Shown here piece by piece: positions 1-39,024 of a DNA stretch of 39,024 nt. How positions within the stretch are numbered: the stretch's first letter is position 1; the number at the start of each line of letters is the position of its first letter. Position numbers and translations under genes: made by a program. Source of the stretch: Flavobacteriales bacterium (lineage in GTDB: Bacteria; Bacteroidota; Bacteroidia; Flavobacteriales_D; CAJJDF01); contig JAHDBM010000019.1 in assembly GCA_020630395.1 (NCBI GenBank), positions 1-39,024 of the forward strand, read 5' to 3'. Below the pieces are notes generated by a model. The model was not told where the DNA came from and searched no databases. It was given only the letters and a program-made list of their open reading frames with translations.

Positions 1-2564
1 GATTCACTTTCAGTAGGCTCTACCATTAATGTTCCTGCAACAGGAAATGATACAGTAGGAGCATGAAAACCATAGTCAATTAAACGTTTTGCAATATCAG
101 CAACTTCAACACCTGCGGTTTTCTTAAAATCTCGACAATCTAAAATCATTTCGTGAGCAACTCGTCCGTTTTCGCCTGTGTATAATACATCATAATGACC
201 TTCTAAACGAGCTTTTAAATAGTTTGCATTAAGAATGGCATGTTCAGTAGATTTTTTTAATCCTTCAGCACCAAGCATTTTTATATAAGCATAAGAGATT
301 AATAAAATCAACCCACTGCCATAAGGAGCTGCAGAAATAGAGGAAATAGCTTGTTCTCCTCCAACATCTGTTAATGGGTTGCCAGGTAAAAATGGGACAA
401 GGTGTTCGGCAACACCAATTGGACCAACACCAGGACCACCACCTCCATGAGGTATAGCAAATGTTTTATGTAAATTTAAATGACAAACATCAGCACCAAT
501 ATTTCCAGGACTGGTTAATCCAACTTGTGCGTTCATATTTGCTCCATCCATGTAAACTTGTCCGCCATGTTGATGTATAAGATCAGTTATTTCAATAACT
601 GAAGCTTCAAATACACCATGTGTAGAAGGATAGGTAATCATTAAACCGGCTAATTCAGTGCTATGCTTTTCAGCTTTTTCTCTTAGATCATTTACATCTA
701 TATTTCCCTTTTCATCACATTTTACAACAACAACTTTCATCCCAGCCATTACCGCACTAGCAGGATTTGTTCCATGAGCTGATGAAGGAATAAGCATTTT
801 GTCTCTGTTAAAATCTCCATTACTTTCGTGATAAGCTTTAATTACCATTAATCCAGCATACTCTCCTTGAGCTCCAGAATTTGGTTGAAAAGTCATTTTA
901 GCAAAGCCAGTTATTTGAGATAAATCCTTGTCAAGTTCTCCAATAAGTTCTAAGTAACCAGTAGCTTGACTAAACGGAGCATACGGGTGTATAAAAGCAA
1001 ATTCTGGCCAAGTAATAGGCATTAATTGAGTTGCAGCATTTAGTTTCATGGTACAAGAACCTAACGAAATCATAGAGTGCGTTAGCGAAATATCACGATT
1101 TTCTAATCGTTTGATATAACGCATGATTTCTGTCTCAGTATGATATTTGTTAAATACTTCATGAGTTAAGTAATCACTTGTTCGTTTAAATTGTTCATCA
1201 AGTTCTGTTTCTGGAACGATTTCAGTAATAGGTTCAATTTCCTTAAGTTCTGCTTTAGCAAAAACAGTTAAAATCTCATTTAATTCTTTAATATATACCG
1301 TTTCATCTAAACTTATTTGAACAGTTGATTCAGTATAATAAAAATTCATTCCAGCAGCTAATGCAAGCGCTTTAATTTTTTCTTGATTAGTTGTGTTTAT
1401 GGTAATGGTATCAAAAACATTATTACTCACGATATCTAATTCAATATCACGAAGAGCTTTACTTAGTGTTATTGTTCTAAGGTGAATGTTTTTTGCAATA
1501 TTTTTAATGCCCTCTTTTCCATGATAAACAGCATACATGGCGGCCATGTTAGCAAGTAATGCTTGAGCTGTACAGATATTAGAAGTTGCTTTATCTCTAC
1601 GTATGTGTTGCTCTCTGGTCTGTAAAGCCATTCTTAAGGCAGGATTTCCATGACGATCTTTAGATAATCCAATAATACGTCCAGGGATGTTTCGTTTATA
1701 CTCTTCTTTTGTTGCAAAATAAGCAGCATGAGGACCACCAAAACCTAATGGAACTCCAAATCTTTGTGTATTACCAACAACAACATCTGCACCCCATTCA
1801 CCTGGAGGCGTTAATAAAGCTAAGCTTAATATATCAGCAGCAACAACTAATTTAACTCCAGCAACAGTTAGTTTTTGTACTAAAGGTTTGTAATTATTTA
1901 CTATTCCAGAAGCAGCAGGATATTGCACCAATGCACCAAAAAAATCATTAGTAGGTTCAAAGGTTAACGCATCTCCAAATACTAATTCAATTCCAATTCC
2001 GCTAGACCTTGTTTTAAGCACATCAATGGTTTGTGGAAAAGTATCATTAGACACAAAGAACTTCACTACTCCTCTTTTAACAGCATCTCTTTTTCTAGAA
2101 TTGTACAACATTACCATTCCTTCGGCTGCTGCAGTTGCTTCATCTAATAAGGAAGCATTTGCGATTTCCATTCCAGTTAAATCTGTAACCATGGTTTGGA
2201 AATTCAATAAAGATTCCATTCTACCTTGCGAAATTTCGGCTTGATAAGGTGTGTAAGCGGTATACCAACCTGGATTTTCTAATACATTTCTTAAGATCAC
2301 GCTAGGAGTAACCGTACCATAATATCCCAAACCAATGTAACTTTTAAACAATTGATTTTTATTACCTAGTTTTTTAATATGTTGTAGGTATTCAAATTCA
2401 CTAAGTGGCTCACTCAATGAAAGATGATTTTGTAATCTAATATTACTTGGTATTGTTTCTTCTATAAGCGCGTTTAAAGTGTTTGCTTTAACGGCTTTTA
2501 ACATATCGTTTTTATCGTTACCTAATGTCCCGATATGTCTTGTTTCAAATAATTCTCTGCTCAT
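1..2564 (-). CDS. gcvP: Glycine dehydrogenase (aminomethyl-transferring), glycine cleavage system P protein; C-terminal end outside the window
   Basis: P protein of the glycine cleavage system. It decarboxylates glycine with pyridoxal phosphate and passes the aminomethyl group to the lipoyl arm of GcvH, in the cytoplasm. The reverse-strand frame is open from ATG at 2564 to the window edge, giving about 854 residues; full-length P proteins are about 950, so roughly 95 C-terminal residues are missing. Visible landmarks are the N-terminal RHIG motif, GSCTMKLN starting at about residue 502, and the PLP-lysine region [15 protein letters not shown] with the likely Schiff-base lysine at residue 700. 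It is the long single-chain form, not the split GcvPA/GcvPB form. It is divergent from the SDR genes, with 194 bp between them. No glycine riboswitch was recognised in that gap. Confidence 0.97.
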
Positions 2565-2758
2565 TTAAAAAGTCAAAATTAGTGTGAATAATCACATAAT
2601 AGTTTTATTACTTATAAAATTACGTTAAAAATTAATTTTAAGAAACAGTATATCACAATTATTAGCGCGAATCATCATTTGTTTAATGATGGGAGATATA
2701 GATTGTTAGTTACCATCTTATTATTGAATATTTTATATCTTACTTTAAAATTAATTAC

Positions 2759-3601
2759 ATGAACAAAAAGATGGTGATTTCTGGCGCAACATCAGGATTA
2801 GGAAAAGCAGCAGTAAATAAATTAGCTGAACAAGGAAATGATTTAATATTAATTGGGAGAAGTAAAGAAAAAGGACAAGCATTAATTGATTCTCTTTATA
2901 AAAGATTTCCTGAGCAATCTTTTCATTATTATTCTGCTGATTGTTCTTCAATTGACGCTACTAAACAAACAGTTGAAGCCATTAAAAAGGAGCATGATAA
3001 AATTGATGTAATACTTAATAATGTAGGAGGGGTTTTTTCTAAATTTGAACTAACAAAAGAAGGCTATGAACGAACTATAGCTACCAATCATCTTTCATAT
3101 TTTGTATTTACGTTAGGGTTATTGCCTCTATTAAATAAACAAAATGGTCGAATTGTTAACGTAGCTTCAAAAAGTCACTTAAAGGGAACGTTAGATATTG
3201 ATTCCTTTACTAAAAAAAAGGATTATTTTATCATGAAAGCTTACGGTCAGTCTAAGCTAGCAAACATCATGTTTACATACTCATTAAAAGAAAAACTAAA
3301 AGATACAGGTATTACGGTTAACGCCTTAAATCCGGGCAAGGTTAAAACAGATATTGGAGGGAAAGCAAAGCACTGGTTGCATCAATTGGCTTGGGGATTC
3401 TCTGTTGGAACATCAGGCATTACATTAGATGAAGGTGTAAGAACTCATGTTTTTTTAGCTTCTCATCCAGATGCAGCAAATATAAATGGTAAGTATTTTG
3501 ACAATATGAAACTTCTGTTAACCAGTGAAGAGTCTTACGATAAGAAAAAACAAGCTGATTTGTGGAAATGGAGTGAGCAGGCTACTAATATGACATTATA
3601 A
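2759..3601 (+). CDS. Short-chain dehydrogenase/reductase (SDR), first of a tandem pair
   Basis: Classical-type NAD(P)-dependent oxidoreductase of 280 residues with a Rossmann fold. The cofactor motif is GATSGLG at residues 9-15, the NNVG strand motif (usual NNAG) is at 87-90, and the catalytic Ser-Tyr-Lys residues are S137, Y162 and K166 (YGQSK). The overall look is that of retinol-dehydrogenase/WW-domain-oxidoreductase-like SDRs, which act on varied alcohols or carbonyls; the substrate cannot be told. No signal peptide is seen, so it is probably cytoplasmic. The next gene, 12 bp downstream, is a clear paralogue with all motifs at the same residue numbers, so the pair arose by duplication and is probably co-transcribed. 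Confidence 0.9.
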   Translation: MNKKMVISGATSGLGKAAVNKLAEQGNDLILIGRSKEKGQALIDSLYKRFPEQSFHYYSADCSSIDATKQTVEAIKKEHDKIDVILNNVGGVFSKFELTKEGYERTIATNHLSYFVFTLGLLPLLNKQNGRIVNVASKSHLKGTLDIDSFTKKKDYFIMKAYGQSKLANIMFTYSLKEKLKDTGITVNALNPGKVKTDIGGKAKHWLHQLAWGFSVGTSGITLDEGVRTHVFLASHPDAANINGKYFDNMKLLLTSEESYDKKKQADLWKWSEQATNMTL

Positions 3602-3613
3602 ATTTCATTAAAC

Positions 3614-4462
3614 ATGAAAAAAACAGTATTAATAACGGGTGCTACATCTGGATTAGGAAAAGAAGCTGCTTTTAAAATTGCTGAGAAAGGATATAATATA
3701 ATTTTAACAGGAAGAGATAACGCTAAAGGACAAAAAGTATTAGAAGAATTAAAAGTGAAATCACCTAATAATATTTATCAATATTACAGTATTGATTTTT
3801 CTTCAATCTCAGCAATAAAAGAAGGTGCAGAACTAATCAAAAAAGAAGTTAATCATATTGATGTATTGCTTAATAATGTGGGAGGTGTATTTTCTAAATT
3901 TGAGTTAACAAAAGATGGATTTGAAAAAACAATAGGCGTAAATCATTTAGGATACTTTGTTTTTACGCTTAGTATTTTACCAATACTGAATAAAACATCA
4001 GGGAGAATTGTAAATGTGGCATCTGATCAGCATAAGTATACCAGTATTGATATCGATAGTTTTACAAAAAATAAAAGTTACTCTATACTAAATGCATATC
4101 GTCAATCTAAATTAGCTAACGTCATGTTTACATACTCATTAGCCGATAAGTTAAGCCATACAGGAATAACAGTAAATTGTTTAGAGCCAGGAAAAGTTAA
4201 AACTGATATTGGTTCAAAAACTAAGAACATATTGCATAGTTTGGTTTGGAAATTAAATGGTGCTGTTAGAGGCATTTCAGTTGAAGAAGGTGCAAAAACT
4301 CATATATTTTTAGCTATACATCCTGATGCAGCAACTTTTAATAGGAAGTATTTTGACTGTATGGTATTAACTGCAACTAGCGAAGCTTCTCATAATAAAA
4401 AAGTTCAAGATGATCTTTGGACATGGAGTGAAAAAGTAACCAATATGAAAGTTGATTTCTAA
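3614..4462 (+). CDS. Short-chain dehydrogenase/reductase (SDR), second of a tandem pair
   Basis: Paralogue of the preceding SDR, 282 residues, with GATSGLG at 9-15, NNVG at 87-90 and catalytic S137, Y162, K166 (YRQSK). The stretch around NNVGGVFSKFELTK is identical in the two proteins. The substrate-facing region after the active-site tyrosine and the segment around residues 200-225 differ more, which could mean different substrates. Its stop codon is at 4460-4462, and the first box of the putative response-regulator operator (4459) overlaps it, so the SDR pair and the TPR operon are likely separate transcription units. The substrate is unknown. Confidence 0.9.
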   Translation: MKKTVLITGATSGLGKEAAFKIAEKGYNIILTGRDNAKGQKVLEELKVKSPNNIYQYYSIDFSSISAIKEGAELIKKEVNHIDVLLNNVGGVFSKFELTKDGFEKTIGVNHLGYFVFTLSILPILNKTSGRIVNVASDQHKYTSIDIDSFTKNKSYSILNAYRQSKLANVMFTYSLADKLSHTGITVNCLEPGKVKTDIGSKTKNILHSLVWKLNGAVRGISVEEGAKTHIFLAIHPDAATFNRKYFDCMVLTATSEASHNKKVQDDLWTWSEKVTNMKVDF

Positions 4463-4525
4463 TCTTATTTTAATCTAATTCTAATTTTTAGTTTATTATG
4501 TTTCACTTATTAATGTTTATCTTTA
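4459..4525 (+). promoter_or_regulatory. Putative OmpR-type response-regulator operator and promoter of the TPR-RR-HK operon
   Basis: Boxes CTAAT (4459), TTAAT (4470), CTAAT (4481) and a weaker TTTAT (4492) lie at exact 11-bp steps. The first 11-mer fits CTAATNTNATT, as at the other three sites. A -7-like TATCTTTA is at 4518-4525, 26 bp after the fourth box start, which is one 11-bp step more than at the other three promoters. An extra CTAAT at 4475 is out of phase. It precedes the operon that encodes the response regulator, so autoregulation is inferred. Confidence 0.7.
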
Positions 4526-4532
4526 AACAAAA

Positions 4533-5774
4533 ATGATGAAATATACCATTATCATATTATTATTAACTTGGTTTAATATTAGTTTAATAAGCCAAACATC
4601 TAATCGTATTGAAGCTACTCAATTGGTTCAAAAGGGAGATAAATTCATGCGTTTTGGAAATTGGGAGGATGCAGAAGTACAATATACTAATGCAATTGCA
4701 ACTGATATTGGGTATGCTGAAGCATACATGAAAAGAGCTAGGTTGTATAAAAACCTTGGCAGACTTAAAGAATCTATGATGGATTATAATCAAGCCATTT
4801 CTATTAACCCTATGTCTGAGTATGCTTATGACCAAAGAGCTGCAGTTAAAGTATTAGCTTCTGATTATGCAGGAGCTATTAATGATTTAACTGAAGCAGT
4901 AAAAATAAACCCAACAGATTTTAGTGTAAGAAATGATAGGATGAACGATTACTTACTCATAGAGTCCTATGAAGAAGCACTTGCTGATTTAGATACATTA
5001 CTTCAACAAGGTTTTGATCTTGAGATTTATTATTTACAAAAAGGTAAAATCTATATGCTTCAAAACTTATTTAGTAAATCTAAAGCCTATATAGATTCAG
5101 CTATTTTATTAAACCCTAAGAGCTTTATTGCTTATGATTTAGAAGGACTTTTATACTTAGCACAAGAAAAATACACTCCTGCTATGAACTCTTTTACAAA
5201 AGCTATTGAACTTAATAACGAGTTTGATGTTGCTTTTTATAATAGATCGGTAGCAAAACGATATTTAAATGATTTTGAAGGAGCTAAGCAAGATTTAGAT
5301 AGTAGTATATATTTTAATCAAAACAATGAAAATCTCTATTTTTCAAGAGCTGTTTTACGAAAAGAGATGGGAGATTTAAAAGGAGCTATTAAAGATTATA
5401 ATAAAACGTTAGCTTTAGATAGTTCATATAAAGCTGCGCTATTTAATAAGGCTTATACTAAAAAGATGCTGGGTAAATATAGTTATGCTTTAAATGATAT
5501 CAATAAACTAATTAAGAAAGATGAAAATGAACCAGAGTATTGGAATATGAAAGGGAATATTCAAGTATTATTTGCCGATTACTTTGATGCAGTTGAATCT
5601 TATAATAGAGCTTTAGAAATAGATGAAAACTATGTAGAAGCAAAATTTAATAGAGGATTAGCTTATATTATGAGTTATCGTCCATTACAAGGTTGTCAAG
5701 ATTTAAACGATTGCTTATATACGTATGATTACGAAAGAGCAATGGATGTAATGGAAAATTTTTGTGGATTTTAA
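4533..5774 (+). CDS. Secreted tetratricopeptide-repeat (TPR) protein, first gene of a two-component operon
   Basis: A 413-residue protein with an N-terminal signal peptide (hydrophobic residues about 4-20, cleavage probably after LISQ) followed by roughly ten TPR units over the rest of the chain. The repeats show the usual pattern (for example A-E-A-Y at about 50-53, NPMSEYAYDQRA, INPTDFSVRNDR, and YVEAKFNRGLAY near the end). TPRs mediate protein-protein binding; the signal peptide places it in the periplasm or on the outer membrane. It lies 9 bp before the response regulator and downstream of a four-box operator, so it is probably a partner or accessory sensor of this two-component system. 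Two adjacent ATGs (4533 and 4536) are possible starts. The partner protein is unknown. Confidence 0.85.
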   Translation: MMKYTIIILLLTWFNISLISQTSNRIEATQLVQKGDKFMRFGNWEDAEVQYTNAIATDIGYAEAYMKRARLYKNLGRLKESMMDYNQAISINPMSEYAYDQRAAVKVLASDYAGAINDLTEAVKINPTDFSVRNDRMNDYLLIESYEEALADLDTLLQQGFDLEIYYLQKGKIYMLQNLFSKSKAYIDSAILLNPKSFIAYDLEGLLYLAQEKYTPAMNSFTKAIELNNEFDVAFYNRSVAKRYLNDFEGAKQDLDSSIYFNQNNENLYFSRAVLRKEMGDLKGAIKDYNKTLALDSSYKAALFNKAYTKKMLGKYSYALNDINKLIKKDENEPEYWNMKGNIQVLFADYFDAVESYNRALEIDENYVEAKFNRGLAYIMSYRPLQGCQDLNDCLYTYDYERAMDVMENFCGF

Positions 5775-5783
5775 TTCATCATT

Positions 5784-6464
5784 ATGAAAGTATTAGTAGT
5801 TGAAGATGAAGCAGGCATTTCTTCATTTATAAAAAAAGGGTTAGAAGAATCTGGTTTTCAGGTAGACCAAGCTTTTGATGGAAATATGGCTATTCGGTTG
5901 GCATCTCAAAATGTATATGATATTATTTTATTAGACATTATCTTACCAGGGCTAAACGGAACCGAAATTTGTAAAAAGTTGAGAACAGAAATGGATTTTA
6001 AGAATCCTATTATTATGCTAACAGCACTTAGTAGCACTGATGATATTGTAGAAGGACTTGATCTAGGAGCAGATGATTATTTAACAAAACCATTCAAGTT
6101 TAAAGAGTTAATGGCACGTATTAATGCCTTGATGAGAAGAAAACAAGTGGATTATTCAACTGCTATTTATAAAGTAAAAGACCTTACAGTAGATTTTGAT
6201 AAAAAAGAAGTATTTAGACAGGAACAACCTATAAAACTTACCGCTAGAGAATTTAATTTGTTAATGTATTTAATAAAAAACAAAAATAGAGTTGTTTCTC
6301 GTGTAGATATTCTCGAGAATGTTTGGGACGTTAATTTTGATATGGGAACAAATGTTATTGATGTGTATATAAATTATTTAAGAAATAAGATAGATAAAAA
6401 ATTTAATGATAAACTGTTGCACACAGTAGTTGGAATGGGGTATGTTTTAAAAGATACTGATTAA
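5784..6464 (+). CDS. OmpR/PhoB-family DNA-binding response regulator
   Basis: A 226-residue response regulator. The receiver domain (about 1-115) has acidic D8/E9, phospho-acceptor D51, T80 and K102 (DDYLTKPF). A winged-helix DNA-binding domain (about 128-224) contains LTAREFNLLMYL, then VVSRVDILENVW and the recognition-helix region TNVIDVYINYLRNKID, ending in TVVGMGYVL. This architecture binds tandem direct repeats of about 11 bp as head-to-tail dimers. Its stop codon overlaps the kinase start by one base (TAATG), so the two are translationally coupled. It is the best candidate to bind the four YTAAT-repeat operators in this window. It resembles CusR/ArlR-like regulators, but the signal cannot be assigned. 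Confidence 0.95.
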   Translation: MKVLVVEDEAGISSFIKKGLEESGFQVDQAFDGNMAIRLASQNVYDIILLDIILPGLNGTEICKKLRTEMDFKNPIIMLTALSSTDDIVEGLDLGADDYLTKPFKFKELMARINALMRRKQVDYSTAIYKVKDLTVDFDKKEVFRQEQPIKLTAREFNLLMYLIKNKNRVVSRVDILENVWDVNFDMGTNVIDVYINYLRNKIDKKFNDKLLHTVVGMGYVLKDTD

Positions 6465-7810
6465 TGAAAATTCGTAATCGAATTACATATACCTTTACAG
6501 GTTTAGCAACTTTTATAGTTGTTTTAATTGGGTTTATTATTTATTTTTCAAGCGATAAGGCACGGGAAAATATATTTTTTCAAAGACTTGAAGATAGAGC
6601 TAACATTACTGAGAAATTTTTTTTAGAAGCAGAAAATGAGTCGAGCGAATCTGCAAAAAATATAAAAGAAAAATTTGCTCAAAAACTTCCAGAAGAATTT
6701 GAACTAGCATTAAAATCAAGAATATTTATTGACTCACTAAAAAAATCGAATTTAGCCTTTATTCCTGATTTTAGTCTAATAGAAATACAAGAGAAAGGAG
6801 AGGTTTATTTTAATGATAATAACTATCAAGGTATTATTAAAAGATATGATGTAAATAATGAGGAATATTTAGTGTTAGTAGCAGCAAAAGATGAATATGG
6901 ATTAAAGCAAATCAACCAATTAATATTAATCATTGTTATTCTTTCTCTTTTTAGTATTCTATTATCTTTTATAGTAAGTAGAATGCTTGTCAAACAAATA
7001 TTAAAACCAATAGCTGTAAAAATTGAAAAGGCAAATAACATTACCGTAAACAATTTAAGTGAACGTTTACATGTATACAATAACAAAGATGAAATTGGAA
7101 AATTAGCAATTGCGTTTAATAACCTACTAAATAGATTGGAGGATGCATTTACACTTCAAAAAAATTTTGTGCGCTATGCTTCCCATGAAATCAAAAACCC
7201 GTTAGCAGCAATTATGGGAGAGATAGAAGTGCTGCTAACAAAAGAAAGATCTAAAAACGAATACATTTTAACGTTCGAAAAAATCAATAAAGAAGCCAAT
7301 CGGTTAAATCTTTTAGTAAATAATTTTTTGCAATTACCACAAAGTAAAAAAGGCTTAATGACCGAAGAAGTTTATCTAGATGAGTTACTTTTTGAAATAA
7401 TAAGTGAAAAAAAACAAGAGTTTTCTGCTATTGAGATTGAACTTAATATAGATGAACATATATTGGCAGAAGATATTGTGATTAGTGGCGACAAAGAGTT
7501 GTTAAAAAGAGCTTTTTCTAATATAATTGATAATGGATTAAAATTTTCTGATTATAAGCCTATTAAAATCAATATTAGAAAAGCAAGTCAAGGGATTAAT
7601 TTAGAATTTAATGATAATGGCATTGGAATACCTCAAGAAGAATTAAATATGGTTTTTGAGCCTCTTTTTAGATCTAAAAATGCAGTAGATATACCAGGAA
7701 CAGGGATGGGACTTTCTATTGTTAAAACCATAATTGAAAATCATAACGGCACATTGTCTATAAAGAATATAACTAACGGAAAAGGATGTCAAGTTAGTAT
7801 ACGATTTTAG
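6464..7810 (+). CDS. Membrane sensor histidine kinase with HAMP domain
   Basis: A 448-residue sensor kinase, cognate to the preceding regulator. TM1 is at about 9-29, a periplasmic sensor region of about 120 residues follows, and TM2 is at about 150-173. HAMP is at about 175-228. The HisKA H-box is ASHEIKNPLAA with phospho-acceptor H241. The HATPase domain has an N-box (FSNIIDNGLKF), G1 box DNGIGIP and G2 box GTGMGLS. All residues expected for kinase activity are present. The periplasmic region is not a recognisable known sensor domain. No transcription terminator is visible in the 77 bp before the LRR gene, so some read-through is possible. Confidence 0.95.
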   Translation: MKIRNRITYTFTGLATFIVVLIGFIIYFSSDKARENIFFQRLEDRANITEKFFLEAENESSESAKNIKEKFAQKLPEEFELALKSRIFIDSLKKSNLAFIPDFSLIEIQEKGEVYFNDNNYQGIIKRYDVNNEEYLVLVAAKDEYGLKQINQLILIIVILSLFSILLSFIVSRMLVKQILKPIAVKIEKANNITVNNLSERLHVYNNKDEIGKLAIAFNNLLNRLEDAFTLQKNFVRYASHEIKNPLAAIMGEIEVLLTKERSKNEYILTFEKINKEANRLNLLVNNFLQLPQSKKGLMTEEVYLDELLFEIISEKKQEFSAIEIELNIDEHILAEDIVISGDKELLKRAFSNIIDNGLKFSDYKPIKINIRKASQGINLEFNDNGIGIPQEELNMVFEPLFRSKNAVDIPGTGMGLSIVKTIIENHNGTLSIKNITNGKGCQVSIRF

Positions 7811-7815
7811 TTTTT

Positions 7816-7871
7816 CTAATTTCATTTTAATGTGAGCTTAATTCGAGCTTAATTAGTAGGTAGTAATTTTA
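7816..7871 (+). promoter_or_regulatory. Putative response-regulator operator and promoter of the LRR operon
   Basis: Four boxes, CTAAT (7816), TTAAT (7827), TTAAT (7838) and TTAAT (7849), at exact 11-bp spacing, with the first 11-mer fitting CTAATNTNATT. A -7-like TAATTTTA starts at 7864, 15 bp after the last box start and 24 bp before the ATG at 7888. The close approach of the boxes to the -7 element is what is expected for an activating PhoB/OmpR-type site. Confidence 0.75.
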
Positions 7872-7887
7872 ATTAAAATAAATTACT

Positions 7888-8772
7888 ATGAAACCCATTA
7901 TAAGAACATCCATCATTATTATTTCACTTTGTTTCTCTTTCTTTGGGAGAACACAAACTCAAGACTCTACTTATTATTCTATTCAAGCAGCACTTTTAAA
8001 TCCGTTATCGGTAAAAAAATTAACGTTAGATAATGTCACAGCTAATTTAGAGACATTAATACAATTTAAAAATCTTGAAAGTTTAACCCTAATTAATTAC
8101 AAAACGAATTATCCACCAAAAGAAGTTGCAGCTGTAACTTGGTTAAAAAGATTAGAAATAGAGCGAAGTAATTTTGTTGAGCTACCAGTCACCTACAATA
8201 AGTTAGTTAAACTAGAAGGCTTATCTATTATAGATGACAGTTTAATGGATGTTTCAAATGCTTTGGCTGTATTTTCTAAGCCAACAAATTTTAAAGAGAT
8301 AGTATTTAATAATGTTTACCCAATGACAAGCTTTCCTGAGGAGTTATTTAAGTATAAAAACTTAGAAAAACTTTCCTTAAGAGGCGATCATATTACAACA
8401 TTACCTAATAACATAAACTATTTTGATAAATTGAAATTTTTAGATTTAGGTGATAATGAAATCGTACAATTACCATCATCATTAATAAACCTAAGTTCTA
8501 TTGAAACATTATTTATAGACCATGATTTAAAATTAGATGTGCCTCAAGTTAAATCGGTATTAATTCAAATGCCAGCTCTAAAAGAGTTACACTTGGAGGG
8601 TGCAGGACTAACACCAAATCAATTAGATATAACAGAATTTAAACAATTAGAAAAGTTATACATAAAAGAAAATAGAAACAGCAACAATGAAAAAGAAGTT
8701 GATTTAAAAATTAACAATTTAACATTTGAAAAAAAGATAGACCCATCAACTGGATTAATTGATATCAAGTAA
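7888..8772 (+). CDS. Secreted leucine-rich-repeat protein
   Basis: A 294-residue protein with a signal peptide (hydrophobic residues about 6-20, FFGRTQTQ around the cleavage site). It then has a series of bacterial-type leucine-rich repeats of about 23 residues, such as LKRLEIERSNFVELPV, LEKLSLRGDHITTLPNNI and LKFLDLGDNEIVQLPSSL. LRRs form a binding surface for other proteins; no enzymatic domain is visible. It is expected in the periplasm or at the cell surface. It is the first gene of a three-gene operon headed by the 11-bp repeat operator, and lies 20 bp before the next gene. The ligand is unknown. Confidence 0.85.
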   Translation: MKPIIRTSIIIISLCFSFFGRTQTQDSTYYSIQAALLNPLSVKKLTLDNVTANLETLIQFKNLESLTLINYKTNYPPKEVAAVTWLKRLEIERSNFVELPVTYNKLVKLEGLSIIDDSLMDVSNALAVFSKPTNFKEIVFNNVYPMTSFPEELFKYKNLEKLSLRGDHITTLPNNINYFDKLKFLDLGDNEIVQLPSSLINLSSIETLFIDHDLKLDVPQVKSVLIQMPALKELHLEGAGLTPNQLDITEFKQLEKLYIKENRNSNNEKEVDLKINNLTFEKKIDPSTGLIDIK

Positions 8773-8792
8773 CCTCTAATACAGATATTAAA

Positions 8793-10184
8793 ATGGAAAA
8801 ATTTGAAAGAAATACGATCGAAAAAGCATTAGCGTTAAATCTTAAGGAAGAAATTTATGGATCATTCTCAGAGATTGGAGCAGGACAAGAAGTTGCAAAT
8901 AATTTTTTTAAAGCTGGAGCCGCATCTGGGACAATAGCTAAAACAATATCGGCTTATGATATGAAAGTAAGTGATACACATTACGGCAAAACAAAGCGAT
9001 ATGTTAGTATGCCAAGATTAGAAAACATGCTTAGTGTAGAATATGAAAACTTAGTATATAACTTATCTGAAAAAGCTGATGAAACTTGTTTTTTTGCATT
9101 TGCAAATACAATTGAAACAATTAATTTTTTCAAAAACAATCAAGGACAGGGCTGGCTAGGCATTAAATTTCAAACTAAACCAAATGAAATGCCATCCCAG
9201 GTTATGATTCATATTTTATTACACGATTCTCAATTAAAAGATCAACAAGAAGCCATTGGTATTTTAGGAGTTAATATAATATCGCATCTGTTTTTAAATT
9301 ACACATCAATTGAGGATTATATTAAAAAGTTAACCTGTAATATTGAAACTGGAAGAGTAGAAATAAACTTTATGGAGGTTAGTGGTCCCTTTTTTAATAA
9401 AATTGACAATCGATTACTGGCGTTATTATTAGTAAAACATAAGCATACTAGAGCTGCTATGTTCGATTCAAATAAAAGAGTATTACAACCTTTAAATGCT
9501 CTTTATAAAAAAGATTTATTAATTGTTAGAGGAAGGTTTAGACCACCAACATTAGTAAATATTAACATGTTTGAGAGCTCGTTAGATTTTCTTGAGAACA
9601 CAAAAAAAATAAAACGTGAAAATATACTTCCAATAGCAGAATTAACACTTCATAATTTAGAAGGAACTGATGATAATTGTGAGATGCAAGACTTTATAGA
9701 TCGAGCCAATTTATTAAGCGAATTAAACTTACCTGTACTCATAACCGATTTTAAATACCATTATGAATTAACCGACTACTTAAACACTTATATCAAAAAG
9801 AAAACTACCCATATTGTGCTTGGAATTAATAATTTAGAAAGTGCATTTGAAGAAAAACACTACAGTCATTTAAATGGAGGGTTATTAGAAGCATTTTCAT
9901 CTTTATGTGGTAGTAACTCAAACTTATTGGTATATCCAGAGCGAACAGTTCATAATACGTTAAAAAAGCTACAACATATTGAAGTTTCTCCTAGCACGAA
10001 ACATTTACTGGACTATTTTATGTTCAATAATAACATACAAGATATCAATAATGTTAAAGAAGATGTATTGCACATTTTATCAGATGAAGTGTTAAAAATG
10101 ATTAGAGAAAGTAATGAAGAATGGAAGGAAATGGTCCCTAAACGAATTGAAACAATAATAGAAATTGAAAAACCATTTATTTAA
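8793..10184 (+). CDS. Conserved protein of unknown function with GAGQEVA and SAYDM-SD-YG motifs
   Basis: A 463-residue soluble protein with no signal peptide or membrane segment, the only plainly cytoplasmic structural gene in its operon. The N-terminus has a motif-rich block: SEIGAGQEVANNFFKAG, ASGTIAKTISAYDMKVSD, then YGKTKRYVSMPRLENML, followed by a CFFAFANT stretch and GWLGIKFQT. I recall similarly patterned proteins as widespread in bacteria under inconsistent or uninformative names, but cannot name a proven function. The glycine-rich start could bind a nucleotide or phosphate, but it matches no P-loop I know. It lies between a secreted LRR protein and an outer membrane DUF2490 protein, and its end overlaps the next start by 20 bp. 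Confidence 0.8.
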   Translation: MEKFERNTIEKALALNLKEEIYGSFSEIGAGQEVANNFFKAGAASGTIAKTISAYDMKVSDTHYGKTKRYVSMPRLENMLSVEYENLVYNLSEKADETCFFAFANTIETINFFKNNQGQGWLGIKFQTKPNEMPSQVMIHILLHDSQLKDQQEAIGILGVNIISHLFLNYTSIEDYIKKLTCNIETGRVEINFMEVSGPFFNKIDNRLLALLLVKHKHTRAAMFDSNKRVLQPLNALYKKDLLIVRGRFRPPTLVNINMFESSLDFLENTKKIKRENILPIAELTLHNLEGTDDNCEMQDFIDRANLLSELNLPVLITDFKYHYELTDYLNTYIKKKTTHIVLGINNLESAFEEKHYSHLNGGLLEAFSSLCGSNSNLLVYPERTVHNTLKKLQHIEVSPSTKHLLDYFMFNNNIQDINNVKEDVLHILSDEVLKMIRESNEEWKEMVPKRIETIIEIEKPFI

Positions 10185-10830
10185 ACATATAAGTTGGATT
10201 TTCCTCTCTTTTGTTTTCTCTCTTTCGTTAGTTGCTCAAGACGATAATGCAGTAGGTTCTTGGAATGTAGTTTATGCAAATTGGAAACCAAACCAACAAT
10301 TATTTTGGTATAATGAAATCCAATACCGTAATCACAATCTTTTAACATCATTTGATATTTCGTCTTACAGAAGCGGTATAGGTTTTAATAATAAAAAAGG
10401 AAGCGCTTATGGATTATTGGGTGTTTTAACAGCAATACATGAAAATGACCAAGAGCAATTAGTAAACAGAGAAAGAAGAATTTATCAAGAAGCAGGTATA
10501 GATGCTAGTTTACTAACTAAATCTGTTTTTGAAACAAGGCTTAGGATTGAGCAAAGATTTTTTAATCATCATAAATTTTCTATGCGTTACAGGCTTCAAT
10601 TGAAAGTAGAGCACGAATTACCTTTAACAACTAAATACATGATATATCCCTTCATTAGTTCTGAGGTTTTTATTCAAAATAAAGAGGGTTTATTTAATCA
10701 AAACCGAACAGCAGTTGGTTTATCATTTTCTCATAATAACCTTGATGCTAGCTTAGCAAAACAATGGCAATTTTTACCCAATAGAAAAACGAAACAACAG
10801 CTTGTATTAAAGCTAGGGTTTAATTTTTAA
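10165..10830 (+). CDS. DUF2490-family outer membrane protein
   Basis: A 221-residue protein with a signal peptide (SWIFLSFVFSLSLVAQ) and an amphipathic beta-strand pattern ending in the aromatic strand LVLKLGFNF, typical of a small outer membrane barrel. The WYNEIQYRN segment, the later RLRIEQRFF and MRYRLQLKVEH strands, and the overall length fit DUF2490, whose function is unknown. The start used here is TTG at 10165, within the last 20 bases of the upstream gene; this start gives a complete signal peptide, so it is preferred. It is the last gene of the operon and overlaps the convergent YitT gene by 4 bp. Confidence 0.8.
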   Translation: MKNHLFKHISWIFLSFVFSLSLVAQDDNAVGSWNVVYANWKPNQQLFWYNEIQYRNHNLLTSFDISSYRSGIGFNNKKGSAYGLLGVLTAIHENDQEQLVNRERRIYQEAGIDASLLTKSVFETRLRIEQRFFNHHKFSMRYRLQLKVEHELPLTTKYMIYPFISSEVFIQNKEGLFNQNRTAVGLSFSHNNLDASLAKQWQFLPNRKTKQQLVLKLGFNF

Positions 10831-11684
10831 CCTAACGTTTTATTAAGATACCTTCTTAAAATTCCTCCACTAACTTTATTAACATCATATTCAACTACAA
10901 AGCTATCTCTGTCAATATCGTTAACGAGTTTATGTACTTTGTTTAAATCAATACGATTAACAATAGTATGAATAACTATTTTGTCTTTTTTAATACCGCT
11001 TTTACCATAAGAATCATACGATTTATAACACGTAATACCCGCTCCTAAATTATGTTTAATATGATCGATTATAACCTCATGTTTATCAGAAATTACCATT
11101 ACACCAATAAAGTCTTCAAACCCTTTAATAACATAATCAAGTACTTTTGCAGAGACAATAAACGTTAAAATAGAATACATAGCAGTTTCAACTGATATTA
11201 ACCAAGCAGAAATAAGAAATAATACCGTATTAAACAATAAAATAATGGTACCAATAGATAAGCCAAATCGTTCGTTCAATATAACACCAAGAATTTCGCT
11301 ACCATCTAAAACTGCACCATTTTTAATGGTTAACCCTATTCCTAACCCTACAAATAGACCACCAAAAATAGAAATTAACAACTTGTCTTCGGTAAGAATA
11401 GGGAAGGTTTCAAAATAGAGAAAACATGCTAAAATAGAAATGCTAATAGATGATATTAACGCAATCTTTTTTGATAGATAAAAATATGCCATCACAAGAA
11501 AAGGTATAGTGACAATAACAAGAAAAATAGATGTTTTTATCCCCGTTAAACTATTTACCAATAATGCGATACCTGTTACCCCTCCATCTAAAAACCCATT
11601 AGGAATTAGAAAAGCCTTTAAACCAAAACTTGTAAATATTATACCTAATAAGATTTGCGAATATTGTATTGTCTTTTGTTTCAT
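10827..11684 (-). CDS. YitT family membrane protein with C-terminal DUF2179 domain
   Basis: A polytopic membrane protein of 285 residues. It has about five or six hydrophobic helices in the first 190 residues, including the family-like segment AFLIPNGFLDGGVTGIALL and the GAVLDGSEILGV loop. A soluble C-terminal domain of about 90 residues follows (GVMVISDKHEVI to the end) and matches DUF2179. The transport or sensing role of YitT proteins is not established. A TTG nine bases upstream (11693) would add three residues, but the ATG at 11684 is preferred. It is divergent from the carbonic anhydrase gene; the four-box operator sits between them, so regulation of both is possible, although the box-to-promoter geometry favours the carbonic anhydrase side. 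Confidence 0.88.
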   Translation of the reverse strand: MKQKTIQYSQILLGIIFTSFGLKAFLIPNGFLDGGVTGIALLVNSLTGIKTSIFLVIVTIPFLVMAYFYLSKKIALISSISISILACFLYFETFPILTEDKLLISIFGGLFVGLGIGLTIKNGAVLDGSEILGVILNERFGLSIGTIILLFNTVLFLISAWLISVETAMYSILTFIVSAKVLDYVIKGFEDFIGVMVISDKHEVIIDHIKHNLGAGITCYKSYDSYGKSGIKKDKIVIHTIVNRIDLNKVHKLVNDIDRDSFVVEYDVNKVSGGILRRYLNKTLG

Positions 11685-11736
11685 AATAATCAAATCTAAG
11701 ACTTTTATTAAGTGTTTATGTGTTCATGTTTAAAAT

Positions 11737-11792
11737 CTAATGTGATTTTAATTTAGTGTTAATCTAACTCTAATAATAGATGGTGTTATTTG
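11737..11792 (+). promoter_or_regulatory. Putative response-regulator operator and promoter of the carbonic anhydrase gene
   Basis: Boxes CTAAT (11737), TTAAT (11748), TTAAT (11759) and CTAAT (11770) at exact 11-bp steps, with the first 11-mer fitting CTAATNTNATT. A -7-like GTTATTTG begins at 11785, 15 bp after the last box start, the same offset as at 7864 and 12762. The site lies in the divergent gap between the YitT gene and the carbonic anhydrase gene. Confidence 0.75.
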
Positions 11793-11814
11793 GATAAACA
11801 AAAAATAATAACCC

Positions 11815-12588
11815 ATGAAAGTGTATATTAAAGAATTAGGTTTGGCCGTATTATCATTATCAATAATAAGTTGTAATAACTCAGAAAAAGGTCAACCATT
11901 AATGAACGATATGGTTAAAGAAGAGCCTAAAACGTTAGCCAAAGAAGAATCAAAACCATTGGTAGAAGATGTATTATCGAAAGAACAACAGGATGCGCTA
12001 ACTCCAGCAGCAGTTATAACTGCATTAAAAGATGGTAATGAACGTTTTATAAATAATGATTTAACGGCTAGAGATCATTCAAAACAAGTACGAAATAGTG
12101 TGTTAGCTCAATATCCAAAAGCTATTGTGTTGTCTTGTGTAGATAGTCGAGTACCGGTAGAGGATGTTTTTGATAGAGGAATTGGAGATTTATTTGTTGC
12201 AAGAGTAGCCGGTAATTTTGTTAATGAAGATATTTTGGGAAGCATGGAATTTGCATGTAAAGTTTCTGGATCGAAATTAATATTAGTGTTAGGACATGAG
12301 CATTGTGGTGCCGTTAAGGCAGCAGTAGATAATGTGCAATTAGGAAATATAACCGAAATGCTTAAAAAAATAAGACCAGCTGTCGAAGAAATAAAATATG
12401 AAGGTGATAGAACATCTAAAAACAAAGATTTTGTAGACATGGCATGTAATGCCAATATTAAACATGCAATAGAAGACATAAGAGCAAAAAGTGCTGTTTT
12501 AAAAGAGATGGAAGAGAAAGAAGAAATTAAAATTGTTGGAGCAGTTTACGATATGGATACAGGAAAAGTAAATTGGCTTGATGAATAA
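11815..12588 (+). CDS. Beta-class carbonic anhydrase, predicted lipoprotein
   Basis: Catalyses CO2/bicarbonate interconversion. This 257-residue protein has the beta-class zinc and active-site residues C108-x-D110-x-R112 and H161-x-x-C164 (GHEHCGA), plus the ARVAGNFV stretch. Unusually for the class, it starts with a hydrophobic stretch ending in IISC, a probable lipobox with lipidated C20, then a charged linker of about 40 residues rich in E and K before the enzyme domain. It is therefore expected to be anchored in the periplasm or outer membrane instead of being cytoplasmic. It is a single-gene unit, with an operator upstream at 11737 and a strong terminator at 12651. Confidence 0.93.
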   Translation: MKVYIKELGLAVLSLSIISCNNSEKGQPLMNDMVKEEPKTLAKEESKPLVEDVLSKEQQDALTPAAVITALKDGNERFINNDLTARDHSKQVRNSVLAQYPKAIVLSCVDSRVPVEDVFDRGIGDLFVARVAGNFVNEDILGSMEFACKVSGSKLILVLGHEHCGAVKAAVDNVQLGNITEMLKKIRPAVEEIKYEGDRTSKNKDFVDMACNANIKHAIEDIRAKSAVLKEMEEKEEIKIVGAVYDMDTGKVNWLDE

Positions 12589-12650
12589 TTTGCATCTACT
12601 TTTTTGTGATGCTACCTAAGTAGTTTGCTACTACTTATTATTGTCGAATA

Positions 12651-12687
12651 AAATGGCTGTTAGATTAAGTATCTAACAGCCATTTTT
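12651..12687 (+). terminator. Rho-independent terminator after the carbonic anhydrase gene
   Basis: Perfect 15-bp inverted repeat (12651-12665 with 12671-12685; core ATGGCTGTTAGAT) around a 5-nt loop, ending in a run of T to 12687. A smaller hairpin with 7-bp arms precedes it at 12618-12636. It ends 27 bp before the operator of the next unit, so it separates the two transcripts. Confidence 0.85.
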
Positions 12688-12713
12688 GAATAAGAAAAAA
12701 TCAATTTAGTATT

Positions 12714-12769
12714 CTAATCTCATTTTAATATGAGCTTAATTTCAGTCTAATATTGATATATGATATTTG
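12714..12769 (+). promoter_or_regulatory. Putative response-regulator operator and promoter of the SPFH-cutA operon
   Basis: Boxes CTAAT (12714), TTAAT (12725), TTAAT (12736) and CTAAT (12747) at exact 11-bp steps, with the first 11-mer fitting CTAATNTNATT. The first 31 bases are nearly identical to the site at 7816. A -7-like GATATTTG starts at 12762, 15 bp after the last box start. Confidence 0.75.
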
Positions 12770-12791
12770 ATTAAACCAAAAATAAAGAACA

Positions 12792-13568
12792 ATGAAAACA
12801 AAAACATTTATAGCCGCAGGAGTTTTATCCTCTTTACTTTTATCAAGTTGTGCTATTATTAAACCAGGTGAAGTAGGTGTTAAACGAAAATTAGGGAAAT
12901 TATCTAAAAAAACGCTTAGTCAAGGAGCACATGCCTACAACCCTTTAGTAACTCGAATTATAAGAACACCCATTAGAACAGAAAATATAGAAGTTAATCT
13001 TAATCTTCCAAGTAAAGAAGGATTAAATGTAAATTCAGATATTTCAATACTATATAAAATACAAGAAAAAAAAGCACCTAGTTTAATTGAAAATATTGGC
13101 GAGGGATATGAAAATATAATAAGAAGTGTTTTTCGTTCGGCTTCTGCAGATGTTTGTGCAAAATTTTTAGCAAAAGACATGCACTCTGGAAAACGAGCAG
13201 ATATAGAGTCAGAAATATCTAAGCGAATGAATGAGGTGCTTAACAGTGATGGTATTTTGATTGATGCTGTTTTGTTAAAATCAATATCATTACCACCTGG
13301 TTTATATAGTTCTATTGAAGGTAGGCTTCAAGCTGAACAAGAAGCATTAAGAATGAAATATATTTTAGAGCAAGAAGAACTTGAAGCTGAAAGAAAAATA
13401 ATTGAAGCTAAAGGTAGCCGTGATGCTCAAAAAATCCTATCGGAAGGATTAACTCCAGAGATTTTAAAATTAAGAAGCATAGAAGCTTTTATTAAATTAT
13501 CAGAATCTCCAGGGAGCAAAGTAATCATTACGGATGGAGATGCTCCATTTTTAATTGATAATGAGTAA
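12792..13568 (+). CDS. SPFH/prohibitin-like lipoprotein
   Basis: A 258-residue protein whose N-terminus (AAGVLSSLLLSSC) is a lipoprotein signal with a lipobox and C20 as the lipidation site. The body matches the SPFH/band 7 fold: KPGEVGVKRKLGKL, a central region ending in ISLPPGLYSSIEGRLQAEQEA, and then an alanine/glutamate-rich coiled coil typical of prohibitins. Prohibitin-like proteins form ring or scaffold assemblies on membranes. Most are anchored by a transmembrane helix, so lipid anchoring is notable. It heads a two-gene unit with the CutA-like gene 24 bp downstream, under the operator at 12714. The client proteins are unknown. Confidence 0.85.
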   Translation: MKTKTFIAAGVLSSLLLSSCAIIKPGEVGVKRKLGKLSKKTLSQGAHAYNPLVTRIIRTPIRTENIEVNLNLPSKEGLNVNSDISILYKIQEKKAPSLIENIGEGYENIIRSVFRSASADVCAKFLAKDMHSGKRADIESEISKRMNEVLNSDGILIDAVLLKSISLPPGLYSSIEGRLQAEQEALRMKYILEQEELEAERKIIEAKGSRDAQKILSEGLTPEILKLRSIEAFIKLSESPGSKVIITDGDAPFLIDNE

Positions 13569-13592
13569 TTAACCATTTAAATCTATCACATT

Positions 13593-13907
13593 ATGATACT
13601 TATCCATTTAATAACAAAAAACTTTGATGATGCCATTGAAATGGTAGACATTTTAACAAAAGAAAAATTGATTTTAAATGCAGTTATTTCAAAAGAAGTA
13701 ATTGTTCGAAAAGAAAAAGAAGGTAAAATGGTATCAGAAGATAGAGTGTTAGTTATGGGGAAAACAAAGGGGCTCTTATTCGATTCTATTGATAAAAGAA
13801 TAAGAGCATTATATCCTAACAATATGCCAGTATTGTATAGTGTGCCAATTACCCACATGGATTGGGAGCAAGCAGATTATCTAGTTAAACACACTGCAAG
13901 GGTATAA
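13593..13907 (+). CDS. CutA-like (divalent cation tolerance-type) small protein
   Basis: A 104-residue protein of the length and layout of CutA1: an N-terminal strand, then an amphipathic helix (DDAIEMVDILTKEKLI), central strands with basic residues, and a second helix before the VPITHMDWEQADYLVKHT end. CutA proteins form trimers and have been linked to metal tolerance, but their mechanism is unsettled. Sequence similarity is weak and the usual tryptophan-rich centre is missing, so this is a divergent member or a fold relative. It lies downstream of the SPFH lipoprotein gene in the same unit and is followed by a strong hairpin terminator. Confidence 0.6.
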   Translation: MILIHLITKNFDDAIEMVDILTKEKLILNAVISKEVIVRKEKEGKMVSEDRVLVMGKTKGLLFDSIDKRIRALYPNNMPVLYSVPITHMDWEQADYLVKHTARV

Positions 13908-13936
13908 AAAAAGGCGCTCATTTGAGCGCCTTTTTT
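13906..13936. terminator. Bidirectional terminator between cutA-like and OmpA-family genes
   Basis: Perfect 8-bp inverted repeat GGCGCTCA/TGAGCGCC (13913-13920 with 13923-13930) flanked by an A-run before and a T-run after. It serves convergent transcripts ending at 13907 (+) and 13957 (-). Confidence 0.9.
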
Positions 13937-13956
13937 GTCTTTAATATTTTCTGTTA

Positions 13957-15129
13957 TTACTTTATTAGTTCAAAAGTAATTCTTCTATTTTTTGCTTCTC
14001 CAAGAGGAGTTTTTTCAGTTGAAGCAGGCACTAAGTTATCTTGAATTTCTGTTTCAAAACGTTCTTTATCTAAACCGTGCTTCTTTAAGTAAGCAACAAC
14101 TTTTTCAATTCTTCTTTTTGCAAGATCTTCATGAAATTCTTCTTCTTTAGCGATATCAACTTCTTCTTTAGTTGAGTGTCCATCAATTTTAATTTTATAT
14201 TCTGGATGATCTATTAAGATACCTGCAAGTAAGTCTAAATCGTTTTGAGCATCTGGCTCTAGTTCAGATTTTAGATGATCGAAATAGATAGTAGAAGATT
14301 TAATTTTTTCTTCATCAGTTTGCTCATCCATAGAAGAACTATTTTTTCTGTATATCACTCTTTCTACTTCATCTTCTTCAGCAGTTTCGCAAACACATGT
14401 TTTTTCGTTTTCTTCTGTAAGCAATACAACACTTACTTCATCTATGTAATAGTAAGCCATAGGTACTTGAGAACCTTTGGTGTCTTTCTTTTTCTTAAGT
14501 TTTTTAAACTTAGTATTACGGTTTTCATCAAAATTACCAAGCACAAGATATTTTTCACCACCTTTAGCTACATATTCACCACATACTGTTTCCCAGTTAT
14601 ATCTAGCTTCATAAATTTTATTACTAGCAACTTTAACAAGAGGTTCATTTCGAGTAAAAACAATATCCTTTTTACCTTCTACTTCAATAGCCTTTTTAGT
14701 TAAGTGAGCACTTATATTGTTAACGGCATATTTAGACAAATCTGCTAAGCTTACTTTAAAGGTAACGCAGTACTTTTGATCTTTTTTTAACTTTTCTGTT
14801 AACGTAGTAAGAATATAAGTCCTAGGCGCACGGTTATTATAACTATAAGCAGTAATACCAGCATAGTTGTTTCCTTCAGATGGATTTTCTCTACCATATT
14901 TATTATCTGGAACTGAAATAGGTAAATCAGGTTTTGCAGCCGAAAACAAATCAGCTCTTAAACCAGTTGGCGAAAACCAATCAGTAGCTTTATTAATTTG
15001 TTTGATGTTTTTTAATTTTCCTTTAGTTCCTTCGAAACTTGGATTTGGTACTAAATTATCTGCATCTTGTGAGAAAGTTAAACTTGCTGCAATGGCAAAT
15101 AATCCTGTAAGAACGTATTTTTTATTCAT
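13957..15129 (-). CDS. OmpA-family outer membrane/peptidoglycan-binding protein
   Basis: A 390-residue protein starting at ATG 15129 (MNKKYVLTGLFAIAASLTFSQ signal peptide); an upstream TTG-type extension to 15225 would hide the signal peptide and is rejected. After cleavage, residues about 20-230 form a region opening with NLVPNPSFEG, as in beta-sandwich modules that often open secreted Bacteroidota proteins. The C-terminal 110 residues form an OmpA-like peptidoglycan-binding domain: STIYFDHLKSELEPDAQNDL, KIKIDGHSTKEE, then NRRITFELIK. It probably links the outer membrane to peptidoglycan. It is a single-gene unit with the shared terminator at its end. Confidence 0.88.
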   Translation of the reverse strand: MNKKYVLTGLFAIAASLTFSQDADNLVPNPSFEGTKGKLKNIKQINKATDWFSPTGLRADLFSAAKPDLPISVPDNKYGRENPSEGNNYAGITAYSYNNRAPRTYILTTLTEKLKKDQKYCVTFKVSLADLSKYAVNNISAHLTKKAIEVEGKKDIVFTRNEPLVKVASNKIYEARYNWETVCGEYVAKGGEKYLVLGNFDENRNTKFKKLKKKKDTKGSQVPMAYYYIDEVSVVLLTEENEKTCVCETAEEDEVERVIYRKNSSSMDEQTDEEKIKSSTIYFDHLKSELEPDAQNDLDLLAGILIDHPEYKIKIDGHSTKEEVDIAKEEEFHEDLAKRRIEKVVAYLKKHGLDKERFETEIQDNLVPASTEKTPLGEAKNRRITFELIK

Positions 15130-15279
15130 GACTTCGTTTTTAAACGTTAATAAAATTAATAATCTTTTACAATTAAGAAGACTATTTTGCTTCTTTTGCT
15201 TAACGTAATACAATATAAATGCCAAGATTGGTTGTTTAGTGTCCCAAATACAAGGTTTAACGTTTAATTAACAGAATAC

Positions 15280-16068
15280 CTACTTGGCAATAAAGTAGGG
15301 AGAGTATAAATCTTCTTTATTGTAAACTAATGGCGTTTTTTTATTTACATAAAAGACTTCCTTCCCAATTCCATTAATAATAGCATGACCAGCTGCAGTA
15401 TCCCACTCCATACATAATTGAAATCTAGGGTATAAGTCTACTTTACCTTCGGCTAATCGACAAAATTTAATAGCACTGCCTACTTTTAAGAATGTTAATT
15501 TAGGATGTTTAGCTTTTAATTGGTTAAAATATAGTTCAGTTTCTTCGCTCCCATGTGATCTGCTCCCAGTTACTATTAGAGGATTGTTTGCTTGCTTTTT
15601 AAATAATTTGGTGCCGTTTTCAACTTTAAAATCAGGTTTAAATTGATTTTTCATCATTTTAAAACTCCCAATATCCTTACCTCCATAAAAAATTTCTTGA
15701 GTAGTAGGAATATATATTATGCCTAAAATAGGATTGTTGTCTTCTATGTAACCAATGCAAACACAAAACTCTCCATTTTGCTTTATAAATTCTTTTGTGC
15801 CATCTAAAGGATCAATCATCCATAAATACTCCCATTTTGAGCGAACCTCATAAGGTGGGATTTTTTCTTCTTCACATATTATTGGTATACCAGTAGTGTA
15901 TAATACATCTAAAATAGCTTTGGATGAATGTTTGTCTGCTAGTGTAACGGGAGAATTGTCTTTTTTAATTTCAACACCAAGATTTTGGGATTTATATATA
16001 TTTAAAATTTCATTACCACCAGCTAATGCGGCTTCAATCCCTTTTTTTATGAGTGTATTATAATCCAT
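15280..16068 (-). CDS. cysQ: 3'(2'),5'-bisphosphate nucleotidase CysQ-type
   Basis: A 262-residue inositol-monophosphatase-superfamily enzyme. The metal-binding motifs are visible: E66-E68 region (CEEEK), DPLDGT at 86-91, and WDTAAGHAI with D223. The GTKEFIKQNGEF stretch is typical of CysQ, which hydrolyses 3'-phosphoadenosine 5'-phosphate formed during sulfate assimilation. It is the last gene of a tight four-gene run (gaps of 4, -4 and 2 bp) that starts with heme A synthase. No sulfate-assimilation gene is nearby, so the substrate rests on family alone. Confidence 0.85.
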   Translation of the reverse strand: MDYNTLIKKGIEAALAGGNEILNIYKSQNLGVEIKKDNSPVTLADKHSSKAILDVLYTTGIPIICEEEKIPPYEVRSKWEYLWMIDPLDGTKEFIKQNGEFCVCIGYIEDNNPILGIIYIPTTQEIFYGGKDIGSFKMMKNQFKPDFKVENGTKLFKKQANNPLIVTGSRSHGSEETELYFNQLKAKHPKLTFLKVGSAIKFCRLAEGKVDLYPRFQLCMEWDTAAGHAIINGIGKEVFYVNKKTPLVYNKEDLYSPYFIAK

Positions 16069-16070
16069 TG

Positions 16071-16790
16071 TTATAGGCTCATCATATCTCTAAATCTTTG
16101 CGCTTGCCTTCTGGATACCTCTATTTCTTCATTAGAAGTTAAGGTCAATCTTAAACCTCCACTAAACCAATTATCTACTTTTTTTATCCAGTTTACATTC
16201 ACGATATGTTTTCGGCTGGTTCTAAAAAACTGCTTGTCTTCTAAACGATCTTCAATATTACTAAGTGATCTTAAAATTAAGGGTTTAGAGTTTTCAAAGT
16301 ATACTTTAACGTAATTTCCTTCTGATTCAAAATACCGTATATCTGCAAGCTTTACAAACCAGCATTTTTCGCCATCTTTTAAAAAGATTTGATCTTCATA
16401 AGATAGTTTTTGATTGTTATGCTCTTTTTTTTCTGGTAATTTTATTTTTGCAAGTGTAGCTTTTAGTCGCTCTGGATCTATTGGTTTGAGAATATAATCA
16501 AAGGCATTTACTTCAAATGCTTTGAGTGCAAATTCATCATAAGCCGTTACAAAAATTACAAAAGGAATATATTCAAGTTCTTCTAGTAGATCGAACCCTG
16601 TTTTTTCAGGCATTTGGATGTCAAGAAAAATTAAATCGGGTTTTAAAGCTTCAATTTTTTCTTTGCCTTCGTCTGCATTAGCACATTCTTCAATAATTTC
16701 TATTTGCTTAAAGTCAGTTAATAATGAACGGAGTTCCGTTCTGGCTAAACGTTCATCATCAATTAATATAGTTTTTATTGTTTTACTCAT
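16071..16790 (-). CDS. LytTR-family response regulator
   Basis: A 239-residue regulator. The receiver domain (1-120) has D11/D12, phospho-acceptor D57 (LIFLDIQMP) and the conserved lysine in ILKPID. The C-terminal LytTR DNA-binding domain (about 135-237) includes IRYFESEGNYVKVYF and FFRTSRKHIVNVNWIKKV. Its start overlaps the kinase stop by four bases (ATGA), so translation is coupled. The pair is of the AgrA/LytR plus LytS type. Its targets are unknown. Confidence 0.95.
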   Translation of the reverse strand: MSKTIKTILIDDERLARTELRSLLTDFKQIEIIEECANADEGKEKIEALKPDLIFLDIQMPEKTGFDLLEELEYIPFVIFVTAYDEFALKAFEVNAFDYILKPIDPERLKATLAKIKLPEKKEHNNQKLSYEDQIFLKDGEKCWFVKLADIRYFESEGNYVKVYFENSKPLILRSLSNIEDRLEDKQFFRTSRKHIVNVNWIKKVDNWFSGGLRLTLTSNEEIEVSRRQAQRFRDMMSL

Positions 16791-17818
16791 GTTGTTGGTA
16801 TTTGCAGAGTGGTAATAACCGTTTCATTTTTTCCTTCACTTAATGTGAATTTAGCTTTATTTCCGTATTCTAGCAATAAACGCTTTTTAGTATTTTCAAT
16901 TCCAACACCAGTTTCACTTTTCTTTTTTAATGCTAATGTCCCCGAATTAGTAATAACAAGATGAAGTTTGTTTTCAATTAAGGAAGAGTTTATTGTTATT
17001 TCTCCGCCCTTAATACGTTTTGCTATTCCATGTTTAATTCCATTCTCTACTAGTGTTTGTAATAATAATGGAGGCAATTTTATTTGTTCGTGTTGTTTAT
17101 CTATGTTGATGTTAACTTTTAAGCGTTCTTCGTATCTTATTTTTTCTAAACTAAGGTATGCTTCTACAATATTCATTTCTTCTTTTAACGAAACGAGCTT
17201 GTCTTTACTATGAATAAGGGCGTTTCTAAGAATACTAGATAACTGTGTTATGGCTTGTTTTGCTTGTTTAGGGTTTTCATCTACAAGGGCTCTAATGCTA
17301 TTCATAGCATTAAACATAAAATGGGGATTTAATTGAGACCGTAAATTTTGCAGTTCAATTTCATTTTTTAGGGCCTCTAACTTAACATTTTTTAATTCTT
17401 GAGATTTTGATCGATCACGATAAGCATATGCAAAATATATGACACTCCATATTAAGTATAGAAAAAAACCAATTGATACTGTATTCGAATCGAGCCAAAT
17501 CCATTCTGCTTCATTAATTAAAAAATTTAAAAAATTTGTAGTTACTGAAAATAGTAATGCTAATACAATACTAGAAACAATTATTTTTAAAAGAACAATC
17601 CCAAGTTTATTTTTAACCCAATCGAAAGAGATGATAATTAGTCGGTAGCAATGACTAATACTAATATTAAACAGAAATAGTCCAGCTAAAAACAATCCAA
17701 GCGTTATTCCAACATTAGTTTTAGATTGTATAGAGTAGCCTACTAAACCAACATAAACTCCCCATCCCAAAAATTGCAGAAGGTAATATAGTTTCGTTTT
17801 ATTGTTTTGATCTTCCAT
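16787..17818 (-). CDS. LytS-type (His_kinase domain) sensor histidine kinase
   Basis: A 343-residue membrane kinase with four predicted transmembrane helices in the first 135 residues (about 12-29, 38-60, 74-99 and 112-132). A coiled linker leads to the His_kinase domain with QLNPHFMFNAMNSIRAL, phospho-acceptor H166. The HATPase region has LLLQTLVENGIKHGI (N-box) and GVGIENTKKRL (G-box). It has no separate extracellular sensor domain, as is common in LytS-type kinases of Bacteroidota. It lies 4 bp after heme A synthase and overlaps its cognate LytTR regulator. Confidence 0.95.
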   Translation of the reverse strand: MEDQNNKTKLYYLLQFLGWGVYVGLVGYSIQSKTNVGITLGLFLAGLFLFNISISHCYRLIIISFDWVKNKLGIVLLKIIVSSIVLALLFSVTTNFLNFLINEAEWIWLDSNTVSIGFFLYLIWSVIYFAYAYRDRSKSQELKNVKLEALKNEIELQNLRSQLNPHFMFNAMNSIRALVDENPKQAKQAITQLSSILRNALIHSKDKLVSLKEEMNIVEAYLSLEKIRYEERLKVNINIDKQHEQIKLPPLLLQTLVENGIKHGIAKRIKGGEITINSSLIENKLHLVITNSGTLALKKKSETGVGIENTKKRLLLEYGNKAKFTLSEGKNETVITTLQIPTT

Positions 17819-17822
17819 TGAC

Positions 17823-18875
17823 CTACTTTTTGGATGTGCTTAGCATTATAGTTACTAAAAAACCAAATAATAATAAAGAAAGTAACAAATGAAAGGGTTG
17901 CCCATAAGCCTGCATACCTAAATAAAATAAAAACATTCCAATTCCAATTTCTAGAACTAATAAAGCAAGGGTAATATAGGCTCTTTTAATAAGCACTTTA
18001 GATTGTATGAAATGCCAGCTAATAAAGCCAATTATTATCGCCAAAACTATCGAAAATGATCTATGAATGTAAAATGTTAAGCCAAATTGATCGGCTAATA
18101 AAGAACGATCTATTCCTGTTTCTAAAAAATGATCTACTTCTTGCCTCACTTGAGTACCTAAAATGATTTGAATAGTCAACAAAACCAGAGCAATTGGAAT
18201 TAAATAAAACCATTTTGTTGTTACTTTATTTTTATCACTATTTATTTTTCTAAAGAATAATAACTGTATGATGATGAGTATAAGTACTCCTAGCATATGG
18301 TAAGTTATGGTTACTGGTGCAAGGTTATTATCAACTGTTATTTTTCCCAACCATGCTTCAAATCCAATAAATAAAATAAGCAGAATAGATAACCAAGTTG
18401 ACGCTTTATTTGTTTTCCATTTTTTAATAGAAAGTATAAGTTGTATGAATGCAAAAAAACCAAGTAAAGCACCCATCAAGCGATTTATATATTCTGTCCA
18501 AGTATGGTAAACATTAAACTCAGCATAATCGTGTTTGGTATATTTATCCCAGTTAACAGGATTAAAAGTAGAAGAAGTAGTAAACGATTTATTAGCTGAT
18601 AGTAAAGTCTTATCTTCTACTGCAGATTCTATCTCACCAGAAGATATAGATTGAATATTGGAAGATGTATGAATAATTAATTGCCCTTTCTCGAAGGATT
18701 TGTTTTCTTCCCATAAAATATCTTCTTCTTGTGTTGGAGGAATTAAATAACCAAAACATTTAGGCCAATCAGGACAACCCATTCCCGAACCAGTCATGCG
18801 AACAACACTTCCAGCTATAATAACTAGGTAGATATTTATCATTACTATTATTCCAATTCGGTTAAGCCCTTTCAT
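17823..18875 (-). CDS. ctaA: Heme A synthase, COX15/CtaA family
   Basis: A 350-residue polytopic inner-membrane protein with about eight helices, oxidising the C8 methyl of heme O to give heme A for cytochrome oxidase. The family start is visible: VVRMTGSGMGCPDWPKCFG, with a cysteine pair C34/C40, the HTWTEYINRLMG motif in the middle, TYHMLG and YIHRSFS histidine motifs, and the C-terminal PFHLLLSL histidine. A long polar loop of about 90 residues follows the cysteine pair, as in Bacteroidota members. It heads the operon with the LytS/LytTR pair and CysQ; a functional link to them is not evident. Confidence 0.92.
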   Translation of the reverse strand: MKGLNRIGIIVMINIYLVIIAGSVVRMTGSGMGCPDWPKCFGYLIPPTQEEDILWEENKSFEKGQLIIHTSSNIQSISSGEIESAVEDKTLLSANKSFTTSSTFNPVNWDKYTKHDYAEFNVYHTWTEYINRLMGALLGFFAFIQLILSIKKWKTNKASTWLSILLILFIGFEAWLGKITVDNNLAPVTITYHMLGVLILIIIQLLFFRKINSDKNKVTTKWFYLIPIALVLLTIQIILGTQVRQEVDHFLETGIDRSLLADQFGLTFYIHRSFSIVLAIIIGFISWHFIQSKVLIKRAYITLALLVLEIGIGMFLFYLGMQAYGQPFHLLLSLLLFGFLVTIMLSTSKK

Positions 18876-19191
18876 TTTATTTGAATTAAATCTTGATAAA
18901 AATTAATCTGTAAAGCATTTAGTTTTTTTAGGAATATTCTTGTAAAATGATCCCGAATCAATGTCGAGATAATATTTTTCTTTAAGCCAAATGTATTACA
19001 GGTTAAAGTTACATAATTATCATGGCTTCATTTTATGATTTAGATCATTTTGAAAAAAAATTATGTTATCATATAACCTTAATTAAATGGTTTCATTTTC
19101 AGTTGTTTGAAGTAGATTAATAAAAAGATAACAGATTGAAAACTGCATAAGAAAAAGAAAAGTATTTAATTAGTAGATATTTGATGTTAAT
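18876..19191. other. Divergent intergenic region of 316 bp with two small palindromes
   Basis: No gene of any size was recognised here. It separates the ctaA operon (-) and the lamin-tail gene (+), so it should hold both promoters, but no clear TAnnTTTG match was found. It contains the palindrome ATGAT-N4-ATCAT at 19035-19048, which is like a Crp/Fnr half-site pair, and GTTAT-CAT-ATAAC at 19065-19077. Confidence 0.6.
19035..19048. promoter_or_regulatory. Possible Crp/Fnr-type operator
   Basis: Palindrome with ATGAT and ATCAT arms around TTAG. It fits TGAT-N4-ATCA, the core of the FNR/CRP-family consensus (TTGAT-N4-ATCAA), with the outermost base of each arm different. Location in the promoter gap of heme A synthase makes it plausible, but a 14-bp site arises easily by chance in AT-rich DNA. 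Confidence 0.35.
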
Positions 19192-20295
19192 ATGAAACAA
19201 TATTTTGCAATCTTATTGGTGTTAATTAGTATTCAATTTGAGGGGTTTTCTCAAGGATTAATTATAAACGAATTTTCTAATGGACCTAGTGGTACACAAG
19301 AATGGATAGAGTTGCTTGTAATAGGAGACTCTGCATTTCCAACTGCTACAGTAAACTTAATAGGATATATATTAGATGATAATGGAGGTAATTTTGAAGC
19401 TTCGACAGGTGGTGTTGGAATAGCAGATGGACACATAAAATTTGGAAATGCTTTTAATGCAATTCCTCCAGGAGCAATAATTGTTATTTATAATGAAGGG
19501 AGTAAAGCTGCTAATATTCCATTGGACGACCCTGTAGATGCAAACAATGATAGCGTATACATTTTGGCAGGAAACCATAGTTCATTACAGGCATGTAGTT
19601 CAGTACCAGTAATCGGAACGTTTTCTTATTCGTGTACTCCTACTAGTAGTCAATGGAATTATGTTGGATTACGTAATGGAGGTGATGCTATTCAAATTAG
19701 AACGCCTCTAAATCAATTATATCATGGTTTTTCTTATGGAGATGTAACAGCTCCTTTTCCTTTGTTTCCTAGCTCAGTTTCAAGTTGGAATATTGGTAAT
19801 GGAGGTACTGGATTGGCCTATGAATTTGATTGTGGTGATTGGGAAGTGTTAACTTCATTTAACGAAATAAATGAAAGTGTATCTACTCCTGGATTTCCAA
19901 ATACAGGGAACAATAATAATTTCATAGCCAAACTTAGAAATGGAACATTTAATTATGATTCGTTACATGTAAATTGCTCCAGTACAGTGGTTAATCCACC
20001 ACCAGTAATTGACACAGCTATTCCTTTACCAAAAATCAATATCCCAAATGTATTTTCACCAAACAAGGATGGAAATAATGATGTGTTTATTATTGATAGC
20101 TTATTATATTATGATGTAAAGGATTTCGCAATCTACAATAGATGGGGAAAACAAGTGTATCGTGCTATTAATTACCAAAATAATTGGAATGGTAATACAA
20201 ATGATGGAGACGAATTATCACAAGGTACTTATTATTATATCCTTGATATTGGAGAGAAGAAAAAGAGAACTGGTTTTATCAGTTTATTTAGGTAA
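19192..20295 (+). CDS. Secreted lamin-tail-domain protein with type-B type IX secretion sorting domain
   Basis: A 367-residue exported protein. It has a signal peptide (YFAILLVLISIQFEGFSQ), then a lamin-tail-like domain (about 20-165) starting with GLIINEFSNGPSGTQEWIEL, and a C-terminal type-B sorting domain of about 85 residues (PNVFSPNKDGNNDVF, FAIYNRWGKQVY, NWNGNTNDGDEL, LSQGTYYYILDI). This domain is what sends cargo through the type IX secretion system to the surface or outside the cell. The function of the lamin-tail part is unknown. Its last 12 bp overlap the convergent hydrolase gene. Confidence 0.9.
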   Translation: MKQYFAILLVLISIQFEGFSQGLIINEFSNGPSGTQEWIELLVIGDSAFPTATVNLIGYILDDNGGNFEASTGGVGIADGHIKFGNAFNAIPPGAIIVIYNEGSKAANIPLDDPVDANNDSVYILAGNHSSLQACSSVPVIGTFSYSCTPTSSQWNYVGLRNGGDAIQIRTPLNQLYHGFSYGDVTAPFPLFPSSVSSWNIGNGGTGLAYEFDCGDWEVLTSFNEINESVSTPGFPNTGNNNNFIAKLRNGTFNYDSLHVNCSSTVVNPPPVIDTAIPLPKINIPNVFSPNKDGNNDVFIIDSLLYYDVKDFAIYNRWGKQVYRAINYQNNWNGNTNDGDELSQGTYYYILDIGEKKKRTGFISLFR

Positions 20296-21672
20296 ATTAT
20301 TTATCCAGGCACTAATTTTAGTTAAAACTTCTAGGGAGATGGTTTCCTCAATTTTATTATACTCATCTATATTTCCTGTTTCACAATGTTGAAATAAGTG
20401 GTTGAGATTATCTAATTCAACAATATCATATTGTTTACATTTTCCATTGTCAAGTTTTTGTTTTAATGCTGGGAGATTTAAATAATATGGAACCTGAGTA
20501 TCTTTCTTTCCATTCAGTGCTAGTAAAGGTTGTTTGATCTTTTGTAAATAACTAGAAGGATTAATGCTAATAAAACTTTTATACCAAGGCGTTAGCACCT
20601 GTAATTTTATGGCTTGGGCAAATTGAATTCTAGTCATCAATTTTTTGTATTGAGGATCTGATCGTTTATCTAGATTGTTAGTGATAACGGTTGTTAATGT
20701 ATTACTCAACTTGTCTTTTTCTTCAATAGCTAATACTAAAGAATCAACCGAAGTAAACAGTTCTTTGTTGAGATTCATTTCTTCTTCACTCATACTCATT
20801 GATTCATAAACCAATCTTCTTTGTTCATGCATCATTTCTGAAGGAGGTATGGTGGGTCCAGCTAACATGACAACAAATTTCACTTTACGTGACTTACTTG
20901 CCAACCATGGAGCAATTATTCCTCCTTCACTATGTCCTAGCAAACCAATTTTAGCAATGTGTTTATGTTTGTTTAACTGGTTTACAATTGCTTTAGCGTC
21001 TCTATAAAAATCATTAAGATCAGAAGTGCCAAATTTACCCGTAGAATGTTCAACACCTCTATCATCATATCTAAAAGAGCCTATTCCATTTTGTGCTAAA
21101 TGATCGGCAATAACAGCAAAAGGTTTATGTTTAAAAACTTCAGAGTCTCTATTTTGTGGCCCACTACCTGATATCAAGATAATAACAGGGTGTTTACCTT
21201 CTTTTTTTGGTAGTGTTAATGTTCCTGATAAGGTTACGTTATCTTTTTTATTTTCTATTTCTAACTCTTCGGTATAATAATTAAAAGGGGGTTTGGGTGT
21301 TTGTGGTCTTTTTAGTTCTTTCTTCTTTATTTCAGTTCTTTGGAAATTAAGTTCAATATCCATTCCTTGATTAAAAAAGCCAACAATTTTACTCTTTTGC
21401 AATGAGCCAGTATATTTACCTCTAAAAACTTCAAAATAAATAGAGTCTTTCCAAATGATTATTGAGTCGACTTTCTTGCCAAAAATCTTTTGATCAGGGC
21501 TATCTAATAAGCATGCTAATCCATTGTTGGTATTGTTAATGGTAATGTTAATTGATAATTCTTGTCCCATAACCTCTCCCACGGCATACCATTTACCAGT
21601 GAATTCGGTTACTTGACAAAATAAATTGTTAAACAAGAAGCAAGTAATGACAATAAAATAGTATCTCATCAT
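20284..21672 (-). CDS. Secreted alpha/beta hydrolase
   Basis: A 462-residue protein with a signal peptide (YYFIVITCFLFNNLFCQ), an N-terminal region of about 110 residues that looks like a beta-rich domain, and an alpha/beta hydrolase domain. The oxyanion region SGSGPQNRDSE (169-179) precedes the nucleophile elbow GHSEGG with S248; LNGKKDTQVP and NLNHLFQ near the end hold the likely acid and histidine. It resembles S9-like or dienelactone-hydrolase-like secreted peptidases and esterases; the substrate is unknown. Its start overlaps the stop of the upstream TSP3/OmpA gene by one base, so the two are probably co-transcribed. Confidence 0.87.
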   Translation of the reverse strand: MMRYYFIVITCFLFNNLFCQVTEFTGKWYAVGEVMGQELSINITINNTNNGLACLLDSPDQKIFGKKVDSIIIWKDSIYFEVFRGKYTGSLQKSKIVGFFNQGMDIELNFQRTEIKKKELKRPQTPKPPFNYYTEELEIENKKDNVTLSGTLTLPKKEGKHPVIILISGSGPQNRDSEVFKHKPFAVIADHLAQNGIGSFRYDDRGVEHSTGKFGTSDLNDFYRDAKAIVNQLNKHKHIAKIGLLGHSEGGIIAPWLASKSRKVKFVVMLAGPTIPPSEMMHEQRRLVYESMSMSEEEMNLNKELFTSVDSLVLAIEEKDKLSNTLTTVITNNLDKRSDPQYKKLMTRIQFAQAIKLQVLTPWYKSFISINPSSYLQKIKQPLLALNGKKDTQVPYYLNLPALKQKLDNGKCKQYDIVELDNLNHLFQHCETGNIDEYNKIEETISLEVLTKISAWINNLPK

Positions 21673-23189
21673 TATTTCACTACAAACTCAACTCTTCTAT
21701 TTTGGGTTCTTCCTTCTTGGGTAGTGTTTTCTGCGATAGGTCTAGAATTTCCATAACCAATTGCTGTTAATCTAGAGGCATCAACTCCTTTTTGAATTAA
21801 ATAATTTCTAGCCGATTCAGCTCTTCTTTTTGAAAGATTAAGATTAGAAGTAGGATTACCAACATTATCAGTATGTCCTTCAATACTTAAGTTAATTTTC
21901 GAGTTGTTGTTCATAACAGAAACAACATTATTCAATTTCGCATAAGATTCTGGCTTTATAACTGCCGATCCTGTTTTAAAGAATAACCCTTTCATAGCTT
22001 GAATTAATACTTCTTCTTCCTCTTTTTTAACTTTAGGACAGCCTTTATTTTCTTTTAACCCTGCTTCATTTGGACAGGCATCTTCACTGTCTATTATACC
22101 ATCTTTATCTGTGTCTGGACAACCTTTAATAGTACCATACACCTTAGGGCAAGCATCATCTATATCAGCTATTCCATCTTTATCCGTATCAGGACATCCT
22201 TTTAATGTTCCGTAAATACTAGGACATTTATCATTTTTATCTGCAATACCATCTTTATCGGTATCCGGGCAACCTTTAATTGTGCCAGCAAGATCAGGGC
22301 ATTCATCATCTTTATCTGCTATTTTATCGCCATCTTTATCTGGGCAGCCTAGTAGTTTTCCAGGAGTATTGGGACATTTATCATCTTTATCTGCAACTAA
22401 ATCATTATCAGTATCGGGACAGCCGTTTAATTTTCCAGCAACATTAGGGCACTTATCATCTGCATCAGCAACTCCATCTTTATCAGCATCAGGACAACCA
22501 TTAGCAGTTTCAGAACCAGCAATAGTTGGACATTTATCGTCTTTATCTGCAATACCATCTTTATCTTGATCTGTTTTACCAAAACTATATACTACACCTA
22601 GTGAATGGTAATTAAAAATATCTCCAAAATTTTGCTCAAATGGAGAATCTTGATTGTTATCTAAATTATCAGAAAAAGAGTATTTTGTTAGTGTTCTTAC
22701 TTCAACAGCAAATGCTTCATTTACCTTTATGTTTAACCCAAGCCCAACAGGAATACCAAAATCAATATCATTTTCGCCTAAGTTGGTGTAATGGCCAGAC
22801 TCTGAATAGGTAAGTCCTCCACCAATAAAAACAAAAGGGCTTAATCTGTAATCTTCAGCTAGAATATAACCATTATCAAACTTGTACTTAAGGCTTAAGT
22901 TGTAATCAAATAAACTGTTTTTAAATGTCCCCTTTCCTCCTTCAAAATCAATTAATCCATGAGAAAAACTACCCATAGCATCAAAAGATGAATTTAAATA
23001 CCTGTAAATATTAATTCCAAAAGCACCATGGTTATTGATAATCGTCCAAAATTCACTCCCTAGATCACCATAATATTCTTTCGTTCCAAAACTTGCTCCT
23101 ACAGCCCATTTTCTATTGTCGTTTTGAGAGTAACCATTACTAATTAATAATACAGTAATAATGGAAAGAAATAAATTTTTCATAGTCAT
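21672..23189 (-). CDS. OmpA-family outer membrane protein with thrombospondin type 3 repeats
   Basis: About 505 residues, in three parts. An N-terminal signal peptide and barrel-like region run to about residue 205. Then come seven thrombospondin type 3 repeats, each with a DxDxDGIADxDDxCP-like calcium-binding motif. Last is a C-terminal OmpA-like domain of about 110 residues (SIEGHTDNVG, LSKRRAESARNYL, NRRVEFVVK), which binds peptidoglycan. The whole matches the OmpA-TSP3 porins common in Bacteroidota. A TTG at 23204 would extend the start; ATG at 23189 or 23183 gives a normal signal peptide and is preferred. The repeats make a coding-strand DNA repeat of about 75 bp. Confidence 0.93.
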   Translation of the reverse strand: MTMKNLFLSIITVLLISNGYSQNDNRKWAVGASFGTKEYYGDLGSEFWTIINNHGAFGINIYRYLNSSFDAMGSFSHGLIDFEGGKGTFKNSLFDYNLSLKYKFDNGYILAEDYRLSPFVFIGGGLTYSESGHYTNLGENDIDFGIPVGLGLNIKVNEAFAVEVRTLTKYSFSDNLDNNQDSPFEQNFGDIFNYHSLGVVYSFGKTDQDKDGIADKDDKCPTIAGSETANGCPDADKDGVADADDKCPNVAGKLNGCPDTDNDLVADKDDKCPNTPGKLLGCPDKDGDKIADKDDECPDLAGTIKGCPDTDKDGIADKNDKCPSIYGTLKGCPDTDKDGIADIDDACPKVYGTIKGCPDTDKDGIIDSEDACPNEAGLKENKGCPKVKKEEEEVLIQAMKGLFFKTGSAVIKPESYAKLNNVVSVMNNNSKINLSIEGHTDNVGNPTSNLNLSKRRAESARNYLIQKGVDASRLTAIGYGNSRPIAENTTQEGRTQNRRVEFVVK

Positions 23190-23361
23190 GTTTTTAATCG
23201 TCAAAAGTATTGTTAATCAAAATATTAAAATTAAGAAATGAACTTTTGCCCGAATATACTAATTCTAATAAACAAAACCTTAGGATAATTAACTCCTGTA
23301 ACAACTTTAGTTTTTTATCTTTAGGCTTGATTTTTGTGGTTAATTAATCACAAGCTACACT

Positions 23362-25791
23362 ATGTTTTTGAAAAATAAACTTATCATAAATAGTTATCTA
23401 GTAACGTTAATGTTGTTGTTTGCATTAACAAACTATGCGCAAAAAGTAACAATTGTAGATTTGCAAACCAACTATCCAATAGAAAATGTTAATGTATACA
23501 ATAAGGATAAGTCTAAGGTTGAGGTTACAGGAAAGAATGGTACAGTTACACTAAAAGGATTTAATTTTAGTGAGTTAATATATGTTAGTCACTCCTCCTA
23601 TCAAACAGAAAAACTTACATTAGCCGATTTAATTGATAAAGATTTTACTATTAAAATGGTAAATGAAAAAATTTTAAAAGAGGTCATCATAAATCCACTC
23701 CGAGAAGATGTTTTAGAAAGCATTCAAACAAATAGAATCGAGCAAATTACAGAGCAAGAAACACAATTTAGTAATCCTGCTACAACTGCAGATATGTTAC
23801 AACAAAATGCAGGAGTTTTAGTTCAAAAATCACAAGCCGGAGGAGGTAGCCCAGTTATTAGAGGGTTTGAGGCAAATAAGATTTTACTTGTATTGGATGG
23901 TGTTAGGTTAAACAATGCAATTTATAGAGGCGGGCATCTACAAAATGCGATTACAGTGGATAATAATATTTTAAAAAATACAGATGTTTTTTATGGTCCA
24001 GGATCAGTTGTATATGGAAGTGATGCATTAGGAGGTGTTATTCATTTTCATACTAAAACACCAAATCCAACACAGGATGATTCTTTACAAATAAAGGCTA
24101 ATGCTTTGGTAAGGTATGCCAGTGCCTCAAATGAAAAAACAGGCCATGCAGATGTAGAGTTTGTAAATAAAAAGTGGGGGTCGTTAACATCTTTTACTTA
24201 CACTGATTTTGATGATTTAAGAATGGGAAAAAATCGACTACATGGATATGACGATTTTGGGAAAATTTTTAATTACGTACAAACCAATAATAATGTAGAT
24301 AGTGTTTTAATAAACCCTGACGTTAACGTACACAAACGAACAGGTTATAATCAAATAGATGTTTTACAAAAAGTAGTATTTGCTCCTAATAAATACGTTA
24401 AATTAATTGGAAATTTTCAATACTCAACATCAAGTAATATTAATAGGTTTGACAAGCTAAATGAGTATAGAAATGGGCAATTAAGATTTGCCGAATGGTA
24501 TTATGGTCCTCAAAATAGATTGTTGGGTTCTTTAAAGCTGGCATTAAAAGGGAAAAAAGAACTTTTTGATTTTGGAAATATCATTTTAGCTTATCAAAAA
24601 ATAGATGAAGATCGAATTTCAAGAAGATTATACGATTCACAAAGAAGAACTAGGGAAGAAGATGTGAGTGTATATAGTATTAATGCTGATTTCTCTAAAA
24701 ATTTATCTTCAAAACATAGGTTTTATTATGGTGCTGAGTTTACATATAATGATGTACAATCATCTGCTTATAACCAAGACATTAATACACTATCTATAAG
24801 TAATGAATCAACTAGATATCCAGATGGAGGTAGTAGTATTAGCACTATGGCAGTATACTTGTCTTATTCTAGAGAGATTAATAAAAAACTTAATTTTAAT
24901 ATAGGAGGAAGGTATAGTCATTTTACTAATAAGTCTAGTTTTATTGATACTACATTTGTTTCACTTCCGTTTGATGAAATTCGTTTTAATACTGGTTCGT
25001 TAATAGGTAGTTTAGGATTAACGTTTAAAGATGAAAGTGGATTGTCAATAGAAGGAATATTATCTACAGGGTTTAGGTCGCCTAATGTAGATGATTACGG
25101 TAAAGTTTTTGAGAATGATGGTTTTGTAGTAGTTCCTAATAAAAACTTAAGGCCCGAAAATATATTTAATGGAGAACTTAACTTAACTAAAAAATGGATT
25201 AAAGATGAAAAGCAAGTAGTTCGTATTCATGCTACAGCATATTACAGTATGTTAACAAATGCTATTATAAGAAGAAATTTTTCGTTAAATGGGCAAGACT
25301 CATTATTATATGATGGAGAAACTGCTAGAATACAAGCAAATCAAAATGTTAGTTTGGCAAGTGTTTATGGAGGTGTTTTAGGAGGAGCAATTAATTTTAC
25401 TTCATATTTAAGATTAAGAGGTTCGGTAACGTATACAAAAGGAAGGGACTTAACAAATAATGAGCCCGCTTCCCATATTCCACCATTATTTGGGACTGTA
25501 GGGCTGGGGTTTGCTACTCCCAAGTTCCATGTAGAGTTAAGTAATCAATTTAACGGTAAAAAAGATATTAGTGAATATGCATCTGGTAGTGTTGATAAAC
25601 CAAGTGAAGCTACTGTTGATGGAACGCCAGCTTGGAATATTTTTACATTTAGAAGCTCATATCAACTAACAGATAATGTAAAGGTTCAATTAAATGTAGA
25701 AAACATACTAGATACTCATTATAAGCAATTTGCTTCTGGAATTAGTGGTGCTGGAAGAAACATTATTATTAGTGTTAGAAGTAATTTTTAA
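23362..25791 (+). CDS. TonB-dependent outer membrane receptor, possibly heme-type
   Basis: An 809-residue receptor. It has a signal peptide, a carboxypeptidase-regulatory-like domain (about 28-95), then the plug: GGGSPVIRGFEANKILLVLDGVRLNNA, with NNILKNTDVFYGPGSVVYGSDALGG closing it. The C-terminal part is a 22-strand-type barrel ending in the aromatic strand NIIISVRSNF. A FRSP motif followed by NKNLRPE resembles the FRAP/NPNL box of heme receptors, so heme or hemoprotein uptake is possible, but the substrate is inferred. A -7-like TATCTTTA lies at 23316-23323. No TonB-ExbBD gene is in the window. Confidence 0.92.
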   Translation: MFLKNKLIINSYLVTLMLLFALTNYAQKVTIVDLQTNYPIENVNVYNKDKSKVEVTGKNGTVTLKGFNFSELIYVSHSSYQTEKLTLADLIDKDFTIKMVNEKILKEVIINPLREDVLESIQTNRIEQITEQETQFSNPATTADMLQQNAGVLVQKSQAGGGSPVIRGFEANKILLVLDGVRLNNAIYRGGHLQNAITVDNNILKNTDVFYGPGSVVYGSDALGGVIHFHTKTPNPTQDDSLQIKANALVRYASASNEKTGHADVEFVNKKWGSLTSFTYTDFDDLRMGKNRLHGYDDFGKIFNYVQTNNNVDSVLINPDVNVHKRTGYNQIDVLQKVVFAPNKYVKLIGNFQYSTSSNINRFDKLNEYRNGQLRFAEWYYGPQNRLLGSLKLALKGKKELFDFGNIILAYQKIDEDRISRRLYDSQRRTREEDVSVYSINADFSKNLSSKHRFYYGAEFTYNDVQSSAYNQDINTLSISNESTRYPDGGSSISTMAVYLSYSREINKKLNFNIGGRYSHFTNKSSFIDTTFVSLPFDEIRFNTGSLIGSLGLTFKDESGLSIEGILSTGFRSPNVDDYGKVFENDGFVVVPNKNLRPENIFNGELNLTKKWIKDEKQVVRIHATAYYSMLTNAIIRRNFSLNGQDSLLYDGETARIQANQNVSLASVYGGVLGGAINFTSYLRLRGSVTYTKGRDLTNNEPASHIPPLFGTVGLGFATPKFHVELSNQFNGKKDISEYASGSVDKPSEATVDGTPAWNIFTFRSSYQLTDNVKVQLNVENILDTHYKQFASGISGAGRNIIISVRSNF

Positions 25792-25844
25792 TTTTTTTAA
25801 CACCTCAATCTTTTTTCTGTAAATTTTTAACCCTTTTTTATTGT

Positions 25845-25852
25845 TATATTTG
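25845..25852 (+). promoter_or_regulatory. -7 promoter element of the M23 peptidase gene
   Basis: TATATTTG is an exact match to the Bacteroidota -7 consensus TAnnTTTG and lies 31 bp before the ATG at 25883. No convincing -33 TTTG was seen upstream. Confidence 0.5.
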
Positions 25853-25882
25853 AAGCCTTGGCTTATGTTGTAAACATAAAGT

Positions 25883-26836
25883 ATGAGTAAGCGAGTAAAA
25901 TATAAATATAACCCAGAAACTCTTCAGTACGAGAAGATAGATCTCAACTTGAAGACACTTATGCTTAAAGCACTAAAGTACGGTCTTGTTGGGTTACTTT
26001 TAGCAGGAATAATTGTTGCTATTTCTTATCCTTTTATCAAAGAATATTCGAGTAGAAAAGCTCAAAAAGAAATTACTTTTTTAGAATCTAATTTTGAGGC
26101 TGTTAATACCGAAATGGATACTTTAATTCAAGTATTAGAAGGCCTTCAACAAACAGATAATGATTTATACCGAGTAATTTTTAGCGTAGAGCCTTTTGAG
26201 TTAGAAAAGATTAAAAGAAATACATCCACCAGTAAAAAAGATCATACTGAGTATGTATTTGCAATACAAGATAAATTAAGTCAAGTTAGGAGAAGATTAG
26301 TGGCACAATCTAAATCATTTGATGAGCTAATTCAACTAGCTGTAAATAAAGAGAAGATGCTTAATTCTATACCATCTATCCTTCCTATTGCCGATAAAGA
26401 CTTAACTAGGTTGTCATCAGGATTTGGTTATCGAATAGATCCAATTTATGGTGTTCCAAAAATGCATGCTGGATTAGATTTTACATCTCCAACAGGTTCT
26501 CCTATTCATGCATCAGGAGATGGTATTGTGGAAAAGATGGAATACAGTAAAGGAGGTTATGGAAATGAAATTGTTATCAATCATGGGTTTGGCTATAAAT
26601 CACACTATGCGCACATGAGTAAGTTTAACAGCAAAGTGGGGAAAAAAGTGAAAAGAGGAGAAATAATCGGTTATGTTGGTAGTACAGGAAAGTCTACAGC
26701 ACCTCACTTACACTATGAAATAATAAAAAATGGAAATAAGATAGACCCTATAAACTTCTTTTTTAATGATATAACACCAGAACAATATGAGCAAATGATT
26801 GAAAAATCATTAAATTCGGGAGCATCATTAGATTAA
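25883..26836 (+). CDS. M23-family peptidoglycan endopeptidase, membrane anchored
   Basis: A 317-residue metallopeptidase that hydrolyses peptide cross-links of peptidoglycan. It has a cytoplasmic N-terminus, a single transmembrane helix (about 33-51), a coiled-coil region (about 55-165) and a C-terminal M23/LytM domain. The zinc and catalytic residues are H195-x3-D199, H244 (HYAH), and H275-L-H277, all present, so the enzyme should be active. It is followed 9 bp later by a MerR-family gene. A similar peptidase-MerR pair is familiar in flavobacterial genomes. Confidence 0.94.
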   Translation: MSKRVKYKYNPETLQYEKIDLNLKTLMLKALKYGLVGLLLAGIIVAISYPFIKEYSSRKAQKEITFLESNFEAVNTEMDTLIQVLEGLQQTDNDLYRVIFSVEPFELEKIKRNTSTSKKDHTEYVFAIQDKLSQVRRRLVAQSKSFDELIQLAVNKEKMLNSIPSILPIADKDLTRLSSGFGYRIDPIYGVPKMHAGLDFTSPTGSPIHASGDGIVEKMEYSKGGYGNEIVINHGFGYKSHYAHMSKFNSKVGKKVKRGEIIGYVGSTGKSTAPHLHYEIIKNGNKIDPINFFFNDITPEQYEQMIEKSLNSGASLD

Positions 26837-26845
26837 TTATTAGCA

Positions 26846-27181
26846 TTGAAAACACAAGAATTAGATCCAGATAAACTATTTTACTCCATTGGCGAAATTG
26901 CCAAGATGTTTAATGTGAATACTTCTCTTATCCGTTTTTGGGAAAAAGAATTCGATATCATATCTCCTAAAAAAAATCCTAACGGGAATAGAAAATTCAC
27001 AAAAAAGGATATTTATAATTTTCGAATAATTTACCATTTAGTTAAAGAGAAAAAATTCACACTTGAAGGAGCTAAGGAAAAACTAAGACGAGATAAAAAG
27101 GAGTTAGCCAATAAAATAGAACTAAAAAATAAATTGTTACGTCTTAAAAGTAAACTTGTAGAGTTGCAAGAGGAACAATAA
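26846..27181 (+). CDS. MerR-family transcriptional regulator
   Basis: A 111-residue protein with an N-terminal MerR winged helix (about 11-80: LFYSIGEIAKMFNVNTSLIRFWEKEF, then NGNRKFTKKDIYN) and a short C-terminal coiled coil rich in lysine and leucine. No effector-binding domain follows, so it may act as a simple DNA-binding dimer, in the manner of short MerR proteins. The start is TTG at 26846; no in-frame ATG is available before the HTH. It lies 9 bp after the M23 gene, so it is probably co-transcribed with it. Its targets are unknown. Confidence 0.85.
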   Translation: MKTQELDPDKLFYSIGEIAKMFNVNTSLIRFWEKEFDIISPKKNPNGNRKFTKKDIYNFRIIYHLVKEKKFTLEGAKEKLRRDKKELANKIELKNKLLRLKSKLVELQEEQ

Positions 27182-27187
27182 ATTTCT

Positions 27188-27224
27188 TTTTGTTTAAATT
27201 TTAATTTAAATTAGTTAAACAAAA
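27188..27224. promoter_or_regulatory. 10-bp inverted repeat directly upstream of queD
   Basis: Perfect arms TTTTGTTTAA (27188-27197) and TTAAACAAAA (27215-27224) separated by 17 bp, ending 7 bp before the ATG at 27232. It could be an operator, or a weak A/T-flanked terminator of the M23-MerR unit. Confidence 0.4.
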
Positions 27225-27231
27225 TAAATTC

Positions 27232-27654
27232 ATGAAAGAAGTTACGATAATTAGGAGAGAACGATTTAGTTCTGCACATAAACTTTGGGTTAACGATTGG
27301 TCTGATGAAGAAAATCACAATACCTTTGGTGGATGTGCAAACCCGAATTGGCATGGGCACAATTATGAGTTGTTTGTTTCGGTTACAGGTCAAATAGATC
27401 CTACAACTGGTTTTGTAGAAAACTTAAAGTACATCAGTAAAGTATTGAAAAATAAAGTCATTGATAAATTAGATCATAAAAATCTAAACTTAGATGTAGA
27501 TTTTTTAAAAGGAAAAATGACGACAACAGAAGTATTGGCAGTATGCATTTGGGAAGAAATAGAAGATGAAATTAATGCATTAAACTGTCGATTAACTAAA
27601 ATAAAAATAAAAGAAACCGAGAATAACTTTGTAGAGTATTCTGGAGAAAAATAA
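27232..27654 (+). CDS. queD: 6-pyruvoyl-tetrahydropterin synthase / 6-carboxy-tetrahydropterin synthase family (QueD-type)
   Basis: A 140-residue enzyme of the PTPS fold. Zinc-binding histidines are H16 (FSSAH), H41 and H43 (WHGHN), with the catalytic Cys C35 in [11 protein letters not shown]. It converts 7,8-dihydroneopterin triphosphate, either to carboxy-tetrahydropterin in queuosine synthesis or to pyruvoyl-tetrahydropterin for tetrahydrobiopterin-type cofactors; the sequence alone does not settle which. The next gene, 8 bp downstream, is folE, which makes its substrate. No queC or queE is in the window. Confidence 0.87.
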
Positions 27655-27662
27655 AGCGTAAA

Positions 27663-28259
27663 ATGGGATATAAAAAAGAAGAGCATTACGATAATAAGTT
27701 AACCGAAAAAATGTCGGGCTTTTATAAGGAAATAATCTCTGATTTAGGAGAAGATGTAGATAGAGATGGTTTACTTAAAACTCCAGAACGAGTAGCTAAG
27801 GCTATGCAGTTTTTAACACATGGATATGATATTAATCCTGCTGAAATCTTAAAATCGGCCATGTTCGAAGAAGATTACAGCCAAATGGTTATTGTAAAAG
27901 ATATAGAAGTTTATTCAATGTGTGAACACCATATGTTGCCATTTTTTGGTAAAGCTCACATTGCTTACATACCTAATGGACACATTGTTGGCTTAAGTAA
28001 AATACCAAGAATTGTAGATGCTTTTGCCAGAAGACTTCAAGTTCAAGAAAGACTTACTAATGAAATTAGAGATTGTATTCAAGATACATTAAACCCATTA
28101 GGGGTTGCAGTTGTGATGGAAGCACGACACATGTGCATGCAAATGAGAGGAGTAGAAAAACAAAACTCTGTAACGACTACATCTGGATTTACAGGAGAGT
28201 TTTTAAAGAAAACGACACGAGATGAATTTATTGATTTAATTTCATCTAAACTTCATTAA
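27663..28259 (+). CDS. folE: GTP cyclohydrolase I
   Basis: A 198-residue enzyme converting GTP to 7,8-dihydroneopterin triphosphate, the first step of folate, pterin and queuosine biosynthesis. Zinc ligands C87 and H90 ([10 protein letters not shown]) and C158 ([10 protein letters not shown]) are present, with the QVQERLT and [10 protein letters not shown] motifs characteristic of type I. It is the zinc type I enzyme, not the FolE2 (type IB) form. It is preceded by queD (8 bp) and probably shares its transcript. Confidence 0.97.
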
Positions 28260-28360
28260 TAAATACACCTTTTAATTTTTGTTAAAATTAAATTTCTGTT
28301 ACGAAACGGATAGTAGCGAATACATTAATTCATTACCTTTAGTATACAATTAAAGAAAAA

Positions 28361-29098
28361 ATGAGAGATTTAAATTATTTCACAGAAGAGAGAAATACCA
28401 CAATTGATTCACCAGTTGCAAGAAGAGAAATGTCAAAGACATTTTTATCAAGTGTTTTTGGGTATATGTTTGTTGCGCTAGCAATAACAGGTGTTACTGC
28501 ATGGTATTTTGCATATTCTAGATTATTAGAGCAGTATTTGTATAATGCTGAAGGTCAGCCTACGCCTGTGTTGTGGATAGCTATGTTTGCACCATTAGGA
28601 TTAGTATTTTGGATGTCATTAGGATTCAATAAATTGAAGCCAACTACTATGCTAATTATATTTATTGCTTACGCACTTATTAATGGAATAGCATTTAGTA
28701 CCATTTTCATAGCTTATGATTTAGGAGCTATATATAAAGCATTTTTCTCAGCAGCAGGTGTTTTTGCTGCTATGTCTGTTGTTGGTTATACCACTAAAAC
28801 TGATTTAACGAAATTAGGTAGTATTTTAACCATTGGTTTGTTTGTCATGATTGGAGCTATGTTGCTTAATTGGTTTATGGCTAGTCCTATGATGGATTAT
28901 ATTATTAGTGTAGCAGGAGTCATTATATTTACAGGGTTAACTGCTTATGATGTTCAAAAATTAAAAAATATTGGACAAGGTGTAAACATGGGAGATGCAT
29001 CTACACGTAAATTAATTATACATGGTGCATTGTCACTATACTTAGATTTTATTAATTTATTTTTATTCTTGCTCAGGCTTTTTGCAAGTAGAGACTAA
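28361..29098 (+). CDS. Bax inhibitor-1/YccA family membrane protein
   Basis: A 245-residue integral membrane protein with about seven helices of the BI-1 fold, including MSKTFLSSVFGYMFVALAIT at the start, and, later, GLTAYDVQKLKN, the family's signature near the C-terminus. Members form a pH-sensitive calcium leak in bacteria (BsYetJ) or interact with FtsH (YccA). A -7-like TACCTTTA lies at 28334-28341. It is a single-gene unit; the small gene at 29156 follows 57 bp downstream. Confidence 0.93.
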   Translation: MRDLNYFTEERNTTIDSPVARREMSKTFLSSVFGYMFVALAITGVTAWYFAYSRLLEQYLYNAEGQPTPVLWIAMFAPLGLVFWMSLGFNKLKPTTMLIIFIAYALINGIAFSTIFIAYDLGAIYKAFFSAAGVFAAMSVVGYTTKTDLTKLGSILTIGLFVMIGAMLLNWFMASPMMDYIISVAGVIIFTGLTAYDVQKLKNIGQGVNMGDASTRKLIIHGALSLYLDFINLFLFLLRLFASRD

Positions 29099-29155
29099 GC
29101 ATAGATTTTGCAAAACCGTAATTAATCCTTAATTTTAAATAGTAAAAATTATTAT

Positions 29156-29251
29156 ATGGCAGATAAGTACTTTCACGAAAATGCAGGACCAATAGGATAT
29201 ATCTACACAGCTGTAGCTATAGGTATTGTTGCATATTTAATATTTGGATAA
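29156..29251 (+). CDS. Small membrane protein of 31 residues
   Basis: A short open frame starting at ATG 29156 and ending at TAA 29249-29251. The first 13 residues are polar (MADKYFHENAGPI), followed by a hydrophobic helix of about 18 residues (GYIYTAVAIGIVAYLIFG) that could cross the membrane once. It lies in the gap between the Bax-inhibitor-1 gene and the GH3 gene, with a run of A/T upstream and a tight fit. The function is unknown. The hydrophobic design and its position favour a real gene over chance, but conservation has not been tested. Confidence 0.6.
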   Translation: MADKYFHENAGPIGYIYTAVAIGIVAYLIFG

Positions 29252-29290
29252 TACCAATCCCATCATTTATCTGCATTAAAGCTTACTTGT

Positions 29291-30805
29291 ATGCCCTTTA
29301 ATGCTGTTTTCTCATGGATTATTAAAAAGCGAATAGAACAAATTAATCTATTCACTAATAACCCTGTAAAAACCCAACAGCAAGTTTTTAAAAATTTAAT
29401 TAAGAAAGGAACAAATACTTCTTTTGGTAAGGATCATTCTTTTCATGATATTTCTACTTATAAAGAGTTCAAAGAGCTTGTGCCGTTAAGGCAATATGAA
29501 GATTTTTCGAGCTATATAGATAAGGCAATAAAAGGTAAAGAAGATGTATTATGGCCAGGACAAACTAAATGGTTTTCTAAATCATCTGGTACCACAAGTA
29601 ATACCAACAAATTAATTCCTGTTAGCGAAGAAGCTATTCAAGATTGTCATTACAATGGAGGTAAAGATTTATTAAGCCTATACTATCATAACAATCCAAA
29701 AGCAAAGCTCTTTACAGGTAAACACCTTATTTTAGGAGGTAATACTTCCGTTAATAAATTAAATGAGGAAAGTTACTTTGGAGATTTATCAGCAATTATA
29801 GTAAAGAATTTACCGTTTTGGGCAGAGATTAGGCGAACACCAAGCAAAAAAATTGCGCTACTACCCAATTGGGATGAGAAAATAGAAAAAATGGCTAAAG
29901 CTGCCATTAAGCAAGATGTGCGAATTTTAGCAGGTGTGCCATCTTGGATGCTCGTACTGCTTCATAAAGTTATTGAGGTAAGTGGTAAAAATAATATTAT
30001 GGAGGTTTGGCCTAACCTGGTGTTTTATATGCACGGAGGAGTTAATTTTGAGCCTTATCGAAATCAATTCGAAGAGTTAATACAAAATCCCAATTTAAAT
30101 TACTACCAAACGTATAATGCATCTGAGGGGTTTTTTGCTTTGCAAAACGTAAACAAAGCAGATGACATGTTGCTGATGTTAGATTATGGAATTTTCTATG
30201 AGTTTATCCCTATGGATGTATTTAAGGGAAACGATTCTGAAACAATAGGGTTAAAAGATGTTGAGGTTGGTAAAAATTATGCTCTTGTTATAACCACAAA
30301 TGCTGGTTTGTGGCGATATATTATTGGTGACACCATTATGTTTACATCTACCCATCCGTTTAAAATTAAAGTTACAGGAAGAACCAAGCATTTTATTAAT
30401 GCTTTTGGAGAAGAGCTGATTATAGATAATGCTGATGAAGCATTAAAAAGAGCCATGAGTGCTACAAATAGTTCCATAAAAGAGTATACAGGAGCACCTG
30501 TATATTTTAATAAAAAAGAAAGTGGAGCACATCAATGGATTATTGAGTTTAATAAATCTCCAAAAGATTTACCAGCATTTGTTAGTGCATTAGACAAAGC
30601 GCTACAAGACGTTAATGGAGATTATAAAGCAAAACGATCGAACGATTTTATATTAAGACAACCAGAAGTTAAAATAGCACCAAATGGAGTGTTCCATCAT
30701 TGGTTAGAGCAAAAAGGGAAGCTAGGAGGACAAAATAAAATCCCAAGGCTATCGAACGATAGAACATTTATTAATGAAATAATAGATTTATGCGAAACGT
30801 ATTAG
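29291..30805 (+). CDS. GH3 auxin-responsive promoter family protein (adenylate-forming amino acid conjugase-like)
   Basis: A 504-residue protein of the GH3 family, related to acyl-CoA synthetases and ANL enzymes. The plant members adenylate acid substrates and conjugate them to amino acids. The adenylation motif WFSKSSGTTSNTNKLIPVS (about 95-115), the YNASEGFFALQ motif in the middle, and a C-terminal region with WRYIIGDTIMFT and KVTGRTKHFINAFGEEL are all visible. GH3-like proteins are common in Bacteroidota, but their substrates are unknown. Its end overlaps the next gene's start by 16 bp, suggesting coupled translation. Confidence 0.92.
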   Translation: MPFNAVFSWIIKKRIEQINLFTNNPVKTQQQVFKNLIKKGTNTSFGKDHSFHDISTYKEFKELVPLRQYEDFSSYIDKAIKGKEDVLWPGQTKWFSKSSGTTSNTNKLIPVSEEAIQDCHYNGGKDLLSLYYHNNPKAKLFTGKHLILGGNTSVNKLNEESYFGDLSAIIVKNLPFWAEIRRTPSKKIALLPNWDEKIEKMAKAAIKQDVRILAGVPSWMLVLLHKVIEVSGKNNIMEVWPNLVFYMHGGVNFEPYRNQFEELIQNPNLNYYQTYNASEGFFALQNVNKADDMLLMLDYGIFYEFIPMDVFKGNDSETIGLKDVEVGKNYALVITTNAGLWRYIIGDTIMFTSTHPFKIKVTGRTKHFINAFGEELIIDNADEALKRAMSATNSSIKEYTGAPVYFNKKESGAHQWIIEFNKSPKDLPAFVSALDKALQDVNGDYKAKRSNDFILRQPEVKIAPNGVFHHWLEQKGKLGGQNKIPRLSNDRTFINEIIDLCETY

Positions 30806-31188
30806 CCACTATAGCTGGATTAGTAGATGCTTTTATTTTAGTGTTTATTTTTGATATGTTGGCACATATTGTATTTCCTATTGAAGGAGATACTCCAACT
30901 TCTCTTGAAGAGATGCTGGCTATTATCGATAAAATTCCTACAGGACAATTTGTGTTAATGGGAGTAGGTCATTTTATAGCTATAGTAGCTGGAATGGGGT
31001 TGGCTACTTTAATAGCTAAAAAATCGTTAGTGCCCGCTATAATAGTGGGAGGTTTGGTGTCGGTAGCCACATTGGCTAATTTATTTATGTTGCCACATCC
31101 TAATTTATTTATAGGAATTGAAGTAGGAGCAATTTTATTAGGACTAGCTATTGGTTGGTTTATAACTAAAAGAGTAGTAAAACAATAG
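30790..31188 (+). CDS. Hypothetical small membrane protein
   Basis: A 132-residue protein with about four hydrophobic helices: residues 5-27, 50-73 (FVLMGVGHFIAIVAGMGLATL), 80-100, and 105-125 (FIGIEVGAILLGLAIGWFI). No family is recognised. It starts inside the end of the GH3 gene (16-bp overlap), so it is likely translated from the same mRNA. It ends one base before the convergent lipoprotein gene stop. Confidence 0.75.
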   Translation: MRNVLATIAGLVDAFILVFIFDMLAHIVFPIEGDTPTSLEEMLAIIDKIPTGQFVLMGVGHFIAIVAGMGLATLIAKKSLVPAIIVGGLVSVATLANLFMLPHPNLFIGIEVGAILLGLAIGWFITKRVVKQ

Positions 31189-31189
31189 G

Positions 31190-31675
31190 CTACTCATCTT
31201 TAACCACTTCTACAATAATAGTTTGTGCTATTTTAGGATCAAACCCTTTAATGATAAGGGTGTATTTACCATCAGGTAGTCGATCTTTTTTTATGAATTC
31301 ATTGGTATACGGATGCTTAATAGAATCTTTAACTAAAGATAAACCAAGGAGATCAATAGATTCTTGAATGGCGTTTGTTCTCGAAGAGTGAGGATATTTA
31401 GCATTATCTCCATAAAATTCTAGGCTACAATTGCTATATCCCCAAAATTTCCCTTTAACTTTCCTATAATCTGTAGTAACTCCATCTGCAATGTTGTTCC
31501 ATCTATTTTTATAAGATTTACTAGCATACGAATTGCTACCTTTTCTTATTAAGCTACCTAAATAACACCTAGATATAGATTCTCCTAATTCATTTTTAAT
31601 TCTAAATTGAATATTAGCATCATCTTCACAAGAAAATAAAAACAGACATAATAATGGATAAAATATTTTTTTCAT
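31190..31675 (-). CDS. Hypothetical lipoprotein
   Basis: A 161-residue protein with a lipoprotein signal (FYPLLCLFLFSC, lipidation at C16) and no recognised domain. The body ends in a beta-rich segment (PDGKYTLIIKGFDPKIAQTIIVEVV), which looks like an immunoglobulin-like strand pattern. No function can be assigned. The gene is convergent with the small membrane protein and lies downstream of the terminator of the universal stress gene, so it should have its own promoter. Confidence 0.7.
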   Translation of the reverse strand: MKKIFYPLLCLFLFSCEDDANIQFRIKNELGESISRCYLGSLIRKGSNSYASKSYKNRWNNIADGVTTDYRKVKGKFWGYSNCSLEFYGDNAKYPHSSRTNAIQESIDLLGLSLVKDSIKHPYTNEFIKKDRLPDGKYTLIIKGFDPKIAQTIIVEVVKDE

Positions 31676-31692
31676 TGGAAATAGTAGGATGT

Positions 31693-31722
31693 AAAAAAAG
31701 CGATCAAATACATGATCGCTTT
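31693..31722 (-). terminator. Terminator of the universal stress protein gene
   Basis: 10-bp perfect arms (31697-31706 and 31713-31722; core GCGATCA/TGATCGC) with a 6-nt loop. On the minus strand the hairpin is followed by a run of seven T (31693-31699, part of it pairing within the stem), as expected for the end of the gene stopping at 31746. Confidence 0.8.
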
Positions 31723-31745
31723 ATAATAAAAATATAACCTAATTA

Positions 31746-32564
31746 TTACATAGAGTAACCAGCAGTTACATCAATAGGATTTACGCATAATACTGGTATT
31801 TGAGCTTCATTTGTAATAAGATGCTCCTCTCTTCTTTTAGTTGAGAATAATCCACCAAACATATTCCACTTAAGCGTATTTACAATAGCAATAAGATCTG
31901 CATTTACATCACCAGCAAACGTAAGTAATTCATCATCAAAAGAACCTTTTCCTTCACTTACTGTAATATCTAATTCTATTCCTTTAGTGGCATAATATTT
32001 TTTCGCAAATAAAATATTATTTCTAAGCTTTGCGGCTAAAGAAGAATCTTTCTCTTGCTTTGCAAAAATGTGGATTTTTGAATTAAAATACTTTGCAATA
32101 TCAGCAACTTCATCTAGTTTTTGCTTAGAATCATCCGACATGTCTAAAGGCACTACAACATGCTTATATCCTTGTTCTCCAATTGTTTTGTTTTGGGTAA
32201 CAATAAATGGTTTAGTAGAATGCGTTACTACTTTCATAGCATCACTTCCAGTTACAATTTGCTTAAATCCTTTTGGTCCATGAGTTCCCATGATGATTAA
32301 CTGTGCTTGTACTTCAGCAGCAGCATCTCCAATTTCATTAATAAAACTTCCAATTCTAACTAAAGGGTTAATTTCTACACCAGTATGCTTAGAAACTTGT
32401 GCATTAATTTTTTCTTTAGTTTCTTCAACTTCATCCTCACTTTTAACAACATGAAGAGCGTATATTACTCCTTTAGTAGTACTAGCCAATTTAACGGCAT
32501 GTTCTATAGCAATTTCAGAAACCTCTGTAAAATCTGTTGCAACAAGTATTTTCTTTATTTCCAT
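31746..32564 (-). CDS. Universal stress protein with two tandem Usp domains
   Basis: A 272-residue cytoplasmic protein with two Usp domains. Domain 1 (about 1-140) opens with IKKILVATDFTEVSEIAIEHA and holds the nucleotide motif GTHGPKGFKQIVTGS (G-2x-G-9x-GS), so it is likely to bind ATP. Domain 2 (about 150-272) opens with YKHVVVPLDMSDDSKQKLDE and lacks a clear version of that motif. Such tandem Usp proteins form pseudo-dimers. Some are induced by oxygen limitation or stress; no operator was recognised upstream. Confidence 0.93.
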   Translation of the reverse strand: MEIKKILVATDFTEVSEIAIEHAVKLASTTKGVIYALHVVKSEDEVEETKEKINAQVSKHTGVEINPLVRIGSFINEIGDAAAEVQAQLIIMGTHGPKGFKQIVTGSDAMKVVTHSTKPFIVTQNKTIGEQGYKHVVVPLDMSDDSKQKLDEVADIAKYFNSKIHIFAKQEKDSSLAAKLRNNILFAKKYYATKGIELDITVSEGKGSFDDELLTFAGDVNADLIAIVNTLKWNMFGGLFSTKRREEHLITNEAQIPVLCVNPIDVTAGYSM

Positions 32565-32693
32565 GGAATATTTTTTACTTTTATACTAAATGAAATTTCT
32601 TTATTTAGCGCTCAAAAATAATCAATTTTATTGAAAAGCTATTGATTTGATATTCATTTATACGGTTAAACACTTAAATTCTAGTTTTATTTC

Positions 32694-34499
32694 TTGAAAA
32701 CAACAAAAGATTTATCATTGTTATTAGCAAATATTCCAGCTAAACCTGGAGTATATCAATATTTTAATAAAGATGGGGTTATTATATATGTTGGTAAAGC
32801 TAAAGTGCTTAAAAACAGAGTTCGCTCTTATTTTAACACCAAAAAACATGATAGTGCAAAAACACGAATTTTAGTAAGCCATATTGTAGATATAAAATAC
32901 ATTGTTGCCACTACCGAATTTGATGCTTTACTACTGGAAAACTCTTTAATTAAAAAGTATAAACCGAAGTATAACATTAACCTTAAAGATGATAAAACAT
33001 ATCCTTGGATTTGTATTACAAAAGAGCCTTTTCCTAGAATTTTCCCAACCAGAAATTTAAGGAAAGATAAATCAGAATATATAGGGCCATATAGTTCGGT
33101 TAAAATAATGCGTACGGCATTAGAATTGGTGAAAGAAATATACCCTATAAGGAGTTGTAGGTTTATGATGACAGAGGATTCTATTGCTAAGAAAAAACAT
33201 AAGATTTGCCTAGATTACCATATTAATAAGTGTTTAGGACCTTGTGAGGCTCATCAATCTAAGCAAGAATATCGAGATAGTATAGATCAAATAAGGAAAA
33301 TTTTAAAAGGAAACACAAAGGAAGTTATCGATTATGTAAAATCTCAAATGATGGAATTTGCCGATAATTTTGAATTTGAAAAGGCACAAGAGGCAAAAGA
33401 AAAACTCATTTTATTAGAGAAATATCAGGCTAAGTCTACAGTTGTGAGTAGCTCTATTCATGATGTAGATGTGTTTTCTATTATTTCGGATGTGTCTCAG
33501 GCTTTTATCAATTTTATTAAAGTAGTTAATGGAGCAATAGTTCAATCGTATACTACAGAGATTAAGAAAAAGTTGGATGAAACTGATGACCAAATTTTAG
33601 AAATTGGAATTGTCGCATTGCGAGAAAAATTTAATAGTCAGTCAAAGGTTATTTATACTTCTGTACCAGTAGATATTTCGTTTGATGAAAAAGTTGAAAT
33701 CGTTCAACCTCAAATAGGAGACAAGAAAAAATTGATTGATTTCTCCTTAAACAATGCTAGGCAGTACAAGTTTGATAAGTACAAAAACTTAAAAGTTACC
33801 AATCCCGAAGAACATGTTAGCAGAGTGTTAGGTCAATTAAAGAAAGATTTACACTTAAAAGAGTTGCCAAGGCATATTGAGTGTTTTGATAACTCTAATT
33901 TTCAAGGAACTAATGCTGTAGCAGCTTGTGTGGTATTTAAAAACGGGAAACCATCTAAAAAAGATTACAGACATTTTAATATTAAAACAGTTACTGGTCC
34001 AGATGATTTTGCCTCTATGGAAGAAGTGGTGTATAGGAGGTATAAAAGATTACAAGATGAACAAAAGCCATTGCCTCAACTTATCGTAATTGATGGGGGT
34101 AAAGGGCAATTAAGTTCGGCTGTTAAAGCTTTAAAAGAATTAGGTTTATTTGGAGAAATCGCCATTATAGGTATTGCCAAACGATTAGAAGAAATCTTCT
34201 TTCCTAATGATTCTATCCCTTTGTACATAGATAAGAAAAGTGAGTCGCTAAAAACGATACAACATTTACGAAACGAAGCACACAGATTTGGTATAACCCA
34301 CCATAGAAACAAACGAAGTAAAGGTGCCTTAGTATCTGAATTAGAGCAAATCCCTGGAATAGGAGAAAAGTCTTTAGAAAAACTATTGAAGAAATTTAAG
34401 TCTTTCAAAAATATTCAAGTTGCAAGTGAAAAAGAGCTGCTAGAAGTAGTTAATCTTAAACAAGCCCAAGCTATATTAATTTATTTTGGGCATAAGTAG
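32694..34499 (+). CDS. uvrC: Excinuclease ABC subunit C
   Basis: A 601-residue subunit of the nucleotide-excision-repair nuclease. Domains in order: GIY-YIG endonuclease (about 15-95, GVYQYFNKDGVIIYVGKAK), a cysteine-bearing region (RSCRFMM, CLDYHINKCLGPC), the UVR motif (about 205-240, for UvrB binding), the UvrC RNase H-like nuclease domain (ECFDNSNFQGTNAV, then VIDGGKGQLSSA) and C-terminal helix-hairpin-helix (LEQIPGIGEKSLEKLLKKF). Length is normal. The start codon is TTG at 32694; no in-frame ATG precedes the GIY-YIG domain. Confidence 0.97.
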   Translation: MKTTKDLSLLLANIPAKPGVYQYFNKDGVIIYVGKAKVLKNRVRSYFNTKKHDSAKTRILVSHIVDIKYIVATTEFDALLLENSLIKKYKPKYNINLKDDKTYPWICITKEPFPRIFPTRNLRKDKSEYIGPYSSVKIMRTALELVKEIYPIRSCRFMMTEDSIAKKKHKICLDYHINKCLGPCEAHQSKQEYRDSIDQIRKILKGNTKEVIDYVKSQMMEFADNFEFEKAQEAKEKLILLEKYQAKSTVVSSSIHDVDVFSIISDVSQAFINFIKVVNGAIVQSYTTEIKKKLDETDDQILEIGIVALREKFNSQSKVIYTSVPVDISFDEKVEIVQPQIGDKKKLIDFSLNNARQYKFDKYKNLKVTNPEEHVSRVLGQLKKDLHLKELPRHIECFDNSNFQGTNAVAACVVFKNGKPSKKDYRHFNIKTVTGPDDFASMEEVVYRRYKRLQDEQKPLPQLIVIDGGKGQLSSAVKALKELGLFGEIAIIGIAKRLEEIFFPNDSIPLYIDKKSESLKTIQHLRNEAHRFGITHHRNKRSKGALVSELEQIPGIGEKSLEKLLKKFKSFKNIQVASEKELLEVVNLKQAQAILIYFGHK

Positions 34500-34602
34500 A
34501 TCTGTTGTATTAATAAATATATAATAATATTCTGCATTATTTTAGAAGATAGCCATTAATGCATGGTTGTATATTCTTTGCTAAAATTTATAGTTGTCAT
34601 TT

Positions 34603-34618
34603 ATTGACTATAGTCAAT
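34603..34618. promoter_or_regulatory. 16-bp perfect palindrome upstream of the outer membrane protein gene
   Basis: ATTGACTATAGTCAAT is a perfect 16-bp palindrome, 58 bp before the ATG at 34676. It could be an operator for a dimeric regulator or, less likely, part of the uvrC 3' end. No T-run follows it, so it is not a normal terminator. Confidence 0.4.
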
Positions 34619-34675
34619 GATTTATAGCTATTGCTTGATTTAAATTTATGGAATAAATAAAATTAAACCATAATT

Positions 34676-35281
34676 ATGAATCTTAAACATGTATTACCAA
34701 CAGTATTAATATTAATTACCTTTAACGTATTTAGTCAAAATCAAGTTTTAGACACAGAAGAGAGCTTTGCTAAACATAGAAATTCTTTAGGAGCGTCTTT
34801 TTTTATGTTAGGCAACTTTCTCAAAGAATCACCTGATTATTATTTGTTAACCTATGGTTATAGATTATCTAAAAAGCAAAGAGTGTTTGCAGAATTTAAC
34901 TCATGGAAGTATGCTGAACCTCTAGGTACCTATAATAAATCTGAGGAGTTTTATCCTGGCTATGTTAGGGCTTTTGGTATAGGATTTGGTTATCAACATT
35001 TTTCATGGAAAGGTTTATTTACAACATTTCAAGGAACTAACTTTCTTTTGCAGTATCATGATGTTAATGGAAATAAAACTCAAAAAGGGTTTCAATTATA
35101 CCTTCAATTAGTAGCTGGTTATAGATTTGAGTTTTTTAACAAGCGCTTTTATGTAGAGCCTGCTTATGCACTTAAATACTGGCCAATTAATACTAATATG
35201 CCTACTAATTTTAGTGAAATAGAAGAGGGTAAGCCAAAATATATATTTGAGCCAAGTTTAAATTTTGGATTTAAGTTTTAG
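34676..35281 (+). CDS. Hypothetical outer membrane protein
   Basis: A 201-residue protein with a signal peptide (LPTVLILITFNVFSQ) and alternating beta-strand pattern (FGIGFGYQHFSWKGLFTTF, KGFQLYLQLVAGYRFEFF, YVEPAYALKYWPI, ending in LNFGFKF). The final phenylalanine and aromatic strand are typical of small outer membrane barrels. No family is recognised. It overlaps the convergent Crp/Fnr regulator by 4 bp. The 16-bp palindrome upstream may regulate it. Confidence 0.7.
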   Translation: MNLKHVLPTVLILITFNVFSQNQVLDTEESFAKHRNSLGASFFMLGNFLKESPDYYLLTYGYRLSKKQRVFAEFNSWKYAEPLGTYNKSEEFYPGYVRAFGIGFGYQHFSWKGLFTTFQGTNFLLQYHDVNGNKTQKGFQLYLQLVAGYRFEFFNKRFYVEPAYALKYWPINTNMPTNFSEIEEGKPKYIFEPSLNFGFKF

Positions 35282-35856
35282 CTATTGAGCGAGATTCGTT
35301 TTCTAATTCTACTTAACGTTTCTGGCTTAACTCCAAGATAACTTGCAAGGTGGTATTGAGGTACTTTATTAATTAAAGAAGGTCTTTCTTTTATTAGGTT
35401 TAAGTACCTCTCTTTTGGGGTTGAATTTTTAAACTTTAAATATCGTTCTCGATTTTCTCCAAACATTTTTTCCATTTCAACTCTACATATTTCGCCAAAA
35501 CGAGGGTGTTTTTTATAAAGCTGACTTTCTTTCTTAGCGTTTAAAATTGCTACAGTAGAATGTTCAATGCACTCTAAATTATATTGGGATGGTTTATTGT
35601 TTGAGATACTCTCAATATTTAGTATGGATTGAAGTTCGGTGTAGAATTCATTTGTGTGCTCTTCTCCATCAATAATACAATACTCCCTAATGCAGCCATT
35701 AACCACTAAAAAGGAGTCTTTAGCTCTTTGTCCTTCCTCAAGTAAAAAGTCTTTTCTTTTAAATGTTTTAATTGGGAAAGCCATTGCAATGTCTTGTTTT
35801 TCTTCGTCAGTTAACGTAATAAAATTTGACATAATTTCAACTAAAATATTCTCCAT
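35278..35856 (-). CDS. Crp/Fnr-family transcriptional regulator
   Basis: A 192-residue regulator with an N-terminal cyclic-nucleotide-binding-like beta-roll (about 20-110) and a C-terminal winged helix (about 145-190, VPQYHLASYLGVKPETLSRIRKR). The set of cysteines expected in an oxygen-sensing FNR cluster is absent, and the cNMP-binding glycine/arginine motif is incomplete, so the ligand is not evident. It is a typical short Crp-like regulator of Bacteroidota. It is convergent with the outer membrane protein gene and lies 16 bp after the PAP2 gene on the same strand. Confidence 0.9.
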   Translation of the reverse strand: MENILVEIMSNFITLTDEEKQDIAMAFPIKTFKRKDFLLEEGQRAKDSFLVVNGCIREYCIIDGEEHTNEFYTELQSILNIESISNNKPSQYNLECIEHSTVAILNAKKESQLYKKHPRFGEICRVEMEKMFGENRERYLKFKNSTPKERYLNLIKERPSLINKVPQYHLASYLGVKPETLSRIRKRISLNS

Positions 35857-35872
35857 AACTATATGTTTTTAA

Positions 35873-36457
35873 CTAACTAATGTCTCTTCCCCTAAAAGAC
35901 AATAACACCTTGGCATAAATAAAGAATACAAATAAACTACAGGATATACCAAAGAGGGCTCCACACAGAATATCTAACGGATAATGTACTCCTAAGTAAA
36001 TTCGGCTATACGATACTAAACCTGCCCATAAAAAAATAAATAGGGTAAACCGTTTAATTCTTTTTCTAAGGTAAATAGCCATTAACATAGCCAAGCCAAA
36101 TACATTAGAGGCATGTGAAGAAAAGAACCCATAAGGACCTCCGCAATGATTGTTTACTATATGAACTTGAGCTTGAATCTCTATATTATGACACGGTCTA
36201 GGACGTTCAAATCCTTTTTTAAACACCTCTGATGATATGGTGTTAGTTAAGCCAAACGTAACGACAACCAAAGCTATTAAAATGCTACCCCTTTTCCATT
36301 TGTATGCTTTAATTACTAAATAAAATAAGAATAGATAAAAAGGAACCCAAAAGAATTTATGACTTACCCAATACATGATTTCATCAAAAAATGTATTATG
36401 TAATCCATTAAGAAATAAAAAAAGTGAAGTATCTAAATCTAAGATTTGATCTAGCAT
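35873..36457 (-). CDS. PAP2-family phosphatase
   Basis: A 194-residue integral membrane phosphatase, probably acting on phospholipid or undecaprenyl diphosphate headgroups at the outer face of the inner membrane. The three signature motifs are all present: K80-x6-R87-P88, S114-H115 (SSHAS, a variant of PSGH), and S151-R152-x5-H158-x3-D162. Six hydrophobic helices are visible. It lies 6 bp downstream of the DUF6089-like gene, so the two are probably co-transcribed. Confidence 0.92.
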   Translation of the reverse strand: MLDQILDLDTSLFLFLNGLHNTFFDEIMYWVSHKFFWVPFYLFLFYLVIKAYKWKRGSILIALVVVTFGLTNTISSEVFKKGFERPRPCHNIEIQAQVHIVNNHCGGPYGFFSSHASNVFGLAMLMAIYLRKRIKRFTLFIFLWAGLVSYSRIYLGVHYPLDILCGALFGISCSLFVFFIYAKVLLSFRGRDIS

Positions 36458-36463
36458 AAACGT

Positions 36464-37294
36464 TTATTTACGACTAAAGTTAGTCTCACATTCAGTTGCT
36501 TTATTTAAGAGAAAAGTAACGGTAACACCTGCAAAGTAATACCAATCGTTTAAATCTGATATTCCTCTGTTAACACCAATATTACGATCGCCAATTTGCT
36601 TATAGCTTCTATCCGAAAAAAATTGTGTTAAAGGGCCTGATTCTCCATTTAAGACAGTAGGGTTTACATACTTTTTGCTTACATCATCAAGATAATCAGT
36701 AAACGTTTTCCTTGCTCCAAATTCAAAAGCTAATCCAATCGTTTTACTTACATTCATTTTTAACCCAATACCTAGTGGAATGGAAAATTGATTTAACTTA
36801 TAATAATCATCAGAATTAGAAGAAGTATTTTGCCCTTCAGTACCTAACGGTTGTAATTCAAACCAATCGTCTTGAAACACAGCATGAGGGTCAAAATGAT
36901 AAAAAGCTGCTCCTAAAAAGAAATACGGACTAATATAATCTCTTCGAATGTTACCCATTTCATATTTCACAAAATTTATTTCCCAAATAGCTCCTACTTC
37001 ATATATTTCGCTCATGAAATTAAGGTTTCTATTTTGTAAAAACTCACTTTTGTTTTGATGATCGTAAGCTTCTATCTTGCCATATTTACCATGCAAGCGA
37101 TAAGCAAACCGTTTGCCTCTAGATGTTCTTCTATACACTAAGCCAACAGCAGGGTTAGTATTTTGTCCAAAATGAGTTGTAGGATTTAAATCTCCAGTAT
37201 AGTATGATCCACCTAAAAATACTCCAAGCTCATCAGTTTGTGTAAATGATAAGGAAAAGAAAAGTAAAAATATAATGGATGTTACTAGCTTCAT
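36464..37294 (-). CDS. DUF6089-like outer membrane protein
   Basis: A 276-residue protein with a signal peptide (SIIFLLFFSLSFTQ) and an opening strand of the type ELGVFLGGSYYTGDLNP. Further strands (ISPYFFLGAAFYHFDP, FSIPLGIGLKMNV, LAFEFGARKTFTDYLDDVS) fit an eight-stranded barrel of the DUF6089 type. Relatives include PorG-like proteins linked to type IX secretion, but I cannot tell whether this is such a component. The chain ends in a cysteine-bearing tail (ECETNFSRK), which is unusual for a barrel terminus. It precedes the PAP2 gene by 6 bp. Confidence 0.75.
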   Translation of the reverse strand: MKLVTSIIFLLFFSLSFTQTDELGVFLGGSYYTGDLNPTTHFGQNTNPAVGLVYRRTSRGKRFAYRLHGKYGKIEAYDHQNKSEFLQNRNLNFMSEIYEVGAIWEINFVKYEMGNIRRDYISPYFFLGAAFYHFDPHAVFQDDWFELQPLGTEGQNTSSNSDDYYKLNQFSIPLGIGLKMNVSKTIGLAFEFGARKTFTDYLDDVSKKYVNPTVLNGESGPLTQFFSDRSYKQIGDRNIGVNRGISDLNDWYYFAGVTVTFLLNKATECETNFSRK

Positions 37295-37429
37295 TTATGT
37301 TAATAATGATGTTTTAGGTATTTGTATTAACGAGCCACTTGACTTATTATTTAATACTTAAATGCAGGTAAAGTTAAAAAATTGCCCTTAGAGTTAATAA
37401 TTTGACCACAACATTTTGTTTCACAACAT

Positions 37430-38407
37430 CTAAATTTCTAGTTGATCTTGATTATACATCCGTTTACCTCCTTGGTTAAATTCATCAATAATATCAACTA
37501 CCATTAAGCAATTAACGATTTCTGCATATACTCGTTCTACTTGTTCTAATCCAATTTCATTATTTAAACTAGGATCGAAAAACTGCTCATATGTTTCAAT
37601 TCCAATATTAATATTTTCGTTAACAAAGGAGACATAAACAGGTCGCTTGAAAATTTCTTGTACTAACACGACATCTTGAATAAATGAGGAGTTTATTATT
37701 TTTTTTGCATCCTCATCATTATATACATGTAGTGTAAATTTACGATCAAACCTATCATTATGTGTTTTGTATTTTGACATGCTTCTGGGTATAGATCGTT
37801 AGCTAGCATGATTGTGAAATATCTTAACAGCTCGGTTTAGTTGTAAATTTAGATTAGTATTTATAAATATTCCATCAAAAACATCTTCATATTTTGTTTG
37901 AGTATCTCCATCTGAATCTATATAAGTAGATTTTTTTTGAGCTAATACCTCTGATAGTTTAAATTCAGTAATGCCTCTTTTACCTGTAAATAAATCTTCT
38001 CCACTACCATGGTTAACTTTTGTTTTAAAAAGATTACTTCTTTTCATTTTACCTACTGAAATTCTTCCAGTAGGATTATAGGTGACATTTGGTAACAAAT
38101 ATTTAATAAGGCTTTTTATTGCTTTGTTTTTAAATTCTCTTCGTAATCTATTATTAATGGAAGAGGTTATTCCTGAAGCTATAATTAAAAATAAAATACT
38201 AATAACAATTGGTATCCAAATAGTGTCTTCATCAAGTGCATTTGTTCCTATAGAGATATACCAGATAAATGATATAAAACCTAAGGCAAAAATCCAAGTA
38301 AGTGTTATTTGTGGTTTAGATGCTCGCCTTTCTTTTTCGATTTGCATCAATTTACGAATGAGTAGCGCTTTTTGATCCTCTTTAAATCCGGGTAAATTAT
38401 TTTTCAT
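37430..38407 (-). pseudogene. DUF3137-like membrane protein split by an in-frame TAA
   Basis: Two parts of one open frame. Part 1 (38407-37799, 202 residues) has two membrane helices (about 35-55 and 68-90) and the GEDLFTGKRG motif. An in-frame TAA at 37801-37799 ends it after HNHAS. Part 2 continues in the same frame, with the next ATG at 37780, to 37430 (116 residues, including YVSFVNENINIGIETYEQFFDPSL). The tandem paralogue upstream (38397-39024) is continuous through the matching region, so the stop is a nonsense change in a single gene; length before and after aligns without a gap. Reinitiation at 37780 could still make a separate C-terminal piece. The start overlaps the upstream gene end by 11 bp. 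A sequencing error is possible. Confidence 0.7.
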
Positions 38408-39024
38408 TTTGAAGTTGTTTATTCATTCCATCATTATTTGAAAAATTTAACCCATCAATGATATCTACAACCATTATGCATTTAATGATTTCATTATAAA
38501 TGCGTTCAACTTGCTCAATATTTATTTCTTTTTTAAGGTTTGGTTCAAAATAATTATGATTTGTTGAGATGGCTATATGAGCCGATTTTGGAAAAAATGA
38601 AATGAATACTTTAGCTTGAAAAAGTGTTTCAATTTCCGCTAATTGACTTAAAATTTTGTCATTTAAAATAGCTGCACATTGTTCGTTTTCATAGCCAAAC
38701 ACATTAAAATGATTAGAATATTTACCTAGTAAGAGCATTTTTTTTGTTCCAACAGGTTCAACAATAATAGACTTAGAATATATTCGTATTGATTTTTTTA
38801 TTGGGATGTTAAGTTTACACTTTACTAAAACTCCCTTAAATGTTTTATCTAACTCGTTATTAGATACCTTATAGCTAGATGCCCTTATTTCACTAAATTT
38901 AAAGGCTGTTTTACCTCTAGTTCCTTTAAATAAATCTTCCCCTCTGGCTTTAGTAGCATAAAAGTTCATGACTTTACTTCCTCTTAAATTACTGGCAGTT
39001 AGATTTTCATTTGGGTAATATTCA
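38397..39024 (-). CDS. DUF3137-like protein, N-terminal part outside the window
   Basis: The reverse-strand frame is open from 38397 to the window edge, so about 208 residues of the C-terminal part are seen. An ATG at 38969 exists inside it, but the residues before it (EYYPNENL and beyond) align with the matching region of the downstream paralogue, so the real start lies outside the window. The KARGEDLFKGTRGKTAFKFSEI region, the LIPIKKSI-like middle and IEQVERIYNEIIKCIMVVDIIDGL at the end match the paralogue at 37430-38407. The family is DUF3137, of unknown function. The two genes overlap by 11 bp. Confidence 0.75.
   Translation of the reverse strand, partial: EYYPNENLTASNLRGSKVMNFYATKARGEDLFKGTRGKTAFKFSEIRASSYKVSNNELDKTFKGVLVKCKLNIPIKKSIRIYSKSIIVEPVGTKKMLLLGKYSNHFNVFGYENEQCAAILNDKILSQLAEIETLFQAKVFISFFPKSAHIAISTNHNYFEPNLKKEINIEQVERIYNEIIKCIMVVDIIDGLNFSNNDGMNKQLQNEK

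Follow-up and report, generated by a model that had tools for sequence, protein, structure and literature searches.

Organisation of the locus

The window, by which we mean the whole 39,024-nucleotide stretch of DNA analysed here, carries on its forward strand a gene for a protein of 463 residues, read exactly from an ATG start to a TAA stop in the ORF list and its translation and present in one copy in the source genome. The gene begins 20 bp after an LRR protein gene and overlaps a DUF2490 gene. From the spacing, the LRR gene and the 463-residue gene are probably co-transcribed, and because they lie so close together any promoter would be upstream of position 7888. The features of this region are as follows.

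7824–7854, forward strand: tandem boxes of 11 bp ahead of the LRR gene, a possible regulator site found by pattern search
7888–8772, forward strand: LRR protein gene, upstream of the 463-residue gene, placed with it by spacing
8793–10184, forward strand: gene for the two-domain 463-residue protein, stop codon included (ORF, translation, relatives across four phyla)
8793–9317, forward strand: N-terminal domain, residues 1–175, predicted CinA-C/PncC-like fold (AlphaFold2 models, VIA-align)
9318–9503, forward strand: middle segment, residues 176–237, barely covered by structural matches
9504–10181, forward strand: C-terminal domain, residues 238–463, predicted NadD/NMNAT-like fold (VIA-align on the AlphaFold2 model)

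Searches with the protein (P0001) came back empty in Pfam and NCBIfam at E ≤ 1 and in PADLOC and PHROGs at E ≤ 0.1. When 74 family members were scanned against Pfam, no single hit was seen in more than three of them (LisH) and all hits were weak. A preliminary description had called this a conserved protein belonging to no named family, and the exact reading frame, the empty Pfam and NCBIfam searches and the relatives in four phyla bear this out. A whole-sequence PDB match to polyubiquitin (single-sequence search, E 2.7e-05) was set aside, as it sums ubiquitin repeats and no individual stretch passes.

Some members of the family are labelled 'nicotinate-nucleotide adenylyltransferase' or 'TonB-dependent receptor' in databases. 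One plant gene may join similar domains; literature searched under its locus name returned nothing. Nor did a literature search, whose scope mostly excluded subscription journals, return a title on the 463-residue family or on a PncC–NMNAT fusion.

Distribution of the family

A single-sequence search found relatives in 56 of 296 sampled Bacteroidota genomes, and these are concentrated in the window's own class (54 of 73 genomes, against 2 of 223 in the other classes). With a profile (A2), relatives were found in 44 of 145 Verrucomicrobiota, 69 of 144 Bdellovibrionota and 5 of 149 Planctomycetota genomes. These phyla were assigned from the record titles of three loci (L083, L122 and L096) and from taxonomy. 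A scan of named genomes gave at least 574 relatives, the best 80 of which were retained; these rows were gathered with peptide patterns that include parts of the conserved N-terminal motifs. A tree built with FastTree from 172 rows, of which 171 are different, groups the sequences largely by phylum, with eight label changes against a minimum of four. The Planctomycetota, with five rows, are scattered over the tree, and long branches lead to several sequences, the window protein included.

Plasmid and phage records gave no match in tblastn with the single 463-residue sequence, and IMG/VR gave two relatives, one of them full length. The latter (L195, 38% identical) lies close to the end of its contig, which is classified as viral but may be host DNA.

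Two departures from the usual architecture were seen. A 1,850-residue open frame (L239:835-6384; genome G512, contig C404) contains the N-terminal domain without the C-terminal domain: profile positions 22–229 fall at its residues 1370–1628, the motifs SEIGAG, VHLRL and QQQ are retained, and a second, fainter copy of the domain seems to come after the first. To judge from this frame, the N-terminal domain may be a module that can also stand on its own. In the sub-group L047–L050 the C-terminus is shortened and the nucleotidylyltransferase motif strongly altered, and the N-terminal domain is fully conserved.

Predicted folds of the two halves

The AlphaFold2 model of the whole protein, built with 74 family sequences, has a mean pLDDT of 93.4 and a pTM of 0.91, and the first 237 residues modelled alone with 51 sequences have a pLDDT of 92.6. 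When aligned by VIA-align with the CinA/PncC structure 6l19_A, residues 4–174 of the whole model give a Z of 16.1 and the N-terminal domain alone a Z of 16.6, each with 152 aligned residues at 2.9 Å. For the domain alone, all 15 Foldseek matches at E ≤ 0.001 are of the CinA type, and in VIA-align ten CinA rows (Z 14.5–16.6) are followed by two HcgF rows (Z 10.4) and then by nothing above 7.1. Foldseek with the whole model is in line with the VIA-align matches of the two halves (8aih, E 1.0e-05; 2a9s_B, E 2.2e-04). It is well supported by these models that residues ~1–175 adopt the fold of the CinA-C/PncC (PF02464) NMN deamidases. The yjjX, Maf, PelC and LptE folds, lower in the list for this domain, reach Z ≤ 7.1 and were treated as probably no more than common arrangements.

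The prediction for residues 238–463 is also well supported, namely the Rossmann fold of the NadD/NMNAT nucleotidylyltransferases, with the predicted model aligning to 1nup_A at Z 17.9 (200 aligned, 3.4 Å) and to 2h29_A at Z 17.2 (174 aligned, 2.6 Å). Among BFVD predictions of viral structures, the best Foldseek matches were the phage protein A0A6J5RR79 over 439 columns (E 1.0e-13, rmsd 14.4 Å) and the Terrestrivirus protein A0A3G4ZJY5 over 347 columns (E 2.6e-07, rmsd 12.3 Å). Both superpositions have a high rmsd; they suggest that the two domains occur together in these proteins also.

The N-terminal domains score no better on a PncC HMM than shuffled or reversed controls, hhalign of the domain with PncC is not significant, a profile search of the PDB with the domain found nothing, and PF02464 has no match in P0001 and does not appear among the families listed for the 74 members. 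The apparent kinship to PncC is accordingly one of modelled fold, the sequence tests being negative. HMM-HMM and structure searches had been proposed as checks in the preliminary description; folds could be assigned from the models, whereas hhalign gave no significant result for the N-terminal domain.

The N-terminal pocket

Since sequence similarity of the N-terminal domain is not above controls, the register of its residues with PncC is based on the fold together with an ungapped motif match that runs from the first strand to the LG/YG. In this register, from hhalign and consensus comparison, PncC AESCTGG...YSNxxKxxxLG lies over AEIGAGQ...YDMxxSDxxYG in the family, and the Glu and the phosphate-contact Tyr are common to both.

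8871–8888, forward strand: EIGAGQ, residues 27–32, over PncC ESCTGG by this register, with Ile28 at the catalytic Ser
8949–8987, forward strand: SAYDMKVSDTHYG, residues 53–65, over PncC YSNxxKxxxLG by this register, with Ser60 at the catalytic Lys and Tyr55 kept
9210–9245, forward strand: segment of residues 140–151, with invariant His140 (90 of 90 rows) and nearly invariant Gln151 (89 of 90)

Conservation was counted over 90 distinct rows, none gathered by the peptide-pattern scans, consisting of the best matches of each search and hand-picked weaker ones, with partial sequences left out. In addition to His140, the residues E27, I28, G29, G31, Q32, F38, F39, S53, A54, Y55, D56, S60, Y64, G65, V71, T106 and W121 are invariant. 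Positions conserved in at least 95% of rows number 42 of 166 in the N-terminal domain (residues 10–175) as against 7 of 223 in the C-terminal half, and, judging from these alignments, the N-terminal conservation is not due to chance. The three N-terminal segments singled out in the preliminary description are present at residues 27–39, 46–61 and 64–72, and the mapping of conserved residues that it called for places them where the family is most strongly conserved, within a dense invariant set. Its suggestion that they resemble active-site or binding-site motifs also holds, with EIGAGQ over ESCTGG and SAYD..S...YG over YSNxxK...LG. Both halves of the protein are under purifying selection as judged from codon comparisons, with a median dN/dS of 0.041 in the N-terminal and 0.055 in the C-terminal half for pairs 80–97% identical; 59 and 71 pairs respectively were usable out of 293, the remainder being saturated or beyond limits.

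With the register taken from the alignment, the Ser31/Lys63 dyad of PncC (A. tumefaciens numbering) is replaced by Ile28/Ser60 in 90 of 90 rows and is thus absent, although the phosphate-contact Tyr58 is retained as Tyr55 in all of them. The putative counterpart of Arg145, at about position 148 in a tentative register, is variable (Asn in 42, Ala in 25 and Arg in 5 of the 90 rows), and the TGIAGP loop of PncC has no counterpart in the family consensus. According to PMC5384747, the S31A and K63A variants of A. tumefaciens PncC are inactive, and the phosphate is contacted by Y58, R145 and S48 of the other subunit. The Tyr and Arg contacts are supported by a product-bound structure from T. thermophilus (PMC4246079); as that account favours attack by water promoted by the Lys, the role of the Ser as nucleophile is not agreed, and the Lys is central in both papers. 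Because the two positions are occupied by Ile28 and Ser60, the deamidase mechanism as described for PncC cannot operate in the N-terminal domain if the register is correct. On the same alignment, the retained Tyr55 hints at a ligand that carries a phosphate, and so many invariant polar residues close together hint at either catalysis or very specific recognition, invariance by itself being no proof of catalysis.

The C-terminal domain

Sequence links between the C-terminal domain and CoaD/NadD are weak but consistent. The family profile touches CoaD at residues 243–271 (E 0.013), and hhalign places RGRFRPPTLVN over the GSFDPxTxGH motif of CoaD at a low probability of 34 percent and the C-terminal end over the ISSTxIR...VP region of NadD at a probability of 5 percent, which is also low. 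On the CoaD HMM the C-terminal domains have a median score of 6.1 as against −1.3 for shuffled controls; the excess on the NadD HMM is smaller (0.9 against −1.5). PF01467 has no match in P0001; the best member on that model, L242, reaches 18.4 bits, below the cut-off of 21, and the other full-length members scanned with it gave no match.

9528–9560, forward strand: RGRFRPPTLVN, residues 246–256, putative degenerate nucleotidylyltransferase motif whose last His is Asn (CoaD/NadD profile alignment)
10074–10094, forward strand: ILSDEVL, residues 428–434, over NadD ISSTxIR (hhalign with NadD)

Among 172 rows, position 256, which corresponds to the last His of the (H/T)xxH (HxGH-type) motif, carries Asn in 112 and His in 37. 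The Thr position of ISSTxIR carries Arg in 84 and Asp in 52 of these rows, and this second motif is absent from the window protein. The divergent member L240 retains ATFAPPTNTH and SIRSTMVR and, among the rows compared side by side, is the only one with a near-canonical ISSTxIR. Its seven PDB sequence matches at E ≤ 10 are all of the NadD/NMNAT type, the best of them (3h05, E 0.0026) being named both 'uncharacterized' and putative nicotinate-nucleotide adenylyltransferase. Since these motif residues are degenerate, ordinary adenylyl transfer appears unlikely in most members of the family.

Genomic context

A weaker box set similar to that at 7824–7854 lies at 12722–12752, ahead of an SPFH gene, and from their likeness the two sets may be sites of one regulator. 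A looser version of the pattern has 5 matches in the window, against an average of 2.2 in shuffles, and 23 in the genome, against 10 for a reversed control. Tandem boxes are the usual habit of OmpR-type regulators. The pattern fits an OmpR-type or shared regulator and is no proof of one, and the earlier assignment of the promoter to a two-component regulon is weak. The envelope context that had been read from the neighbours is weak as well: LRR and DUF2490 genes do adjoin the gene, but relatives of the LRR, DUF2490 and YitT neighbours occur at none of 120 other loci with a family gene, many of which have short flanks. At these 120 loci, relatives of the window's kinase are found in six and of its response regulator in three. 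In L242 and L243, both from Bdellovibrionota, relatives of the regulator (52% identical) and of the kinase are both located about 6–8 kb from the family gene, which may be chance or the remnant of a linkage.

Examination of gene neighbours across phyla, also proposed earlier, revealed none conserved beyond single lineages, to which the recurrent clusters are confined. In 27 loci a putative metallo-beta-lactamase-fold hydrolase is encoded within three genes of the family gene. Genes resembling those for MbnP and a MauG-type peroxidase are found just upstream in nine loci of one lineage (L031, L053, L057, L060, L064, L066, L068, L073 and L074). None of these clusters enters the functional argument. 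Forty-five of 114 family loci have no close neighbour on the same strand.

The source genome encodes CoaD-like and NadD-like proteins separately (above the PF01467 cut-off and named by their motifs), and it has one CinA match and one PnuC match. CinA/PncC is present in 291 of 296 sampled genomes, with or without the family gene, and the family therefore does not replace it. PnuC is present in 125 of the 296, but every one of the 73 genomes from the window's class has it regardless of the family gene, so its profile is uninformative. No operon partner or occurrence profile tying the family to NAD metabolism was found. Elsewhere in the window, at 11815–12588, there is a beta-type carbonic anhydrase gene (Pro_CA) with a lipoprotein-like signal at its start, and its product is perhaps exported.

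Discussion

Because of these predicted folds together with the residue changes described above, we propose, at what we judge to be about even chances, that the protein is a fusion whose folds relate it to two NAD-recycling enzymes and which now serves another purpose. The preliminary description could name no function and held that a clear match to a characterised enzyme family would speak against it. At the level of fold such matches exist, both halves having the predicted folds of NAD-recycling enzymes, whereas at the catalytic residues they do not, and there the earlier statement stands.

In the model that we favour, a PncC-like pocket would have been rewritten and then frozen within a fused PncC-type and NMNAT-type protein. 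The N-terminal domain, with the phosphate-contact Tyr kept, would bind a phosphorylated, pyridine-nucleotide-like ligand and act on it through a reaction different from Ser/Lys amide hydrolysis; we infer a new chemistry or specificity for this pocket. The C-terminal domain probably holds a nucleotide, judging from its modelled fold, and would be kept for nucleotide binding or for a changed transfer reaction rather than for ordinary NaAD synthesis.

A precedent, by analogy, is HcgF of the FeGP-cofactor synthesis of [Fe]-hydrogenase, whose PncC-like fold binds a pyridinol nucleotide and is the second-best match for the N-terminal domain (3wvc_A and 3wva_A, 128 aligned), clearly below the CinA rows. 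HcgF is thought to form a thioester with the pyridinol nucleotide through a cysteine (PMC9314073), whereas the family has no invariant Cys among the positions counted, and the HcgF entries seen have no NMNAT-fold fusion. Other domain fusions of NAD recycling, COG1058-PncC (CinA) and NadM-Nudix, are described in PMC3680494; unlike the present family, in which the PncC-like domain is fused to a different second domain, neither of them joins a PncC fold to an NMNAT fold.

The main rival to this proposal is that the protein senses or regulates without catalysis: as a double pseudoenzyme it would bind a metabolite of the NAD cycle and act through protein contacts. Such a role would account for a protein whose catalytic residues are lost or degenerate in both folds and whose halves nevertheless remain under selection, and it is in keeping with a family that adds to CinA/PncC instead of replacing it. 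However, a dense set of fixed polar residues in the N-terminal domain would be more typical of an enzyme, and there is no conserved neighbour or partner to regulate; we consider the sensor possible and on balance doubtful.

An ordinary bifunctional NAD-salvage enzyme, acting as NMN deamidase and NaMN adenylyltransferase and tolerating its active-site changes, would fit the successive steps NMN to NaMN to NaAD (pathway in PMC4246079), and L240 does retain near-canonical NMNAT motifs. We nevertheless regard this as improbable: the substitutions that abolish A. tumefaciens PncC activity affect the very positions (PMC5384747) that are Ile and Ser in all 90 rows counted here, most members have degenerate NMNAT motifs, and the genome already has CinA and NadD-like genes. 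Least probable, and by our estimate very much so, is a role in envelope stress or surface biology with the NAD-type folds as scaffold only, as the tight spacing to the LRR gene, the overlap with the DUF2490 gene and the tandem boxes upstream speak for it locally, but relatives of the LRR, DUF2490 and YitT genes are missing from the 120 other loci, many of them with short flanks, and other lineages have different neighbours.

Returning to a fused protein put to another use, a more specific and rather unlikely version is that Bacteroidia, Verrucomicrobiota and Bdellovibrionota have an unrecognised nucleotide cofactor or metabolite, pyridine-type or similar, and that this single protein is an enzyme for it. 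The NMNAT-like half would transfer or hold the nucleotide and the PncC/HcgF-like half would carry out a new reaction on it. If this were true, the protein would parallel, in fused form, what HcgB and HcgF do in making the FeGP cofactor.

A gene without a name, present in roughly one fifth, one third and one half of the genomes sampled in three phyla, thus gains a concrete structural identity, that of two predicted NAD-recycling folds in one chain with their active sites rewritten. The protein would represent a second reuse of the PncC fold after HcgF. If it acts on a pyridine nucleotide, standard metabolite screens could test it, and it may prove to be a missing piece either of NAD-related metabolism or of a new nucleotide-cofactor pathway.
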